DNA of 64,000 bases from Chlorobaculum parvum NCIB 8327. Lineage in GTDB: Bacteria; Bacteroidota; Chlorobiia; Chlorobiales; Chlorobiaceae. Both the position numbers and the translations under genes were made by a program. Below, piece by piece: positions 1-64,000 of this stretch. The stretch is from positions 232,001 to 296,000 of the forward strand of contig NC_011027.1 in the NCBI RefSeq assembly GCF_000020505.1. The letters run 5' to 3'. Numbering within the stretch: position 1 is the first letter of the stretch; each line of letters starts with the position of its first letter. The notes under the pieces were generated by a model. It worked only from the letters and a program-made list of their open reading frames with translations, did not search any database and was not told the DNA's origin.

Positions 1-133
1 CCCGGAGTGGACGAACAAGACCTTCCTCGCGTCCTACGATGATTCGGCTTCATGGATCGACGACCTGACGCCTGCGTTCGGCGATGAGAATTTCTTCTTC
101 GAGCCGGAGCTTCGGCGCATGTACGGGAGCTGA
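1..133 (+). CDS. C-terminal fragment of an unrecognised protein
   Basis: An open frame enters from the left edge (frame 2) and stops with TGA at 131-133, giving the last 43 residues of a protein. The tail is acidic and aromatic (FGDENFFFEPELRRMYGS at the very end). I do not recognise a family from so short a piece. It converges on bchJ, and a strong hairpin at 161-189 separates the two. The fragment has no internal stop and its codon use resembles the neighbours, so it is probably a real gene end; its function cannot be judged here. Confidence 0.5.
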   Translation, partial: PEWTNKTFLASYDDSASWIDDLTPAFGDENFFFEPELRRMYGS

Positions 134-160
134 GAGGAGTTGCAGAATATTGAGACAGTT

Positions 161-196
161 GCCGGCCGGAGGGTGCACCCCCGGCCGGTTCTGTTT
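161..196. terminator. Bidirectional terminator between converging genes
   Basis: Eight G/C pairs (162-169 with 181-188) enclose an inner GGGTGCACCC palindrome, followed on the plus strand by TTCTGTTTT. It lies between the fragment ending at 133 and bchJ, whose minus-strand stop is at 205. The T tract is better on the plus strand, so it probably serves mainly the left-hand gene. Confidence 0.7.
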
Positions 197-204
197 TGGG
201 GCGC

Positions 205-777
205 TCAGATATTGCAGCGGTAGTTGCAGACAATGGCGCCGCTCTCTTTGCGGATGTCGGCTTTGATGGTCGTTTGCGGATTGACCAGCTCCTTGAGCAG
301 AGCGTTGAAGGTGCCGAGATAGAAGTTGCCCACAACCGGGTGCGATGGGAAGGTGACCTTGACCATGACGTTCGGCGAAGGTTTCGAGCCGTAGCTGAAT
401 TCGCCGCTTCCGGCAAACGTCCACGCATTTTTGCTGATGGCGAACAGGAACACCTTAAACGCCAGACCGGCAGGCAGCAGTTTGACGATGGTCTGGAACG
501 GTCCGGGAATGCGAACCCTGAGCAGGTACTTTGCCGTACGTTCGCCCGACTCTTGCAGGATGCCTGCCGTAGCCTCTTCACCGATCTCTTTCTGCAGGGC
601 AGTGACCAGCGAATGGAATTTCGACTCCTCGACCATTTCCGAAGGCAGGTTGCCGATCAGGTAACCCTGCCCCATTTTCTTCAGCAGGTTTTCTGTTTCG
701 TCTTTTCCATAGGCGGTTTCTAGCGCACCGACGGTTTGTATGATGGAGTTCGGTCCTATTCTGGATGGGGTGCTCAT
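205..777 (-). CDS. bchJ: BchJ, V4R-domain bacteriochlorophyll biosynthesis protein
   Basis: A 190-residue protein of the V4R (4-vinyl reductase) family, matching the BchJ of green sulfur bacteria in length and in the ordered stretch from an N-terminal helix-rich part to a glycine/serine-rich beta part (AGSGEFSYGSKPSPNVMVKV) and a Cys-containing end (CNYRC). BchJ was first named as the 8-vinyl reductase of chlorophyllide synthesis. Later work assigned that reaction to BciA/BciB, so BchJ more likely helps substrate delivery or pathway flux. Translation starts at ATG 777, only 19 bases after the stop of the lipoprotein gene upstream on the same strand, so the two may be co-transcribed. No catalytic motif can be named with confidence. 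Confidence 0.85.
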   Translation of the reverse strand: MSTPSRIGPNSIIQTVGALETAYGKDETENLLKKMGQGYLIGNLPSEMVEESKFHSLVTALQKEIGEEATAGILQESGERTAKYLLRVRIPGPFQTIVKLLPAGLAFKVFLFAISKNAWTFAGSGEFSYGSKPSPNVMVKVTFPSHPVVGNFYLGTFNALLKELVNPQTTIKADIRKESGAIVCNYRCNI

Positions 778-796
778 GCGGATGATTCTTTATGCG

Positions 797-2548
797 TTAG
801 TTGTTTTCATGTTTGTTTGCCAGGTCGGCGTTGTTCCTGCCGGATAACGGGAGGTCGAGCCTGACATCATCAGTGCTCCAGCCAGCCCTGACCTCGACGG
901 TTCTGGCGGTGAATGCATCGGCAGGTGCGAACGGCTCGACCGATCCTGCACTCCAACTGGTGGAGGAAGCTGACGGGCTGAACGCACTCAGGACGTAGCG
1001 GCCGGGGGGAAGTCCTTTAAAGCCGAAGCTGAACTCGCCGGTTGTCGTTGACGGCTTGACTTCAAGGCGCTTCATGAACTTCGAGTCCTGCATTTGCGCC
1101 TCGATCACGATCAGTGGTGCCATTGCTTTGCCCGTGCCGTTTATCTCACCGTACGACTCTTCTCCGGCGATGTCGAAGTTTGATGTGACAGCTTGTGCGC
1201 CGGTCGCCATACCTCCGATGATGCCATTAATCTTTCCCACATCGACCCGTAGTGTATAGCTTCGTCCGCGCAGGAAGCCGCCGGATGGCCGGACAGCATA
1301 CGTGCGGCTGTCGATTCGTGTGATGGTGCAGGCCACGGAGCGAGTCCCGGTCGGTTCGACCAGTCCGAGATTGACCACGCCGGGCGTCAGTGATGATTCA
1401 ACAACCGGCAGGTTGAAGCGCAGTTCTGCTGCGGGAGCCGATCCGGGGCGGATGGTTTCTGTAATGACACTCTCCGCTCCGTCAGCCGGGATGATGGCAA
1501 GCGACAGGGCGGGGTAGCGCTCCTGCTGGTCATTGCCGTAAAAGGTCAGCGTTGACGACGCTTGTCCATCTGAAAAGCGCAGGCGGTACCAGCTCTCTTT
1601 GTTCATCTTGCCGGTCAGCAACCGCCAGTTTGAGGCATCACTGCTTCTCGATAACGAGAAGTAGCCGAGGATGGGGAGCGGTTTGCCGCTGGTGGTGTTT
1701 TCAATGCTGAACCACGAATCAATGCTTTCCGACGGCACCGGCCGATTGAAGGTGACTTCGATTTCCCGATTGTTGATGGTTTGGCACGAACGCAATGTCG
1801 GGCCGACCTGACTGCCGTCGGAAAGGCGAAGGTTGATAGGCCGAATGGTTGCTGGCGCATCCGGCGCAACAGCCCTTGCTGCGGCAACCGCGAAGGACTC
1901 GCTTTCCGGATCGTAGCGCAGATTGCCATTGCTGTCGGTGATGGCAACGATGCGGTAATTGGCGGGCGCGAGGTGTTCGAAGCGAAACGCTCCTGATGGG
2001 CCGGTCTGGGTGAGATATTCCGGCGATTGTTTACCGGGCAGGCTGGTGCCGTTTGCAGGCGAAAAAGCCATGACCGTCACATTGGCCGCTGGTGACATGC
2101 GTGGAGTCCACACTTGCCCCTCAATCGAACCGTTGTCGATAACCGGGCCGGTCGAAAAAGAGAGTGCCCAGCTCTTGTCGAGCCGATGATCGCCGTAGAT
2201 GCTTTTCAGGTCGTTGCGCAGGGTGAGCGTGTAGGTGCGGTTCTGCTTGAGCGGGCTGTAAATTCGGATGCGCGCCTCGCGGCCGTGCACGCTGACCTCG
2301 AAATCGTCGACTGACGGAGAAAAGTAGATCGATTTGGCCAATGCTTCCCGACTTACGTAATGGCTGAAATCGAGCTGGATCGTTTGTGGCGACGTATTGA
2401 CCGTGCCGGTCTCGGGGATCGATGCGGTGACGCTGAGCGAGGTGTTGTCCGGTGGGCCTCCTGTTGGGGGTCTGTCAACGGCGCAGGCACCGAAGAGCAG
2501 AGGGAACAAAAGGACAAAGAGGACTTTCAGGCCGGGAAATTCTTTCAC
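797..2548 (-). CDS. Ig-like (SbsA/Big_5 type) surface lipoprotein
   Basis: A 583-residue protein with a signal sequence ending in FGAC, so Cys22 is the probable lipidated residue. The mature N-terminus PPTGGPPD, followed by a proline/threonine-rich Ig-like domain (about residues 35-135), is typical of the Big_5-containing lipoproteins of Bacteroidota and Chlorobiota. A carboxypeptidase-regulatory-like beta segment follows (around 140-230), then further beta-rich segments and a final domain containing FGFKGLPPGRYVLSAFSPS. The protein is probably anchored in the outer membrane or facing the periplasm. No enzyme motif is visible. It lies directly upstream of bchJ (gap 19 bases) and diverges from glgA across a 122-base AT-rich spacer. 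Its function is unknown; a structural or binding role is inferred from the fold only. Confidence 0.8.
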   Translation of the reverse strand: MKEFPGLKVLFVLLFPLLFGACAVDRPPTGGPPDNTSLSVTASIPETGTVNTSPQTIQLDFSHYVSREALAKSIYFSPSVDDFEVSVHGREARIRIYSPLKQNRTYTLTLRNDLKSIYGDHRLDKSWALSFSTGPVIDNGSIEGQVWTPRMSPAANVTVMAFSPANGTSLPGKQSPEYLTQTGPSGAFRFEHLAPANYRIVAITDSNGNLRYDPESESFAVAAARAVAPDAPATIRPINLRLSDGSQVGPTLRSCQTINNREIEVTFNRPVPSESIDSWFSIENTTSGKPLPILGYFSLSRSSDASNWRLLTGKMNKESWYRLRFSDGQASSTLTFYGNDQQERYPALSLAIIPADGAESVITETIRPGSAPAAELRFNLPVVESSLTPGVVNLGLVEPTGTRSVACTITRIDSRTYAVRPSGGFLRGRSYTLRVDVGKINGIIGGMATGAQAVTSNFDIAGEESYGEINGTGKAMAPLIVIEAQMQDSKFMKRLEVKPSTTTGEFSFGFKGLPPGRYVLSAFSPSASSTSWSAGSVEPFAPADAFTARTVEVRAGWSTDDVRLDLPLSGRNNADLANKHENN

Positions 2549-2670
2549 GGAGGCTCCCTTCAGAGTTGAAAGCTGCTAAATTGTTTCTCAGCATGAAAAT
2601 TCTTAAATTAAAAACTGAAGATATTCTATGAAAGCGTTTAGGAAAAATTTTTAGATAGAGTTTGAGATAG

Positions 2671-4137
2671 ATGGCCAGACGAAATTACAAAGTTCTTTAT
2701 GTCTCTGGCGAAGTCTCTCCTTTTGTAAGAGTCAGCTCGTTGGCTGATTTTATGGCGTCATTTCCACAGGCTCTTGAAGAGGAAGGGTTTGAGGCTCGCA
2801 TTATGATGCCGAAGTACGGCATTATCAATGACCGGAAATTCCGTCTGCATGATGTGCTCCGGCTTTCCGATATCGAGGTGCCTCTCAAGGAGAAGACCGA
2901 GATGCTGCATGTGAAGGTTACCGCCCTTCCGTCAAGCAAGATACAGACCTACTTTCTTTACAACGAGAAGCATTTCAAGCGGAGCGGACTTTTTTCCGAT
3001 CTCCAGCTTGGCGGTGACCACAAAGGCAGTGCCGAGAAGCTGATCTTTTTCAGCGTTGGTGTGATGGAAACGCTCGTTCGCCTTGGCTGGCAGCCGGACA
3101 TCATCCACTGTAACGACTGGCATGCAGGCCTGGTGCCGCTGCTTGCCCGCACCCGCTACGCAAAGCACGACTTCTTCAAAAAAGTGAAGATCGTTCAGTC
3201 CGTGCACAACGTCTATCGCCAAGGCGTTTTCCAGCCGAAGATGTTTCAGAAGCATCTCGACCCCGAGGTGTTCGACGGGCTTGAAAGAGAGGGCGACGAC
3301 ATCAATCTGCTCGCCACAGGTATCAAGTACGCCGATCTGGTCACCACGACTTCACCTTCCTATGCCAAGCAGATCGCCAGTGATCCGGAGAGCTCTTTCG
3401 GCATGGACAAGGCCTTGAAGGCTTGCAAGGATCGTTTCCACGGCATTCTCAACGGTATGGATACCCGCCAGTGGAACCCCTCCAGTGACAAGCTCATCAA
3501 AAAGCGTTACAGCGCCGCTCAGCCGGAACTGAAGCTCGAGGACAAGAAGGTGCTGCTCGAAGAGGTCGGACTGCCTTTTTCCGAAGAGACCCCTGTGGTC
3601 GGCGTGATTACGACCTTCGATGACGTTCAGGGCATGGGGCTTCTGAAAGAGAGTCTGTCGAAGCTGCTTGAGCTTGATCTTCAGCTGATCGTTTCCGGTT
3701 CGGGCAACAAGGAATTCGAGCAGGAGTTGCGCGATCTTGTCGAAGAGCATCCGGAGAAGCTGGCCGTGAATACGGACTTTACCGATGCGTTTTACCACCA
3801 GATGATTGCCGGACTCGATATGCTGATTATGCCGTCGCGTATAGAGTCGTGCGGTATGAAGCAGATGTTCGCCATGAATTACGGTACCGTGCCGATTGCC
3901 TATGCTGGCGGCGGCATCGTGGAGACCATCGAGGAGGTCTCCGGCGACAAGGGCACCGGTTTCGTGTTTACCGACTACACGGCCGAGGCGCTGACGGCAA
4001 AACTCGGTGAGGCGCTTTCGATGTTTGACGACAAGGAGCGCTGGGCGGAGCTGATGCGCGAAGGCATGGAGCGCGACTTTTCATGGAGCGCTTCGGCGGA
4101 GCAGTACGCCGAGCTCTACCGCGAAATTCTCGGCTGA
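2671..4137 (+). CDS. glgA: Glycogen/starch synthase-like glycosyltransferase (GT5)
   Basis: A 488-residue protein with the overall GT5 glycogen synthase plan: N-terminal starch-synthase catalytic domain (about 6-240, including IIHCNDWHAGLVP and SVHNVYRQG) and C-terminal GT1-type domain with PSRIESCGM near 388-396. GT5 enzymes transfer glucose from ADP-glucose to the growing alpha-1,4-glucan. The donor-binding motif KTGGL, almost invariant in the family, is here RVSSL at residues 20-24, and the usual C-terminal TGGL-type loop reads AGGGIVE. The family is clear, but standard glycogen synthase activity is less so. The start at ATG 2671 leads straight into the first beta strand (YKVLYVSGEVSP). 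The gene is followed 10 bases later by gmhB. A promoter must lie in the AT-rich spacer shared with the divergent lipoprotein gene. Confidence 0.85.
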   Translation: MARRNYKVLYVSGEVSPFVRVSSLADFMASFPQALEEEGFEARIMMPKYGIINDRKFRLHDVLRLSDIEVPLKEKTEMLHVKVTALPSSKIQTYFLYNEKHFKRSGLFSDLQLGGDHKGSAEKLIFFSVGVMETLVRLGWQPDIIHCNDWHAGLVPLLARTRYAKHDFFKKVKIVQSVHNVYRQGVFQPKMFQKHLDPEVFDGLEREGDDINLLATGIKYADLVTTTSPSYAKQIASDPESSFGMDKALKACKDRFHGILNGMDTRQWNPSSDKLIKKRYSAAQPELKLEDKKVLLEEVGLPFSEETPVVGVITTFDDVQGMGLLKESLSKLLELDLQLIVSGSGNKEFEQELRDLVEEHPEKLAVNTDFTDAFYHQMIAGLDMLIMPSRIESCGMKQMFAMNYGTVPIAYAGGGIVETIEEVSGDKGTGFVFTDYTAEALTAKLGEALSMFDDKERWAELMREGMERDFSWSASAEQYAELYREILG

Positions 4138-4147
4138 GGAGCAGGCG

Positions 4148-4741
4148 ATGCAGTCAGTCAAAGTCCTGTTTCTGGACAGGGACGGAACCATCAATCGCGA
4201 TATCGGCAGCTACGTTTCCAACCGCGAGGAGTTTGTGCTGATCGACCGTGCCGACGAGGCGATTGCCCTTGCGCGGCAGGCCGGGTTCCGGATTGTGATC
4301 GTCACCAATCAGGCGGGCATCGCTCGCGGCATCGTTACCCCACAGGACGTTGAAGATGTTCACGACTACCTCAGCGAACTGCTGGCGGAGCGTGAAACTT
4401 CGTATGACCGCTGCTATTACTGCCCGGCCCATCCCAACCATCCCCATCCCGAGTACGATCGTTTCGCCGACTTCCGCAAACCTTCGCCCCGTATGGTTGA
4501 GCAGGCCGTGGCCGATTTCCGCGAGGAGGGGCTCGAGGTTGATCGGGAGTCCTCATTTTTCATCGGTGACAAGCTGATCGATGTGGAGTGCGGCCAGCGC
4601 GCAGGCCTGAAAACCATTTTGCTCAGAACCGGCCACAACGAAGAGCACCTCTGCGAGGAGCGCCAGATGTTTCCCGACCACGTAGCCGATGACCTCTACC
4701 AGGCCGTAACCGGGTATATTCTCGGCGAGCCGTCTCGCTGA
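4148..4741 (+). CDS. gmhB: D-glycero-D-manno-heptose-1,7-bisphosphate 7-phosphatase (HAD-IIIA)
   Basis: A 197-residue histidinol-phosphatase/GmhB-type HAD phosphatase. Visible motifs are FLDRDGTIN with Asp10 and Asp12, VTNQAGIARG (motif II), the RKPSPRM lysine region (motif III) and FIGDKLIDVECG (motif IV). GmhB removes the 7-phosphate during ADP-heptose synthesis for the lipopolysaccharide core, in the cytoplasm. Family members normally bind zinc with a Cys-X-His plus a Cys-X-Cys pair. Here the first half is present (CYYCPAHP, 89-96) but the second pair is replaced (FADFRKP). It starts 10 bases after glgA and ends at the start of hemW. Other HAD-IIIA roles cannot be excluded, but lpxA and lpxH in the window fit an LPS role. 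Confidence 0.83.
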   Translation: MQSVKVLFLDRDGTINRDIGSYVSNREEFVLIDRADEAIALARQAGFRIVIVTNQAGIARGIVTPQDVEDVHDYLSELLAERETSYDRCYYCPAHPNHPHPEYDRFADFRKPSPRMVEQAVADFREEGLEVDRESSFFIGDKLIDVECGQRAGLKTILLRTGHNEEHLCEERQMFPDHVADDLYQAVTGYILGEPSR

Positions 4742-4768
4742 TTGCGCAGGCGAATCAAAGTTTCCCCC

Positions 4769-5896
4769 ATGTTCAGCCTCTACGTTCACATCCCCTTCTG
4801 CCGTGAGCGTTGCCCTTACTGCGATTTTTTTCTGATTACCCGCCCCGGTTTTGTCGAGCGCTTTTTCGAGGCGCTTGCCGTCGAGACCGCATCAAAGGCT
4901 TCGTTGCTTGAGGGGCGGACGATCGACGCGATCCACTTTGGTGGCGGTACGCCGTCGCTGGTGCCGGTTTCGTTCATTTCCGGATGGCTGGAGCAGGTTG
5001 CCGGGCTGGCCGGCCTGTCGGCTGATACCGAGATCACGCTTGAAGCCAATCCCGAAGACCTTGACACGGCGACGCTCGATGCGCTGCGAGCGGCGGGCGT
5101 CAACCGCCTGAGTATCGGCGTGCAGTCGTTTACTGATCGCAAGCTCCGTGCGCTCGGCAGGGCGCACACGGCAGCGGATGCCGAGCGCACGGTGTCGGAG
5201 GCGTTGGAGCGCTTCCCGTCGGTGAGCATCGACCTGATCTGCGGGGCGGAGGGGGAGAGCGCCAGGGAGTGGGAGGGCGATCTCCGTGCGGCGCTCCGGT
5301 TTCGTCCGCAGCACGTTTCGGTTTACATGCTCACTCTCGAAGAGAAGACCCGGCTTTGGCGTGATGTCAGCAAGGGACTCCGGGAGCTGCCCGGCGAGGG
5401 GCAACAGGCTTCGATGTACCGGCAGGCCATGATGATGCTGTGCGGCGCGGGGTACCGGCACTACGAAGTTTCCAACTACGCGCTCGAAGGGCACCATTCG
5501 CGTTACAACCTTTCAAGCTGGAAGCGCGAGCCGTACCTCGGTTTTGGGCCCTCGGCGCACAGCTTTCTCCAAACGGCGGAGGGCGAGGTGCGCTTTTCCA
5601 ACGCATCGAATCTGCATCGCTATCTCACCGATCCGGCCAACGCCACCGACTTCAGGGAGGTGCTTACCGCCGGGCAGCGGTTTGACGAGGAGGTGTTTCT
5701 TTCCCTGAGAATCCGCAAGGGGCTGACCGTGGAGTTTTTGCGAAAAGGTCATACATTAGGGCTTCAGCGTCTGGATGACCGCCTTGCCCGGTTGCAGGCC
5801 GAAGGGTGGATCGCGGTCGAGGGCGGACAGGTTACTCTGACCGATGATGGGTTCCTGTTTGCCGATCTCGTGGCCGGTGAGCTGCTGTCGGAGTGA
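4769..5896 (+). CDS. hemW: HemW-like radical SAM protein (coproporphyrinogen oxidase-related)
   Basis: A 375-residue radical SAM protein. The cluster motif C-X3-C-X2-C is at Cys11, Cys15 and Cys18 (IPFCRERCPYCDFF), followed by HFGGGTPSLV, LEANPED and NRLSIGVQSF, which are characteristic of the HemN/HemW group. HemW proteins bind heme and insert it into target proteins rather than oxidising coproporphyrinogen. The short length and lack of the HemN N-terminal extension favour HemW, but a true oxygen-independent oxidase role cannot be excluded in this anaerobe. A TTG at 4742 would extend the protein by nine residues. I prefer ATG 4769 because it begins exactly at the conserved first strand (MFSLYVHIPFC). 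It belongs to the plus-strand run following gmhB. Confidence 0.85.
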   Translation: MFSLYVHIPFCRERCPYCDFFLITRPGFVERFFEALAVETASKASLLEGRTIDAIHFGGGTPSLVPVSFISGWLEQVAGLAGLSADTEITLEANPEDLDTATLDALRAAGVNRLSIGVQSFTDRKLRALGRAHTAADAERTVSEALERFPSVSIDLICGAEGESAREWEGDLRAALRFRPQHVSVYMLTLEEKTRLWRDVSKGLRELPGEGQQASMYRQAMMMLCGAGYRHYEVSNYALEGHHSRYNLSSWKREPYLGFGPSAHSFLQTAEGEVRFSNASNLHRYLTDPANATDFREVLTAGQRFDEEVFLSLRIRKGLTVEFLRKGHTLGLQRLDDRLARLQAEGWIAVEGGQVTLTDDGFLFADLVAGELLSE

Positions 5897-5947
5897 CGGC
5901 ATCATCCGGCATCCGAAACCGAAGCAAAGCGTTTTCAAGCACCAAAC

Positions 5948-8587
5948 ATGTCTCATAACAAGCTGAACAGGCTCATCGCCGTCCTCATCTTTGTCGTTGC
6001 CGAAGCGGTTTATCTCGCGACGATGGCGCCGACCCTTTCCTTCTGGGACTGCGGCGAGGTGATCGCGACCTCCCGCACGCTCGGCGTTCCGCACCCGCCC
6101 GGTGCGCCGCTCTATCTGCTGTTCGGTCACCTCTTTTCGCTGCTGCCGACGTTCGGCGACATCGGTGCGCGCATCAACTTTTTCAGCACGCTGCTCAGTT
6201 CGGCCACCATCATGCTGACCTACCTGATCATCGTCAGGCTTATCACCATCGCCCGGAACTCAAAGCCCGCCGAGTGGGACCTTCCGGATAAAATCGCGGC
6301 ATACGGCGGAGCGGCGGTCGGCGCGCTGGCGCTGGCTTTTTCGGACAGCTTCTGGTTCAACGCGGTCGAGACGAGTCTGTGGGCCGCGTCGTCATTCCTG
6401 ACGGCAACTATTTTCTGGATGATGCTCTGTTGGTACGACGAAGATCCCGCGCCCGGCAGCGAGCGGTGGTTGCTGGCGGTGATGTACATGATCGGCCTCT
6501 CCATCGGCGTGCACCTGCTCTGTCTGCTCGCGCTGTTTTCGCTCGTGCTGCTCTACTATTTCAAAAAATATCCCGTCACGCTGAAGTCGTTCAGCCTGAT
6601 GGGGCTTTTCAGCCTCGGTCTCTTTTTCCTCATCTATCGCGGCATCATCAAGGAGCTGCCGGTGCTGCTGGTGCACACCTCGTGGTGGGGTCTGGGTTTG
6701 CTGATCACGTTGCTGGTGTACGGCGTCTGGTTCAGCCAGCAGAAGCGGCTGGTGCTGCCGAACCTTGTGCTGATGTCAGTTTTGCTCCTCATTCTCGGCT
6801 ACACCTCCTACCTGCTGATTTTCGTGCGCGCGCACGCCGGACCGCCGATCAACGAGAACGATCCCTCGACGCTCCAGGCCTTTTTCTCTTACGTCAACCG
6901 TGAACAGTATGGAAGCTGGCCCCTGTGGCCGAGGCGCTGGTCACCCGAGCCGGTGCATCAGTATTTCTACCGCTTCTACTCGGGCGACTGGGACTATTTT
7001 TTCCGCTACCAGCTCGACCTCATGTACCTGCGCTACTTCGGCTGGCAGTTCATCGGACGCTCGGCTCCCATCGAGGGGGCGGTGATCGACTGGGGGCAGT
7101 TGTGGGGCGTGCCGCTGCTGGCCGGTCTGTATGGCGCGGTGTCGCATTTCAGGCGGAACTGGAAGATGGCGCTTGTCGTCGGCGTGCTGTTTGCCATGAC
7201 CGGCCTGATCCTCGTGGTCTACCTCAACCAGCCGGAGCCGCAGCCGCGCGAGCGTGACTACAGTTACGTCGGCAGTTTTTTCGCCTTCGCGCTCTGGATC
7301 GGCATCGGCATCGAAAGCCTCTGGGCGTCCGCTTCAAAAGCGTTGAAGAGCGCCGAGGTGCGCAACCGGACGTTGAGTGCTGCCCTGCTGGTGTTCGCCG
7401 CGCTGTATCTGATCGATGGCCGGATGGTGATGGCCAACTACCGTACGCACGACCGCTCAGGCAATTACGTCGCCTGGGACTGGGCCTGGAACATCCTCCA
7501 GAGCTGCGAGAAGGATGCGATTCTTTTCACCAACGGCGACAACGATACCTTTCCGCTCTGGTACATGCAGGAGGTCGAGGGCGTCAGAACCGATGTGCGC
7601 GTGGTAAACCTGAGTCTGGCTAACACCGGCTGGTATCTGTTGCAGCTGAAACACGACAGCCCGAGAGGCGCCAAGCCGGTGGAGCTGAAGATTAGTGACG
7701 CCGATCTGAAAGCGATTACCTACGTACCGGTCGATTCGGTCGATGTGGCCGTTCCCGCCGGTTCCGAACAGCGCAAGTTGTTCAGTGATGCCCGCCGCTC
7801 CGGAGTGAGCCTGCCTGCAACGCCTTCCGATTCGTTGCGCTGGAGGATCAGGCCGGGACTCAGCTATCAGGGCACAACCTATCTGCGCCCGCAGGATATT
7901 GCCGTCTATATGATCGTAAGCGACAATTATGGCAAGCGCCCGATCTATTTTGCCCTGACGGTCGATCCGACCGAGATGATCGGTCTGGAGCGGAACCTCC
8001 GTCTCGACGGTCTGGTTTACCGGGTCGTGCCGCTCAGGAGCGACTCGGCGCAAGATTTTTCCGATCCTGGTACGCTGTATGGCAACCTGTTCAATACCTA
8101 CCGGTACCGCAACATCGGGAATCTTTCCGTGAACATCGACGAGACGTCGCGGAACCTCTTGGGCAACTACCCGCCGCTGTTCGGGCGGCTTGCCCTCGAC
8201 TTGAGCGCTGCGCCTGGCGATTCGGTGCGTGTGCCTGATAAGTCCGGTGTCCTGCAAACCCGGCAGCGCAGGGCACTCGCGTACGAGGTGCTCGACCGGT
8301 ACGAAAAGCTGTTCCCGCTGGAACGTTATCCGGTTTCGCCGAGCTTTGCCGCTACGGTTGCATCGCTTCGCATTTCCGAAGGTGCAAAGCAGAAAGCATA
8401 TCCTTATATTAATTACCTTGAAGTTTTGGCTTCCCGGAGTGATGTCCGGGAGGAGCCGGAGCTGTACCTTCTGCTCTCACAGGTATATCGGAAAGCGGGA
8501 GAGAGCGGCAAGGCGGATGCCGTCCTGAATCATCTGAAGCAGGCCCTTCCTGCACTGCGGGAGCGGCTGGATTCCCTAAAGCAATAG
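5948..8587 (+). CDS. DUF2723 multi-pass membrane protein, probable glycosyltransferase
   Basis: An 879-residue protein with an N-terminal half of about ten or more hydrophobic segments (roughly 8-480) and a soluble C-terminal part. Near the N-terminus it carries the family signature WDCGE (33-37) and GVPHPPGAPLY, an Asp/Glu loop after the first membrane helix that resembles GT-C glycosyltransferases. DUF2723 proteins are abundant in Bacteroidota and Chlorobiota, and the human relative TMEM260 is a protein O-mannosyltransferase. A role in transferring sugar from a lipid carrier on the periplasmic side is therefore an inference. The last 150 residues look helical and TPR-like (LLLSQVYRKAGESGKADAVL). 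The ATG at 5948 starts just before the first hydrophobic helix. The stop is 11 bases before lpxA. Confidence 0.8.
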   Translation: MSHNKLNRLIAVLIFVVAEAVYLATMAPTLSFWDCGEVIATSRTLGVPHPPGAPLYLLFGHLFSLLPTFGDIGARINFFSTLLSSATIMLTYLIIVRLITIARNSKPAEWDLPDKIAAYGGAAVGALALAFSDSFWFNAVETSLWAASSFLTATIFWMMLCWYDEDPAPGSERWLLAVMYMIGLSIGVHLLCLLALFSLVLLYYFKKYPVTLKSFSLMGLFSLGLFFLIYRGIIKELPVLLVHTSWWGLGLLITLLVYGVWFSQQKRLVLPNLVLMSVLLLILGYTSYLLIFVRAHAGPPINENDPSTLQAFFSYVNREQYGSWPLWPRRWSPEPVHQYFYRFYSGDWDYFFRYQLDLMYLRYFGWQFIGRSAPIEGAVIDWGQLWGVPLLAGLYGAVSHFRRNWKMALVVGVLFAMTGLILVVYLNQPEPQPRERDYSYVGSFFAFALWIGIGIESLWASASKALKSAEVRNRTLSAALLVFAALYLIDGRMVMANYRTHDRSGNYVAWDWAWNILQSCEKDAILFTNGDNDTFPLWYMQEVEGVRTDVRVVNLSLANTGWYLLQLKHDSPRGAKPVELKISDADLKAITYVPVDSVDVAVPAGSEQRKLFSDARRSGVSLPATPSDSLRWRIRPGLSYQGTTYLRPQDIAVYMIVSDNYGKRPIYFALTVDPTEMIGLERNLRLDGLVYRVVPLRSDSAQDFSDPGTLYGNLFNTYRYRNIGNLSVNIDETSRNLLGNYPPLFGRLALDLSAAPGDSVRVPDKSGVLQTRQRRALAYEVLDRYEKLFPLERYPVSPSFAATVASLRISEGAKQKAYPYINYLEVLASRSDVREEPELYLLLSQVYRKAGESGKADAVLNHLKQALPALRERLDSLKQ

Positions 8588-8598
8588 CTGGACTTTTC

Positions 8599-9393
8599 AT
8601 GAGTAGTATTCACCCGACAGCGGTCATCGGTTCCGGAGCCACGATTGGCGAGGATGTACAGATCGGCCCCTACACCGTCATCGACGACGACGTGGTCATC
8701 GGCGACCGTACGGTCATCGCGCCCCACGTCTATATCGCCGACGGCGCGCGCATTGGCAGCGAGTGTCGCATCCATTCCGGAGCGGTGCTTTCCACCGCGC
8801 CTCAGGATCTGAAATATGCAGGCGAGAAAACAGAGCTGTACGTCGGCGACCGCACGGTCATCCGCGAGTGCGTGACCCTGAACCGCGGCACGAAGGCCAG
8901 CGGCAAGACCGTGGTGGGCTCGGACAACCTGCTCATGGCTTACGTCCATGCGGGTCACGACTGCGTGATCGGCAACCATGTAGTGATTGCCAACTCGGTG
9001 CAGTTCGGCGGCCACTGCGAGGTGGGCGATTACGTGGTGGTCGGCGGTCTGGCCGGCATCCACCAGTTCGTCAGAATTGGTCGTTACGCGATGGTCGGTG
9101 GCATCTCCCGTGGTGCGCTCGATGTGCCGCCGTTCGTGATGGCCGGCGGTCACAACTCGTTCCGCTACGAGGGGCTCAACGTAATTGGCCTGAAGCGGCG
9201 CGGCTTCACCTCCGAGCAGATCAGCACCATCCGGGATGTCTATCGCGTGATCTTCCAGTCCGGTCTGTTGCTCAGCAACGCGCTCGAAGCCGTGCGGCGC
9301 GATTTCGAGCAGACGCCCGAAGTGAAGGAAATTCTCGGCTTCTTCGCGTCGGGCGCGCATGGCAGGAAGTTCCTCAAGCCCTTCAATTCATAA
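8599..9393 (+). CDS. lpxA: UDP-N-acetylglucosamine O-acyltransferase
   Basis: A 264-residue left-handed beta-helix acyltransferase, the usual LpxA length. The hexapeptide repeats run from residue 5 to about 180 (repeated I/V-G-x-x-x-x units such as IGEDVQIGPYTVI). The loop YVHAGHDC contains His120, which aligns with the catalytic His125 of E. coli LpxA, and GGLAGIHQFVRIG follows as expected. The C-terminal helical part starts near 195. LpxA performs the first step of lipid A synthesis in the cytoplasm, transferring a hydroxyacyl chain from ACP to UDP-GlcNAc. It sits between the DUF2723 gene and a ROK kinase, not in the common lpxD-fabZ-lpxA cluster. lpxH is elsewhere in the window. Confidence 0.93.
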   Translation: MSSIHPTAVIGSGATIGEDVQIGPYTVIDDDVVIGDRTVIAPHVYIADGARIGSECRIHSGAVLSTAPQDLKYAGEKTELYVGDRTVIRECVTLNRGTKASGKTVVGSDNLLMAYVHAGHDCVIGNHVVIANSVQFGGHCEVGDYVVVGGLAGIHQFVRIGRYAMVGGISRGALDVPPFVMAGGHNSFRYEGLNVIGLKRRGFTSEQISTIRDVYRVIFQSGLLLSNALEAVRRDFEQTPEVKEILGFFASGAHGRKFLKPFNS

Positions 9394-9405
9394 CCGTTTA
9401 CGAGT

Positions 9406-10416
9406 ATGCCTTCATGGGCTATCGGCATCGATCTTGGCGGGACGAACATCAAGACGGCCGTCATCGACGAGGCCGGGGGCATACTTTTCGAGGATGCCCA
9501 GCCGACCGATAGCGCCGCGGGTCCCGATGGCGTGATCCGTCAGCTGGCGCTTCTTGCCAGCGATCTCTACCAGCAGGCTGCCGAATCGCTCGATACCGGC
9601 GACTTCGCGGGCATCGGCGTTGGAGCGCCGGGTGCGGTCGATGCCGTGAAGGGCACGCTCTCCTATCCTCCCAATCTTCCCGGCTGGGGATGCTATCCCT
9701 TGCGCGACCAGCTTCAGCTCCGTCTCGAACAGGCACATGGCATCAGCGCGCCTATCCTCGTGGAAAACGACGCCAATGCTGCCGCGTATGGCGAGGCGGT
9801 CTACGGCGGCGGCAGCGCGTTCCGCGACTTCATGCTGGTGACGCTCGGCACCGGCGTGGGCGGTGGCATCATTCTCGACCGGAAGCTCTATCGCGGCCCG
9901 ACTGGCACGGCGGGGGAGATCGGATTCATGACGATCGATTTCGAGGGGTCGAGCGTCCATGCGGGCGTGAGGGGCACGATCGAAAGCCTGATCGGCAAGG
10001 AGCGGATCGTCGAGCTGGCATGCCGGGAGGGCGCGTCGTCCGGTCTTTCTCCGCGTCTTCTGGAGCTGTGTGACCGTGATGTCGCCGGCCTGTCTCCACG
10101 GCATCTCGAAGAGGCGGCCAAAGAGGGTGACCAGTTTGCGCTGCGTGTCTGGCAGCGGATCGGTACCATTCTCGGCGTCGGTCTGGCCAATGTCACGGCG
10201 CTGATGGACATCCGGAAGTTCGTGATTGGTGGCGGCATTTCGGCGGCTGGGGAGCTGATTTTCGAGCCAGCCCTGATGCAGCTGCACCGCTCCACTTTGC
10301 CATCGATGCACGACGGACTGGAGATCGTTCCGGCCAGGCTTGGCAACAAAGCCGGGATGTATGGCGCTGCCGCGCTCTGCTTCGCTTCCGGCAAGCCGCT
10401 CAGGAGCGATGATTGA
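9406..10416 (+). CDS. ROK-family sugar kinase lacking the zinc motif
   Basis: A 336-residue ROK protein. The phosphate-binding motif DLGGTN is at 9-14, the sugar-binding and catalytic motif ENDANAAAYGE begins at Glu120 with catalytic Asp122, and LGTGVGGGII follows. ROK kinases phosphorylate glucose or related hexoses with ATP. Members normally have a zinc site with consensus CxCGxxGCxE; in this protein the corresponding stretch reads GSSVHAGVRGTIESL and holds no cysteine. There is no N-terminal helix-turn-helix, so it is a kinase and not a NagC-type repressor. Glucokinase is the simplest reading given glgA nearby, but the sugar cannot be read from the sequence. Its stop overlaps the start of comF by 8 bases. 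Confidence 0.85.
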   Translation: MPSWAIGIDLGGTNIKTAVIDEAGGILFEDAQPTDSAAGPDGVIRQLALLASDLYQQAAESLDTGDFAGIGVGAPGAVDAVKGTLSYPPNLPGWGCYPLRDQLQLRLEQAHGISAPILVENDANAAAYGEAVYGGGSAFRDFMLVTLGTGVGGGIILDRKLYRGPTGTAGEIGFMTIDFEGSSVHAGVRGTIESLIGKERIVELACREGASSGLSPRLLELCDRDVAGLSPRHLEEAAKEGDQFALRVWQRIGTILGVGLANVTALMDIRKFVIGGGISAAGELIFEPALMQLHRSTLPSMHDGLEIVPARLGNKAGMYGAAALCFASGKPLRSDD

Positions 10417-11197
10417 GAGGCTAGCGCATTCGTTTGGTGCTCTCTCGCGTCCGCTTGGTTCACTCGCGCAATCGCTTGGAACACTTGCGCGTCCGCTTGA
10501 GGGGCTCACGCATCTGCTCTTTCCACAGGTTTGCGTGGTGTGTCGTAAAACGCTCACCGCGCCGGAGCAGCAGCTTTGTTCAGCATGCCTCACTGATTTC
10601 GCCCCTTTTCCCAATCCTCTGGCAGGCGGGCAGGCCGTGATCAGGAGCGTCAATTCCCATTTCGGCCTCGGCGCCATTCCATCCGCCGCCTGGAGCCTCT
10701 ATCCTTACAGGAGCAACGGCGCCCTGCACGATGCGCTGCACGCCATGAAGTACGAGGGCTTGTTTCCACTCGGGCGTCTGTTCGGCAGGTGGCTCGGCGA
10801 GCTTGTCCAATCCGCCGGAGGGGCGGGTGAGGTGGAGGCGATCGTGCCGGTGCCGCTGCATCCACTCAAGCGGATCGAACGAAGCTATAACCAGTCCGAA
10901 GCGATTGCCTCCGGCATGGCCGAGGTGCTCGATCTGCCGGTCGTGGAAGATTCCATCGAGCGGAGCGCTTACACCGGATCGCAGACCGGCCTGGGCATTA
11001 CCGAACGCAGAAAAAACATGGCAGGTGTGTTCCGACCGGTTACTCGCAATTCCCACCGGATCAGCGGCAGGGTCGTGCTGGTCGACGATGTGCTGACGAC
11101 CGGAGCTACTATGGTGGCCGCAGCCTCGGCGCTCAAGGAGGCTGGTGTGGACGAAGTGGCGTTTGCGGTCGTGGCCGTTACAGAAGAAAAAGAGTAG
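10409..11197 (+). CDS. comF: ComF family phosphoribosyltransferase-like protein with heptad N-terminus
   Basis: A 262-residue protein starting at ATG 10409, which overlaps the end of the ROK gene. Residues 4-38 are five degenerate seven-residue repeats (for example ALSRPLG, SLAQSLG, TLARPLE), encoded by 21-base units. A treble-clef zinc finger follows (Cys42, Cys45, Cys57, Cys60), then the typical YPYRSNGALHDALHAMKYEG, VPVPLHPLKRIERSYNQSE, and the PRPP loop VLVDDVLTTGATM near 224-236. ComF proteins take part in natural transformation as partners of PriA and ComFA-type helicases, although many bacteria keep the gene with unclear function. An upstream in-frame start at 10340 would lie inside the ROK gene and is rejected. 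It is translationally coupled to its neighbours, with rsmE 6 bases downstream. Confidence 0.88.
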   Translation: MIERLAHSFGALSRPLGSLAQSLGTLARPLEGLTHLLFPQVCVVCRKTLTAPEQQLCSACLTDFAPFPNPLAGGQAVIRSVNSHFGLGAIPSAAWSLYPYRSNGALHDALHAMKYEGLFPLGRLFGRWLGELVQSAGGAGEVEAIVPVPLHPLKRIERSYNQSEAIASGMAEVLDLPVVEDSIERSAYTGSQTGLGITERRKNMAGVFRPVTRNSHRISGRVVLVDDVLTTGATMVAAASALKEAGVDEVAFAVVAVTEEKE

Positions 11198-11203
11198 CGC
11201 TTC

Positions 11204-11947
11204 ATGGATCTGTTTTACGTACTTCCGCATCAGCTCGATCTCGACCGCGGGCGTGCCTCGATCGGTGGAGAGGAGTTTCACCACCTCGCGCGCGTGCTGC
11301 GCTGCCGCGAAGGCGACACGGTGCCTGTGACCGACGGCGCGGGGCTTTCAGCAGAGCTGGTGGTCGAGTCAATCGGCAAGAGCGAGCTGCAAGGCTCGAT
11401 CCGTAACCCGCGCCGCGTGCCGCCGCCGGAGACGCGCGTGTCGGTGGCCATGTCGCTTCTGAAAGCCCCCCAGCGCTTCGATTTCTTTCTTGAAAAAGCG
11501 ACCGAGCTGGGCATCGACCGCATCATTCCCATCATCACACAGCGAACGGTTTCAACCCCCGATCTCAAAAAAATTGACCGTAAAGCCGAGCGGTGGCGCA
11601 ACATCGTGCATTCGGCCGCCCGTCAGAGCCGCCGGTATTACCTGCCCGAGCTGAGCACGCCGTGCTCGTTTCAGGAGGCGCTTCAGCTTGAAGGCTACGA
11701 CCTCCGGCTGATCGCCCACGAGTCGGAAGAGGCATTCGGGCCTTTCGAACCGGCCGGGCAGTGCGTGCTGTTTTTCATCGGTCCGGAAGGAGGCTTCAGC
11801 GAAGCGGAAATTGCCGCTGCCGCGCAGTCCGGCGTCAGGCCAGTCTCCTTCGGCGCCTCGGTGCTCAGGGCCGAAACCGCCGGGGTGTTCGCGGTGGCGC
11901 TGGTTCGGGCTGCACTTCTTGGCCTGCCCGGCGCCCGGCAGCTCTGA
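11204..11947 (+). CDS. rsmE: 16S rRNA (uracil1498-N3)-methyltransferase
   Basis: A 247-residue SPOUT-class methyltransferase. It has an N-terminal PUA-like domain (EEFHHLARVLRCREGD near 24-38) and the C-terminal knot domain with LLKAPQRFDFFLEKATELG, the conserved QSRRYYLPEL region, FFIGPEGGFSEAEI and a final VLRAETAG segment. RsmE methylates N3 of U1498 in 16S rRNA using S-adenosylmethionine. The length is normal. It lies 6 bases downstream of comF in the same transcription unit. No odd features. Confidence 0.92.
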   Translation: MDLFYVLPHQLDLDRGRASIGGEEFHHLARVLRCREGDTVPVTDGAGLSAELVVESIGKSELQGSIRNPRRVPPPETRVSVAMSLLKAPQRFDFFLEKATELGIDRIIPIITQRTVSTPDLKKIDRKAERWRNIVHSAARQSRRYYLPELSTPCSFQEALQLEGYDLRLIAHESEEAFGPFEPAGQCVLFFIGPEGGFSEAEIAAAAQSGVRPVSFGASVLRAETAGVFAVALVRAALLGLPGARQL

Positions 11948-12040
11948 GGCGTTCCTCTCTTTTTGCACAATGGCGGCGGCTGTGTACATTGAAGACGATT
12001 CCAGATGACCGGAGATGACTTCTGAACCAGTTGCAACGCT

Positions 12041-13147
12041 ATGTCACGGGTGAATACACCGCAATTCAACAAAATCGTCGTCCTTGTGGCGGCATTGTTG
12101 ATTTCTGCGCTTTTTCTTGCCATGATCCGTCACTTTCTGGTGACCATTCTACTGGCAGGTATCTTCGCCGGCCTGGCTTATCCTCTGTTCAGCCGCTTCC
12201 TTTCGCTGTCGGGCGAACGCCGAAGTCTTAGCGCCATCCTGACGCTCACCATTTTTTTCCTGATCGTGTTTATGCCGCTGGTAGCTGTTTTTTCCATCGT
12301 GGTGGGACAGGCGATTTCTTTGAGCAAGACGGTCATCCCGCTGGTGCGCGATCAGCTTCAGGATCCCGAAGCTTTGCCGAGTCTTATTTCGGGCCTGCCC
12401 TTTTACCATGACATTGAAAAATATAGCGACCTGATTCTCGGGCGAATCGCTGAAGTTCTCGGTAATCTCGGTACGACGGTTATCAGCAGCTTTTCAGCGT
12501 TTACCTGGTCGGCACTTTATGATATAGCGCTCTTCATCATCTTCTGGTACACGATGTTCTTTCTGCTCAGAGACGGTCACACGCTCATGGCAAAAATCCA
12601 GAACTATCTCCCTCTGGCCGAGAATGATCAGAAGCGTTTGCTCGACCGTTTCGTTTCGGTGACTAGGGCTTCGCTGAAAGGTTCGCTGATCATTGCCGTG
12701 GTGCAGGGCAGTCTTGCCGGCTTGGCGTTCCATGTTGCAGGTATCGAAAATGCTGTGTTCTGGGGCGCTATCATGGCGATGCTCTCGATTCTGCCGCTCA
12801 TCGGTTCGCCGCTGATCTGGGTGCCGGCGGTGATCATCCAGGCGTTTTCGGGCAACTACGTGGAGGCGATCGGCTTGCTCCTGTTCTGCAGCATTGTGGT
12901 CGGGCAGATCGACAATGTGATGCGTCCGATTCTGGTTGGCCGCGATACCAGCATGCACGAGCTGTTCATCTTTTTCGGCACACTCGGCGGTATCGGCATG
13001 TTCGGCCTGCCCGGCTTCATCATCGGGCCGGTCGTGGCGGCCCTCTTCGTGACGGTGTGGGATATTTACGGAGAGACCTTCAGCGAGCCGCTTGTGGAAG
13101 GGCATTCAGCCGGTCAGGCGGCTGGAGGCGATGGTTCGACGCCTTAA
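12041..13147 (+). CDS. AI-2E family (PerM/UPF0118) membrane transporter
   Basis: A 368-residue protein of the PerM/TqsA (AI-2E transporter) family. It begins with two hydrophobic helices, then a third around residue 70, a soluble stretch (about 95-145), and a C-terminal block of helices with the family-typical PLIGSPLIWVPA and FGLPGFIIGPVVAAL. Members include autoinducer-2 exporters and Na+/H+ antiporters, so the substrate is not known here. The start at ATG 12041 leads directly into the first helix. It is followed by a strong terminator at 13178-13218, which closes the long plus-strand run. Confidence 0.82.
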   Translation: MSRVNTPQFNKIVVLVAALLISALFLAMIRHFLVTILLAGIFAGLAYPLFSRFLSLSGERRSLSAILTLTIFFLIVFMPLVAVFSIVVGQAISLSKTVIPLVRDQLQDPEALPSLISGLPFYHDIEKYSDLILGRIAEVLGNLGTTVISSFSAFTWSALYDIALFIIFWYTMFFLLRDGHTLMAKIQNYLPLAENDQKRLLDRFVSVTRASLKGSLIIAVVQGSLAGLAFHVAGIENAVFWGAIMAMLSILPLIGSPLIWVPAVIIQAFSGNYVEAIGLLLFCSIVVGQIDNVMRPILVGRDTSMHELFIFFGTLGGIGMFGLPGFIIGPVVAALFVTVWDIYGETFSEPLVEGHSAGQAAGGDGSTP

Positions 13148-13177
13148 GATCGTTGACGGACATATCTGAAAAGCAAT

Positions 13178-13218
13178 AAAAAAAGCCGATCCGGTTCTGT
13201 CCAGGTCGGCTTTTTTTT
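13178..13218. terminator. Bidirectional terminator
   Basis: An A7 tract and GCCGA (85-89 of this hundred) pair with TCGGC at 13206-13210 followed by T8. It serves the AI-2E gene on the plus strand and ndk on the minus strand. Confidence 0.85.
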
Positions 13219-13246
13219 ATGAAGTCCGGTTGCTGCGGAAGTTCAA

Positions 13247-13669
13247 TCAGTCAACTCTCACGACCTCTTCGGCGGCGAAGAAGAACGCACCCTCGATGGC
13301 TGCGTTCTCGGCAGAGTCCGAGCCGTGGACGATGTTTTCGCCCTTGCTGTCGGCGTAGAGCTTGCGGACGGTGCCCTCTGCGGCTTCAGCCGGATCGGTC
13401 GCGCCGATCAGCGTGCGGAAGTCTGCGACGGCATTCTCTTTTTCGAGAATCATCGGCACGCACGGGCCGGAGGACATGAACTCGACCAGCTCGCCGTAGA
13501 ACGGGCGCTCTTTGTGCACGGCATAAAATGCGCCGGCAGTCTCTTTGGTGAGGCGGGTTTTCTTCATCGCCACGATGCGGAAACCGGCGCGTTCGATTTT
13601 GTCGGTCACGGCGCCGATGAGCTGCTTGCGCACGCAGTCAGGCTTAAGGATGGTAAGGGTACGTTCCAT
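13247..13669 (-). CDS. ndk: Nucleoside diphosphate kinase
   Basis: A 140-residue Ndk of standard length starting [11 protein letters not shown]. It transfers the gamma-phosphate of ATP to nucleoside diphosphates through a phospho-histidine. The catalytic His115 lies in NIVHGSDS, and the nucleotide site residues in [16 protein letters not shown] are present. The reading frame is open upstream to 13744, but the family begins at the ATG at 13669. It sits between the terminator at 13178-13218 and the peroxiredoxin gene on the same strand, with a 160-base spacer that probably holds its promoter. Confidence 0.95.
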
Positions 13670-13829
13670 TGTGGAGGTCTGTATTTTGTATTGCTGAAAG
13701 GCGTTTGAAAAACCTGTCGCCCCGCAACAGCGGGAGCATGGCACGTTGTCAAAGTGCTCTGAAAAGGCTGCTCGCGAAGATACAAAAAAGATTCGGATTC
13801 AGGCAACGCGCGTTCTGCCGCCCCGTACC

Positions 13830-14276
13830 TCAAGACTCGTCGATGCGGGCGAGCAGATCTTTCATGGGCTGGTAGGTGATCGGCAGAAAGTCGCTGTAGG
13901 CCAGTAGTACCGTGCCCTGTTCGTCGATCAGCACATAGGCTCGTTGCGACATGCCGAGGAACCCGAGCGCGTCGTAGGCCTTTGCAGCCGAATGGGCCTC
14001 GTCGCTCAGCAGCAGGAATGGAAGCTCGTGCTTTTCGGCGAACTGCCTGTGCGACTCCGGGCTGTCGCCGCTGATGCCGATGACCTCGATGCCCCGCTGG
14101 GTGAACTGCGTCACATTGTTGCGGTAGTCGCACAGCTGAGCGGTGCAGACCGGAGTGTCGTCCCCAGGGTAGAAAATCAGCAGCACCTTTTTGCCCTTAA
14201 ATTCCGACAGGGAAACCATCTTTCCTTGAGCGTCCGGCAGCGAAAACTCCGGAGCTTGCTTGCCTTTTTCAATCAT
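13830..14276 (-). CDS. bcp: Thiol peroxidase of the BCP/PrxQ group
   Basis: A 148-residue peroxiredoxin. The active-site segment FYPGDDTPVCTAQLC carries the peroxidatic Cys44 and, five residues on, Cys49, the arrangement of atypical two-cysteine PrxQ/BCP enzymes that reduce hydroperoxides with thioredoxin. Thr41 and Pro37 of the PxxxT/SxxC motif are present. Its start overlaps the stop of the CBS-domain gene by four bases (ATGA at 14273-14276), so the two are translationally coupled. In an anaerobic phototroph this is a plausible protection against incidental oxygen, which is inference. Confidence 0.92.
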   Translation of the reverse strand: MIEKGKQAPEFSLPDAQGKMVSLSEFKGKKVLLIFYPGDDTPVCTAQLCDYRNNVTQFTQRGIEVIGISGDSPESHRQFAEKHELPFLLLSDEAHSAAKAYDALGFLGMSQRAYVLIDEQGTVLLAYSDFLPITYQPMKDLLARIDES

Positions 14277-15628
14277 GATGTTCTCTCTTTTTCCGTTATG
14301 TTTGCGGCGTTTTTCTCATTCATTTTTACAAGAATGCGCCCCACGCGCTTTCCGTTCATTTTGATGACCCTGAACGTGATGCCTTTCCATTCGATTGTGT
14401 CGGAAACCGATGGCACCTCTCCGAGCCGGGTCATCATGAAGCCGCTCATGGTGTCGTAATTCGGCTCGTTCTGGTCGAAAAAATTGTCGGCATCGAGCCT
14501 GAACGCTGAAATGAACTCATCGACCGGCAACATGCCGTCAACGATCCAGGTGCGCTGGCTTCTCTGCACGATCCGCCGGTCGATGATGGCCGGGTCGTCT
14601 GCCGGAACGTCGCCGACGATGCTTTCCAGCACGTCGGTCAGTGTGATCGCTCCCTGCACCGAACCGTGTTCGTCGATGATGATGGCCATGTGCGCGCGGT
14701 TCTTTTTGAAGATTTCAAGCACCTGGAAAGCCGGTACCGATTCGGGTACGAAAAGCGGCACCTTCATCGAGTTGCGGATTGCGGTTTTGATGCTGCCGTT
14801 GCCGGAGAGGCGGAAGTTGACCAGATCGAGCGAGCGAACCACGCCGAGCAGCTCGTCAAGGCTGCCTTCGGCGACCGGAAAGCGCGAGCGCCCGCTGGCC
14901 TTGATGCGGTTGATCAGCTCGGCTTCGGGCAGCTCCAGATCGAGCCATTCGATTTCGGTGCGGGGCGTCATGATGGCGCTGGCCCGCTTGTCGCTCATCC
15001 GGAAAATGCGCTCGATCATGTCGTACTCAACCGATTCGAACACCCCTTTCTTTGTACCCTTGCGGATCATGAGCATTACGTCCTCGTCGCTGACGGACGG
15101 TTTTTCGGCCGTGTCGATGCCGAGTATTCTGAGGAGCAGTCGTGTCGAAGCTCTGGCCAGAAACACCGCCGGGGCGCTGAGGGTCAAGAGCAGATCCATT
15201 GCGCCGGTAACCTTGAGGGCGATGGTTTCGGGATGGCGAAGGGCGATCTTTTTCGGAAGCAGCGAGCCGAACACCAGGCTTAGGTAGCTCAGCGACAGAG
15301 TCACCACGGTGAGTGCGATCGGCAGGTGGTAAGCTGCGGGAAGGGTCGTCTTGGCCAGGAGTGTAGCGAAGGCTTCGGAAAAAAACAGGCCGCCGAGTAC
15401 GCCCGTCGTGATGCTGATGAGGGTGATGGCGGCTTTCATGGAGGAGAGCAGCTCGCTGGCGTTGTCGAGCAGCTGGAGCACGCGCTGTGCTGTCGGATAG
15501 CCAGCCGCAAGAAGCTCGCGAAGTCGCGCCGGACTGGATGAAATGATGGCGAACTCCGACAACGAAAGGGCTCCGTTGAAAAGGATCAGAAGCAGAATAA
15601 CGATCGCTTCGGCGCTGTAGGCATTCAT
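14273..15628 (-). CDS. CNNM/CorB-like membrane protein with CBS pair and CorC domain
   Basis: A 451-residue protein of the HlyC/CorC or CNNM family. Residues 1-190 form the transmembrane DUF21 domain (hydrophobic helices at about 7-29, 60-85 and 100-125, then a basic juxtamembrane stretch GSLLPKKIALRHPE). A tandem CBS domain follows at roughly 215-340 (IMTPRTEIEWLDLE is the typical entry), and the C-terminal transporter-associated domain is at about 360-445. Relatives act in Mg2+ or other divalent cation efflux or regulation; older annotations say hemolysin. A Mg2+ link to chlorophyll chemistry would be speculation. It is coupled to the downstream peroxiredoxin gene. Confidence 0.88.
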   Translation of the reverse strand: MNAYSAEAIVILLLILFNGALSLSEFAIISSSPARLRELLAAGYPTAQRVLQLLDNASELLSSMKAAITLISITTGVLGGLFFSEAFATLLAKTTLPAAYHLPIALTVVTLSLSYLSLVFGSLLPKKIALRHPETIALKVTGAMDLLLTLSAPAVFLARASTRLLLRILGIDTAEKPSVSDEDVMLMIRKGTKKGVFESVEYDMIERIFRMSDKRASAIMTPRTEIEWLDLELPEAELINRIKASGRSRFPVAEGSLDELLGVVRSLDLVNFRLSGNGSIKTAIRNSMKVPLFVPESVPAFQVLEIFKKNRAHMAIIIDEHGSVQGAITLTDVLESIVGDVPADDPAIIDRRIVQRSQRTWIVDGMLPVDEFISAFRLDADNFFDQNEPNYDTMSGFMMTRLGEVPSVSDTIEWKGITFRVIKMNGKRVGRILVKMNEKNAANITEKERTS

Positions 15629-15998
15629 TGGTTAACGGTGAAATGATTCTTCCCGTCAATGTCGAACAACATCGTATCGGGGAGTTGTCATGTCGTAAGA
15701 GCAGAACTTTCAACACTATAACCAGTCTGCATGCCTGAACGTTCAGGCTTCTTTTTTCAGGGCGATGTCCTTTGCGCAAAACCGGTCAGCCTGTCCCGGT
15801 CGTGGCCGGTTTTTGTGCAGATAAACACGCGCCATGATCTTTATGACTGCCGGCTTGACCGGAGGGTATATTATGTGTAACATCACCATGACAACGAGTG
15901 TTTTTCCGTGTTTTCTTCTTATACAACTTTCTTGCCTTTGCGTTGCAATCGAGACGCGCAGAGGGAGGCAGCTCAAACCATTACCGGCAGGCCCAGCC
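15629..15998. other. Divergent intergenic region with two terminator-like hairpins
   Basis: This 370-base spacer lies between two genes that point away from each other, so no terminator is expected. It contains a perfect 16-base palindrome GCCTGAACGTTCAGGC (15733-15748) followed by TTCTTTTTT, and a second inverted repeat GCAAAACCGG (15776-15785) with CCGGTTTTTG (15806-15815). Promoters for both flanking genes must be here. An open frame from 15834 runs into the lipoprotein gene, but its N-terminus is not protein-like. A small RNA ending at these hairpins is possible. Confidence 0.5.
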
Positions 15999-18077
15999 AT
16001 GAAACAGCGTCACTTCTCTTTTCGTCTCACTTTGCTGTTTGCGTTCTTTACTCTTTCTCTCGCAGCCTGTGATCAGCAGGAGTCCGAACCCAAACCTTCA
16101 GCCCTGTACGAGGAGGCTCAACGCCTTGAAGGCCGGAAAAACTATTCGGAAGCGCTTGATTACTATAACCGCGGGCTGGCTGCTGATACGCTGAAGGGCT
16201 TCAGTGCGGAGGCGCTCGAAGCGTTGTGCCGGAAAGGGCGCATCGAGTTCCTGACCGGTCGTTACCAGGCGGCGTTCACTACCTGGCAGAGTATTGAAGC
16301 CCATGCTGCGGCAGGAAAGCTTAGCGACTCCCTGCGCACGGCCGCTGGGCTGGACACGGCGCAGATGTATGCTGAACTTGGCCGTTACGGCAAGGCGGCA
16401 TCGATCATGGAATCTCTCGGCAGTGCCGACCAGTGGCAGCGTTACCAAACCGCGGTGTACCGGTTCAAGGCCGGTAAGATCGATGAGGCATCGCAATGGT
16501 ATCAGAAATTGTCGGCGTCCGGCGATCCGTCTGTCAGAATGGCCGCCCTCTCCGGACTGCTCGATTGCGCCCTTGTTGCTCCCGCCACCGCGCCGGACAA
16601 CCCGGAGCATTATGCAGCTCAAATTGCTGCCGTATCGGCGAAGGTGATGAGAATGAATGCAACCCCCATGGTGAAAATCCGCTCGTTGCGCATTGCCGCC
16701 AAGAGCCTTCTGCAGCTTGAATCGCAGCAGCGGAATGCCAGCTATCTGCTGTTCCGTGCGCTGGCGATCGCTCAGGAGAAAGGATTGTCGAGGCTTGTGC
16801 CGATTCTCCAATACGAATCCAATGCGGTCATCGTGCGCAAGCCCGACACCTACCGCAATGTCATCGCCTATTTCGGATCGAAAAACATGCAGTATGCCAA
16901 AGCCGCAGCCCTGTGCAAGCTTGGCACCTGCGAAGAGCTAACCCCGGCCGAGCGCATCACGGCGCTGCGCAGTGCGCTGACCACCAGCCAGTATTACGGC
17001 ATTCCGGCCACTGCGACCGGCTATCTGAAGATGGTCAGGGAGGCCACACGCCAGCTCGATGATCTCCTGATTGCCAGCGGCCGCTTTGTCGAACTGTTCG
17101 ATGTCAGCGGTCAGGATGATGCTCTTGAAACCCGCTCCCGCATGCAGGCCGCGATTTCCGAATTCCGCCTGCCGGCCGGGCATGAGGCTTTGCAGAACGA
17201 AATTATCAGCGTGACGACTGATATTTCGGGGCTGCTCCAGCGAAAAATCGACATGAACGAGCAGGGAGAAGGGTTCCGTTATGCAGCCCTTATTGACAAG
17301 TCGATCACCGAAAAGCAGGGGCGGCTGATCGAGCTGCTTGCCGAAGTCTCGAAGATTGACAGCCATGTGGCTTCGAATCTGCAATCGGAGCCGCTCACCC
17401 TGAACACCCTGCGCCAAAGGCTTCAGCCCGACGAGGCGCTGGTCAGGTTTTTTGCCGGGGATTCGAGCACGACGGCAATCATGGTCAGCAACCGGGAAAT
17501 GCAGATCGAGACATCGCCGGTAACGGCTGACGAACTGAAAGCGCAGTTTGGCGCATTGCAACGACGCGTTCGAACCATCGGAATCAGCAAGGACTCCAGG
17601 CTTCTGTCCGATCAGGGGCGCATCTGGTTGACCGATTCGCTGTTGAAAACCATGAGCACCAGGCTTGCCTCCTACCGCCATCTGATTTTCGTCAGTGAGC
17701 AGCCGCAGCCGTTCCATCTGCTTGGCCGCGATGAGTTGCTCGGCCGCGGTCGTCAAGTCACCTACCTGATTTCACCGAACGAAGCGGTCAGCGCCAAGCC
17801 TGCTGATGGTAAGCAGGATGCTGTGGCAGGGATCGAGTTTTTTAATGCAAACAGGATAGAAAACGCTCAAATCCACAAGCTTTTCCATCCGGGTGATCAG
17901 GTGATTCTTTTCTGGAAACCGCTTTCAGATCGTGAAATAGAGCGCCTGAAAACAGCTCTTGAAAAAGCGCCAGCCGCCAATCGATCCGCCGCTGGTTTTT
18001 TGAAGCTGTTTGCTGATGGTGACAATACCGAGAACGGCCAGGTATGGTTCTGGATCGGCGCGTACGGTGTTGATTAA
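15999..18077 (+). CDS. TPR lipoprotein with a degenerate CHAT-like C-terminus
   Basis: A 692-residue protein. The start at ATG 15999 gives a clean lipoprotein signal ending LAAC with Cys24. TPR-like helical repeats occupy about residues 35-330 (AQRLEGRKNYSEALDYYNRG is a canonical unit). The C-terminus from about residue 467 resembles the opening of a CHAT peptidase domain (LQPDEALVRFFAGDSSTTAI, then HLIFVSEQPQPFHLLGRDEL and RQVTYLISP) and its closing strands (VILFWKPLSDREIERLKTAL and QVWFWIGAYG). The middle that should hold the catalytic His and Cys is missing: only about 35 residues separate the two halves. It is probably a periplasmic or outer-membrane-anchored binding protein derived from a TPR-CHAT protease. 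The function is unknown. Confidence 0.75.
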   Translation: MKQRHFSFRLTLLFAFFTLSLAACDQQESEPKPSALYEEAQRLEGRKNYSEALDYYNRGLAADTLKGFSAEALEALCRKGRIEFLTGRYQAAFTTWQSIEAHAAAGKLSDSLRTAAGLDTAQMYAELGRYGKAASIMESLGSADQWQRYQTAVYRFKAGKIDEASQWYQKLSASGDPSVRMAALSGLLDCALVAPATAPDNPEHYAAQIAAVSAKVMRMNATPMVKIRSLRIAAKSLLQLESQQRNASYLLFRALAIAQEKGLSRLVPILQYESNAVIVRKPDTYRNVIAYFGSKNMQYAKAAALCKLGTCEELTPAERITALRSALTTSQYYGIPATATGYLKMVREATRQLDDLLIASGRFVELFDVSGQDDALETRSRMQAAISEFRLPAGHEALQNEIISVTTDISGLLQRKIDMNEQGEGFRYAALIDKSITEKQGRLIELLAEVSKIDSHVASNLQSEPLTLNTLRQRLQPDEALVRFFAGDSSTTAIMVSNREMQIETSPVTADELKAQFGALQRRVRTIGISKDSRLLSDQGRIWLTDSLLKTMSTRLASYRHLIFVSEQPQPFHLLGRDELLGRGRQVTYLISPNEAVSAKPADGKQDAVAGIEFFNANRIENAQIHKLFHPGDQVILFWKPLSDREIERLKTALEKAPAANRSAAGFLKLFADGDNTENGQVWFWIGAYGVD

Positions 18078-18389
18078 GCTTGCCGAAGCGTGGGTTATCG
18101 GCACTTTTTCCCCTTGGTTATGGAGGGGCTGACGTCCAAAACGTTTTGCCCTGACAGGTGTTCGAATTCTTGTTACGCTGTTGTTAAAGTGCTTCACCCC
18201 TCCACAAATAGATGGTCTTACAGCGCAAAAGGCTGGTGGTAACCGTAGTGTTTTTTGCTCTTTCGTTGCTGTAATTGACGGACTTTTTTGAGGTATACCG
18301 ACTCTTATTCTTGTGCCAAAGCATTGTTTTTTTTTAAATTAAGAAATTCACTGCTGAAGTTTTTGTCATTATAACTCCCTCCTCCGCCA
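18078..18389. other. Intergenic spacer with inverted repeat
   Basis: A 312-base spacer. TGGAGGGG at 18121-18128 is matched perfectly by CCCCTCCA at 18197-18204, and inside lies a 12-base palindrome CAAAACGTTTTG at 18137-18148. T-rich runs follow near 18329-18338. I see no tRNA or coding frame. It could be a structured RNA, an operator region, or the leader of the RodZ-like gene. Confidence 0.4.
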
Positions 18390-18812
18390 ATGCCGGACGA
18401 GAATCCGACTCAAAGTGCGCTTGAGCAGCTTGCCAGGTCACTCCGACAGGCTCGACTTCAGAGGGATCTGTCGGTCGATGACATAGAGCGGCTTGTCAAT
18501 GTTCGCAGTGCTCATATTGAAAAGCTTGAGGCAGGGGATTTTTCGTTTCTTCCTCCGCTCTACGTGTATTCCCACCTCCGCAAATATGCCGGAGAGCTTG
18601 GCGTTGCCAGCGAAGAGCAACTGGAGGCGTGTCGGAAAGAGCTCGGTATTCCGGATTCCCGGTTTTCTACGAAACCCGCACCAGCCGAACAGTCTGCCGG
18701 TGTCGGCAAGTCGCTGAATGCGTCCGGCTCAAAGCGCGTCACCGTGCTGATCGTTGCCGGAACGGCGCTAGCTCTGGCGCTGGTGGCTCTGGCCGTACTG
18801 CTGCTGCGCTGA
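18390..18812 (+). CDS. Short RodZ-like helix-turn-helix membrane protein
   Basis: A 140-residue protein. Residues 10-80 form a RodZ-type HTH domain (LARSLRQARLQRDLSVDDIE, then FLPPLYVYSHLRKYAGELG, the classic RodZ/HTH_25 signature). A serine/proline-rich linker follows and then a single membrane helix at about 118-139 that ends the protein, with just one Arg after it. RodZ links MreB to the cell-wall elongation machinery. The periplasmic domain of full-length RodZ is absent, so only the cytoplasmic MreB-binding and anchoring parts remain. The start is ATG 18390 with a weak ribosome site (CTCCCTCCTCCGCC upstream is not purine-rich). It stands alone between the TPR lipoprotein gene and nifS. 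Confidence 0.78.
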   Translation: MPDENPTQSALEQLARSLRQARLQRDLSVDDIERLVNVRSAHIEKLEAGDFSFLPPLYVYSHLRKYAGELGVASEEQLEACRKELGIPDSRFSTKPAPAEQSAGVGKSLNASGSKRVTVLIVAGTALALALVALAVLLLR

Positions 18813-19100
18813 TTTTTCCGGCGCCATGGTTGCGAGACTCTTCCCTCCCGCCGTACAGGAAGTATGAAAATCCCTGTTTTTGCTTTATGCATTTGCTTCT
18901 TGGATAAAATAAGACTACTTTTGTCCTATATATTTTGAGATGAGGGACAAGCTTTTTCGGGATGGTTTTTCAACGAGACCGGTTGTTTGTCAAAAGCCCT
19001 ATCGCTTTGAGTTCGGCAAAGGCAATAATTTTTCACTGGTGCCGGTAATAACCTTATATTTGTCCTGCTCGATACAAGTTTCACCGAAATTCAGAAAGCA
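18813..19100. promoter_or_regulatory. Spacer upstream of nifS, weak hairpin
   Basis: A 288-base spacer with no frame. TTGTCCT near 18922 and AGGGACAA near 18946 form an imperfect stem followed by GCTTTTTC, a possible weak terminator for the RodZ-like gene. The AT-rich stretch around 19045-19065 (CCTTATATTTG) is the likeliest nifS promoter area. No regulator site is recognised. Confidence 0.35.
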
Positions 19101-20279
19101 ATGAAGCCATCAAGACCTGTATATTTTGATCATAATGCCACCACGCCACTGCATCCTGAAGTAAAAAAAGAGATGGTGGCTGCGATGGAGATGTTCGGCA
19201 ACCCGTCGAGCATGCACGCTTTCGGGCGTGAGGCGCGGGCCAACGTCGAGGATGCTCGTCACCGCGTGGCGGCGTTCATGGGCGCTGAGGCCGAGGAGAT
19301 TGTGTTTACCGGCAGCGGCTCGGAGGGCAACAACACTGTCCTTTCGCTGTTCGCGTGTGGCACAAGCCAGTGCTTTCCGGGCATGAAGCCGAAGATCGTG
19401 ACCAGCCGCATCGAGCATCCCTGTGTTCTGGAAACCTCCGGGTGCCTGGCACATCGCGGTGTCGATGTGAGTTATCTTGACGTTGACGCTTACGGCAAGA
19501 TCGATCTCGGGCAGCTCGAAGAGTTCCTGAAATCGGGTGGCGTTGGTCTCGTTTCGGTGATGATGGCCAACAACGAGATCGGCACGCTGCAGGATATTCC
19601 GGCAATTACCAAACTCGCTCACCAGTACGGAGCGCTTATGCACACCGACGCCGTACAGGCGTTCGGCAAAATTCCGGTCGATGTGAACGAGCTCGGCGTC
19701 GATTTCCTGACCATTTCCGCGCACAAGATTTACGGGCCGAAGGGCATTGGCGCGCTGTACGTGCGCAAGAAAACCCCGTACTGCCCCTTCATCCGGGGCG
19801 GACATCAGGAGAAGGGGCGCCGCGCAGGTACCGAAAACACGCTCGGCATCATGGGCCTGGCGATGGCCGTGGATATGCGCAAGGCCGAGATGGAGGCCGA
19901 AGCCGAACGGCTGCTCGGGTTCCGCGAGATGCTGCGCAAGGGCATTTCGGAGCGCATCGAAGACGCACAGTTCAACGGCCATCCGACCGACTCGATGCCA
20001 AACACGCTCAACGTGTCGTTCCCCGGCGCGGAGGGCGAGTCCATATTACTTTATCTCGACCTTGCCGGTATCGCGGTCTCGACCGGGTCGGCCTGCGCGT
20101 CCGGCTCGCTCGATCCGTCGCACGTGCTGCTTGCCACGGGCGTCGATGCCGAGCGGGCGCACGGCTCCATCCGCATCAGCATGGGCCGTTCGACCACCGT
20201 CGAAGAGGTCGAATACATGCTTGACGTCCTGCCGGGCGTCATCGAACGAATCAGAAACATGTCAACAGCTTATATCTAA
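19101..20279 (+). CDS. nifS: Cysteine desulfurase NifS
   Basis: A 392-residue PLP enzyme of NifS/IscS class I. The PLP lysine is Lys209 in ISAHKIYGPKG, and the catalytic loop cysteine is Cys332 in TGSACASGS. The N-terminal signature FDHNATTPLHPEVK and the EGNN phosphate-loop region are intact. It removes sulfur from cysteine and passes it as persulfide to the scaffold NifU. nifU starts 14 bases downstream with a strong ribosome site (AAAGGAGG). No nif structural genes are seen here; the pair may supply general Fe-S clusters, which this metabolism (radical SAM BchE, HemW, MiaB) needs in quantity. Confidence 0.93.
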   Translation: MKPSRPVYFDHNATTPLHPEVKKEMVAAMEMFGNPSSMHAFGREARANVEDARHRVAAFMGAEAEEIVFTGSGSEGNNTVLSLFACGTSQCFPGMKPKIVTSRIEHPCVLETSGCLAHRGVDVSYLDVDAYGKIDLGQLEEFLKSGGVGLVSVMMANNEIGTLQDIPAITKLAHQYGALMHTDAVQAFGKIPVDVNELGVDFLTISAHKIYGPKGIGALYVRKKTPYCPFIRGGHQEKGRRAGTENTLGIMGLAMAVDMRKAEMEAEAERLLGFREMLRKGISERIEDAQFNGHPTDSMPNTLNVSFPGAEGESILLYLDLAGIAVSTGSACASGSLDPSHVLLATGVDAERAHGSIRISMGRSTTVEEVEYMLDVLPGVIERIRNMSTAYI

Positions 20280-20293
20280 TAAAGGAGGCGCTC

Positions 20294-20905
20294 ATGCTGC
20301 AATCAGGTGAATGGGCATATACGGAAAAGCTCAAGGAGCATTTCGAAAGTCCGAAAAATATTCTTCAGGGTAACGACACCAGTGAGTTCGACGGTGTCGG
20401 CATGGAGGGCAACCTCCAGTGTGGTGACCAGATGATGGTGGTCATCAAGGTGGACAAGGAGACCGAAAAGATCAACGACTGCCAGTGGAAAACCTACGGC
20501 TGTGCCAGCGCCATCGCCAGCACCTCCGTGCTGTCCGAAATGGTCAAGGGCATGACCCTCGAAGAGGCGTTCGCCGTGTCGCCGAAGGATGTGACCAAGG
20601 AGCTCGGTGGTCTGCCGGAGAACAAGATCCACTGCTCGGTGCTTGGCGACAAGGCGTTGCGTGCGGCGATCAACGACTACTATACGCGCAATGGCATGGA
20701 GGATCGCGTTAAAAAGGAGCAGGCCAAGACCATCTGCCAGTGCATGAGCATCACCGACCACGACATCGAAGAGGCGGTGCTCGAAGGCGCTCGCAGCTAC
20801 TACGAGCTTCAGGAGCACACCAAGCTCGGCACCGTGTGCGGGCAGTGCAAGGATGAGGCCGAAGCCGAAATGCAGAAATTCATCCACCTGCACTTCGGAG
20901 CCTGA
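20294..20905 (+). CDS. nifU: NifU-type Fe-S scaffold (IscU plus BFD-like domain)
   Basis: A 203-residue two-domain scaffold. Residues 1-130 are the IscU-like domain with the three cluster cysteines (Cys43 in LQCGDQ, one in YGCASA and one in HCSVLG). Residues about 140-203 are the BFD-like [2Fe-2S] domain with CQC and CGQC pairs. The C-terminal Nfu domain of classical NifU is absent, and the protein ends soon after the BFD part (IHLHFGA). It accepts sulfur from NifS to build clusters. AAAGGAGG sits 6 bases before the start. This short form is a known variant in Chlorobiota and other anaerobes. Confidence 0.92.
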   Translation: MLQSGEWAYTEKLKEHFESPKNILQGNDTSEFDGVGMEGNLQCGDQMMVVIKVDKETEKINDCQWKTYGCASAIASTSVLSEMVKGMTLEEAFAVSPKDVTKELGGLPENKIHCSVLGDKALRAAINDYYTRNGMEDRVKKEQAKTICQCMSITDHDIEEAVLEGARSYYELQEHTKLGTVCGQCKDEAEAEMQKFIHLHFGA

Positions 20906-20959
20906 CTGATTCTGTCGGAATCAGCATCGATTTTCAGTTCCTTTGACGGAGAGCGTGCT

Positions 20960-20993
20960 TCGTGATGCACCCGGTTTTCCGGGCAATTCACGA
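20960..20993. repeat. Long imperfect hairpin between nifU and miaB
   Basis: TCGTGA (20960-20965) and TCACGA (20988-20993) pair around a 4x4 internal loop and a perfect CCCGG-TTTT-CCGGG tip. There is no T tract on either side, so it is not a classical terminator. It may stabilise the nifSU message or block read-through. Confidence 0.5.
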
Positions 20994-21046
20994 GGCGCGC
21001 CTCTTCCCGTTATAGTCATCTACCCTTTGATCAACGAGTGAAGAAC

Positions 21047-22378
21047 ATGTCACCAACCTTTTTCATCCACACTTTCGGTTGCCAGATGAACATGGCTGAC
21101 ACGGAGATCGTCACGGCGATTCTCGTCGAGGGCGGTTTTGCGCCGGCTGAGGATGAAGGCACGGCGGACATGGTGCTGCTCAACACCTGCGCCGTGCGGG
21201 CCAACGCGGTGGATCGCGCAGGGAACGTGCTCAGCCATCTCAAGGGGATGAAGCGGCGGCGGAAGGGTCTCGTCGTCGGCCTTCTCGGCTGCGTGCCGCA
21301 GTACGAGCGCGAGCAGCTTTTCGGTGACTTTCCGTTCGTGGATTTCATTGTCGGCCCCGACAACTACCGCGACCTGTGCGGCATCGTCCGCAGCGTGCGT
21401 GAGGGGGAGCAGCGCCGAGCGTTCATCGACTACGACCAGCAGGAGACCTACGCGGGCATCGATCCGATTCGCGCCAACCGCGTCAGCACCTTTCTGCCGG
21501 TCATGCGCGGCTGCAACAATCACTGCGCCTTCTGTGTGGTGCCGGTGACGCGCGGGCGCGAGCGCAGCGTAGCGTTCGACCGGGTCATCGCCGAGGTTGC
21601 TGCTCTGGAACAAGCGGGCTACCGCGAAGTGACGCTGCTCGGCCAGAACGTCAACTCGTGGTGCGATGCCGACAAGTCGCTCGACTTTGCCGGGCTGCTC
21701 GAAGGGGTGAGCCACGCTGCGCCGTCGATGCGCATCCGCTTCACCACCTCGCACCCCAAGGACATCTCCGAATCGCTCGTGCGGGTGATCGGCGAGCGGC
21801 CGAACCTCTGCAAGCACATCCATCTTCCCGTGCAGTCCGGCTCGTCGCGGATGCTCGATCTGATGAAGCGCGGTCACACCCGCGAGGAGTATCTCGACAA
21901 AATCGCCATGATCCGAGAGCTTGTGCCTGGCGTGGCCATCACCACCGACCTGATCGCCGGATTCTGCACCGAGACAGAGGTGGATCACCGCGAGACTCTT
22001 TCGCTGATGGAGGCGGTCGGCTACGATACGGCGTTCATGTTCTACTACTCGGTGCGTCCGGGCACCTGGGCGGCGCGGAATCTCCCCGACGATGTGCCTG
22101 AAGCGGTCAAGAAGGCGCGGCTTCAGGAGATCATTGATTTGCAGACCGCGATGTCTCGTGAGCTTTACCAGCGGGAGATCGGCAAGGTGGTCGAGGTGCT
22201 TGCCGAAGCCGAAAGCAAGCGCTCCGCATCGCAACTCATGGGGCGCACCAGCGAAAACCGGGCCGTGGTGTTCAGCCGGGAGCATTTCATGCCGGGTGAT
22301 CTGGTGCCAGTCAGAATTACTGCGGCTACATCGGCCACGCTCTCCGGTGAGGCTCTTGTCCAACCTTCCAATCCCTAA
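21047..22378 (+). CDS. miaB: tRNA-2-methylthio-N6-dimethylallyladenosine synthase MiaB
   Basis: A 443-residue methylthiotransferase. It contains the N-terminal UPF0004 domain with cluster cysteines ([25 protein letters not shown]), the radical SAM domain with CNNHCAFC, and a C-terminal TRAM domain (about 375-440). [11 protein letters not shown] after the SAM motif is the MiaB rather than RimO signature. It methylthiolates A37 of tRNAs reading UNN codons. A GTG at 21038 would add three residues; ATG 21047 is the natural start. It sits between nifU and bchK, in the same direction but with spacers of over 130 bases on both sides. Confidence 0.93.
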
Positions 22379-22429
22379 AATCGTCAAAACAGGGTAGTTT
22401 CCAGCATCGGTTGATGACCTTGAGGCTGC

Positions 22430-22474
22430 ATCGTATCGGGCTGCATCCATAATTGTTCCCGATATGATGTTTTT
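22430..22474 (+). promoter_or_regulatory. Inverted repeat with T run between miaB and bchK
   Basis: ATCGTATCGGG (22430-22440) is matched by CCCGATATGAT (22458-22468), 10 of 11 pairs, followed by GTTTTTATTA. It can act as the miaB terminator. It also lies about 140 bases before bchK and overlaps a direct repeat GGCTGCATC/GGGCTGCATC, so an operator is an alternative. Confidence 0.5.
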
Positions 22475-22604
22475 ATTATAAAAGGGATTCGTAAATTCAC
22501 CTTACAATTCCGGATACCTCCCGCCATGTCTCAGAGAACGGCGAGAACCGGTTCATGCAGTTATTTTTAACCGGCAGGCAGCCGTTTTCCATAGATCACC
22601 AATC

Positions 22605-23624
22605 ATGTCAGTCGAAAGCCGAGGATTTGTCGATAAAGTAAAAGCTCATCTCGAACTTCTCGATCCGGTCACCTGGATCAGCGTGTTTCCCTGCCTTGCC
22701 GGGGGAGTTATGGCTTCGGGATCCATGCAGCCGACCGTACATGACTACCTCCTGCTTGCTGCGCTCTTTCTCCTCTACGGTCCGCTGGGCACAGGCTTCA
22801 GCCAGTCGGTGAACGACTACTACGACCTCGAGCTCGACCGCGTCAACGAGCCGACCCGTCCGATTCCATCCGGAAGGCTTTCGGAAAAAGAGGCGATCTG
22901 GAACTGGAGCATCGTGCTTGTTATCGCGGTTGCGTTGAGCAGCTGGATTGGCACAAGTATCGGCGGCGAACGCGGAATGATTTTCGTGGGTTCGCTTCTG
23001 GCCGGTCTGGTGATTGGCTATCTCTATTCTGCGCCGCCTTTCAAGCTCAAGAAAAACATCTTCTTCTCCGGCCCTGCGGTCGGATTCTCCTATGGGTTCA
23101 TCACTTATCTGTCGGCAAATGCGCTTTTTAGCGACATCCGCCCCGAGGTGCTGTGGCTGGCGGGACTTAACTTTTTTATGGCCATCGCACTCATCGTCAT
23201 GAACGACTTCAAATCGCAGGAGGGTGACGCCAAGGGGGGAATGAAGTCCCTGACGGTCATGATTGGTGCGAAGAATACTTTCCTTGTGGCCTTCATCATC
23301 ATCGACTTGGTCTTTGCCGTGTTTGCGTGGCTTGCCTGGGATTGGGCAAGAAGCAATCCGCAAATAACGCAATTCCCGATTCTGGTGTACTGTGTTGTTG
23401 TTGGCCTTGTGCTGAACATTATCGTCCAGATTCCGATCTACCGCGACCCCAAATCGGGCATCACTTTGGTACAGCATGCGGTCGACGACGGCTTCGGCAA
23501 CGCCATCGGCAAGAGCGAGGTGCAGGAGCACAATGCGTTCCTGCGGTTCCAGGTGGTCAACAATATTCTGTTCCTGACCAACCAGATGTTTGCCGCCGCG
23601 CTGGTGGGAATGAAGTACATGTAA
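22605..23624 (+). CDS. bchK: Bacteriochlorophyll c synthase BchK
   Basis: A 339-residue UbiA-family prenyltransferase with about eight or nine membrane helices. The prenyl-diphosphate/Mg motif is N70-D71-x-x-D74-x-x-x-D78 (NDYYDLELDRVNEPTRP), typical of chlorophyll synthases, and a second aspartate motif is in MNDFKSQEGDAKGG. BchK esterifies bacteriochlorophyllide c with farnesyl diphosphate in green sulfur bacteria. The assignment to BchK rather than BchG or ChlG rests on family resemblance plus gene order (nifSU-miaB-bchK, as I recall for C. tepidum). The start is ATG 22605. A 226-base spacer with an AT-rich segment near 22468-22500 lies upstream and probably carries its own promoter. Confidence 0.85.
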   Translation: MSVESRGFVDKVKAHLELLDPVTWISVFPCLAGGVMASGSMQPTVHDYLLLAALFLLYGPLGTGFSQSVNDYYDLELDRVNEPTRPIPSGRLSEKEAIWNWSIVLVIAVALSSWIGTSIGGERGMIFVGSLLAGLVIGYLYSAPPFKLKKNIFFSGPAVGFSYGFITYLSANALFSDIRPEVLWLAGLNFFMAIALIVMNDFKSQEGDAKGGMKSLTVMIGAKNTFLVAFIIIDLVFAVFAWLAWDWARSNPQITQFPILVYCVVVGLVLNIIVQIPIYRDPKSGITLVQHAVDDGFGNAIGKSEVQEHNAFLRFQVVNNILFLTNQMFAAALVGMKYM

Positions 23625-23774
23625 CTGTTTTTGAGTGATGCAGGCGGCACCTCTTTCGTGGTTTTTTTCTGCCTGGCTACGATGCAACCCGGACGCATAA
23701 ACGATGACGATATGACGGAGCAGATGCTGACTCCCAAACCATCTCTTCAGTTAATTCCATAATCCGGAATCGCC

Positions 23775-24494
23775 ATGGCAATCATAGCAACAACGTTTTT
23801 CTCCCTGCCGGTGGTCTGGCATAACGCGCTTGCCGCGTTGCTCACGCTCGTCTATGTGTTCAGCGTGCCGCCGCTGATGGACTGGCTGGTCACCAATCAC
23901 GGCCTGTCGCGCGACATCAGTCGCAAGATCACCCATATCTGCGCCGGTTCGGTTATCGTGTTTCTGCCGTTGTTTCAGGACGGCGGCTGGTCGCAGTATC
24001 TGAACATATCTGTTTTTGCCATCTGGACGGTGCTGCTGGTGCAGAAGGGGCTGTTCGCTGCCGATGACGACCAGGCGGTCAAAACCATGACCCGCACTGG
24101 CGACAAGCGCGAGCTGCTCAAGGGGACGCTCTATTTCGTGGTCGTGGCCATGATCTGCGGCACGCTGTTCTACAAGCAGACTGCCGGGGTACTTGCAATG
24201 GCGATGCTCGGCTGGGGCGATGGACTTGCGCCCATCGTGGGCACGAAGCTCGGTAAAATGCAGTATCGCATTTTAAGCAACAAGACTGTCGAGGGTAGCA
24301 TTGCGTTTTTTGCCGGGGCTTTTCTTGCTGGCCTGTTCTTCATCCAGCTCATCGTGCCGGAAGCGTACAACCCCGGCAAGATCGCTCTGATCGCGCTTGC
24401 CGCAACGGTTGTGGAGGGGGCAAGCCCGAAAGAGGTGGACAACATCCTCATCCCTGTAACGGTGATTGCGCTCTCCCTGGCGCTTTTCTCCTGA
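23775..24494 (+). CDS. Polyprenol/phytol kinase-like membrane protein
   Basis: A 239-residue, mostly hydrophobic protein with about seven helices. The motifs RKITHICAGS (near 51-60) and GWGDGLAPIVGTKLG followed by NKTVEGSIAFF are those of the CTP-dependent dolichol kinase/phytol kinase (VTE5) group, often annotated as phosphatidate cytidylyltransferase. The group phosphorylates isoprenoid alcohols such as phytol and farnesol. It lies 150 bases downstream of bchK on the same strand and 16 bases before lpxH. That position suggests salvage of farnesol or phytol into the diphosphate used by chlorophyll synthases; the substrate is inferred from context. Confidence 0.75.
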   Translation: MAIIATTFFSLPVVWHNALAALLTLVYVFSVPPLMDWLVTNHGLSRDISRKITHICAGSVIVFLPLFQDGGWSQYLNISVFAIWTVLLVQKGLFAADDDQAVKTMTRTGDKRELLKGTLYFVVVAMICGTLFYKQTAGVLAMAMLGWGDGLAPIVGTKLGKMQYRILSNKTVEGSIAFFAGAFLAGLFFIQLIVPEAYNPGKIALIALAATVVEGASPKEVDNILIPVTVIALSLALFS

Positions 24495-24510
24495 ACCGCC
24501 TTTTCGATTA

Positions 24511-25242
24511 ATGTCCGGACTTTATTTCGTCAGCGATCTTCATCTCGGCCTGCAAGAGTCGCATGCCGAGGCGGAGAAGCTCGAACGACTCGAAACGCTT
24601 TTCTCCATCATCGCCGATAACGGTGGCTCGCTTTTCCTGCTTGGCGACATTCTCGACTACTGGATGGAGTTCCGCCATGTCATTCCCAAAGGGTTCACCC
24701 GTTTTTTCTGCATGCTTTCCGGGCTGGTGCGCAGCGGAGTGCCGGTGACCTGGCTTGCCGGGAATCATGACTTCTACCTCGGGAGCTTTTTTGACGATGA
24801 GCTGGGCGTGCGCACGCTGTACGGCATCCACGAGGTGCAGCACGACGGTCGTACTTTTCTTATGGCGCATGGCGACGGGCTGGGCGAGGGTGATACCGGC
24901 TACAAGCTGTTCGCGCGCTTTGTCCGGAACCGTTTCAATCTCGGCTTGCTGACCGGCTTCCATTCCGATCTTTCGACCGCCCTGATGCGGTGGTTTTCCC
25001 GTCTCAGCCGCAAGCATAAAAAGAGCGACATGCGCGTCGAATCGACACGATTGATCGATTTTGCCACTTCGTTGGCTATGGAGCGCGATTTTGATTATTT
25101 TGTGTGCGGTCATAACCATGCGGAGCGTATCCAGAGCGTCCACGAGTCGGATAGCACTTATGTCAATCTTGGCTCCTGGATCGAGGGGCGCTATCAGTAC
25201 GGCGTTTATGAGCAGGGAGAGTTCCGGCTCATCAAGCTCTAA
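24511..25242 (+). CDS. lpxH: UDP-2,3-diacylglucosamine diphosphatase (LpxH-type)
   Basis: A 243-residue metallophosphoesterase. The five metal motifs appear in order: SDLHLG (Asp9, His11), [24 protein letters not shown] and CGHNHAERI. This is the LpxH/LpxH2 arrangement that cleaves UDP-2,3-diacylglucosamine to lipid X in lipid A synthesis, peripherally at the inner membrane. Divergence from E. coli LpxH is considerable (GNHD instead of GNRD), so the LpxH2-type subgroup is likely. Family alignment places the start at ATG 24511; an earlier in-frame ATG at 24466 lies inside the kinase-like gene. hisG follows after 25 bases. Confidence 0.8.
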
Positions 25243-25267
25243 GTCAATCAATCATTTTTCACGTATC

Positions 25268-26152
25268 ATGAGCAACAGCAACAACGTTCTTAAGCTGGGC
25301 CTGCCCAAAGGCAGTCTCCAGGACTCAACTCTCGAACTTTTCGCCAACGCCGGGTTTCATTTTTCCGTCCAGAGCCGTTCGTACTTTCCGTCCATCGACG
25401 ACGATGAGCTGGAAGCGATTCTGATCCGTGCCCAGGAGATGGCCCGCTACGTTTCGCAGGGTGCATTTGATGCCGGCTTGACTGGCAAGGACTGGATCAT
25501 CGAAACCGATGCCGATGTGGTCGAAGTGGCCGATCTGGTCTATTCCAAAGCTTCCATGCGCCCGGTACGCTGGGTACTTGCCGTGCCTGAAAGCTCACCG
25601 ATCCAGTCAGTCAGGGATCTCGAAGGCAAGCACATCGCCACTGAAGTGGTGAACATCACCAAAAAATATCTGGCCAGGAATGGCGTGAACGCATCGGTCG
25701 AGTTCAGCTGGGGCGCGACTGAGGTTAAGCCGCCGGAGCTGGCCGACGCGATTGTCGAGGTGACCGAGACCGGCTCTTCGCTGCGCGCCAACAAGCTTCG
25801 TATCGTCGAGACGATTCTCGAATCCAACACCAAGCTCATCGCCAACAAGGCTTCGTGGGAAAACCCGTGGAAGCGCGAGAAGATCGAAAATATGGCCATG
25901 CTGCTTCAGGGTGCGATCAACGCCCAGGGCAAGGTCGGCCTCAAGATGAACGCACCGAAAGCCGGGCTCAACAAGCTTATCGAGAGCATTCCGGCTCTGC
26001 GTCAGCCGACTATTTCCGATCTGGCTGACAACGCATGGGTTGCGATCGAAGTGATCGTTGACGAGAAAGTCGTGCGCCACCTGATTCCCGATCTCAAGCG
26101 TGCTGGCGCCGAGGGTATTTTCGAGTACGACATCAACAAACTGATCGATTGA
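25268..26152 (+). CDS. hisG: ATP phosphoribosyltransferase (long form)
   Basis: A 294-residue HisG_L. The catalytic periplasmic-binding-like domain ([10 protein letters not shown] at the start, [11 protein letters not shown], then the PRPP loop in [13 protein letters not shown]) is followed by the C-terminal ACT-like regulatory domain (about 220-294) that binds histidine. It catalyses the first committed step of histidine synthesis and is feedback-inhibited, so it does not need HisZ. The start is ATG 25268; the frame is open upstream but overlaps lpxH. It is closed by the hairpin at 26252-26274. No other his genes are nearby. Confidence 0.95.
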
Positions 26153-26251
26153 TTTCGATTCTGGGGTTTCAGGGGCAAGGAGAAGTACAACACTAAAGAA
26201 CGTTTAAGCCTGTTCACGCCTTTAAGTCACCTGACCATTTACGTAACTGTT

Positions 26252-26274
26252 AAGGCCGCCTGGGGCGGCCTTTT
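26252..26274 (+). terminator. Terminator after hisG
   Basis: AAGGCCGCC pairs with GGCGGCCTT around a TGG loop, then TTCTTT. It ends only 7 bases before the start codon of the glycosyltransferase gene, so it may also affect translation initiation there. Confidence 0.75.
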
Positions 26275-26281
26275 CTTTGCC

Positions 26282-27454
26282 ATGATTTTTTATCAGCTCT
26301 TTATTCTCGGCAGCCTGCTGGTGTTTTTCGGCATCGTGCTGAAGAATTTTATCGATCTTGGCTCTTTGCCATCTACCACGGGGAGTGAAACGTATCGGCC
26401 GAAGGTGTCGCTGCTGGTGCCTGCGCGGAACGAGGAGATGAACATCACAGCATGCGTTTCGTCGCTGCTCGCTCAGCGCTATCCGGATTTCGAGGTGATC
26501 GTGCTCGATGACCAGTCCACCGACGCCACACTTCCAGCTTTGCGCGAGCTCGCCGGTGGGGCGGGTGGATCGAAATTGCGCATTGTCGAGGGCACTGAGT
26601 TGCCTGCGGGCTGGCACGGCAAGGCGTGGGCCTGTCAGCAGCTTGCCGGTTACGCTTCGGGCGAACTGCTGCTTTTTACCGATGCTGACACGCGCCACCA
26701 GCCCGATGCTGTCGCTCGGGCAGTCGAGGCTATGCAGAGGAGCGGTGCGGACATGCTTTCGCTCACGCCCGCGCAGGAGGTTCGCAGCTTCTGGGAAAAA
26801 CTCATCGTGCCGCTGGTCTATCACATCCTTTTCAGCTATTTGCCGATTGCGCTGGTTAGCCGGAGCCCTTCGCCGGCGTTCTGCTACGCTATCGGCCAGT
26901 TCATGCTGTTTCGTCGAGAGGCCTACGAGCGGATCGGTGGACATCGCTCTGTGTGCAGCAATCTGGTGGAGGACGTCGGGCTTTGCAAGGCGGTCAAGCG
27001 CGCCGGAGGCAAGGTTGCGGCTTTCAATGGCACCGATGCGGTCTGGTGCCGCATGTATCACGGATTTGCAGAGGTCTGGAGCGGTTTTTCCAAGAACCTT
27101 TTCGCCGGGCTCGGCAACAACGCCGCCGGACTGTTCGTCCTGATTTGGCTGGTCACGCTGCTCTACCTCGCTCCGTATGGCTTTCTGCTGACGGCAGTGC
27201 TGCATGGTGACCGCTCTTTGAGCCTTTTCTGGCTGCCATTGGCACAGATCGCCATTGCCGTGCTGGTGAGGGTGTTCATCGCCGTCAGGTTTCGGCAGCC
27301 GTTGTGGTCGGCGATGTTACACGCATTTTCACAGGTGATGCTGATCCTGATTGCGCTTAACTCGTTTCGACTCACTGTTTTCGGGCCCGGGCCTCAATGG
27401 AAAGCGCGTCGCTATCCAGTTTCGGGGCGTGCGGATGGTGGCGTAACCGGATAA
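26282..27454 (+). CDS. cruC: Family 2 glycosyltransferase, probable chlorobactene glycosyltransferase CruC
   Basis: A 390-residue GT2 protein. An N-terminal membrane helix (about 3-20) precedes the GT-A fold with VSLLVPARNEEMNI, a VLDDQSTDAT donor-binding segment and the metal motif TDADT. Three or four C-terminal membrane helices follow from about 285. In green sulfur bacteria a GT2 enzyme at this chromosomal position (near bchK, CT1987 as I recall) is CruC, which glycosylates hydroxychlorobactene before acylation by CruD. The name depends on that memory of gene order; the family call is solid. No ribosome site is obvious because the terminator hairpin abuts the start. Confidence 0.75.
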   Translation: MIFYQLFILGSLLVFFGIVLKNFIDLGSLPSTTGSETYRPKVSLLVPARNEEMNITACVSSLLAQRYPDFEVIVLDDQSTDATLPALRELAGGAGGSKLRIVEGTELPAGWHGKAWACQQLAGYASGELLLFTDADTRHQPDAVARAVEAMQRSGADMLSLTPAQEVRSFWEKLIVPLVYHILFSYLPIALVSRSPSPAFCYAIGQFMLFRREAYERIGGHRSVCSNLVEDVGLCKAVKRAGGKVAAFNGTDAVWCRMYHGFAEVWSGFSKNLFAGLGNNAAGLFVLIWLVTLLYLAPYGFLLTAVLHGDRSLSLFWLPLAQIAIAVLVRVFIAVRFRQPLWSAMLHAFSQVMLILIALNSFRLTVFGPGPQWKARRYPVSGRADGGVTG

Positions 27455-27539
27455 ATTTTTCTTATATTATCAAACAATTTTTTCTGCGTTTCTGAGCTTC
27501 GGGCTGGGGCGCGGCAATCTCAAAAACGATCATACGCTC

Positions 27540-28490
27540 ATGGGGTTCCTGTCTAAAATTTTCGGCAAAAAGGAAGAAGAGCTCAAACGTCCGACGGTCA
27601 GGGAGGATGTCAATCTCATCAAGACCATGGAGGGGCATCTCGACCGCGTGCTCGGCGTCAAATTCAGTCCTGATGGCAAAAAGCTGGTGAGCGGCGGTTT
27701 CGATGAACTGGTGATGCTCTGGGATGTTGAGGCGGGTACGTCGATCCATACCATGAAAGGGCATGAAACCTGGGTTGAGTGTATCGATTACAGCCGTGAC
27801 GGTAAGTTGCTCGCCAGCGGCAGCACCGATAGCACCGCCCGGATCTGGGATGCTTCGACTGGCGAGTGCAAGTATGTCTGCAAAGGCCACGATACCGCCG
27901 TTCGCATGGTTGCGTTCAGCCCCGACAGCAAAACCCTCGCTACCTGCTCACGCGACACGACCATTCGTCTCTGGGACACGGAGAGCGGCAAGGAGACCGC
28001 AAAGCTGCTCGGTCATAAATCGTACATCGAATGCGTCGCTTGGAGCCATGATGGCAAGAAGCTGGTCTCCTGCGGTGAGGAACCTGTGGTTCGTATCTGG
28101 GACGTCGAGAGCGGCAAGAATGTCGCCAGCTTCCAGACCCAGGATACTCTTTCCCACTCGGTCTGCTTCAGCCCTGATGACTCGTTGATCGCTTTCTGCG
28201 GTCGTGACGCCAAGGTCAAGATTCTGGATGCCGCCAGCGGCAAGATCATCCACACGCTCGAAGGTCATGAAGATGGTGTGCGCAGCGTCTGCTTCAGCCC
28301 TGATGGCTCCGAGGCGGCTAGCGCGGCCAACGACGAGTCGGTCAGGTTGTGGGACGTCAAGGCAGGCAAAGAGCTGCACTGCTACCGTGGCCACACGCTC
28401 GAAGTGCAGTCGGTGGATATTTCGCCAGACGGCCGCATGATCGCCAGCGGCAGTGACGACCGCAAGATCAAGCTCTGGGGCATCAGGTAA
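27540..28490 (+). CDS. Seven-bladed WD40 repeat protein
   Basis: A 316-residue protein. After a short amphipathic start (MGFLSKIFGKKEEE) there are seven WD40 units, each beginning with a GH dipeptide or remnant (EGHLDRV, KGHETWV, KGHDTAV, LGHKSYI, a degenerate TQDTLSH, EGHEDGV, RGHTLEV) and ending in W/I-D or similar (MLWDVE, RIWDAS, RLWDTE, KLWGIR). This makes one complete propeller. It has no signal peptide, so it is probably a cytoplasmic scaffold. The amphipathic basic N-terminus could attach it to a membrane. No partner gene is obvious. A hairpin at 28538-28563 follows. Confidence 0.88.
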   Translation: MGFLSKIFGKKEEELKRPTVREDVNLIKTMEGHLDRVLGVKFSPDGKKLVSGGFDELVMLWDVEAGTSIHTMKGHETWVECIDYSRDGKLLASGSTDSTARIWDASTGECKYVCKGHDTAVRMVAFSPDSKTLATCSRDTTIRLWDTESGKETAKLLGHKSYIECVAWSHDGKKLVSCGEEPVVRIWDVESGKNVASFQTQDTLSHSVCFSPDDSLIAFCGRDAKVKILDAASGKIIHTLEGHEDGVRSVCFSPDGSEAASAANDESVRLWDVKAGKELHCYRGHTLEVQSVDISPDGRMIASGSDDRKIKLWGIR

Positions 28491-28537
28491 GCCTGCATTT
28501 GCCTGCGATCATGATCCGATCGCGCGATACTCTTTTC

Positions 28538-28563
28538 TTCTGCCGGGTTTCAGCCCGGCAGAA
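28538..28563. repeat. Perfect GC-rich palindrome after the WD40 gene
   Basis: TTCTGCCGGG (28538-28547) and CCCGGCAGAA (28554-28563) flank TTTCAG. There is no T tract on the plus side. Its core CCGGGTTTCAGCCCGG resembles the hairpins at 52600-52700, suggesting a dispersed element. Confidence 0.6.
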
Positions 28564-28735
28564 CTGTTTGTGGCCGTTCAGAATTGCTGAAGCGGCGAAC
28601 GCTCACCTCTCGTTCCGTTGTCGCTTCAGGCAGGTTTCCTTATACTTCTCCTGAGCGGTTCGTTCACGATTTGGCCAGCACAGCTTTTTACTGTCTGCTT
28701 TATTGTTCCCGGCATTCATCCATGAAATCTTCGTT

Positions 28736-29365
28736 ATGGGCATCATTCTTCTCGACATTGGCAATGTGCTGGTCAATGTGGATTTCATGCCGTTCTGCCA
28801 GACGGTCTGTCGTGACCCGGTGTCCGGAGTCGCGCAGCTCATGGCGCGCTACTGTCAGGGCGAACTGAAAGAGCGTCACGATTGTGGACGGATTGCATCG
28901 TTCGATTTTCTCGACATGATTGTCGATGATCCGCTGACGCTCGACCTGCCGCTTCACCAGCTCCGGCTTGCCTGGCAGGATATCTTCACCCCTGTGCCCG
29001 GTAGTGAAGAGGCGGTGGCGCATCTGCGGCGACATCATGAGCTCTGGATCATGAGTGATACCGATCCGCTCCATTTCGCCTTTCTGCTCGACCGGTTTCC
29101 GCTGTTACGAAGCATGGATCGATACCTGCTTTCTTACGAGCATGGCTATCTCAAACGTTCTCCCGATGCGTTTCGATACGTGCTCGATATGAGCGGTCGT
29201 GATCCCGCTGAATTTCTGTTGATCGATGATCGGAAGCTCAATATCGATTTCTCTACCTCGGTGGGCATCGAAAGTATTCTGTTCCGGAGTTGGGATGGCA
29301 CGCTTGCCTCTCCAAGTCTTGCCGCCTTCGGTATTTCCTCATCAAGCGCAAGGGGGCAACGATGA
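28736..29365 (+). CDS. HAD-superfamily hydrolase (YihX-like)
   Basis: A 209-residue HAD phosphatase. Motif I is LLDIGNVLV with nucleophile Asp7; motif II is IMSDTD; motif III includes the lysine of LKRSPDAF; motif IV is LLIDDRKLN. The D-x-G-N form of motif I is shared with the YihX sugar-phosphatase subgroup and with some epoxide hydrolase N-terminal domains. The substrate is unknown. The frame is open to 28703, but ATG 28736 begins directly at the first strand. Its stop overlaps the start of arfB (ATGA at 29362-29365). Confidence 0.82.
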   Translation: MGIILLDIGNVLVNVDFMPFCQTVCRDPVSGVAQLMARYCQGELKERHDCGRIASFDFLDMIVDDPLTLDLPLHQLRLAWQDIFTPVPGSEEAVAHLRRHHELWIMSDTDPLHFAFLLDRFPLLRSMDRYLLSYEHGYLKRSPDAFRYVLDMSGRDPAEFLLIDDRKLNIDFSTSVGIESILFRSWDGTLASPSLAAFGISSSSARGQR

Positions 29366-29778
29366 TCCGGATCGCCCGAGGCGTCGTCGTTGATGAGCGT
29401 GAGATCGAAATCAGAACCATGCGATCGCAGGGGGCTGGCGGTCAGAACGTCAACAAGGTTGAAACCGCCGTTCATCTCCGGTTCGACATTGGTGCCTCAT
29501 CGCTTCCCGATCACATCAAAGAGCGGCTCATGCAGCTTCGGGATCGACGAATTTCCAAAGAGGGCATAATCGTTATCAGGGCGCAACGGTTTCGTTCGCA
29601 GGAGAAAAATCGTCAGGATGCGCTTGACCGTTTTCAGGAGTTGTTGAAAAAGGTACTGGTCGAGCCAAAGGCGCGCAAGGCTACCAGCCCAACCAGAAGT
29701 GCTACGAAAAAGCGTCTTGAAGAGAAGTCAAGGAGAGGTGAACTCAAAGCGTCGAGAAAGGTGATTCGTGACGAGTGA
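29362..29778 (+). CDS. arfB: Alternative ribosome-rescue factor ArfB (class-I RF domain)
   Basis: A 138-residue protein with the release-factor catalytic loop GAGGQNVNK (Gly26, Gly27, Gln28) and a basic C-terminal tail (KKRLEEKSRRGELKASRKV), both hallmarks of ArfB/YaeJ and the mitochondrial ICT1. It hydrolyses peptidyl-tRNA on stalled ribosomes, with the tail entering the empty mRNA channel. No codon-recognition domain is present, which excludes RF1 and RF2. ATG 29362 overlaps the upstream stop, giving coupled translation with the HAD gene. The terminator at 29812-29859 follows. Confidence 0.92.
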   Translation: MIRIARGVVVDEREIEIRTMRSQGAGGQNVNKVETAVHLRFDIGASSLPDHIKERLMQLRDRRISKEGIIVIRAQRFRSQEKNRQDALDRFQELLKKVLVEPKARKATSPTRSATKKRLEEKSRRGELKASRKVIRDE

Positions 29779-29811
29779 CGCCCATGAAAAGGTGGTGGCA
29801 GGGAGATGGAA

Positions 29812-29859
29812 AAACCCCGGTATTCCGTTAAGCATTACGCTTTGAGAATACCGGGGTTT
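29812..29859. terminator. Bidirectional terminator
   Basis: AAACCCCGGTATTC (29812-29825) pairs perfectly with GAATACCGGGGTTT (29846-29859). Read on the minus strand it ends in TTTTT, so it best serves the M23 peptidase gene; on the plus strand it would close the HAD-arfB unit. Confidence 0.85.
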
Positions 29860-29887
29860 CTTGCTTTCGAGGCCGTATCGTGCTTGC

Positions 29888-31339
29888 TCAGAGAACGTCG
29901 TTCTCTCCTTGTTTAGATACGCCAGCCACCATAACACCTTTGCCTTCAAGCTGGTTCTGGTACATCTGGACTTTAGCCATAAACCCTTGGAGCTCCTTCT
30001 TGGAGAGCGAACGGGTCGGAGCTTTCTGCCTCAATGCGACCATCGGATTTTTCAGACGGCCGTTTTTGATAATCCGGAAATCCAGATGCGGTCCGGTTGA
30101 TCTGCCGGTGGAGCCGACATAGCCGATGATGTCGCCTTGCTTGACGTACTTTCCATAACGGCATGAGGATGCGAACCGGCTCAGATGCATGTACATGGTA
30201 TGAGTTCCACCGCCATGCGCGATAGTGACCAGATTGCCTGCGTTGCCTTTGCGTCCGCGGAAAATGACTCGGCCGTCGGCAACTGCCTTGACCGGTGTGC
30301 CAGTCGGAGCGGCCAGATCGACACCGCCGTGAAACTGGCGCCGATGGGTGATCGGGTGGGTTCTATAGCCGAAACCGCTTGAAATACGGTTGTAACGGCA
30401 CGGGGTGATGTACAGACTTTTTGAGGCTTGCGCCAGTGCGCGGCCTTTCTCATCGTAATAGGCACTGTTGCCTTTGGCATCCTCGAACTGGTAAGCATTG
30501 ATTTTCCGGCCTCTCGTGTTGATTTCGACAGCCAGAATATCGCCGGTTCCCGAAAATTGACCGTCGAGCCACTGCTCCTGATAGAGGATTTTATAGGTTG
30601 TTCCGTCGCGAATATCCCTTCTGAAATTGATCTTCGACGAGAGAATCCGATTGAGTTGAGCTGAGAGGCCAGAGCGGTTTTTGCTGCTCAACTCTTTTGC
30701 AAGCGAGGTGTGCAGGGTGCCTTCGATGGTTGCAATGCGGGTTTCGAGCTCGATGATTTCCTTGTTGACTCCAAGCTTTCCAGTTTCCTGGTTTTTGGTC
30801 AGGTGAATGATCGTGGTCGGGTCTGCCTTCCATGTGAAACGGGTGAATGAGCCATCCTTGCCAGTTTCAAGTTCATAGCTCTTTCCAGCTCGGAAACCGC
30901 GGATTGTCTTGTCACCTTTGAGCTGTGAGGTCAGCTCGTGAATTTCTGCAGGGGTCAGTCCGGCTGCGCTGAGGATATTGTAAATGGAGTCGCCTCGCTG
31001 GACGGTTTTCTTTTCAATTGTTTCGGAAAGGCCGTTTTCGCCTTCGTCGATGGTTACCTGATCAGACTCGTCATCGAGGCCAAGTTCGTCGTCGCTGACC
31101 AAGCCCATAGATTTATAGAGACCCTGTACAGATGAAACCAGTGGGTTGGTGGGTGAAGTTGGGGATTTTGATGCTGATGCCGAGAGAAGATAACCGGCAG
31201 AGAAAAGGAGAAAGCCGCCAGCGAAGAAGGCGACGAAACGCGCTACAGCTGTCGAGTCGAACCTGTGGAAACGATCCCGAACCAGCGTCATCAGGCGCCG
31301 AAAATTTCTGAGTAAAGGGTCAAAATTGATGTCTGGCAT
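29888..31339 (-). CDS. Membrane-anchored M23 family metallopeptidase
   Basis: A 483-residue protein with one N-terminal membrane helix (about 36-55) and a periplasmic part. The middle (about 110-180) contains a LysM/OapA-like segment (VQRGDSIYNILSAAGLTP). The C-terminal M23 peptidase domain carries FHGGVDLAAPTGTP (first His and Asp ligands), MYMHLSRF and the H-x-x-F-type segment GPHLDFRI. Such proteins cut peptidoglycan cross-bridges or activate amidases. All metal ligands appear present, so it should be an active DD-endopeptidase. Related E. coli proteins are MepM and NlpD. It is transcribed away from the DUF4438 gene across a 260-base AT-rich spacer. Confidence 0.88.
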   Translation of the reverse strand: MPDINFDPLLRNFRRLMTLVRDRFHRFDSTAVARFVAFFAGGFLLFSAGYLLSASASKSPTSPTNPLVSSVQGLYKSMGLVSDDELGLDDESDQVTIDEGENGLSETIEKKTVQRGDSIYNILSAAGLTPAEIHELTSQLKGDKTIRGFRAGKSYELETGKDGSFTRFTWKADPTTIIHLTKNQETGKLGVNKEIIELETRIATIEGTLHTSLAKELSSKNRSGLSAQLNRILSSKINFRRDIRDGTTYKILYQEQWLDGQFSGTGDILAVEINTRGRKINAYQFEDAKGNSAYYDEKGRALAQASKSLYITPCRYNRISSGFGYRTHPITHRRQFHGGVDLAAPTGTPVKAVADGRVIFRGRKGNAGNLVTIAHGGGTHTMYMHLSRFASSCRYGKYVKQGDIIGYVGSTGRSTGPHLDFRIIKNGRLKNPMVALRQKAPTRSLSKKELQGFMAKVQMYQNQLEGKGVMVAGVSKQGENDVL

Positions 31340-31599
31340 ATAAGCAGGGCGATTTCAGAATAGAAGACAGGATCTCTTTATGCATAAAAGCTTAAATGTT
31401 AATGTTAAAAAAAAAGCTCGTAACGGAAAATGCGATACCACGTAAATACGCCAAGCTCGTACTTGTTTAGGCAAAAAGTTCTTTTTTTGTGGGATTTTTT
31501 GCCGACGTCACCAAGGTTCAGCTAAATTTATTATGAGCTATGAACGGAAAGTACTTTTCCGACGCACCTCTTTTTCAACTTTTTTCGTAATAGCTTCTT

Positions 31600-32484
31600 A
31601 TGCTTGCAACCAACGAAAGCCGTCTTGTCGAAATTCTGCTCCAGTGCCAGCCCGGTCAGCCCCGCACTCGTGGCACCTGGGAGGTCGATCACCAGGGCAC
31701 GCCCTTTATTCTTCCTTCCATCGGCGGTATCACCCTCAACCTTCAGGTCGGCGACCCGGCGTTCGGCTGGGAGGGCGACCACATCGAGCCGGGCGTGAGC
31801 TGCACCGCCGACACCCACAAACCCTACGAACACCCGAATGTTACCGTGCAGATGCTGAGCTGCGTGGGCAACACGGCCACGATCGTCTCCGGCGAAGCCA
31901 AAGGCGAGACTGGTGTGGTGCTTGGCCATCACGGCGGCTCGGAGCACATCATCGTTGATTTTCCGCGTGAAGTGAAGGAAAAGATGGCCTACGGCGATAC
32001 CATTATGGTGAAATCGCGTGGTCAGGGACTCAAGCTGAGTGATTTCCCGCAGATTTCGCTCTTTAATCTCGATCCGTCGCTGCTGGCGAAAATGAAGATC
32101 ACCGTCGCCGATGACGGTGTGCTCGAAGTGCCGGTGACGACGCTCGTTCCGGCCTACTGCATGGGTTCCGGCATCGGCTCGGCGCACGTCGCGAAAGGCG
32201 ACTACGATATCGTGACCAGCGACCCTGAAGCCGTGCGTGAGTTCGGTATTGACCGCATCCGCTTCGGTGATTTCGTTGCGCTGCTTGACCAGGACAATCG
32301 TTACGGTCGGGCTTACCGCAAAGGTGCCGTCACCATCGGTGTCGTGGTGCACAGCGACTGCCGAGAAGCGGGGCATGGCCCCGGTGTTACCACCATCATG
32401 ACTTGCGCCACCGCCGGTATCAGACCGGTCATCGACTCCAAAGCCAATATCGCCGATCTGCTCGGAATAGGCACTCGGTTGTAA
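31600..32484 (+). CDS. DUF4438 family protein
   Basis: A 294-residue soluble protein with no signal peptide. It matches the conserved pattern of DUF4438, with glycine-rich beta segments ([19 protein letters not shown]) and a C-terminal region [18 protein letters not shown] containing clustered His, Cys and Asp residues that could bind metal. The family is found in Chlorobiota, Thermotogota and archaea, and I know of no characterised member. The start is ATG 31600; an upstream ATG at 31533 is in a different frame. It is followed by a terminator and then a HIT gene. No function is assigned. Confidence 0.75.
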
Positions 32485-32512
32485 GGAGCGTCGAGCCGAA
32501 ACGTATCGTAAG

Positions 32513-32544
32513 GGCAGACCCGAACTGTCGGGTCTGCCTTTTTT
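32513..32544 (+). terminator. Terminator after the DUF4438 gene
   Basis: GGCAGACCCGA pairs with TCGGGTCTGCC around an ACTG loop, followed by T6. It lies 29 bases after the stop codon. Confidence 0.9.
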
Positions 32545-32576
32545 CCCCGTGAACACCGCGAAATGTAGAGTGTCTC

Positions 32577-32954
32577 ATGAGCCTTTCTTTCAATTGCGAT
32601 CCTGTGGAACCATGCCCGTTTTGCAAAATTTCTCAGGACGCCATCGTGCTCGAAAATGAGTTCGGCTTTGCCATTGACGACCGTTTCCCCGTCACTTACG
32701 GCCATCTGCTGGTGATTCCCAAACGTCACGTCGAGAGCTATTTCGATCTTACTCGCGACGAACTCAATGCCTGTGACGACCTGCTTCGCAGAGCAAGGAG
32801 GGCCATCATTTCCAAAGATTCATCAGTATGCGGTTTCAACATCGGTATCAACGACGGCCATGCCGCTGGTCAGACCATAGCTCACTGTCATATCCACCTT
32901 ATTCCCCGCCGGGCTGAGATACTGAAAATCCCCGGGGAGGCTTACGGGGAGTGA
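32577..32954 (+). CDS. HIT family nucleotide hydrolase/transferase
   Basis: A 125-residue histidine-triad protein. The triad is H103-C-H105-I-H107 (HCHIHL), with the preceding FNIGINDGHAAGQTIAH typical of bacterial HinT-like proteins. N-terminal CPFCKI is a common zinc-binding feature. HIT proteins hydrolyse nucleoside phosphoramidates, AppppA-like compounds or adenylylated intermediates. The exact substrate is unknown. It has its own short transcription unit between the DUF4438 terminator and hsp20. Confidence 0.88.
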   Translation: MSLSFNCDPVEPCPFCKISQDAIVLENEFGFAIDDRFPVTYGHLLVIPKRHVESYFDLTRDELNACDDLLRRARRAIISKDSSVCGFNIGINDGHAAGQTIAHCHIHLIPRRAEILKIPGEAYGE

Positions 32955-33081
32955 TTCCCAGCAAGCAGCAGTATTGAGCAGTCAACCGTTCAAATGGAAT
33001 TTTAACGGTCTGAAAAGTGTTCTTATAGTTCGATGTAATTTGTATCTGATAGTTGTATGAATTGATAAAAGGAGCAGAACT

Positions 33082-33510
33082 ATGACACTCAAACTTTATG
33101 GCAAAGACCCCCTGAAGATGTTCGAAGATGTGTTCAACGAAAGGTTGACACCGTTCATCAGCTCAATGGGATCGATGATGGCTCCGACCTTCAAGGTGGA
33201 TATCAGTGAAGATGAGAAGGCTATCTATCTCTCAGCCGACATTCCCGGTGTAAAGAAAGAGGATGTAAGGGTAAGCATTGAGGACGATGTCATCAGCATC
33301 AGTGCGGAGCGCACTCAGGAAGAGGAGGAGAAAAAGAAAAACTACCACCGTGTCGAACGCTCGTGGGGTAGCCTCTCAAGAAGCTTCACCATTGGTGACA
33401 ACGTGGATAGTGACAACATCACCGCTAACTACGACAACGGTGTGTTAAAGGTCGTTGTTCCGAAAAAGGAGCCGGAAGCGAAAAAGAGCAAGGCGGTTCC
33501 CGTCAGCTGA
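33082..33510 (+). CDS. Small heat shock protein (Hsp20/alpha-crystallin)
   Basis: A 142-residue Hsp20. The alpha-crystallin domain spans about 36-130 (FKVDISEDEKAIYLSADIPG, then the GVLKVVVPK strand), and a short C-terminal tail carries basic and proline residues. It acts as an ATP-independent holdase. AAAGGAGC lies 9 bases before ATG 33082, a good ribosome site. No clear sigma-32 or CIRCE element can be identified in the 127-base upstream spacer. The terminator at 33538-33569 follows. The same fold appears at the C-termini of both ArsA-like ATPases in this window. Confidence 0.93.
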   Translation: MTLKLYGKDPLKMFEDVFNERLTPFISSMGSMMAPTFKVDISEDEKAIYLSADIPGVKKEDVRVSIEDDVISISAERTQEEEEKKKNYHRVERSWGSLSRSFTIGDNVDSDNITANYDNGVLKVVVPKKEPEAKKSKAVPVS

Positions 33511-33537
33511 TTCTTCTTCAGAAAACAGAACTTTCCC

Positions 33538-33569
33538 AGCCTCATGTTTCTAGACATGGGGCTTTTTTT
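33538..33569. terminator. Terminator after hsp20
   Basis: AGCCTCATGT pairs with ACATGGGGCT (one G-T pair) around TTCTAG, followed by T7. It lies between hsp20 (plus) and the converging cfa gene (minus). Confidence 0.85.
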
Positions 33570-33605
33570 ATGGTCTCGTGGCGCGGGGGAGGCTGATTGT
33601 GTCCG

Positions 33606-34748
33606 TCAGTTTTTCAACAGGACGGCCTTGTGTTCCCTCGGCACGTAATGATCTCCCGTAATCCCGTTGTTTGAAAAAAGAATCTGCCAGAGCTGGACGT
33701 TTCGGGCGCGGAACGATCCAGCCGCGCTGAGCAGGTAGTAGCGCCACATGCGGTAGAACCGTTCGTCGTAAGCGTGGCGGAGCTGCGGCCAGTGCTCTTC
33801 AAAGTTCCGGTGCCAGGCCATGAGGGTGTGGTCGTAGTCGTTGCCGAAGGCGTGCCAGTCCTCGATGAGCTGCTGGCCCTCGGCGGCTGTGGTGATCTGC
33901 CTGGCCGACGGGAGCATCGAGTTGGGAAAGATGTACTTGTGCGTCCATTTGTCGGTGTGGGTCGAGGAGCGTTTGCTGCCGATGGTGTGCAGCAAGAACA
34001 GACCGTCGCTTTTGAGGCAGTTGTGGGTGATCTCGAAAAAGCGCCGGTAGTTTTTTACGCCGACATGCTCGAACATTCCGATGGAGTAGATGCGGTCGAA
34101 GCTGCCATCGAGCTGGCGATAATCGACAAGACGCACCTCTACCGGGAGGTCGTTTCGCAGTTCGTCGGCCTTTTTCTTCTGCTCGCTCGAAACCGTGACG
34201 CCGGTGACGCTCACGCCGTAGTGCTCCGCCGCGAAACGCGCCGCGCCGCCCCAGCCGCAGCCGATGTCGAGCACCCGCATCCCGGGCGTGAGATCGAGTT
34301 TGTTGAAGATGAGCCGCAGCTTGTTCTCCTGCGCTTCGTCGAGGTCTCGGGCGTCTTTCCAGTAGCCGCAACTGTAAAGCATCCGCTTGTCGAGCATCGC
34401 CTCGTACAGGTCGTTGCCCACGTTGTAGTGCACTTCGCCGACGGTGAACGCGCGCGAGGGCTTTTGCAGGTTGACGAGGAAGCCGAGCATGTTGCCGAGG
34501 ACGCGTGTCGCCTGCGAAACTTTCGTGTCGAGCCGTGAGCGAAGCACGCGATAGAAGAACTGGTCGAGCGCCGGGCAGTCCCACCAGCCGTCCATGTAGG
34601 ATTCGCCGATACCGAGGTGCGACTCGGTGACGACGCGCTTGTAGAAGCGGGGATTGTGGACGGTGATGTCCCAAGGATTTGTCCCCCCGATAGCGATGCC
34701 CGCCGATTCGAGCAGCGCTCGCAGTTTGCTTTCGTAGATGCCGCTCAT
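33606..34748 (-). CDS. cfa: Cyclopropane-fatty-acyl-phospholipid synthase
   Basis: A 380-residue SAM-dependent enzyme of the CFA/mycolic acid cyclopropane synthase family. The SAM-binding motif VLDIGCGWGGAARFAAEHYG, the lipid-site segment MLYSCGYWKDARDLDEAQ and the C-terminal YRMWRYYLLSAAGSFRARN are all present. It adds a methylene bridge to unsaturated acyl chains of membrane phospholipids. The length matches E. coli Cfa. The aldo/keto reductase gene lies 42 bases upstream on the same strand and may share its transcript. Confidence 0.92.
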   Translation of the reverse strand: MSGIYESKLRALLESAGIAIGGTNPWDITVHNPRFYKRVVTESHLGIGESYMDGWWDCPALDQFFYRVLRSRLDTKVSQATRVLGNMLGFLVNLQKPSRAFTVGEVHYNVGNDLYEAMLDKRMLYSCGYWKDARDLDEAQENKLRLIFNKLDLTPGMRVLDIGCGWGGAARFAAEHYGVSVTGVTVSSEQKKKADELRNDLPVEVRLVDYRQLDGSFDRIYSIGMFEHVGVKNYRRFFEITHNCLKSDGLFLLHTIGSKRSSTHTDKWTHKYIFPNSMLPSARQITTAAEGQQLIEDWHAFGNDYDHTLMAWHRNFEEHWPQLRHAYDERFYRMWRYYLLSAAGSFRARNVQLWQILFSNNGITGDHYVPREHKAVLLKN

Positions 34749-34790
34749 AGCTTCTCCCGTGAGGTTGACGTGGCTGATTCGTTCGCGAAC

Positions 34791-35789
34791 TTATGCTGGC
34801 ATGGAGGCGAGATAGGCTTCGATTTCCGCGATCTCTCGTTCCGAAAGAGCGAGGTCGGCGGCCCCTGTCGTCCCTTCGACCTGCGCCGCGGTGCGTCCAC
34901 CGACAATTGCCGCCGTAACCGCCGGATGGCGAAGCGTCCAGGCGATGGCGACCTCGCCCGGTGAGGCGTCGTGCTGCTTGCCGATGCGGCTCAGAAGCTC
35001 GACCAGTTCGAGATTGGCGGAGAGGCGCGGCTCCTGGAACTCCTTGTTGTTGCGCCGCCAGTCGTCCGCCGGAAGGTTCAGCGCCCGCTCGCGCGTCATC
35101 GCGCCGGTCAGCATTCCCGAAAGCATGGGCGAATAGACGATGACGCCGATGTCATGCTGCTCGCAGTAAGGCAGAATCTCCGTTTCAATTGCCCGGCGCA
35201 GCATCGAATAGGGCGGTTGCAGCGACGCGATTGGCACGATTGACGCGGCTCGCTCCATTTGCGCAACACTGAAATTCGAGACGCCGATGTACCGCACAAG
35301 CCCTTCCTCCTGAAGCCGCGCCATCTCGTGCCACCCCTCCTCGATCTCGTCGTCCGGATTCGGCCAGTGAATCTGGTACAGGTCGATACAGTCGGTTCCG
35401 AGCCGTTTCAGGCTTGCCTCGCACTCCCGGCGGATGGAGCCGGCCTTGAGGTTGTTGCTGATGGCACGGCTGTCGTCCCACACAAGCCCGCACTTGGTGA
35501 AGACGAAGGGTTTCTCGTCGAGGCCCCGCAACGCTTTGCCGACCAGCTCCTCGGCATGGCCGAGCCCGTACACCGCCGCCGTGTCGATCCAGTTGATACC
35601 AAGCTCCACAGCCTTCTCGATAGCCTCAACAGCATCACGGTCGCTCTGCGATCCCCAGCCATAAGCCCAGTTTGCACCGCCGATAGCCCAGCAGCCGAAC
35701 CCGACCGGCGTGATCTCCATGTCCGTAGTTCCCAACCGTCGCTTTTCCATGATCAGGTAGTATTTGGTGATAGAGGTCTTCAAAGTCAT
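34791..35789 (-). CDS. Aldo/keto reductase
   Basis: A 332-residue NAD(P)H-dependent aldo/keto reductase. The catalytic tetrad region is visible: Asp and Tyr in NWIDTAAVYGLGHAEELVG, Lys in PFVFTKCGL and His in DLYQIHWPNP. The C-terminal cofactor-binding loop GGRTAAQVEGT is typical of the YajO/YghZ-like groups. Two starts are possible. The first ATG (35789) has GAGG four bases upstream; the second (35750, MEKRRLGTTDM) is where the family usually begins but has no ribosome site. I keep the longer form. The substrate is unknown. It precedes cfa on the minus strand. Confidence 0.88.
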   Translation of the reverse strand: MTLKTSITKYYLIMEKRRLGTTDMEITPVGFGCWAIGGANWAYGWGSQSDRDAVEAIEKAVELGINWIDTAAVYGLGHAEELVGKALRGLDEKPFVFTKCGLVWDDSRAISNNLKAGSIRRECEASLKRLGTDCIDLYQIHWPNPDDEIEEGWHEMARLQEEGLVRYIGVSNFSVAQMERAASIVPIASLQPPYSMLRRAIETEILPYCEQHDIGVIVYSPMLSGMLTGAMTRERALNLPADDWRRNNKEFQEPRLSANLELVELLSRIGKQHDASPGEVAIAWTLRHPAVTAAIVGGRTAAQVEGTTGAADLALSEREIAEIEAYLASMPA

Positions 35790-35866
35790 GTAGCCTCATA
35801 AACTATGAAATCTTTTTCACTCATCAGTTTTTTCCGGTATGATCGAGAGGGGTAGAATCAGAGGAA

Positions 35867-35899
35867 TAAAAAACCCTCCGGGGTTCGGAGGGTTTTTTT
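35867..35899. terminator. Terminator after bchE
   Basis: AAACCCTCCG pairs with CGGAGGGTTT around GGGTT, flanked by A6 and T7. It closes the bchH-bchM-bchE unit on the minus strand. Confidence 0.92.
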
Positions 35900-35919
35900 A
35901 TTGATGTCGTTGCTGACGA

Positions 35920-37560
35920 TCAGCAGTTGCGGACGGTGTCGGAGGTGCGATCCTTGATCGTCGATTCGTCGAACTCGTCCCAGTTGTGCTCGTCGTGCTC
36001 GCGCTGGTAGCCGGCTTCCTTGAGGCCGAAGCTCATGTCGGCGACCATTTCGGGTCTCAGCTCCTTGAGGTTCTTGACCTCTGCCTGCGTCAGAATCCTG
36101 GACTGGTCGAAGCCGAGGTCGATCTCGATCTTGCGGTTCTTGGTCTTGACGCGGTCGATGTCGTAGAAACGCTTGGTGAGCGTGGTCTGCGCGAACGCCT
36201 TCAGACAGCCGAGCATGTACTTGCGCACATAAGGATCCTTGATCCACGGGTAGCTGAAGAAGGTTTTGCGAGCGTAGAAGCGTCCGTACGATTTCAACAC
36301 GCCCTTGAGCACATCCTCGCGCTCCATGTTATCGGGTTTGATGATCGGCGAAACGAAGTTGTAGCGTGAGTAGTCACGCACTTCGACGCGGTCGCCAAGC
36401 TCCTTGAAGAGGTCGGAGAAGGGCCACGGGGTGTAGATCGTCCAGTTGGCCATATCCGGATCCCAGTCCTTGCAGAGCTGGTAGGTCTCTTCGATAGTCT
36501 CCGGAGTTTCGTGCTCGAGACCCATCACGAACTGAGCTTCCGCCACGATGCCGTTCTTCTGGAGCAGCTTGATGGCGTACTTGTTCTCGTCGATGGTGGT
36601 CTCCTTGCGGAAACGGTTCAGGTTCATCTGGCTGGCAGCCTCGGTGCCGAGCGAAACGTGCACCAAGCCGGCCTTGCGGTAGAACGGCAGGAGGTCTTCG
36701 TCACGCATGATGTCGGTCACGCGGGTGTTGATGCCCCAGGTGACGTCCAACTTGCGGTCGATCAGCTCCTGGCAGAGCGAAACGAACTTCTGCTTGTTGA
36801 TGGTCGGCTCTTCGTCGGCGAGGATGAAGAAGCCCACGTTGTACTTTTTGACCAGAATCTCGATTTCGTCCACGAAATTCTTCGGGCTGCGGGCGCGGTA
36901 CCGGCGCCAGAACTGCCACTGCGAGCAGAAGGTACAGGTGAAGGGGCAGCCTCGGGCGAAGTTCGGTACGGCCAGACGGCAGTTGAGCGGAGTGTAGATG
37001 TATTTGTCCCAGTCGTAGAGGCTCCAGTCCGGTGACAGGGTGTCGAGGTCTTCGATGACCGGGTGGGCAGCCGTCGCGAAGACTTCGCCTTTCTCATCGA
37101 TATAGGCGATGCCGGTAATCTCCGAGCGGGTCTCCTTGTCGTTGCCAGCCGCGATCGCCTTCATGAGATTGACGGTCACCTCTTCGCCTTCGCCGCGAAC
37201 GACGTAATCGGTCTCCGGGGCTTCGGTGAGCACCTGCGGGTACATGAAGGTCGAGTGAATGCCGCCCATGATGGTGCGGATATTCTTGTTGACCTTCTTG
37301 GCGATCTTCATGATGTCCTGCGCCTTGAAGATCGACGGGGTGATGTTGGTGGTCATGACCACATCCGGCTGGTTTTTGCGGATGATCTCTTCAATGGTCT
37401 CGTCCGGCAGGTCGTCAGCCATTGCATCCACAAACTTTACCTGATTGAAGCCAGCCTGCTTCAAAGCACCGCCGATGTAGGCAACCCAGCTTGGTGTCCA
37501 GTTGCCAGCAATCTCGGCACCGCCTGAGTGATAATTCGGCTGAATCATCAGAATCTTCAT
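35920..37560 (-). CDS. bchE: Anaerobic Mg-protoporphyrin IX monomethyl ester cyclase BchE
   Basis: A 546-residue B12-binding radical SAM protein, the usual BchE length. The N-terminal cobalamin-binding-like domain (about 1-150, GGAEIAGNW and IMGGIHSTF) is followed by the radical SAM motif GCPFTCTFCSQW near residues 203-212. BchE forms the isocyclic ring E of (bacterio)chlorophyll without oxygen, taking the oxygen atom from water, and needs a cobalamin and SAM. A GGAGGG ribosome site lies 11-16 bases upstream of ATG 37560. bchM is 194 bases upstream on the same strand, in an AT-rich spacer (37620-37720) that could carry an extra promoter. The terminator at 35867-35899 follows. Confidence 0.93.
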   Translation of the reverse strand: MKILMIQPNYHSGGAEIAGNWTPSWVAYIGGALKQAGFNQVKFVDAMADDLPDETIEEIIRKNQPDVVMTTNITPSIFKAQDIMKIAKKVNKNIRTIMGGIHSTFMYPQVLTEAPETDYVVRGEGEEVTVNLMKAIAAGNDKETRSEITGIAYIDEKGEVFATAAHPVIEDLDTLSPDWSLYDWDKYIYTPLNCRLAVPNFARGCPFTCTFCSQWQFWRRYRARSPKNFVDEIEILVKKYNVGFFILADEEPTINKQKFVSLCQELIDRKLDVTWGINTRVTDIMRDEDLLPFYRKAGLVHVSLGTEAASQMNLNRFRKETTIDENKYAIKLLQKNGIVAEAQFVMGLEHETPETIEETYQLCKDWDPDMANWTIYTPWPFSDLFKELGDRVEVRDYSRYNFVSPIIKPDNMEREDVLKGVLKSYGRFYARKTFFSYPWIKDPYVRKYMLGCLKAFAQTTLTKRFYDIDRVKTKNRKIEIDLGFDQSRILTQAEVKNLKELRPEMVADMSFGLKEAGYQREHDEHNWDEFDESTIKDRTSDTVRNC

Positions 37561-37754
37561 CTGTTTCCACCCTCCGGATAGGTTTTTGAGTGCAAGTTCG
37601 GTTTTATCGACATGTAGTTACACACTTGTTATGCAACCGTTCGCACGCGGTAAAAAATTTCTTGAACTTATAATTTACAACTTATTCCATAAAATTCCTG
37701 AGCCTGAATTCGGCATCTCTGCCGCTGGAGAGGCTTTTGAGGTCTCTCTTCGGC
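37561..37754 (-). promoter_or_regulatory. Spacer between bchM and bchE
   Basis: A 194-base AT-rich gap within the otherwise tight bchHME unit. It holds the bchE ribosome site (GGAGGGTGG on the minus strand near 37567-37575). The T/A-rich stretch at 37650-37695 could house an internal promoter, but I can identify no regulator box with confidence. Confidence 0.4.
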
Positions 37755-38453
37755 TCATTTGCGATCGACCTGCATCAGCATGGTATGGTAGAAGCCGAAG
37801 CTGATCTTCTGACGGTTAACGATCTTAAGGCCGAGTTCAGACAGCACCCGCTGCATCTCGTCGTCCTTGATCATCTGGATGGTAGTGCGGCGCTCTTTTT
37901 TCGGGAAGAAGCCGCCGATCCAGTGCTGGAAGGCGAGGATGTTGTTGAACGGGGCGTAGGTAAAGATCATCGGGCCTTTGGTGAGGCTCGCCAGGTTCTT
38001 GAATGCGTGGGCGAATCCCTCTGCCGGGTAGTGGATCAGTACGTCGAAGCAGACTACGGTGTCGAACGTACCCGAAACCGACTCGATGGAGCTGACCTCG
38101 AACTCAACGTTGTCGGCCACGCCCTCTTTCTGAGCGTCTTCGCGCGTTTTGTTGACCATCTGCTCGGCGATGTCAGCCGCCTTGACGCGGTAGCCGTTTT
38201 TTGCGAGGCGGATGGTGAACAGGCCGGTGCCGCATCCGGCGTCGAGAATTTTCGAGCCCTTGGGCAAGCCGGTGCTCTGGAGCCATTCAAACGCCTTGTC
38301 CATCATGACCGCATGGCCTTGCCTCACGGTGGAGCGGACGGTGGAGAGCTTGTCGTCGCCATAGATCGATGCCCAGCGCTGGAAGCCCTGGCCATTGAAA
38401 TAGGACTGAAGCATCTTTTTGTGTTCCTCGACGTTAAATGATGGGCTGCTCAT
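37755..38453 (-). CDS. bchM: Mg-protoporphyrin IX O-methyltransferase BchM
   Basis: A 232-residue class I methyltransferase with the SAM-binding motif [18 protein letters not shown], acidic motif II ([10 protein letters not shown]) and the [13 protein letters not shown] segment typical of BchM/ChlM. It methylates the C13 propionate of Mg-protoporphyrin IX, the step between BchH (Mg insertion) and BchE (cyclisation). It starts 42 bases after the bchH stop on the same strand, so the order of genes equals the order of reactions. Confidence 0.93.
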
Positions 38454-38495
38454 GGTGCTTTATCGTGGTTGATGTTGGTTGTCGCCTGCTCCCGG

Positions 38496-41400
38496 TCAAA
38501 CCTCCGGGCTGTGGGCGCCTTCGATTCTGGTTTCAAGCTCTTCGTACAGTTCCTGCAATTGTTCGATGGTGCCTTCGTCGGCCTCCCAGAAGCCGCGCGA
38601 ATTGGCTTCGAGCAGCCGCCGGGTCATCGACATAGTGGCGTTGGGGTTGAGCGCCGATATGCGCTCCAGCATTTCGCGGTCCTGCAGGAAGGTCTCCGTG
38701 AACTGCTGGTAGGTCCAGTTTTTGACCGCTGAGGCCGTTGCGCTCCACCCGTAGGTGTTGGTCAGATGCGCCTCGATCTCTCGAACTCCTTCATAGCCAT
38801 GTTCGATCATGGCCTCGTACCACTTTGGGTTCAGGAGTTTGGTGCGTGCTTCGAGAGCCACCATCTTCTCCAGTGAGCGGATTTTCTGGCCCTTGCCGAA
38901 TCCGCCGGTGTCGCCGACCATCACCTTTGGCTTTGCGCCGCCGAGCACCTCGACCGATTTCGAGACGCCGCCAAGATACTCATAATAGTGGTCAATATCA
39001 GACAATCCGATCTCAAAGCTGTCGATATTTTGAAAGGTCAATGTAACATTTTTCAGCGCGGATCGGAGGATTTCCGGACTTTCCTGCCAGTCGCCCTCCG
39101 GCGAGAAGGCGAAGCTCTTGCGGTTGACGAAGGCGTCGGCGAGTTGCTGTTCCTCCTCCCAGGTGCTGCTTTCGATCAGGTGATTGACGTTCGAACCGTA
39201 GCTGCCGGGGGCGTTTGAGTAGATTCTGCCAGCTGCTTCGTCCTCCGTGATGCCGAGTTCGGCGGCCTGTTGGCGGACGTGCTTGCGGACAAAGTTCATC
39301 GCCTCCGGCTCGCTGGCCGCCGCCGCCAGCCGCACCGCTTTGTCGAGCAGGCGCACCTGGTGCGAGAGCAGGTCGCGGAAGATGCCGCTGACCGTGACGA
39401 CGATGTCGATGCGCGGGCGTCCGAGCTTTTCGAGCGGGATCAGCTCGACGTCGCCGATCTTGCCGAGCTCGTCGGTTTTCGTTCTCGCGCCGAGCAATGC
39501 AAGCGCCTGTGCCACACCTTCGCCGTCACTCTTCAGGTTGTCAGTGCCCCACAGGATCAGTGCGATCGACTCCGGCAGCTCGCCCGATTCGCGGCGGTAT
39601 TGCTCCAGCAGCTCCTCGGCTGAACGTTCGCCAGCCTTCGTCGCGAAGGGCGTCGGGATGCTGTACGGGTCGAGGCTGTGGATGTTGCGTCCGGTCGGCA
39701 CGATGGCCGGATTGCGCACCAGATCGTTGCCCGGCGAGGGCGGGATGTAGGCTCCGTCGAGCGCTCGCGTGACCGCTTCGATTTCGCGGTTTTCGAGCAT
39801 GGCGGCGAGCAGGCCGTTCAGGAAGTGCCAGAGTTTGTCGAGCTGACGCGGCTTCAGCCCCGCCGATTTGTGCAGGTAGGCGCTCGCCTCGTCCATCCGG
39901 ACGGCAAGCGTCCCGTCAAGCATGGTGGTGATGCTGACGCCGTTTGGCATCGATGCGGGCAGTTTACCGATGAATCGTTTGACTGCTTCGTGGCAGATCG
40001 CTGTTACTTTTTGCCACGATTCGCGCAGCTCCATCGCCTCTTCATGCCGCTCGGCGAGCGCGTCGTAGTCAAGGTGCAGGCCCTGGCAGATGAGTTCTGG
40101 CAGCGAGCGGTTGTCGAGTTCTGGCCGTGCGTGGCTGACCAGCAGCGCGAGGTTGTCCGCGAGGCTTTCGGCTGACGGGGCTTGGCCGAGTACGTGCAGG
40201 CCGAGTGGAATCATGCGCTCCTCGATCAGGTACAGCTCGTTGTTGAGCCAGGTGACGTACTCCTCGTCGCCCGTCGCGTCGTCCGCCCGGTCGAGGTCGA
40301 GCGTTGTGGCCAGCTCTCGAATCTCATCCAGCGCCTCTGCCGAAGGACGGCTGCGCCATGCGCTGACCAGTTCGCGGAGTTGGCGCATTCCCTTGTAGAG
40401 TCCGGCGTGTTCGAGTGGCGGGGCCATGTAGCTCACCAGTGTCGCGAAGCCGCGCCGCTTGGCTATCGCTGCTTCGCTCGGATTGTTGACGCAGTAGCAG
40501 TAGAAGTGGGGCAGTGCGCCGATGAGCCGCTTCGGCCAGCATTGCTGTGAGAGGCCGACCTGCTTGCCCGGCATGAACTCCAGCGCGCCGTGCGTCCCGA
40601 AGTGCAGCAATGCGTCCGCGCCGAACTCGCGGTCAAGCCACGAGTAGAACGCCGCGAAGGCATGATTTGGCGCGGCGTCTTTGGCCATGAGCAGGCGCAT
40701 CGGGTCGCGCTCGTAGCCGAACGATGGCTGCTGGCCGACGAACAGGTTGCCGAACATCGCGCCGAGAATGTGGAAACGGCTGCCGTCGTTGAGCAGCTCG
40801 CCGGGCGCGTCGCCCCAGAACGGTTCGATCCGCTCGTAAGCCGGGAACTCCTTCCGGTACTGCTCGACCGGGTAGTGCGCCGCTACGTTGCCGTCGGTGC
40901 CGAACACCAGCCGGTTGCCTTCGAGCAGCTTGTCGCGCAGCGCATCGACCGACTCCGGCAGCTCGATTGCGTATCCGTCATCCTTCAGCTTTTTCATCAA
41001 TCGCAGCAAGCTCTCGAACACATCGAGAAACGCCGCCGTGCCTGCGTTGCCGAGGTTCGGCGGGAAGTTGAAGAGCACGATGGCGAGCTTTTTGTCCGCG
41101 TTCGATTTTTTGCGCAGTCGCACCATCCGCGTGATCCGGTCGGCCAGAGCGCGGGTTTCGGTTTCGAGCGGCAGGGTGCGGTCGCTGCCCTCTTCAAGTC
41201 CGGCGAAGACGTGTGGCTCGATAGCTCCGTCGAGCTCCGGCACGGCCACGCTCAGCGCGGTCTGCAACGGCGTCAGGCCGAGGTTGTTCTCCCGCCAGTG
41301 GCTGATCGGCTGGAAGGCCAGCGGAATGAGGTTGAAACACGGAACGCCGATCTTTTTCAGAATACCGACCGCCTCCGCTGACTTGGTCTCCGCCGGGCCG

Positions 41401-42335
41401 CCAACGAGCGAGAAGCCGGTAGCGTTGACGATCAGATCGATGGGCATCGACTCGCTGCTGCCGGGATCGAAAAAGCCTTCAAGCGCGGGCCGAAAGTCGA
41501 GCCCGCCGCTGTAGGCGATGCAACACTGCACGTCGCGCGATTCAAGTTCGCGCAGCAGGTTGATGACGTGCAGCATGTTTTCGGAGAGCAGCGTGGCGCG
41601 CATGACAAGGATCGTCACCCGTCCTGCGTCCTTGCCGGGCCGGTTTGTGCGTTGCCACTCCCGAAACTCCGAGGTGGTCGCGAAGGGCTTTTTCGCGTCG
41701 GGGTGGTAGAGTGCGGTGTCGGGGTAGAAGATCGGGTCGTTCTGCGGCAGCACGCCGCGATAGCCCGGCACGTAGCGATCCACCAGCAGGCAGAGGAAGC
41801 GCTTCATGTTCTCCTTCGAGCCGTTCAGCCAGAACTGGTGCGCCGAGATGAAAGTGTGAATATCTTTGGCCTTGCCGGGCAGGTGCTTCATCAGCTTGCC
41901 CACGTTGCGCACCAGCGAGAGCTGCCGCTGGCTCTCGCCGTTGCCACCATGGGAGGGGCGGAGCTTCGAGGCGAGCTGCTTGAAGATGCCTTGTGGTTTG
42001 TCATCCTCAACCGGTTTCTGGAGCGAGAATTTGCCGACGCGTGTCTGGTTGATGAGCGCCGGATTGCTTGTAATCATGCAGACCGGGCAGGTTGCCGTGT
42101 CGAGCAGCTCTTCGAGCGGGCGCACAATCTCCTCGCTGAAGAGCATCGAGCCGAAGATGAAGTCGGCATCGGGAATCTCTCGTTCCAGCTTTTCCCAGGT
42201 GTCCCGGCTGTGATTCAGGCCGAGGTTGAATATGGAAACCTTCAGGTCGAGGTCGAACTCACGACTCAGCTCGGCAGCAGCCGACTTGAGCACGCTGTTG
42301 TTCGTTGGCTCCATGGTGATGAACAGAAATCGCAT
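38496..42335 (-). CDS. bchH: Magnesium chelatase large subunit BchH
   Basis: A 1279-residue CobN/BchH family protein, the porphyrin-binding subunit that inserts Mg2+ into protoporphyrin IX with BchI and BchD (not in this window). The middle and C-terminal halves carry strongly conserved blocks such as [37 protein letters not shown] and [16 protein letters not shown]. Gene order bchH-bchM-bchE and memory of C. tepidum (CT1957) support BchH rather than the paralogues BchS or BchT. A CAGGA ribosome site lies about 8 bases before ATG 42335. The roughly 190-base leader upstream contains three or four hairpins including a terminator-like one. Confidence 0.9.
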
Positions 42336-42376
42336 AGGTCAAATCCTGTTACCCTGCATTGATAAGCGCTCTCCCG

Positions 42377-42527
42377 AAAAAGTTGCTTCCGGACGCATGG
42401 CTCGTCAGTCCGGAATTGACGGATTCCGACCGGTGCTTCATTGCTGTGATGTCGTTCCGTCTGATGAGAACGGCATCACGAGTTGTTGCCGTTCAGTGAG
42501 GAGCAGTTGCTCCGCTGTGTTCCGGGG
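42377..42527 (-). promoter_or_regulatory. Structured leader of bchH, attenuator-like
   Basis: Reading towards bchH: hairpin A (GGAGCA/TGCTCC, 42500-42513), hairpin B (12-base stem 42446-42457 with 42468-42479, one mismatch on the minus strand), hairpin C (GGAAT/ATTCC, 42412-42427) and hairpin D (TTCCGGAC/GTCCGGAA, 42387-42415), followed by TTTTT (42377-42381). C and D overlap at 42412-42415 and cannot form together, the arrangement of an antiterminator and a terminator. No known riboswitch core is recognised. Confidence 0.45.
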
Positions 42528-42908
42528 CTAATTCAGCAGGACAGGGTTCTGTTCGAGAAGGTTCCAGGGATGGGGCAGGTGACGGTTATCACCGAAGGCG
42601 CTCGCTTGACGACTGCCGGAAAGGTGAAGTCTGGTGAGGCGTTGTGAGGATTGGATCGCCGCAGATGCAGAGCTTGATGCGCTCTTTTCGCTCAAAAGGG
42701 TTGTGGCTGTTTGGCCGGGGAAGAGCAGTGTGCGGGGGAGTACCTTCAGTTCGCGGTGCCGGCCGTTCAGTTCGGCTGTGCTCTGGAGTGCAATCGAATC
42801 GCGGTCGCGGCTTTTCGATTTTGTGTTTGAAGCTGAGACCTTGAGCATGAACCCGTAGCCGAGTACCGAGATCGCAAAAAACAGCGCAATCTCGAAGATG
42901 CGGAGCAT
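42528..42908 (-). CDS. Small single-span hypothetical protein between bchH and bchS
   Basis: A 126-residue frame starting at ATG 42908 (AGGA 4-7 bases upstream). An ATG at 42941 would add 11 residues but lacks a ribosome site. The N-terminus is one membrane helix (MLRIFEIALFFAISVLGYGF), followed by a serine- and basic-rich tail without recognisable motifs and ending in proline-containing HPWNLLEQNPVLLN. The strand and direction match the bch genes. C. tepidum has, as I recall, one short gene at this place. The tail is not clearly protein-like, so only the membrane-helix part supports coding. Unknown function. Confidence 0.45.
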   Translation of the reverse strand: MLRIFEIALFFAISVLGYGFMLKVSASNTKSKSRDRDSIALQSTAELNGRHRELKVLPRTLLFPGQTATTLLSEKSASSSASAAIQSSQRLTRLHLSGSRQASAFGDNRHLPHPWNLLEQNPVLLN

Positions 42909-42941
42909 TTTCCTGCCAATGGTCTGCTTGCGGATATGCAT

Positions 42942-43217
42942 AGAGTGACGGTAAGGCGTCGCTGATTACTATAGGTAGCCTTTAAGCTGATGAAATATGT
43001 GGTTGAATCACCGGTCAGCCATTCCCCCTTCGGTTGCTATCAAATAAAATTCAGGGCTTGATTTTATAGGCGATCCATGAGTCCGTCGAATAATTTTATA
43101 TGCTAATATATCAAACGATACGATGAAAACACAAGCCAGCACAGGGCTGACAGGCGGGAGCTTTTGGGCGCATGGCGGGTTTTGGCGTAAAAGTGAAGCG
43201 AGAGGTGGCCGAAAGCT
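42942..43217. other. Spacer downstream of bchS
   Basis: This 276-base gap holds an AT-rich stretch (43020-43125) that on the minus strand contains TATAAAAT-like boxes, a plausible promoter for the small gene and bchH. No RNA gene is recognised. Confidence 0.35.
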
Positions 43218-43256
43218 AAAAAAAAGAGGGGCGCTGTTTCCAGGCCCCTCTTTTTT
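43218..43256. terminator. Terminator after bchS
   Basis: AAAGAGGGGC (ending 43232) pairs with GCCCCTCTTT (from 43244), flanked by A-rich and T6 runs. It lies 17 bases beyond the bchS stop and separates bchS from the bchHME unit. Confidence 0.92.
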
Positions 43257-43272
43257 ATCCATGCTTTTGCAA

Positions 43273-46200
43273 TCAGACTTCGATGCCTTCGAGGCGATCT
43301 TCAAGGTCGGAGTAGATCTCCTGAAGCTTCTCGATGGTGTCGGGATCGGCTGACCACATGCCGCGGCCGCTCGCTTCGAGCATCCTGCCAACAATATTCT
43401 TGAAGGCTTTCGGATTGAGCTTCATGAGCTTGTCGCGCATGGCCGGATCGAAGGCGTAGGTTTCGGCAGCTTCCTTGTACACCCAGTCGTCCACGCCCTT
43501 GGTGACGGCATCCCAGCCGAGCATGTAGGTGAAGCGGTTGCTGATTTCGGTCGCGCCGCTGTGACCCTGAGCCAGCATGCCCTCAAACCATTTCGGGTTG
43601 AGCAGCTTCGTGCGGAACTCCACTTTGAGCGCTTTTTCAGCGTCATCAACCTTGATGTCGGCCGTGTAGGTTTCGACATAGTTCAGCTTGACGCTGTCGC
43701 CTTTCGGATTGCGGCGGCGGGCCGAGAGCTGCAATGCGCCCGACGAGGAGAAGTAGCGGTCGATGTCGGAAATGCCGTACTCCGCCGAGTCAACCTGCTG
43801 CACGACGCGATCCACGGTGCCGAGCAGGTTTTTCAGAATGTCGGACTGCTCGTCGCCGTAGCGGTTGCCGCCGTAAGCGAAACCGGTGCGCTTGACGAAC
43901 ATGTTGTCGAGATCCTCTTCGGACTCCCATGCCGAGTCTTCAACCAGCTCGTCGATCTGCGATCCGTAGGTGCCGGGGGCCTGGGTGAAGAGGCGAGATG
44001 TGGCGCTCTCGAAGTCCTTGCCCTGCGCGATGGCCTCATCGACATGCTTCTTGATGTGGTTCATCTCGGCGGGTTCAATTGCCTTGGCTGCATCTTTGAC
44101 CAGCTTGTCGAGGTGATCGACCAGCACGCCGAAGGTGTCGCGGAAGATCGAGCTGATCTGGATCAGTACGTCGATTCTCGGACGGCCCAGCTTTTCGAGC
44201 GGAATCAAACGGTAGTGGCTGATCTTGTTCTGCGCGTCGTAGGCCGGTTCGGCGCCCATGAGCGCAATGATGACCGCCACGGCTTCACCCTTGCTCTTGA
44301 TGGTATCGAGACCCCAGAGCACCTGGGCGATGGTTTCGGGATACTCGCCGTTATTCTCGTCGCGATGCTTCTGGATGATGGTATCGGCGATTTGCTTGCC
44401 GCGCTTGAAGGCCAGCTCCGACGGAATTCTCCACGGGTCGATGGCGTGGATGTTGCGGCCTGTCGGCAAGACGGACGCGCCGTCGCGTACCAGGTCGCCG
44501 CCGGGGCCGGACGGGAGGTACTCGCCGTTCAGGGCGCGCACAAAGCTCTCCATCTCGTGGCTATTGTCCTGGAGGCCCTGCTTGAGCGCGGCGCCTTCCT
44601 GCAGGGCGGTATTGATCGCGGCGGCCATCTCTTCGTTGGCCTTCGCGCCACCGGTCAGCACACTGAAGACGTTACCGGCATTCGCGTTGCCGAAGATGGT
44701 CTGTTCGATGAAGTCGCGAGTGATGTCGTCAACCTTCTCTCTGACCTTGAGCGCTTTCGGGTCGCCTTTGCGGGCTTTGGTGGCCAGTGCGGCATAGTCG
44801 CCCCAGGTTTCGCTATCACCGATCGCCTGCATGATAACCGAAGGCAGTGAACGCTCGTTGCCGCGAACTTTCAGGTACTCGGAGATCGTGGTGACCTGCG
44901 TCGCGAGTTCCGGCGTTTCACCGAACACGTGCAGCGCGTTGGAGATGAGCTTGGTTTCGAGTTCGAGCAGGTAGATGTACAGGCGGCTGATGTAGTCGCT
45001 GAACGGTTCGCCTTCAAGCCTCGGGCAGTCGTCGGTCAGGTTGAGGTTTTCAGCCTTTTCGATGATGGCCATCTCGGTTTCGACATCGACGATTTTTTCA
45101 AGTCCGCGCTCGCGGTAGTCGTTGAGCATGTCCTTGAAGGTCGGTAGCTCCTTGTACAGACCGGCGCGGGAGAGCGGTGGAATGTTGTGCGAAATCATGG
45201 TCGCGTAACCGCGGCGCTTGGCGATGTTGGCCTCGCTCGGGTTGTTGACCGGATAGATGTAGAAGTGCGGGACTTCGCCAAGCAGTGCGTCCGGCCAGCA
45301 GTCGCCGGTGACGCCAAGCTGAAGGCCGGGCATCCACTCGACCGTTCCGTGCATGCCGACGTGCACAAGGGCGTGCGCGCCGAACTCGCGGCTGATCCAG
45401 CGGTAGAAGGCGATGTACTGGTGGTGCGGCGTGTTCTCCTTGTCGAAGAGCAGGCGCATCGGGTCGCCCTGAATGCCGAGGCGCGGCTGGACGCCAATGA
45501 AGACGTTGCCGAGCGTGAGGCCTCCGAGGAACATCTTGTCCACTCCGACCGGGGCGATTTCGCCGGGGAAGCCGCTCCAGCGAGCCTCGATGCGCTCACG
45601 CTCGCGGTCGGTGGTGATGGAGTTGAAGGTCGCGCGGTCGATGGCGAAGCAGTCTGGCTCGTGAGCCTGGATTTCGTAATCGGTCGCTTTGTCGAGCATG
45701 GCGAGCAGCGCTTCCGGAGATTCAGGCATCTCGCCGACGTTGTAGCCCTCGCTCTGCAGGCGCTGCAACATTTTGTAGATGCTCTTCGGTACGTCGAGCA
45801 GCGCGGCGCTTGCTTTGCGGCCCATACCGGGCGGATAGTCGTAGACCACAAAGGCGACCTTCTTGTCGTGGTTTGCGGTGTGGCGCAGTTCGGAGAATTT
45901 CTTGGCCAGCGTGGAGAGGCGGTCGAGGCGGTCTGGCACGGTGTGCAGGCGGCCATCCTTGATTGCGCCGAGTACGACGGGGCAGACCGCGCCGTCCATC
46001 TCCGGAAGGGCGTAGGTCATGGCCGACTGCAACGGCACGACGCCCTGCGTTTTCCACGAGTTGATGTCCTGAATAAAGAGCGGCTGGGAGACAACGTACG
46101 GCGCGTTGAGCTTGCCGAGAATCTCCTCGCGCGCGGCAGCCGAAGCACCCGGCGTGGTCGCGCCGGCGGGACCGCCGACGAAGCCGAAGCCCATCATGTT

Positions 46201-47076
46201 GATGAGCATGTCGATTTTGGTGTGGGTGAACCACTCGCGCGCCGCGACGTGGCCCTCGACGCCCATCACGAACACCGGCAGGGGATTGAGCCCCTTGGCT
46301 TCGATGGCGCGGATGGTGTTGTCGATATACTCCTTCTCCTGCAAGAGGTGTTTGCGGAAGAAGAGCATGGCGATATTGTTCTGCTCTTTGGAGGCTTTGT
46401 TCTTTTTATGTAACCACTTTTCGTAGTGGTTCAGGTCCTTCATGTAGTCCGGCGCGTCGGGATGGTAGAATCCCATCGTCGGAACCTCCTGCACCTTGTC
46501 AGCTTTGACCGAAACGTCGAAGTATTCGGACATGATGTAATTGAACATCGATGCCAGGTTTTCGGCGGTCGGATGCATCCAGTAGGTATACACCTGCATC
46601 CAGTTTTTGAAGTCCTTGGCCTTCTTCGGGATCAGCGGCAGCATGGTGCGCATGATCTTCAGAAGCTTCATATAGCCGTAGAGGGCGTCCTCGTCACGGC
46701 CTTTGACAAGCATTTTGGCGACTTTTTTGACGATGTCCGGCATGCCGCTGCCGTCTTCGGAAACGACGTAGTTTCCGACTCTGGTCATGTGCATCACTTC
46801 GGGCATCGACTCGTAAGCGAAAATCGTCCTGACCTTCGATTGATCGATCTGTTCCTGGAGCCAGTCAGCCTGATTCTTGAACTGAATCAGGGTGGTGAAA
46901 ATGCAGTCTGCTTCGCGGATGGCCTGGCCTGCCTCCGGGTTTTGGTGTTCAAGATCCTGGTCTGTCCATTGGGTCAGCTCGGCGTTCTGGCCGATCAAAT
47001 CTTTCACTTCTCTCCAGACGCGCTGGTTGCACTGTTCCATTCCGACAACCGCGGCAATTCGGATTTTGTCGCCCAT
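43273..47076 (-). CDS. bchS: Magnesium chelatase large subunit paralogue BchS
   Basis: A 1267-residue CobN/BchH family protein from ATG 47076 (MGDKIRIAAVVGMEQ). A GTG at 47112 would add 12 residues and make it 1279, but neither start has a clear ribosome site. Conserved blocks mirror those of bchH (LVHVGMHGTVEWMPGLQLGV, YPVNNPSEANIAKRRGYATM, GRNIHAIDPWRIPSELAFKR). Green sulfur bacteria carry three large subunits, BchH, BchS and BchT. BchS is thought to favour flux toward bacteriochlorophyll c. The assignment to BchS follows the remembered C. tepidum order (CT1955). It is flanked by terminators on both sides, so it is its own transcription unit. Confidence 0.87.
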   Translation of the reverse strand: MGDKIRIAAVVGMEQCNQRVWREVKDLIGQNAELTQWTDQDLEHQNPEAGQAIREADCIFTTLIQFKNQADWLQEQIDQSKVRTIFAYESMPEVMHMTRVGNYVVSEDGSGMPDIVKKVAKMLVKGRDEDALYGYMKLLKIMRTMLPLIPKKAKDFKNWMQVYTYWMHPTAENLASMFNYIMSEYFDVSVKADKVQEVPTMGFYHPDAPDYMKDLNHYEKWLHKKNKASKEQNNIAMLFFRKHLLQEKEYIDNTIRAIEAKGLNPLPVFVMGVEGHVAAREWFTHTKIDMLINMMGFGFVGGPAGATTPGASAAAREEILGKLNAPYVVSQPLFIQDINSWKTQGVVPLQSAMTYALPEMDGAVCPVVLGAIKDGRLHTVPDRLDRLSTLAKKFSELRHTANHDKKVAFVVYDYPPGMGRKASAALLDVPKSIYKMLQRLQSEGYNVGEMPESPEALLAMLDKATDYEIQAHEPDCFAIDRATFNSITTDRERERIEARWSGFPGEIAPVGVDKMFLGGLTLGNVFIGVQPRLGIQGDPMRLLFDKENTPHHQYIAFYRWISREFGAHALVHVGMHGTVEWMPGLQLGVTGDCWPDALLGEVPHFYIYPVNNPSEANIAKRRGYATMISHNIPPLSRAGLYKELPTFKDMLNDYRERGLEKIVDVETEMAIIEKAENLNLTDDCPRLEGEPFSDYISRLYIYLLELETKLISNALHVFGETPELATQVTTISEYLKVRGNERSLPSVIMQAIGDSETWGDYAALATKARKGDPKALKVREKVDDITRDFIEQTIFGNANAGNVFSVLTGGAKANEEMAAAINTALQEGAALKQGLQDNSHEMESFVRALNGEYLPSGPGGDLVRDGASVLPTGRNIHAIDPWRIPSELAFKRGKQIADTIIQKHRDENNGEYPETIAQVLWGLDTIKSKGEAVAVIIALMGAEPAYDAQNKISHYRLIPLEKLGRPRIDVLIQISSIFRDTFGVLVDHLDKLVKDAAKAIEPAEMNHIKKHVDEAIAQGKDFESATSRLFTQAPGTYGSQIDELVEDSAWESEEDLDNMFVKRTGFAYGGNRYGDEQSDILKNLLGTVDRVVQQVDSAEYGISDIDRYFSSSGALQLSARRRNPKGDSVKLNYVETYTADIKVDDAEKALKVEFRTKLLNPKWFEGMLAQGHSGATEISNRFTYMLGWDAVTKGVDDWVYKEAAETYAFDPAMRDKLMKLNPKAFKNIVGRMLEASGRGMWSADPDTIEKLQEIYSDLEDRLEGIEV

Positions 47077-47207
47077 AGATAACTGTAATGTGCTTGGTTT
47101 GTGAGGCGTCACGGGCGTTTAACCGAGGATAGCTCCATGCTCCGTGGCGCTCTGAGGTTTTTTCAGGACTACGCAATGTAATAAATCCTGCTTTGATTAA
47201 CAGCAGT

Positions 47208-47240
47208 AAAAAAACAAACCCCTCCGTCTGGAGGGGTTTG
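47208..47240. terminator. Terminator after the TonB receptor gene
   Basis: AAACCCCTCC pairs perfectly with GGAGGGGTTT around GTCT. On the minus strand it is followed by TTTTTTT. It isolates bchS, whose promoter must lie between here and 47112. Confidence 0.93.
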
Positions 47241-47276
47241 CGCTAAAGAACTGGCGTGTTTTGCAGAAAGTTTCGC

Positions 47277-49784
47277 TCAGTACGTCAGATCGATGCCGGC
47301 AATGAAGCTGCGGTTCGGTGCGCGGAACCATTCGGCCTCTTCATACTGCGTGTTGTTGATGTTGTTGCAGGCCAGGGTGCCGGTAACATTGTCGCTGAAC
47401 TTGTACTTGATTGCAGCATTGAACACCACGAAATCGCCGGGATAGTTTTCGCCCTCGGGGTTGGTGTACAGGCTTACAGCCTTGTACTTGCCGACATAAC
47501 GACCATTGACGTTCAGGGTCAGCTTGTCGGTGGCTTTCCATGTCACGCTTGCCGAGGCCGTATGCTCGGGTCGGTAGGGCAGCCATTCCGGATCAGGGTT
47601 CTGGTCGAGGGTCACATCCTGACCGGCCACATACGAACGGTTCTTGGCGTTCATGTAGGTATAGCCGGCACTCAGGTTCCAGTCGGCGTTTGGTCTGAAG
47701 TTCAGGCTGGTCTCAATACCCCAGATCCGCGCTTTGGTAATGTTGCGGTACATGAAGGTTTGGCCGGGGTAGATGATCGACTGAATCAGGTCATCATAGT
47801 TATTGATGAATCCGGCCACATCGATCGAGACCTTGTCACTGAACTGCTTGTAGATGCCGGCCTCCCAGGATGTCATGGTCTCCTTGTCCAGATCCGGATT
47901 CGGGATGCCGATGAAGATGCCGCCTTCGCGAACGAAGCGCTCGTACAGTGTCGGTGCACGGAAGCTGCGGCCCCATGAGGCACGCAGTGCCATGTCGTCG
48001 GCCACTCTGTAGTTGAGGGCGACTCTCGGGCTCAGGGCATCGACGCTTTGGTTGTTGAGCGGTACCCAGACTCCCGGGGTTTCTTCAACCACATCCTTGT
48101 TGATGCCGCTCCAGTCATAGCGCAGAGACATCAGGGCGGTCAGCCTGTCGGCAAGCTTCCACTCGTCCTGCAGGAAGGCTGCGAAATTCTTTTCCTGAAT
48201 GTCGTTGAACTTGTTTGTTTCCGGATATTCAACCGCTACCTGAGTCGTTCGGGTGTCGACAATGTTGCCGTCAATGCCGAACAGCAGGCGGTGCGCATCG
48301 CTGGCGCGCCAGTCGAGCTTGACGCCTGCGCCATAACGATAGTCGTCGGTTTCATTGAACTGGCCGGGAACTCTTGGGTACGGAAATGATGGATCTACCG
48401 GATTGCCTGTCGGATAAATCTGGGGAAAATCAGTTCGATTGTATTCAATGCGCGTGGCATTATAGGTGTAGTACAACTTTGTATCGAGCGAGAGATCATC
48501 GCTCAGCAAGTTGACATAGTTCAGCCCTATAAGGCCGTTTTTTCTGGCGATCAGGTCATCAGAGTAAACGTCGTACTCTGGACTGTACACGCCAGGAACA
48601 TACATTGGATTTGTGCTTGTGAATGATCTGTAAACATCGTACGAGCGGTTAGTAATCGGCGTGAATGTAATAGTCGGTGGTGGTGGAAAACCATCGACAT
48701 TGGTGTTAAAGGCCCACTGGTAGGCATAGCCGCCGACCGTCGAGTTGTAGAATGTGCTGAGCTGGATGTACTGCCTTGAATCGATGTTATACCTTGCCTT
48801 GAACTTGAGGTCGTTCATGTAGTTCCAGGCGTTCTGGCGGTAACCGTGGTCATCGCTGTGCGAATAGAGAATGTCGTAGGTCCAGTCGCCGCACTTGTCG
48901 CCGAAGCCGAAATAGGTGTTCCAGAACACAGGGGTAAAGCCATCGCGGTAGACGCTTTCGTCGCCCGATGGTGTTTTGTCGTAAAAGCCAATGCTGGTTC
49001 CGGCCCTGACCTCTTTTTTGCTCGGAAGGTGGCCTGTAACGTTCACCACCCCACCCATCGCACCGGAGCCGTAAAGAGTGGCTGCAGCACCCTTGAGCAC
49101 TTCGACCTTGTCGGCGGCGTTCATGTTGACCGACTGCCAGACGATTTCGCCGCTTTCTGGGTTGTTGATCGGGAAGCCATCATAGAAGGCCGTGACCCTC
49201 GTGCCAATGCCGCCGCCGCTGTAGGCGTTCGAGCCGCGAATCTGCAGGTTTGACGACGAGGTTCCGCCTGCGCGGCTGACCACGACACCAGGGACGTCCT
49301 GAACAACGGCATCAAGTGTCGGATTGGGTTCTTCCTCGATTTTCTCTTTGGTCACCACGTTTGCCGTCACCGGGACGTCAAGACGGTCCTGCTTGTAGAG
49401 TGCGGCGCCCACAACCACTTCGGAGGCCATGATGGTGGTTTGTCCGAGCGAGAAGTTCAGGGTAGCGGTCTGGCCGTCGGAGAGGGTGATGGTCTGGGAG
49501 ATCGGGGCGTAGCCGATGCTGGTGACGGTCACTTTCTGCTGTTTCGAGGCCGGAACGTTCCGCAGCACGAAATTGCCGTCGATGTCCGTGGCAGTCGCGA
49601 TGTTGGTGCCAGCGATCGATACCGCTGCGCCGATGACGCCTTCGCCGTCCGCTTTGTCAGTGACCCGGCCTCTCAGGACGCCGTCTGCCGCATAGGTGGT
49701 CAGCGGAGCTACTGACGAGGCGAAAAGCGTGACCGACATGGCAAGCCGTTTCATGCCTGAACCCTTTACCTTCTCTTTTTTCAT
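47277..49784 (-). CDS. TonB-dependent outer membrane receptor
   Basis: An 835-residue receptor. A signal peptide ends near TYAADG; then comes a carboxypeptidase-regulatory-like domain (about 37-118), the plug (about 140-260: LDAVVQDVPGVVVSRAGGTS, then LYGSGAMGGVVNVTG) and a 22-strand barrel ending in an aromatic residue (AGIDLTY). Such receptors import iron chelates, cobalamin or sugars with TonB-ExbBD energy. The substrate is not stated by the sequence. Position next to bchS and near bchE suggests iron or cobalamin for chlorophyll synthesis, which is inference. I found no cobalamin riboswitch or clear Fur box upstream; the leader has a strong hairpin (49831-49866). Confidence 0.88.
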   Translation of the reverse strand: MKKEKVKGSGMKRLAMSVTLFASSVAPLTTYAADGVLRGRVTDKADGEGVIGAAVSIAGTNIATATDIDGNFVLRNVPASKQQKVTVTSIGYAPISQTITLSDGQTATLNFSLGQTTIMASEVVVGAALYKQDRLDVPVTANVVTKEKIEEEPNPTLDAVVQDVPGVVVSRAGGTSSSNLQIRGSNAYSGGGIGTRVTAFYDGFPINNPESGEIVWQSVNMNAADKVEVLKGAAATLYGSGAMGGVVNVTGHLPSKKEVRAGTSIGFYDKTPSGDESVYRDGFTPVFWNTYFGFGDKCGDWTYDILYSHSDDHGYRQNAWNYMNDLKFKARYNIDSRQYIQLSTFYNSTVGGYAYQWAFNTNVDGFPPPPTITFTPITNRSYDVYRSFTSTNPMYVPGVYSPEYDVYSDDLIARKNGLIGLNYVNLLSDDLSLDTKLYYTYNATRIEYNRTDFPQIYPTGNPVDPSFPYPRVPGQFNETDDYRYGAGVKLDWRASDAHRLLFGIDGNIVDTRTTQVAVEYPETNKFNDIQEKNFAAFLQDEWKLADRLTALMSLRYDWSGINKDVVEETPGVWVPLNNQSVDALSPRVALNYRVADDMALRASWGRSFRAPTLYERFVREGGIFIGIPNPDLDKETMTSWEAGIYKQFSDKVSIDVAGFINNYDDLIQSIIYPGQTFMYRNITKARIWGIETSLNFRPNADWNLSAGYTYMNAKNRSYVAGQDVTLDQNPDPEWLPYRPEHTASASVTWKATDKLTLNVNGRYVGKYKAVSLYTNPEGENYPGDFVVFNAAIKYKFSDNVTGTLACNNINNTQYEEAEWFRAPNRSFIAGIDLTY

Positions 49785-50060
49785 GGTTGTGGGAGTTGGT
49801 TATTGGTGTTGTATGAGCGTTATCGAGCTAATGGGCGATTCACGACAAACGTGTTGAGACGCCCATGAAAAATCCTGTCAACAGAGGCGGTGCGCTGTTG
49901 CATTAATTTCGGATGCTGCTCATCGGCACAGACTCATGGTCATCAGCACGCATAGGGACGCATATATCGATCGGAGGTGGTCATACATTGCATGTGTAAA
50001 TTTATGGTGAAATGCTGCAAACTCCAAAGGATTGTTGCTGTTGCGGGGGGCGTTCTACCA
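49785..50060 (-). promoter_or_regulatory. Leader of the TonB receptor with hairpin
   Basis: This stretch holds the receptor promoter and leader. ATGGGCG (49831-49837) pairs with CGCCCAT (49860-49866), with an inner CACG/CGTG stem, about 50 bases before the start codon. No T tract follows. The B12-box consensus of cobalamin riboswitches is not visible. Confidence 0.45.
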
Positions 50061-50091
50061 TAAAAAAGCCCCGCGATGATAGCGAGGCTTT
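50061..50091. terminator. Terminator after the SPT-like gene
   Basis: AGCCCCGC pairs with GCGAGGCT around GATGATA with one mismatch. On the minus strand the stem is followed by TTTTTT, closing the aminotransferase-like gene that ends at 50120. Confidence 0.85.
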
Positions 50092-50119
50092 GTGTTGAAA
50101 CTGAGCTTTTTCGATGCTT

Positions 50120-51343
50120 TCATATAATGCCGAGTTCGCGTCCGATGGTCGAGAATTCGGTGATGACCTTGTCGAGATGCTCTTTCTCATGGGTTGCCAT
50201 GAAGCTGGTTCTGAGCGCTTCGTGGCCGGGCATGACTCCCGGACGGATAAAGGCGTTGACGTAGACACCCGCATCGAAGAGTCGTCTCCAGAAATAGAGC
50301 GTTTTCATCTGGTCAGCGATCAGTACGGTCACGATAGCCGTCCGCGATGGCATGAGCGTAAAGCCCGCTTTGAGCAGGCCTTGGCGCACATAGTCGGTGT
50401 TGGCGATCAGGCGTTTGGTCAGCTCGGGCTGTTCCCTGATGATCTTGAGTGTAGCCAGAACGGCTGCCACGCTTGCCGGGGTCGGCGAAGCGCTGAAGAT
50501 CAGCGAAGCGGCGTGGTGTTTGATGTAGTTGATCACCGTCTCGTCGCCAACCACGTAGCCGCCGAGCGAGCCGAAGGTTTTGGAGAAGGTGCCCATAATC
50601 AGGTCAACCTCGTCAACCAGACCGAATTCAGACGGAGTTCCGCGTCCGCCCTTGCCGATGACACCCACGGCGTGAGCGTCGTCGATCACGACCCGGGCAT
50701 TGTATTTCTTGGCCAGTGCCACCAGGCCGGGCAGATCGACAATTTCGCCTGAAACCGAGAAGACGCCATCGGAGATGATCATCCTTCCGGCCGAGTCCGG
50801 AATGGTTTTGAGCACGCGCTCAAGGTCGGCCATGTCGTTGTGCTTGTAGCGCACGAGGTTGGCTCCGCCGCCCTGAGCCATGACCGATGCGGCCACGAGG
50901 CTGGCGTGGTTATCACGATCCGACACGATGTACTCGCCGCGCTGCACGATGGTCGGAATGATGCCCTGGCCGGTCTGGTAGCCGGTGCTGAACAAGAGGC
51001 ATCGCTCTTTTTCAAAAAAGTCGGCGAGCTGCTCTTCGAGTTCGACATGGAGATTGACCGTGCCGGTCATGTACCGGGAACCGGAGCAACTGGTGCCGTA
51101 GCGTTTGATGGCGTCGATCGAGGCCTGCTTGACGCTTGGGTCGGAAGTGAGGCCGAGGTAGTTGTTCGAGCCAGCCATGACGAGCTTGCGGCCATCAAAA
51201 GAAACAACCGGGCCATCGGTATCGTCGATGGGGCGGAAGAATGGGTACAGGCCCTGGGCCTTGATTTCGTCGGCGAGGGTGAAATCAACGCACTTCTTGA
51301 ATATATCTTTAGCTTTTTCCACAGGTTGCGGTTTTACGCCCAC
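50120..51343 (-). CDS. Alpha-oxoamine synthase, serine palmitoyltransferase-like
   Basis: A 407-residue PLP enzyme of the alpha-oxoamine synthase family. The PLP lysine is Lys255 in [13 protein letters not shown] and the cofactor aspartate-histidine is in VIDDAHAVG. The N-terminus ([17 protein letters not shown], then [14 protein letters not shown]) resembles bacterial serine palmitoyltransferases more closely than BioF or Kbl, which lack the LYPFFRPI segment. Serine palmitoyltransferase makes 3-ketosphinganine, the first sphingolipid intermediate. An aminoglycosphingolipid has been reported in Chlorobium, which would fit. The divergent neighbour is an NAD-dependent epimerase family protein. 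8-amino-7-oxononanoate synthase (BioF) is the main alternative. Confidence 0.7.
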
Positions 51344-51566
51344 GTTGTCGCCGAGCGCTTGAAATTGATGAAAGCTGGTTTCCGCAAAGTCGTATTCGGC
51401 CAGGCCGTTCGGGGAGTGCGGATTCTGCTATGAAACAGAAATGTATTAAAATTTTCATTTTTCCGGTAAAGCGCCCTATGTTTTTTCTTTGGCTAAAGAA
51501 CCCGTCCGTTTGCTGGCCGCATTGGGGCGGGGAGCTGGTAACGATTGTAAACAGCCTTTGGAAAGT
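51344..51566. promoter_or_regulatory. Divergent promoter region
   Basis: A 223-base gap between the SPT-like gene and the epimerase-like gene, with an AT-rich core around 51435-51490. Both genes must be read from here. No regulator site is identified. Confidence 0.45.
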
Positions 51567-52568
51567 ATGGATGAAATGATTCTGGTTACAGGCTCGACCG
51601 GGTTTATCGGATCGAGGATGGTTGACAGGCTTGTCGGCGAAGGGTGCCGTGTCCGGGTGCTGCTTCGGCCCGAAAGCGCATCCTTTTCAGCCGCCTCTGG
51701 CCGGAACGGCGTCGAGACGGTTCGAGCCGCTTACGATGATGCCGAAGCACTCGGCAGGGCGGTGTCGGGCGTCGATTCGATCATCCATCTGGCCGGGCTG
51801 ACCAAGGCGGCTGATGAAGCGGGCTTTATCTCGGGCAACGTGATGCCGGTGGAAAACCTGCTCGGTGCGGTGCAACGGCACAATCCGGGGCTCAGGCGTT
51901 TTCTGCTTGTCTCCTCGCTTGCTGCTGCGGGGCCTGCCCAGTCGCCATCGCCCGGCGTCAGGGAGTCTGATAGTCCTGCTCCTGTCAGCGCGTATGGACG
52001 AAGCAAGCTGCTCGGCGAAGAAGCTGCTCTGCGCCACGCCGGAGCGGTGCCGCTTACCATCGTTCGTCCTCCGGCGGTTTACGGGCCGGGAGATCGCGAC
52101 ATTCTGGAAGTATTTGCCATGATGAAGAAGGGGTATCTGCTCTCGGCGGGTTCCGGAGTGCGACAGCGTTTCAGCATGATTCATGTCGATGATCTGGTTG
52201 AGGGAATGTTGCGTGCGCTCCGTTCAGAGGCCGGCGCTGGCAGCACCTATTTCATCACCTCGCCGCGTGGATACGCCTGGAGTGAAGTGATCGAGGCCGC
52301 ACGGCCGGTGCTCGGTTTCGGGAAACTCGTGCGCATCAATCTGCCCAAGCCGCTGGTGTTCGGCCTCGGCTCGGTGCTTGAAGCCTTCGCGAAGTTGAGT
52401 GGTCGTCCGGCACTGATTAACCGCGACAAAGCCGCCGAGCTGGTGCAGGATTACTGGGTTTGCAGTTCCGAAAAAGCCGAAAAGGAGTTGGGGTTTGTTG
52501 CGCCCACGTCGTTGGCCGAGGGCGTGGCTGAAACGCTACAGTGGTATCAGCGAAAAGGGTGGCTATGA
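51567..52568 (+). CDS. NAD-dependent epimerase/3-beta-HSD family protein
   Basis: A 333-residue short-chain dehydrogenase of the extended class. The Rossmann motif is ILVTGSTGFIGSRM (residues 5-18), the catalytic Ser/Tyr/Lys set is in LLVSSLAAAG and SAYGRSKLLGE, and IVRPPAVYGPGD follows. The C-terminus is membrane-tolerant but has no clear helix. Relatives include 3-beta-hydroxysteroid dehydrogenases, dihydroflavonol reductases, and the CerR ceramide reductase of Caulobacter sphingolipid synthesis. Because it diverges from an SPT-like gene, a ketosphingoid or keto-ceramide reductase role is possible. The frame is open from 51489, but ATG 51567 (GGAAAG upstream) begins just before the first strand. 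Confidence 0.78.
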   Translation: MDEMILVTGSTGFIGSRMVDRLVGEGCRVRVLLRPESASFSAASGRNGVETVRAAYDDAEALGRAVSGVDSIIHLAGLTKAADEAGFISGNVMPVENLLGAVQRHNPGLRRFLLVSSLAAAGPAQSPSPGVRESDSPAPVSAYGRSKLLGEEAALRHAGAVPLTIVRPPAVYGPGDRDILEVFAMMKKGYLLSAGSGVRQRFSMIHVDDLVEGMLRALRSEAGAGSTYFITSPRGYAWSEVIEAARPVLGFGKLVRINLPKPLVFGLGSVLEAFAKLSGRPALINRDKAAELVQDYWVCSSEKAEKELGFVAPTSLAEGVAETLQWYQRKGWL

Positions 52569-52589
52569 AGGGTGAGAGCTGGCATGGTT

Positions 52590-52695
52590 CACCCCGGCTT
52601 GAAAGCCGGAGCAATTGAAGAAAATAGAGGAGGTTGAATGTCCGTCGGGCTAAAGCCCTCCTGAATGCGGGATTGTACTCCCGCGCATTTTGTCC
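52590..52695. repeat. Cluster of three palindromic hairpins
   Basis: Three GC-rich palindromes lie between the epimerase and holA genes: CCGGCTTGAAAGCCGG (about 52594-52609), a GGGCT-AAAGCCC unit (about 52647-52658) and GCGGGATTGTACTCCCGC (about 52667-52684). The genes converge here, so they may act as terminators. The shape and conserved AAAGCC loops also suggest a dispersed extragenic palindrome family. Confidence 0.55.
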
Positions 52696-52721
52696 ACCAA
52701 GTCCGCTGCCGAACTTCCCCC

Positions 52722-53762
52722 TCATCCCAGAATTTCCTGCATCATTTTCAGCAGGGTGAATTTGTCGTCCGGTGACTGCACGATGCCCTTGAGGGCGGCA
52801 TCGGCATTGCGCAGGGCGTGGAGGGCTCGCTCGGTTTCGGCGAGGTTGAAGCGCCGTGCGTAGTCGATATAGTTTTTCGCAAAGAACTCCTGTCGGCCGT
52901 ACATGCCGAGCATTGCCGCCGTGTCTTTGAGCGAAAGCTGCTGCAGGCCGGGGGTCTGGAGCTTCCAGATGCGCAGGAAAAAGGTGGTGAAGTAGCGCAC
53001 GATGTTCATAAGCCCCTCTTTCTGTCCCTCCTGCTCCATAATCATCAGGGCGATGCCGCTGCAAAGCCGGAGGTTCTTGCCGACCAGTGCTTTTTCCAGC
53101 TCGAAGACATTGTATTTTTTTGAAATGCCGACGCACTGGCAGACATCGTCGAGGGTGATACGGCGTTCGGTGCGTTTGTCGGTGACGTAGAGGGTGAGCT
53201 TTTCGATCTCTTGGCAGATCAGGCGAGACGAGGGTTCGATGTAACCGGCAAAGGTTTTGAGGGCGTCTGGATCGAACTCCCAGCCCGCCTCGCGGGCCCG
53301 TTCGGCGGCGAAGACATCGGGGTGTTTGACCGCCGGGAAGTCATGTCGGAACGACTTGAGCTGTTTGTACGGGAATTTCTCAAGCTCTTTTTTGTCGACC
53401 TGCTCAGCATCGAGCACCAGCACGGCGAAGGAGGCCGGGTTTGCCAGGTAGCGCACCAGCGACTCCTCCTGATGCAGGCTTTCGGTTTTGCCGGTCACCT
53501 TTTTGAGTTTGTCGAACTGCCGGACGACGACCAGCTTTTTTTCGGTGAACATCGGGTACTCCGAGGCTGCCGAAATGATCTGGCCCAGCGTGACGTCCGG
53601 GCCGTAGAGCATGATGGTGTTGAGCGCGGCCTCGCTCTCCGAGGGAAAAAGCGAGGCTTTCAGTTGCGTTTCGATCTCCTCCTTGAGCCAGCTTTCCGGT
53701 CCCTGAAAGAAATAGACCGGCTCGATCTTGCCTGATGCGATCTGTTTTTTCAGGTCAGCCAT
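52722..53762 (-). CDS. holA: DNA polymerase III delta subunit
   Basis: A 346-residue HolA. The N-terminal AAA-like domain (PVYFFQGPESWLKEEIETQL near residues 14-33), the lid segment (LVVVRQFDKL) and the C-terminal helical collar domain (ENRL-type replaced by KNLRLCSGIALMIMEQEGQK) follow the family order. Delta opens the beta clamp in the clamp-loader complex. The length is normal. ssb is 29 bases upstream on the same strand, so both replication genes are probably co-transcribed. Confidence 0.9.
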   Translation of the reverse strand: MADLKKQIASGKIEPVYFFQGPESWLKEEIETQLKASLFPSESEAALNTIMLYGPDVTLGQIISAASEYPMFTEKKLVVVRQFDKLKKVTGKTESLHQEESLVRYLANPASFAVLVLDAEQVDKKELEKFPYKQLKSFRHDFPAVKHPDVFAAERAREAGWEFDPDALKTFAGYIEPSSRLICQEIEKLTLYVTDKRTERRITLDDVCQCVGISKKYNVFELEKALVGKNLRLCSGIALMIMEQEGQKEGLMNIVRYFTTFFLRIWKLQTPGLQQLSLKDTAAMLGMYGRQEFFAKNYIDYARRFNLAETERALHALRNADAALKGIVQSPDDKFTLLKMMQEILG

Positions 53763-53791
53763 GCGGGTTCAATACAGAGGTCGGTCGTTGA

Positions 53792-54280
53792 TTAGAAGGG
53801 CAGGTCGTCCTTTTCGAACTCCTGTGCTCCGCTCGACGCGGGGCGGTTGCCGTAATCGCCGGATGACGATTCCTGTTTCGGCTGGCGGGAGTAGGATGGC
53901 CGTTCCTGCGAATAGGAATCGCCGCCCATGCCACCGCCGGAATCACGTCCGCCGAGCATCTGCATGTCGCTGCACACGATTTCGGTGGTGTATTTCTTTT
54001 CGCCGGTTTTGGCGTCGTCCCACGAGCGGGTCTGCAGGCGGCCTTCGATATAGACCTGACGGCCTTTTTTGAGGTACTGGCTGCAAATGTCGGCCAGTTT
54101 GCCCCAGGCTACGATCCGGTGCCATTCGGTGCGCTCCTGGAAGTTGCCGGTGCTGTCTTTGTAGCCTTCGCTGGTGGCAAGGTTAAAGTTGACGACGGTC
54201 TGGCCGGATGCGGTTTCGCGGCGTTCCGGGTCGCTGCCGAGGTGGCCAATCAGCATTACTTTGTTCAAGCCTCGTGCCAT
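53792..54280 (-). CDS. ssb: Single-stranded DNA-binding protein
   Basis: A 162-residue SSB. The OB fold occupies about 1-108 ([20 protein letters not shown], then [20 protein letters not shown]), followed by a glycine/serine/glutamine-rich linker and the conserved acidic tip DDLPF, which recruits partner proteins. It protects and organises single-stranded DNA during replication and repair. holA follows. pyrK ends 110 bases upstream on the same strand. Confidence 0.96.
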
Positions 54281-54390
54281 AATGGTGTGCGTGATTTTCG
54301 GTTCTCTTGACGTGCGCCTCTGCGCTATTGAGGACGCAGAGTTCGGTTGCTTTGAGCGTCAAGCTACATGATTATTCCGTATTCTTCAAG

Positions 54391-55197
54391 TCAGGCCGTA
54401 AAGCGCGTGCCGTCGATGACCGGTCCTTCGCGGCAGAGCAGGATGCTCTCTTTCTCGCCATCGGCGTTCTTGAGCTCGACCATGCAGCCATAGCAGATGC
54501 CGATGCCGCAGCCCATGATCGACTCCAACGACAGTTCACAGGCAAGGCCGCGCTCCTTGCAGAAATTGGCCAGTGCCTTGAGCATCGGGTTGGGGCCGCA
54601 GGCGAAGACCTTGATACGCTGGCCATCCGTTTCTGTGGCAAGGTGACGATCGAGCAACTGCACGACGTTGCCGTGGAATCCCTCCGAGCCGTCGTCGGTC
54701 GCGGTGCTGACGTTCGAGAGCCCGGCAGTCAAAAGGTCGGTGCGGCTCCGGCCGCCGACCAGATTGGCGAATGGAGTCCCCTGGGCGGCGAGCGTTGTTT
54801 CGAGGAAGCGCATCGGCGCGGTGCCAATGCCGCCCGAAACGAGCAGCGCAGTATCGAACTCGCCGGGGTCGGTGCCGAAGGCGTTGCCGAGCGGGCCGAG
54901 CACCAGCAGGTTGTCGCCGCAGGAGGCTTCGCAGAGCATCGCCGTGCCGCGTCCGACGTTTTTCACCATCACCTCGATCGTTTCACCCTCAACGTTGTGG
55001 ATGCAGAACGGCCGACGGAGCAACGGCTGATCCGACGAGCTGACCTTGATGTTCACGAAGTTTCCCGGCCGGGCGGTCGCGGCGATTTCCGGGCAGGGCA
55101 TGGAGATGATCGAGACATCCTGGCCTGCCGGACGAATGCCGGTAACGTGCGATTTGAGGTCGCGGATGGTGCTGGACTGAAGCATGGCTGCAAGCAT
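54391..55197 (-). CDS. pyrK: Dihydroorotate dehydrogenase electron-transfer subunit
   Basis: A 268-residue PyrK. The FAD-binding ferredoxin-reductase domain (about 10-105, RPFCIHNVEG) is followed by the NAD-binding domain (LLVSGGIGTAPM, then VFACGPNPMLKAL) and the C-terminal [2Fe-2S] motif CGIGICYGC with a fourth cysteine in LLCREGPV. It carries electrons from PyrD-B to NAD+ in pyrimidine synthesis. The first ATG (55197) gives four extra residues before MLQSSTIRD; either may be used. It lies upstream of ssb on the minus strand, divergent from the first ArsA-like gene. Confidence 0.92.
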   Translation of the reverse strand: MLAAMLQSSTIRDLKSHVTGIRPAGQDVSIISMPCPEIAATARPGNFVNIKVSSSDQPLLRRPFCIHNVEGETIEVMVKNVGRGTAMLCEASCGDNLLVLGPLGNAFGTDPGEFDTALLVSGGIGTAPMRFLETTLAAQGTPFANLVGGRSRTDLLTAGLSNVSTATDDGSEGFHGNVVQLLDRHLATETDGQRIKVFACGPNPMLKALANFCKERGLACELSLESIMGCGIGICYGCMVELKNADGEKESILLCREGPVIDGTRFTA

Positions 55198-55433
55198 TCT
55201 TGGTCGCGGCGGTCGGGCCCCCGCGATGATTCAGGAAAACGCCGTTATCAATATCTGCACGTAATTAAGAGCCCCAGCATCGATTTTGCAAATGCGTTCG
55301 TTCCCGCTGATGTGGCCTGCAACGATCTCTTTGGTTCCGGGCGCGGATTGTTTGTGAATGGTGCTTTGCAGAATGATTGGATAAGTATATCTTAACGATC
55401 TTGGCTGTATAATAAACTTCCAATGCCTGGTTC

Positions 55434-56651
55434 ATGCGTATATTAACTTTTACTGGTAAAGGTGGTGTGGGAAAGACAAGCGTCTCGGCCGCCACGGCAG
55501 TCCGTCTTTCCGAGATGGGACATCGCACGCTGGTGCTTTCGACCGACCCTGCCCACAGCCTTTCAGACTCTTTCAACCTTCAACTTGGCGCTGAGCCGAC
55601 CAAGATCAAGGAAAACCTTCACGCCATCGAGGTAAACCCTTACGTTGACCTCAAGGAGAACTGGCATTCGGTACAGAAGTACTACACTCGCGTTTTCATG
55701 GCTCAGGGCGTCTCTGGCGTCATGGCTGACGAAATGACGATTCTTCCCGGCATGGAAGAGCTCTTCTCCCTGCTCAGAATCAAACGCTACAAATCCACCG
55801 GCCTGTACGATGCGCTCGTGCTCGATACGGCTCCGACCGGCGAAACCCTTCGCCTGCTCTCGCTTCCCGATACCCTTTCATGGGGCATGAAGGCGGTGAA
55901 AAACGTCAATAAATATATTGTTCGTCCGCTCAGCAAGCCGCTGTCCAAAATGTCGGACAAAATTGCCTACTACATTCCGCCGGAAGACGCTATCGAATCT
56001 GTCGATCAGGTGTTCGACGAACTCGAAGACATTCGGGATATTCTGACCGACAACGTCAAGTCGACCGTCAGGCTGGTTATGAACGCCGAGAAAATGTCGA
56101 TCAAGGAGACCATGCGCGCCCTGACCTACCTGAACCTCTATGGCTTCAAGGTCGATATGGTGCTGGTCAACAAGCTGCTCGACGCACAGGAGAACAGCGG
56201 TTACCTCGAAAAGTGGAAAGGCATCCAGCAAAAATATCTTGGCGAGATCGAAGAGGGCTTTTCGCCGCTTCCGGTCAAAAAGCTGAAGATGTATGATCAG
56301 GAGATCGTCGGCGTCAAATCGCTCGAAGTGTTTGCCCATGATATTTATGGTGACACCGATCCATCCGATATGATGTATGACGAGCCGCCGATCAAGTTTG
56401 TTCGCAAGGGCGATATCTATGAAGTTCAGCTCAAGCTCATGTTTGCCAACCCGGTCGATATCGATGTGTGGGTTACCGGTGACGAGCTGTTTGTCCAGAT
56501 TGGCAACCAGCGCAAGATCATTACGCTTCCGGTCAGCCTTACCGGTCTGGAACCCGGCGATGCCGTCTTCCGTGACAAGTGGCTGCACATTCCCTTCGAT
56601 CTCGAAAAGCAGGGCCAGCATCACCGTACCAGAGAGTTTAACAAAGCTTAA
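55434..56651 (+). CDS. ArsA/Get3-family ATPase with HSP20-like C-terminus (upstream copy)
   Basis: A 405-residue P-loop ATPase. The Walker A motif [11 protein letters not shown] is at 8-18, switch I is STDPAHSLSDSF, and switch II is DTAPTGETLRLL. The C-terminal 80 residues (from about 320: YEVQLKLMFANPVDIDVWV, then LFVQIGNQRKIITLP) form an alpha-crystallin/HSP20-like domain, a known accessory domain of ArsA relatives (ArsA_HSP20). There is no cysteine in the whole protein, so it cannot bind arsenite through thiols as ArsA pumps do. Get3 relatives deliver tail-anchored membrane proteins. Directly downstream are csmC and csmA, so a role in chlorosome protein handling is inferred. It diverges from pyrK. 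Confidence 0.85.
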   Translation: MRILTFTGKGGVGKTSVSAATAVRLSEMGHRTLVLSTDPAHSLSDSFNLQLGAEPTKIKENLHAIEVNPYVDLKENWHSVQKYYTRVFMAQGVSGVMADEMTILPGMEELFSLLRIKRYKSTGLYDALVLDTAPTGETLRLLSLPDTLSWGMKAVKNVNKYIVRPLSKPLSKMSDKIAYYIPPEDAIESVDQVFDELEDIRDILTDNVKSTVRLVMNAEKMSIKETMRALTYLNLYGFKVDMVLVNKLLDAQENSGYLEKWKGIQQKYLGEIEEGFSPLPVKKLKMYDQEIVGVKSLEVFAHDIYGDTDPSDMMYDEPPIKFVRKGDIYEVQLKLMFANPVDIDVWVTGDELFVQIGNQRKIITLPVSLTGLEPGDAVFRDKWLHIPFDLEKQGQHHRTREFNKA

Positions 56652-56767
56652 TGTGGCACGGATTCCTGTTTGAGCAAGGGCGATTTTTTTATTAGTTTCG
56701 TTCAAAGTCGTTTTACACATAACAGTAACTCCGGGCTGCCAAGGCGGTCGGATTAAAGGAGGACATA

Positions 56768-57187
56768 ATGTCAGAATCGTATCAGAAACTTCGCAAGGAT
56801 TTTAAAGACCTCGATTTCACCGACAGGCTCACCTTTCTTGCCGAAAGCGTGCTTCTGACCGGTCAGAGCGCCATCGTTGGCGGTCTTGAGGTCGCGGGCA
56901 GCGTTGTTGAGACGGTTGCAGGGACGGTCGGTTCGCTGGTCGATGCCTCGGGTATCGGCAACATGCTCGGTGGTTCGGGCGGCGTAGTAGGCGAGACTAT
57001 CGATCGTGTCGCGATCACCGTCAAAGACGTATCCCGCTCGGCAGGTGATCTCTACAATGACGCGGTAAGGAACGTCGAAAACGTTACCGGCAACGCTGCC
57101 AAGGCAGTTGGTGACGCGGGCTCTTCGGCTTCCGATGCGGTCAAGAACATCGCCGGTTCGTTCCAGAAAACCACCGGAAAGAAGTAA
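56768..57187 (+). CDS. csmC: Chlorosome envelope protein CsmC
   Basis: A 139-residue chlorosome envelope protein. An N-terminal amphipathic segment ([20 protein letters not shown]) precedes a glycine/valine/serine-rich middle ([20 protein letters not shown], residues about 38-57) and a repetitive, weakly amphipathic C-terminal part with [20 protein letters not shown]. CsmC lies in the lipid monolayer around the bacteriochlorophyll core of the chlorosome. The ribosome site AAAGGAGG is ideally placed, indicating high expression. csmA follows after 154 bases. As I recall, the two genes are co-transcribed, with csmA also made separately. Confidence 0.9.
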
Positions 57188-57202
57188 GGTTTTTTCGTCG
57201 GC

Positions 57203-57228
57203 CCTGCCCGGCCGGGACGGAAGGCAGG
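57203..57228 (+). repeat. Hairpin between csmC and csmA
   Basis: CCTGCC (57203-57208) pairs with GGCAGG (57223-57228) around a CGGCCGGGACGGAA loop. No T tract follows. It may act as a processing or stability element, or a partial terminator, that lets csmA mRNA be more abundant than csmC. Confidence 0.45.
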
Positions 57229-57341
57229 AGGGCGCTTAAAATCTTTTAATTTGTGTTTTTTCGTTTATTCGCTTATTTTTGTCTTAAGTCTCATTTTTGA
57301 ATGTTGTTTTTTCTGTCAATTAAATTCCAAAAGGAGGAGTT

Positions 57342-57581
57342 ATGAGTGGAGGAGGCGTCTTTACTGACATCTTAGCCGCCGCAGGCCGCATTTTCGAAGT
57401 TATGGTCGAGGGTCACTGGGAGACCGTCGGCATGCTTTTTGATTCTCTGGGCAAAGGCACCATGAGGATCAACCGCAATGCCTATGGTTCCATGGGTGGT
57501 GGTAGCCTTCGTGGTTCTTCACCTGAGGTTTCCGGCTATGCTGTTCCGACCAAAGAAGTTGAATCGAAGTTTGCCAAATAA
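57342..57581 (+). CDS. csmA: Chlorosome baseplate protein CsmA (pre-protein)
   Basis: A 79-residue pre-protein. Mature CsmA is 59 residues, and the 20-residue C-terminal extension (from [10 protein letters not shown] to the end) is removed during assembly. His25 in GHWE is the ligand of the baseplate bacteriochlorophyll a. CsmA forms the paracrystalline baseplate that passes energy from the chlorosome to the FMO protein and reaction centre. The ribosome site AAAGGAGG sits 6 bases before the start, and the upstream 150 bases are very AT-rich and probably hold a strong promoter. The terminator at 57604-57641 follows. Confidence 0.96.
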
Positions 57582-57603
57582 GCAAACCGTTCAGCAAGAT
57601 TCT

Positions 57604-57641
57604 AAAAGCAGTGACAGGTTTTGCACCGTCACTGCTTTTTT
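57604..57641 (+). terminator. Terminator after csmA
   Basis: AAAAGCAGTGAC pairs perfectly with GTCACTGCTTTT around a 12-base loop, followed by T6 in total. It closes the csmCA unit. Confidence 0.93.
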
Positions 57642-57830
57642 AGTTTTATGCCGTTCCCGCATCGATTGCCTGCCTTTTGCCCGTTGCCACCTCTTCATTT
57701 CATGCTCCCAGATTTCTTCGGTCGCTTAATCACGGTTCAGCGTTACGTAATTTATTTTTGTTTTCATATTTTGTTGGTTCGACTATCGATGATGAACGGA
57801 TTTCAACGGTAACGTGACCGGAAGCGGTAA
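57642..57830. other. AT-rich spacer after csmA
   Basis: The remaining gap to the acidic protein is T-rich, with no frame worth reporting. It presumably holds the promoter for the next gene (AT-rich around 57740-57780). Confidence 0.35.
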
Positions 57831-60086
57831 ATGGCTAATTTTTCTCTTTATATCTCGGGACAGACTGAACTGGGTGATGTTGCTGAGTTTTTCCAGAAAC
57901 GCCTGATTGGCGAAGGTGAAACTCCCATCGCATTTTTTGACGGCGTTTTTTACGAATCTCATCAGGAGCGGGTAGGCAATATTGTCTATCAGGATTATCT
58001 GATCTTTTCTGACAAGGCGCTCTACCTCTGGGCGAGAGGGGCTTCGAAAGATTATCTCGATCGCTTCACGCTCGGCGCTGTATCGGTGAACAGCCGAAAC
58101 AAGGATAGCGCGTTCGCGACCATGAACCTCAAAATACGGCGCGAGGGCAAAGAGCCGGTGTTCGTGATTTTCGACATGGTCGAAATTCGTGAAGCAGAAA
58201 TGGTCATCAAGCTTCAAACCGCCGTCGAATCAACCATAGAGGACTATCTCGGAGTCAATTACCGTCAGGAGATCCCTCCGGATGCAGCCGGCAGGATTCT
58301 TCAGGCTGCTCGGGCCGTCTGCCCGCCAAGGAACATCTCACTGCCTCTGGAGTCGCCTGAGGCGCCGCAGATGCCTGTCCCTGATGCCGGCATTGGTTAT
58401 GGCCAGGATCTGCTCGAACAGTACCGTGCCATGGGCGGACAGCCCGGTGCGCAACAGGCTCCCTCTCAGGGATCACCGTATGGCGAACGCCCGCAGGCTG
58501 GCGGAATGGGCATGCCGGGTATCGGTGCCCCACCGTTTGCTCCGCGCGGCGGGCTCGAGTCGATGCTGCCTACCGATCCAGCCTCGTTGAAGCGGATTGC
58601 CGATCAGATCAAAAATATGGTTGGTGACGCGCCGTTCAAGTTGCGTGACCAGGTGATGAAAGATCTTCAGCATGTGCCCGGTGATGTGGCTACGGTGCTG
58701 ACCGCCCTCAACGAGCTGCTGGCCAATATCGCCGGCAACCCGATGGCCGAGCGTTTCGTTATGAATGCCATCAAAACGGCTGTGGTGAACGATGGCATGA
58801 TCGGTTCTCTTGGCAAAATCATCAAAATGACCGGTTTCGGCAGCGGTGGCGGCAAAAAAAGCTCGCAGCCCGCGTCTGACGGCCCCGCAGCCGGTGATGA
58901 CCGTTCAGCTTCCAGACCGCGCAAAAGCCCGTTCGAGGAGGAACCTGACGATAACTCGTCGACGATCAGGCGTAAGAAGATCAGCGTCAAGGATGACGAA
59001 GAGAGTTCTGTTGCCGATCTTTTTGCCGGGAGCGATGAGCCGATTACTTCACGTGAGGAGCGCAAGCCTGCCATTGACGATACCAGAGCCGATGGTGGCG
59101 GTCGCCGAAAGAAGCTCTCCATCAAGATGGAGGATGACAACGAGATCGCTCGCAAGCTGATGAGTTACGACGAGTCGGAGCGGGAAGCGCCGGTGTCCGA
59201 GCCTGAGCCGGTCAAGCCTGAATCTCCGGTGGCCAGTCAGCCGGTTGATAGCGGTTCAGGAGTGCGACGGAAAAAGGTCGCCATCAAAGCCGAAGAGGGG
59301 AGCGGCGCACGCGCTGATGTTGCACAAAAGCTGATGAGCTACGATGAAACAACGCGAGGCGCGATCAATACACTCTCAAAATCCGATGAGCCGAAAGCCG
59401 AAACGGCGCCCGAGCTTGAGCCGGAAAAGCCGGTAAGGAAAAAGATCCAGATCGTCGCAGCCGAAGAGTCCGAATCGGACGTCGTTTCTGCATCGGAGCC
59501 AGAGCCGGAAGAGGATATCCCGGTGATTGAGATGGCTGCAATTGAAGCTGCATTGGAGCTGGAGGCTGAATCTGGCATCGAGCCAGAGTTGGCTGAGGCA
59601 TCAGTTCCCGAACCCGAACCGGAAATCCCGGTGAGGAAAAAGCTTCAGGTTGTAGCATCCGATGAGCCGAATGTTGAGGCCGAGCCTGAACCGGAAGCGC
59701 CCGAGACAAAGAAGGTGCAGGTTGTTGCATCGGAGGAATCGGCAACTGAGCTCAAACCCGAAGTCGCATCAGAGTCCGAACCGGAGGAGGAGGCTGCATC
59801 TGAGGCATCGGCCAGTGATGTTGTTGCGAATGAAGCTGAGCCGGCAATTGCATCAGTTTCTGAAACATCGTCCGAATCTGAAGAGATTACTATTTCCGAA
59901 GAGGCGCTTTTTGTCGCTCTTGGCGAGGAACCGAAAGCAGAAAAGCGTTCGTCCGGCACGAACGAGTACATGACCATAGAATCTGACGAGCCGGAGAAAA
60001 AAATAGCAAGCGTGAAACCCACCGAACAGCAACGTCGTCCTTCTGGCAAGGCTGGCCGGAGCAAACGGCGGGGGAGAAAAGTCTGA
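57831..60086 (+). CDS. Large acidic protein with PH-like N-terminus and repeated basic motif
   Basis: A 751-residue protein with no signal peptide and no membrane helix. Residues about 20-145 resemble a bacterial PH-like domain (PIAFFDGVFYESHQERVGNI, then IVYQDYLIFSDKALYLWARG and MNLKIRREG). A proline/glycine-rich stretch (about 170-245) is followed by a helical segment (about 250-340) and a long acidic low-complexity tail. The tail carries at least six copies of a basic-hydrophobic element (RRKKISVK, RRKKLSIK, RRKKVAIK, RKKIQIVA, RKKLQVVA, KKVQVVA) separated by Glu/Pro/Ser-rich spacers, plus LMSYDE twice. It is not a family I recognise. It sits between csmA and the second ArsA-like ATPase on the same strand. 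Confidence 0.75.
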   Translation: MANFSLYISGQTELGDVAEFFQKRLIGEGETPIAFFDGVFYESHQERVGNIVYQDYLIFSDKALYLWARGASKDYLDRFTLGAVSVNSRNKDSAFATMNLKIRREGKEPVFVIFDMVEIREAEMVIKLQTAVESTIEDYLGVNYRQEIPPDAAGRILQAARAVCPPRNISLPLESPEAPQMPVPDAGIGYGQDLLEQYRAMGGQPGAQQAPSQGSPYGERPQAGGMGMPGIGAPPFAPRGGLESMLPTDPASLKRIADQIKNMVGDAPFKLRDQVMKDLQHVPGDVATVLTALNELLANIAGNPMAERFVMNAIKTAVVNDGMIGSLGKIIKMTGFGSGGGKKSSQPASDGPAAGDDRSASRPRKSPFEEEPDDNSSTIRRKKISVKDDEESSVADLFAGSDEPITSREERKPAIDDTRADGGGRRKKLSIKMEDDNEIARKLMSYDESEREAPVSEPEPVKPESPVASQPVDSGSGVRRKKVAIKAEEGSGARADVAQKLMSYDETTRGAINTLSKSDEPKAETAPELEPEKPVRKKIQIVAAEESESDVVSASEPEPEEDIPVIEMAAIEAALELEAESGIEPELAEASVPEPEPEIPVRKKLQVVASDEPNVEAEPEPEAPETKKVQVVASEESATELKPEVASESEPEEEAASEASASDVVANEAEPAIASVSETSSESEEITISEEALFVALGEEPKAEKRSSGTNEYMTIESDEPEKKIASVKPTEQQRRPSGKAGRSKRRGRKV

Positions 60087-60153
60087 CGGCCAAAAGCCGA
60101 CGGGAGAAAGACATTCAGTTTAAGTCAAGTTTTCACCATAGTTTTTCAACACC

Positions 60154-61308
60154 ATGAGAATCATTCTTTACCTGGGCAAAGGCGGCGTGGGCAAGACCAC
60201 CGTTTCCGCTTCCACAGCGACAGCGATCGCTCGCAGCGGCAAGCGCGTGCTGATCATGAGTACCGATGTGGCCCACAGTCTTGCTGATGCGTTCGGCGTT
60301 GAGTTGAGCTCGACCCCTCTTGAGGTCGAGAAAAACCTTTTTGCCATGGAGGTGAACGTTCTTGCAGAAATCAGGGAAAACTGGACCGAACTGTACTCCT
60401 ACTTCTCCTCGATTCTCATGCATGACGGCGCGAACGAAATCGTCGCCGAAGAGCTTGCCATCGTGCCTGGCATGGAGGAGATGATCAGCCTTCGCTACAT
60501 CTGGAAAGCGGCCAAGTCCGGCAAGTACGATGCTGTCGTGGTTGATGCCGCTCCAACCGGCGAGACGATGCGCCTGCTCGGTATGCCGGAGTCCTACGGC
60601 TGGTACTCCGAAAAGATCGGCGGCTGGCACTCGAAAGCGATCGGTTTTGCCGCTCCGCTGCTCACCAAGTTCATGCCGAAGAAGAACATCTTCAAGCTCA
60701 TGCCCGAGGTCAACGATCACATGAAGGAGCTGCACGGTATGTTGCAGGACAAGAGCATTACGACCTTCAGGGTGGTGCTCAATCCGGAGAACATGGTTAT
60801 CAAGGAGGCTCTGCGCGTCCAGACCTACCTCAACCTGTTCGGTTACAAACTCGATGCTGCCGTGGTCAACAAGGTGCTCCCTCAGAATTCAAGCGACCCG
60901 TACCTGCAGAGCCTCATCGACCAGCAGGCCAAGTACCTCAGGGTGATCGACAACTGCTTCTATCCTGTCCCGATTTTCAAGGCCAAGCAGTCTCCCAAAG
61001 AGGTCATCAATCCCGACAGGTTGTATGATCTGAGCCAGGAGCTGTTCGATGGTCGTAATCCGATTGATGTACTCTACACCAACGATCGTACCCAGACGCT
61101 TGAGAAGATCGACGGCAAGTACGTACTCAGCCTCTACCTGCCTAACGTCGAGGTTGAAAAGCTTGCGGTCAACATCAAAGGCGACGAGTTGCTGGTCGAT
61201 ATCAACAACTTCCGCAAGAGCATCGTGCTGCCTAACGTGCTGGTTGGTCGCAAAACCGAAGGCGCCGATTTCGAGCAGGGAATGCTGAATATCACGTTCT
61301 CGAACTGA
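60154..61308 (+). CDS. ArsA/Get3-family ATPase with HSP20-like C-terminus (downstream copy)
   Basis: A 384-residue paralogue of the ATPase gene that precedes csmC. The Walker A motif [11 protein letters not shown] is at 8-18, switch I is [12 protein letters not shown] (Val replacing the Pro of DPAHS), and switch II is [12 protein letters not shown]. The C-terminal 75 residues ([36 protein letters not shown]) are again HSP20-like. Only one cysteine is present (DNCFYP), so no arsenite or CxxC zinc site exists. It may form a heterodimer with the other copy, as ArsA and Get3 work with two nucleotide sites. It ends with the terminator at 61336-61367. Confidence 0.85.
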
Positions 61309-61335
61309 TTCTTACGGAACGCTTGAGCTTTTATG

Positions 61336-61367
61336 GCGGGTCGCTTTACGGTGGCCCGCTTTTTTTG
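61336..61367 (+). terminator. Terminator after the second ATPase gene
   Basis: GCGGGTCGC pairs with GTGGCCCGC (two G-T pairs) around TTTACG, followed by T7. Confidence 0.88.
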
Positions 61368-61427
61368 TTTCCGAAGGATGCGTTGGCGGTACGAGTGGAA
61401 GAAAAAGCCGGGAAGCTTGTTCGCAGA

Positions 61428-61940
61428 TCAGCTTTTGAAAGAGAGCTGATCCGCAAGCCTGACCGGGACTGAATTGTCTCCGCAGGTTCTGAGCAGGTCG
61501 GCGATGGGGCAATGCAGGCGGGGATGCTGGGGATTTGCTATGTCAAGCAGCGGCACGATGACGAATTTCCGGTGGTGCATCTCGGCATGGGGAATAGAGA
61601 GCAGATCGGTTTCGATGCATCGATCGCCGTACAGCAGGATGTCGAGGTCGATGGTTCTCGGGCTCCAGCGCTGATACTCTTCGGGCCGTCCGAGGTCGCG
61701 TTCGATCGCTTTGCACGCAGTGCGCAGCCCGGCGGGGTCGAGCCCCGTTTCGATGGCTACCACGGCATTGAAATAGCGCTCCTGGTCGGGATCACCGAAT
61801 GGCTCGGTCATGTACACCCGCGATACGCCGGTCACGCTCGTCAGCTCCAGCCCTGCAAGCCGGTCGACGGCTCCCTGCAGGTAAGCGAGCCGGTCTCCGA
61901 CATTGGAGCCGATGCCGATGTACGCGGTCACCTGTGCCAT
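61428..61940 (-). CDS. folK: 6-hydroxymethyl-7,8-dihydropterin pyrophosphokinase
   Basis: A 170-residue FolK. Motifs are YIGIGSNVGDRLAYLQ at the start, the Arg/Trp/Asp-rich signature RWSPRTIDLDILLYGD, and VPLLDIANPQHPRL near the end. It transfers diphosphate from ATP to hydroxymethyl-dihydropterin in folate synthesis. folB is directly upstream on the same strand, with a 3-base gap, so the two consecutive pathway steps are translationally coupled. Confidence 0.94.
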   Translation of the reverse strand: MAQVTAYIGIGSNVGDRLAYLQGAVDRLAGLELTSVTGVSRVYMTEPFGDPDQERYFNAVVAIETGLDPAGLRTACKAIERDLGRPEEYQRWSPRTIDLDILLYGDRCIETDLLSIPHAEMHHRKFVIVPLLDIANPQHPRLHCPIADLLRTCGDNSVPVRLADQLSFKS

Positions 61941-61943
61941 CGT

Positions 61944-62324
61944 TTACCTCTTTTCAATGCGATGCTCGGCTTCAGCGTAATCGCACAGGCCGCCAAGTGG
62001 CACCGACCGCTTCCGCACCTTCACGGTCACGCTCTCCAGCACGGTCAACTCTTCGATCAGCCTTATGGCCGTCCGGTATGCCAGGGTTTCGATCAGTGCC
62101 GCCGGCTCTTCTGCCACCATCACCTGCTCGATAATCGAATAGGCGCGCTGGTAATTGACCGTCTTGCCGAGATCGTCGGTTTCAGCGGCCGGTACGCTGT
62201 CGAAACAGAGTTCGACATCCACTTCATAGCGTCCGCCGAGGCGCCGTTCCTCCTTGTGAACGCCGTGCCGGGCGTAGAAAACGGCATTGACAAGCCGGAT
62301 GCTGGAGCGGTGATGAAGCGGCAT
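61944..62324 (-). CDS. folB: Dihydroneopterin aldolase
   Basis: A 126-residue FolB. The motif FYARHGVHKEERRLGGRYEVD, with its conserved His and Glu, and IETLAYRTAIRLIEE are typical, as is the final KRSVPLGGLCDY. It cleaves dihydroneopterin to hydroxymethyl-dihydropterin, the substrate of FolK. The start at ATG 62324 fits the family. It diverges from nadC across a 198-base gap in which I see no other feature. Confidence 0.92.
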   Translation of the reverse strand: MPLHHRSSIRLVNAVFYARHGVHKEERRLGGRYEVDVELCFDSVPAAETDDLGKTVNYQRAYSIIEQVMVAEEPAALIETLAYRTAIRLIEELTVLESVTVKVRKRSVPLGGLCDYAEAEHRIEKR

Positions 62325-62522
62325 GGTCTGAATCGCTATTGATTGGAATGTTGCAGGAATGTAACCTATTCACGGCAGCCTTGCAACGATGGGTGATGCG
62401 GCTTGGAGAAACGCCGCGGATCGGTGCTGAATACCAAAAAAACTGTTACCTTCTTTATCGACTCAATCCCGGTCGCCAAACAGGCGTCTTTTTTTCGCTA
62501 ACCCCTCACTGACAGAGCAGTC

Positions 62523-63416
62523 ATGGCAGACAAAAGAACCAATCATGCTTTCAGGGAATTTTTCGAGACCTGCCGCTTAAAGGCTATGCAGCTTGCGCTC
62601 GATGAAGACCGTTACCAGGGCGATATCACCACCCAGGCGACCGTCGACGAGAGCCAGACCGGGATCGGCCGCATCGAAGCCAAAGCCGAGGGCATCATCG
62701 CCGGTATCGAGGTTGTCAAGCAGGTGTTCCAGTCGACCGATCCTGAGCTTGAGTTCACGGCGCATGTCCAGGACGGGAAGCGGGTCTATCCGGGTGAGCA
62801 TATTCTCGAAGTGAGAGGGCGTATCGCTTCCATTCTGTTTGGTGAGCGCACGGCGCTGAATTTCATGCAGCGCATGTCCGGCATCGCGACGCGCACGAAC
62901 ATGTATGTCGAGCGGGTCAGCCACACCAACGCGGCGATTCTCGACACCCGCAAAACTGCGCCGGGTCTGCGCTACTACGACAAGGACGCCGTGCGCATCG
63001 GTGGTGGCACCAACCACCGGTTCGGGCTGTTCGACATGATTCTGATCAAGGACAACCATATCGATGCCGCCGGCAGCGTCGATGAGGCGATCAACCGGGC
63101 CAAAGCATACTGCAAGGAGCACGGGGTGAACGTCAAGATCGAGACCGAGGTGCGGAGCATTTCCGAGCTGGTGAGGGCCTGCACCTGCCGACCGGATATC
63201 ATTCTGCTCGACAACTTCATGGTCGATGATCTGGCGGAAGCCGTGCGCTGGGTGAAAGCCAATGGCTATGGCGACATCCGGCTCGAAGCCTCAGGCAACA
63301 TTAATCTGCACAACGTCGCGGAGATCGCGCTGACCGGCGTCGATTACATCTCCATCGGCGAGCTGACGCACAGCGTCAAGGCGCTCGACCTCTCCATGAA
63401 AATCGAACGTACCTGA
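62523..63416 (+). CDS. nadC: Nicotinate-nucleotide pyrophosphorylase (carboxylating)
   Basis: A 297-residue quinolinate phosphoribosyltransferase. Conserved segments are LDEDRYQGDITTQATV, the catalytic DTRKTAPGLR, GGGTNHRFGLFDMILIKDNH and IRLEASGNINLHNV. It converts quinolinate and PRPP to nicotinate mononucleotide in NAD synthesis. The ATG at 62523 follows an AGAGCAG stretch, a weak ribosome site. acpS starts 9 bases after its stop and is probably co-transcribed. Confidence 0.95.
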   Translation: MADKRTNHAFREFFETCRLKAMQLALDEDRYQGDITTQATVDESQTGIGRIEAKAEGIIAGIEVVKQVFQSTDPELEFTAHVQDGKRVYPGEHILEVRGRIASILFGERTALNFMQRMSGIATRTNMYVERVSHTNAAILDTRKTAPGLRYYDKDAVRIGGGTNHRFGLFDMILIKDNHIDAAGSVDEAINRAKAYCKEHGVNVKIETEVRSISELVRACTCRPDIILLDNFMVDDLAEAVRWVKANGYGDIRLEASGNINLHNVAEIALTGVDYISIGELTHSVKALDLSMKIERT

Positions 63417-63425
63417 CGATTCTGC

Positions 63426-63779
63426 ATGGAAATCGGGGTTGACATCGTTGAAATCGCCCGCATCCGGGCCGTGTACGAACGCTCCGGCAAGGCTTTCATG
63501 AACAAGGTGCTGACCGCTGCCGAAATCGAGCAGTGCCTTGCCAAGCCCGATCCCGCAGTAAGCCTTGCAGGACGCTTTGCCGCCAAGGAGGCGATTTCCA
63601 AAGCGCTCGGCTCCGGCATCGGTCATAAGCTTGGCTGGCATTCCATCGAAGTGCTGAACAACGAAGCGGGCAAGCCCGAGGTGACGCTTCATGCCCCGCA
63701 CCTTTCCTACCGGGTCAGCATCTCCATCTCCCACGACCGCCACTCCGCCGTGGCGATGGCGCTCGTGCAGCCGCTCTGA
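63426..63779 (+). CDS. acpS: Holo-ACP synthase
   Basis: A 117-residue AcpS-type phosphopantetheinyl transferase. The Mg-binding Asp6 is in GVDIVEIARI, and FAAKEAISKALG carries the catalytic Glu and Lys. The ending SISHDRHSAVAMAL is typical. It attaches 4'-phosphopantetheine from CoA to acyl carrier protein, which is needed for fatty acid and lipid A synthesis. The length is normal for the trimeric bacterial type. It lies at the end of the nadC unit before the terminator at 63799-63834. Confidence 0.94.
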   Translation: MEIGVDIVEIARIRAVYERSGKAFMNKVLTAAEIEQCLAKPDPAVSLAGRFAAKEAISKALGSGIGHKLGWHSIEVLNNEAGKPEVTLHAPHLSYRVSISISHDRHSAVAMALVQPL

Positions 63780-63798
63780 ATCCGGGTTACAGAGACAT

Positions 63799-63834
63799 AA
63801 AAAAAGGGCTCATCGTTGTCGATGAGCCCTTTTT
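63799..63834. terminator. Bidirectional terminator
   Basis: AAAAAGGGCTCATCG (63801-63815) and CGATGAGCCCTTTTT form a long perfect stem around TTGT. It serves acpS and, on the minus strand, the partial gene at the right edge. Confidence 0.93.
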
Positions 63835-63874
63835 GCAATAGCTGCGGACGAACCGCGTATCGGGTCGAGTCCGA

Positions 63875-64000
63875 TTAGCCCTGATGCTCCGGAATCGGCG
63901 TGGCCTCTTTGGTGATGGTCACCTTCGATTTGATCACGTCGTAGATTTTCTCTTTCAGGATCGTATCGATGATGTAGTCCTTGAACTCGGTGGACATGTA
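63875..64000 (-). CDS. tig: C-terminus of a probable trigger factor
   Basis: A minus-strand frame enters from the right edge and stops with TAA at 63877-63875, giving 41 residues. The sequence contains a helix [20 protein letters not shown] followed by [14 protein letters not shown], which resembles the last helix and tail of the trigger factor C-terminal chaperone domain (helix, then a short beta-like end and a polar tail). With so little sequence the identification is tentative. The terminator at 63799-63834 follows it. Confidence 0.5.

Follow-up and report, generated by a model that had tools for sequence, protein, structure and literature searches.

The locus lies in a window of 64,000 nucleotides from Chlorobaculum parvum NCIB 8327 and contains five open reading frames, all on the plus strand, whose coordinates were verified within positions 55434-61308 (Table 1). 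Reading frames and Pfam matches agree with the original prediction that two paralogous ATPases with HSP20 domains, here termed up (A1) and down (A2), flank csmC, csmA and a long acidic protein. Neighbors flanking the cassette were read by eye and include ssb and HPPK, among others. The hairpin after the last gene is compatible with an end of the cassette at the down ATPase, which is suggestive only. Terminator and promoter scans of the region both gave results no better than expected by chance, terminator-like sites being no commoner than that.

Table 1. Features of the csmA cassette, in positions of the window.
Feature	Position	Strand	Evidence
Up ATPase (A1), Get3d-type, 405 aa	55434..56651	+	PF02374 ArsA_ATPase, E 7.7e-119
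C-terminal HSP20/alpha-crystallin-like domain of up ATPase	56412..56597	+	PF17886 ArsA_HSP20, residues 327-388, E 1.6e-20
csmC, chlorosome envelope protein	56768..57187	+	PF11098, E 1.8e-69
csmA, baseplate protein	57342..57581	+	PF02043, E 2.9e-34
Acidic protein, 751 aa: PH-fold N-terminus (predicted), short helical region, long disordered tail	57831..60086	+	
PH-fold domain of the 751-aa protein (predicted), residues 1-175	57831..58355	+	AF2 model, Foldseek
Down ATPase (A2), Get3d-type, 384 aa	60154..61308	+	PF02374, E 4.8e-82
C-terminal HSP20-like domain of down ATPase	61111..61299	+	PF17886, residues 320-382, E 1.8e-19
Hairpin downstream of the last gene, terminator-like (11 pairs, TTTTTT)	61335..61360	+	

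The two ATPases share 36% identity and are, judged by sequence, members of the Get3d family with an intact catalytic core. Both combine a PF02374 domain with a C-terminal PF17886 domain and lack a CXXC motif. Pfam already lists the fusion of HSP20 to an ArsA-type ATPase among its architectures, and Get3d is the published name of the family (PMC10248533). The up ATPase retains the P-loop GKGGVGKT, switch I STDPAHS and switch II DTAPTGET, and GKGGVGKT, D38 and D131 are invariant in an alignment of 32 sequences. A third Chloroflexota paralogue has no P-loop and has not kept the catalytic residues. Get3 structures top the fold search with the up ATPase, with 3zq6 giving the best E-value and 8egk, 3igf and 8elf matching almost end to end; the match to NosGet3d 8egk spans 403 columns. 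The C-terminal domain of the up ATPase is all-beta in its predicted model, and the two predicted structures used in this work are both monomer models. Plant and Nostoc Get3d were shown to hydrolyze ATP and to bind tail-anchored proteins, a binding for which the alpha-crystallin domain is dispensable, and the domain does not oligomerise (PMC10248533). Support for the holdase activity proposed earlier for the HSP20 domain is limited accordingly. The same paper places green bacterial proteins as the nearest relatives of Get3d, names no bacterial partner and does not mention chlorosomes in its text (PMC10248533).

Recurrence at each intact csmA locus that was read, in both phyla, puts the ATPase bracket far beyond chance. 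In Chlorobia, both ATPases bracket csmA at 36 loci (21 read as complete cassettes, 15 by coordinates), and no intact csmA locus lacks the ATPases, the exceptions being contig ends. Chloroflexota genomes were gathered via the malate dehydrogenase of Chloroflexus (sequence checked against PDB 1GUY), with no Acidobacteriota among the matches. The up ATPase lies directly 5' of csmA in all 33 csmA-carrying genomes of Chloroflexia, and the same placement is found in putative type I reaction-centre Chloroflexota. At each of the 29 Chloroflexia loci read, csmA is followed on its 3' side by one homologue, or two, of the 751-aa protein, and 26 of these loci carry a down ATPase. In the putative Chloroheliales (G211, G220), the down ATPase is absent from the csmA locus, and G211 encodes an adjacent pair of down-type ATPases elsewhere in the genome. 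csmC is found at the csmA locus in Chlorobia only, with no match among the ORFs at Chloroflexota csmA loci. Gene content, order and orientation are observed directly, as is the co-occurrence with csmA in two phyla, each of which has csmA as the fixed point of the cassette. In a putative C. aurantiacus genome, reading by eye places bchU and bchK downstream. A search of plasmids for csmA found none.

The copy number of the ATPases follows csmA as well. The domain PF17886 by itself marks the family poorly, since 8 of 14 control genomes score for it too, presumably through ordinary small HSPs, and copies were therefore counted with PF02374 at strict E-values. The csmA-carrying genomes of Chloroflexia hold 3-6 copies (33/33), and 113 of 117 genomes without csmA hold 0-1. 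All 30 Chlorobia genomes carry 5-9 copies, and 1-2 copies are found in 6 of 88 other Bacteroidota. The genome of C. parvum itself encodes six ArsA-type paralogues. In Chlorobiaceae, a further paralogue is located about 3.5-4 kb from csmE, and the Chlorobia paralogues A4, A5 and A6 are not adjacent to csm genes. An equal frequency of the ATPases in relatives without chlorosomes had been named as an outcome that would speak against a chlorosome role. The ATPases are not equally common without csmA, and both copy number and linkage track csmA in Chlorobia and Chloroflexia.

Phylogenetic trees were built without full-length Nostoc and plant Get3d sequences. A1, the Chloroflexota up ATPase and A4/A5 form a clade with support of 96/91, within which the data neither favor nor reject an exclusive grouping of A1 and the up ATPase (p-AU 0.28). 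The Chloroflexota down ATPase groups with Chlorobia A6 (SH-aLRT 99), and Chlorobia A2 groups with the Chloroflexota housekeeping copy (SH-aLRT 100). These groupings rule out strict orthology of the whole cassette across phyla as far as the down ATPase is concerned. With a down ATPase of a different subfamily in each phylum, one portion of the cassette was swapped or put together independently. The original prediction of a csmA-dedicated module of Get3-like ATPases is partly supported, its core having withstood the comparison with genomes that lack csmA. The same pair does not strictly follow csmA, because the two phyla have different paralogues in the down position.

The 751-aa protein is acidic (95 E and 43 D vs 48 K) and has no family match in a Pfam search. 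The N-terminus is predicted with high confidence to adopt a PH fold. Residues 1-175 reach an AF2 pLDDT of about 94, the model has a seven-stranded beta sandwich with a C-terminal helix cap, and Foldseek ranks PH and PH-like domains highest among PDB folds (PH domains at E 1e-4 to 1e-3). A Chloroflexus homologue gave a weak match to Pfam bPH_3 (E 0.018, below the cut-off), and the Chlorobia domain matches no Pfam family. The disordered tail carries six R/K-R/K-[ILV]x[ILV] motifs. The motif is enriched, with 65 observed vs 6.3 expected occurrences in 39 proteins fetched once the motif was fixed. Among 1252 Chloroflexota ORFs, an HMM built from Chlorobia only matched exactly 16, all neighbors of csmA. 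The family profile was found in 13/13 genomes with csmA and in 0/20 other genomes tested, and the PH protein is the most csmA-specific part of the cassette. The long acidic protein had been left as a bystander, which is contradicted by both its csmA-specific distribution and its PH-fold domain. The PH protein is an adaptor-like, previously undescribed component.

We suggest that the locus encodes a chlorosome-dedicated, Get3-type handling system for the delivery or assembly of envelope and baseplate proteins, a reading to which we assign a probability of roughly 0.6. The Get3d ATPase pair would take up hydrophobic envelope and baseplate proteins after translation and hold them soluble. The clients would be CsmA foremost and, in Chlorobia, CsmC as well. 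The PH-domain protein would serve as an adaptor, with the PH domain in contact with the surface of the forming chlorosome, the membrane next to it or some other partner. In small heat-shock proteins, IxI tails dock in a groove of the alpha-crystallin domain. The repeated basic-[ILV]x[ILV] motifs of the tail could engage the ATPases, possibly via the groove of their alpha-crystallin domains. ATP hydrolysis might then let the client pass into the lipid monolayer. Several points count against this reading. CsmA does not belong to the classical tail-anchored proteins, the down ATPase differs in subfamily between the phyla and is missing beside csmA in the putative Chloroheliales, published work found client binding without the alpha-crystallin domain, several Chlorobia paralogues lie apart from csm genes, and the operon linkage may reflect co-expression only. 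More tentatively, and with rather less than even odds, the cassette might represent a dedicated ATP-driven biogenesis of a monolayer-bounded organelle. Get3d ATPases would then load CsmA and other envelope proteins, and the PH protein would be the Get3d partner that brings the ATPases to the forming chlorosome, its multivalent basic-[ILV]x[ILV] motifs binding to their alpha-crystallin domains. The cassette would be ancestral to Chlorobia and Chloroflexota, or would have passed between them, along with csmA.

The Get3d family as a whole is not chlorosome-specific because it also occurs in cyanobacteria, plants, Roseiflexus and Herpetosiphon. The ATPases could serve ordinary clients of the cytoplasmic membrane, such as tail-anchored proteins, with the proximity to csmA reflecting a shared need in phototrophic growth. 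Roseiflexus is a phototroph, and both Roseiflexus and Herpetosiphon carry a single ATPase copy without csmA. The chlorosome-free cyanobacteria and plants have a Get3d binding tail-anchored proteins (PMC10248533), and the Chlorobia paralogues away from csm genes fit a general role too. Such a role is nevertheless unlikely, as it is csmA rather than phototrophy that the additional copies and the PH protein accompany. Roseiflexus carries a single copy and lacks the PH protein, and two phyla retain the slot immediately 5' of csmA, the putative type I reaction-centre Chloroflexota included. Handling of lipids or pigments is less probable still. The ATPase chamber would load lipids or bacteriochlorophyll into the envelope, with the PH protein binding the lipid surface. 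PH folds often bind lipid head groups, the genes read as bchU and bchK lie downstream in the putative C. aurantiacus genome, and the hydrophobic chamber of AtGet3d held a phospholipid-like density (PMC10248533). Get3 relatives of known function carry protein segments though, proteins are as frequent as lipids among the ligands of PH folds, and the cassette contains no lipid-transfer family.

Deviant-Walker ATPases next to a disordered adaptor could also space or segregate chlorosomes along the membrane in the manner of ParA/McdAB. Partner proteins in such systems resemble a disordered adaptor next to an ATPase, and ArsA/Get3 and ParA/MinD are sister families with weak Pfam cross-hits. We consider a positioning role highly improbable given that sequence and fold are those of Get3/ArsA with an HSP20 domain rather than ParA, and no McdB-like or ParB-like family was found. 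The usual annotation as arsenite export ATPases draws on the Pfam ArsA_ATPase match, and PMC11269200 cites Eisen et al. 2002 for a description of the six ArsA homologues of C. tepidum as genes for arsenite export. A recount retains the earlier tally of no cysteine in the up ATPase and one in the down ATPase, and CXXC is absent from every up or down orthologue checked. Each protein has a single PF02374 domain rather than a tandem, no arsB, arsR or arsC was seen among the neighbors in flanks read by eye, and some relatives (G083, G071) encode a true two-domain ArsA separately. The missing cysteine ligands and the single domain rule out an ArsA arsenite pump, and the earlier exclusion of pumping by thiol ligands is well supported. 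We give arsenite export practically no weight.

How chlorosomes form is debated between budding and aggregation models, and CsmA is described as the sole chlorosome protein similar across three phyla (PMC9316378). The cassette adds two more conserved neighbors of csmA across two phyla, beyond csmA alone. Because the ATPases and the PH protein are kept beside csmA in two unrelated groups, they are strong candidates for chlorosome-building machinery. In the open-access literature, no paper was found to tie ArsA/Get3 genes to csmA; older subscription papers on the C. tepidum genome and csm loci were outside the search. For Get3d, the locus supplies a specific candidate client and a candidate partner. 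It also singles out three gene families, mostly labelled arsenic ATPases or hypothetical proteins, for direct testing in Chlorobaculum tepidum, a species amenable to genetics. If true, the proposed system would be a pathway that targets proteins into a lipid monolayer.

Among known systems, the cassette ATPases most resemble Get3d (Arabidopsis At1g26090, Nostoc All4481; 8elf, 8egk, 3igf), with which they have in common the alpha-crystallin-tailed ATPase, the lack of CXXC and the association with phototrophs. They differ from the published Get3d in their linkage to csmA, several copies per genome with an intact catalytic core, and the partner gene for a PH protein. Get3/TRC40 of the GET pathway has the same ATPase fold and conserved P-loop and switch motifs, but the cassette ATPases lack the zinc CXXC and have an extra alpha-crystallin domain. 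With the arsenite pump ATPase ArsA they share PF02374, yet they have no cysteine ligands, one ATPase domain and no ars operon. The bacterial PH-domain proteins (Pfam bPH) have the PH fold in common with the predicted N-terminus of the 751-aa protein, which in contrast fuses the domain to a motif-rich disordered tail and, among the genomes tested, is confined to those with csmA. CsmA and CsmC are the neighbors and presumed clients of the ATPases, and conserved neighbors of csmA need not be envelope components themselves.

The genome, of a member of the Chlorobiaceae, is one contig of 2,289,249 bp, in which a five-gene cassette encodes two ATPases of 405 and 384 aa (up, A1, and down, A2) sharing 36% identity. 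Open reading frames, Pfam domains (ArsA_ATPase and ArsA_HSP20 in both) and cysteine counts (none in A1, one in A2) bear out in all testable details the original prediction of an ATPase pair with HSP20 domains bracketing csmC and csmA. A hairpin of 11 pairs with a T run lies 3' of the last gene, such sites occurring at chance level region-wide. Both flanking genes are unrelated to photosynthesis and run opposite to the cassette.

Coordinates of the cassette, its neighbors and related loci
Feature	Location	Strand or orientation	Description
Cassette, five consecutive genes	window 55434-61308	one strand	up ATPase, csmC, csmA, 751-aa protein, down ATPase
PH protein	window 57831-60086		751 aa, acidic
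pyrK-like	window 54391-55197	minus	DHOD electron-transfer subunit-like
folK	window 61428-61940	minus	HPPK
A3/csmE arrangement	L039:5814-11058 (genome 2135.8-2141.1 kb)	convergent	same in G015, G019, G010, G046, G049
Pseudo-ATPase	L227:3596-4711, with counterparts at 25 Chloroflexota csmA loci		GKGGVGKT replaced, e.g. AHHQLQQS
A2-type and A6-type pair	G211:C1:2702154-2704231 (L342)		about 24 bp apart
Two ATPase matches in tandem	G220, C305:222-2335

The cassette is conserved in class Chlorobia, where 96 of 98 genomes match PF02043 (CsmA or its paralogue CsmE). Gene order and orientation are identical over the 21 complete loci read, from Chlorobiaceae to deeper families, the csmC label being absent at some divergent loci. 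Fifteen further genomes, compared by coordinates only, carry csmA and both ATPases on one contig and strand, and the only incomplete loci (G088, G096, G016) sit at contig ends. Within a single draw from the phylum, strong ATPase matches number 5-9 per genome in all 30 Chlorobia, and 1 or 2 in 6 of 88 other Bacteroidota. Two Chlorobiaceae, G038 (1.6 Mb, 96% complete) and G083 (3.3 Mb, 88%), are without a recognised csmA cassette, PH protein or A1/A2, possibly through an assembly gap and possibly through reduced chlorosomes. Extra A1-type ATPases occur in some Chlorobiaceae (G049:C7, G034:C3, G059:C20, G079:C115); the G049 copy (L298) is 86% identical and has no csmA adjoining. A few Chlorobiaceae (G083:C7, G071:C35) carry a true two-domain ArsA of 600-630 aa in addition to their Get3d paralogues, so the arsenic ArsA is separate in those genomes.

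The same linkage appears in Chloroflexota. In a first set of named genomes, sampled through a malate dehydrogenase scan, each of the nine with csmA (Chloroflexus, Chloroploca, Viridilinea, Oscillochloris, OHK40) has that gene directly behind an ATPase, and 15 others, including Roseiflexus and Herpetosiphon, have no csmA and 0-1 ATPases. Across class Chloroflexia, csmA is found in 33 of 150 genomes. The original prediction would have suffered from an ATPase pair equally common without chlorosomes; copy number and linkage instead follow csmA, because strong ATPase matches number 3-6 in every one of the 33 csmA-bearing genomes but 0-1 in 113 of the 117 csmA-less ones. The four exceptions are G332, where an up-type ATPase runs to a contig edge at the expected csmA site, G280, which carries a two-domain ArsA, G248 and G271. 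All 29 loci read show an up ATPase, csmA and then one or more PH proteins, with a down ATPase at 26 and a third, P-loop-less pseudo-ATPase at 25. The pseudo-ATPase retains ArsA-like and HSP20 domains and is conserved beside csmA. One locus without a down ATPase (G106) is cut by a contig end; the other two, G211 and G220, have a low-scoring csmA with an up ATPase and two PH proteins and are putatively 'Ca. Chloroheliales', from csmA divergence among other signs. Species names (G242, C. aurantiacus; G019, C. tepidum; G211, Ca. Chlorohelix) are likewise putative and assigned partly from context. The up ATPase adjoins csmA in the remaining four genomes by coordinates only. Neighborhoods in both classes thus show the ATPases following csmA (36 Chlorobia loci; up ATPase in 33 of 33 csmA-bearing Chloroflexia), a comparison of essentially two deep lineages, as genomes inside each phylum are not independent. 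All evidence is comparative and covers two of the three chlorosome phyla, the third being that of Chloracidobacterium.

The history of the ATPases differs between positions. Up ATPases of both phyla group with the Chlorobia paralogues A4/A5 (support 82 in a quick tree, 96/91 in a careful one), and an exclusive clade of Chlorobia A1 and Chloroflexota up ATPases is not rejected (p-AU 0.28). Orthology of the down ATPases was rejected, as the Chloroflexota copy is sister to Chlorobia A6 and Chlorobia A2 is sister to a Chloroflexota copy also present in Roseiflexus and Herpetosiphon. In putative Ca. Chlorohelix, A2-type and A6-type genes are adjacent away from csmA, and G220 likewise has a tandem. 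The cassette may have been inherited or transferred and its down ATPase later swapped, or a down ATPase may have been recruited on two occasions; under either history both phyla retain a second ATPase next to csmA. The A3 paralogue of Chlorobiaceae is separated by about 3.5-4 kb from csmE and a CsmB/F-like gene.

The 751-aa protein, overlooked originally and without a match in Pfam, is no bystander. A profile built solely from Chlorobia orthologues matched exactly 16 of 1252 open reading frames in the first 20 Chloroflexota loci, all 16 adjoining csmA, and profile-profile comparison links the proteins of the two phyla (E 1.8e-13 and 3e-9). A combined profile matched 13/13 csmA-bearing genomes and 0/20 others, of which only the absences are informative since it was built partly from the tested genomes. 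Residues 1-175 (predicted pLDDT about 94) have PDB matches to PH and PH-like domains, and one Chloroflexota homologue weakly matches bPH_3, under the curated cut-off. The tail, which lies outside the modelled segment, is of low complexity and, by composition, probably disordered. It carries repeated motifs in G000 (RRKKISVK, RRKKLSIK, RRKKVAIK, RKKIQI, RKKLQV, KKVQV), one such motif each, mostly near the C-terminus, in deep Chlorobia, and RRSISVRR-like motifs in Chloroflexota. With the pattern fixed on a first protein set, 39 later-fetched proteins, related and hence not 39 independent tests, contain 65 occurrences against 6.3 expected from shuffles. [ILV]x[ILV] tails of small heat-shock proteins dock in a groove of their own alpha-crystallin domain, which suggests that the PH-protein tail may bind the HSP20 domains in the ATPases on either side.

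We suggest that the cassette probably serves a dedicated role in chlorosome assembly (probability about 0.6). The main rival is general tail-anchored targeting, in which csmA adjacency would reflect no more than co-expression. We consider it unlikely; it loses weight in that the number of ATPase copies and the presence of the PH protein go with csmA, not with phototrophy. Get3d is known to hydrolyse ATP and to bind tail-anchored segments, its alpha-crystallin domain not being needed (PMC10248533). Under the assembly role, newly made CsmA and CsmC, which are small and seek a membrane or monolayer, would be held by the ATPases. The PH protein, by means of its PH domain and its multivalent tail, would recruit these ATPase-client complexes to the chlorosome as it grows, and the client would be released when ATP is hydrolysed. 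This fuller scheme of clients and docking is tentative.

Sequence searches place both ATPases in the Get3/ArsA family, and A1 as modelled by AlphaFold (mean pLDDT 81) matches Get3 structures. Almost the whole chain, C-terminal domain included, aligns with Get3d of Nostoc (8egk, 403 columns; 3igf) and Arabidopsis (8elf). An alignment of 32 homologues shows no variation in the P-loop, switch I or switch II, so the cassette ATPases should be working enzymes. A remark on ArsA genes adjoining csmA may exist in subscription literature. The ATPase family itself is already known as Get3d, defined in 2023 as Get3 with an alpha-crystallin domain, which occupies the site where Get4 binds Get3, and without CXXC (PMC10248533); every testable defining feature is present here. 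Get3d is conserved in phototrophs, green sulfur bacteria having as many as five copies, and the text of that paper, which nowhere mentions chlorosomes, describes its partners as unknown and expected to be conserved in photosynthetic bacteria (PMC10248533).
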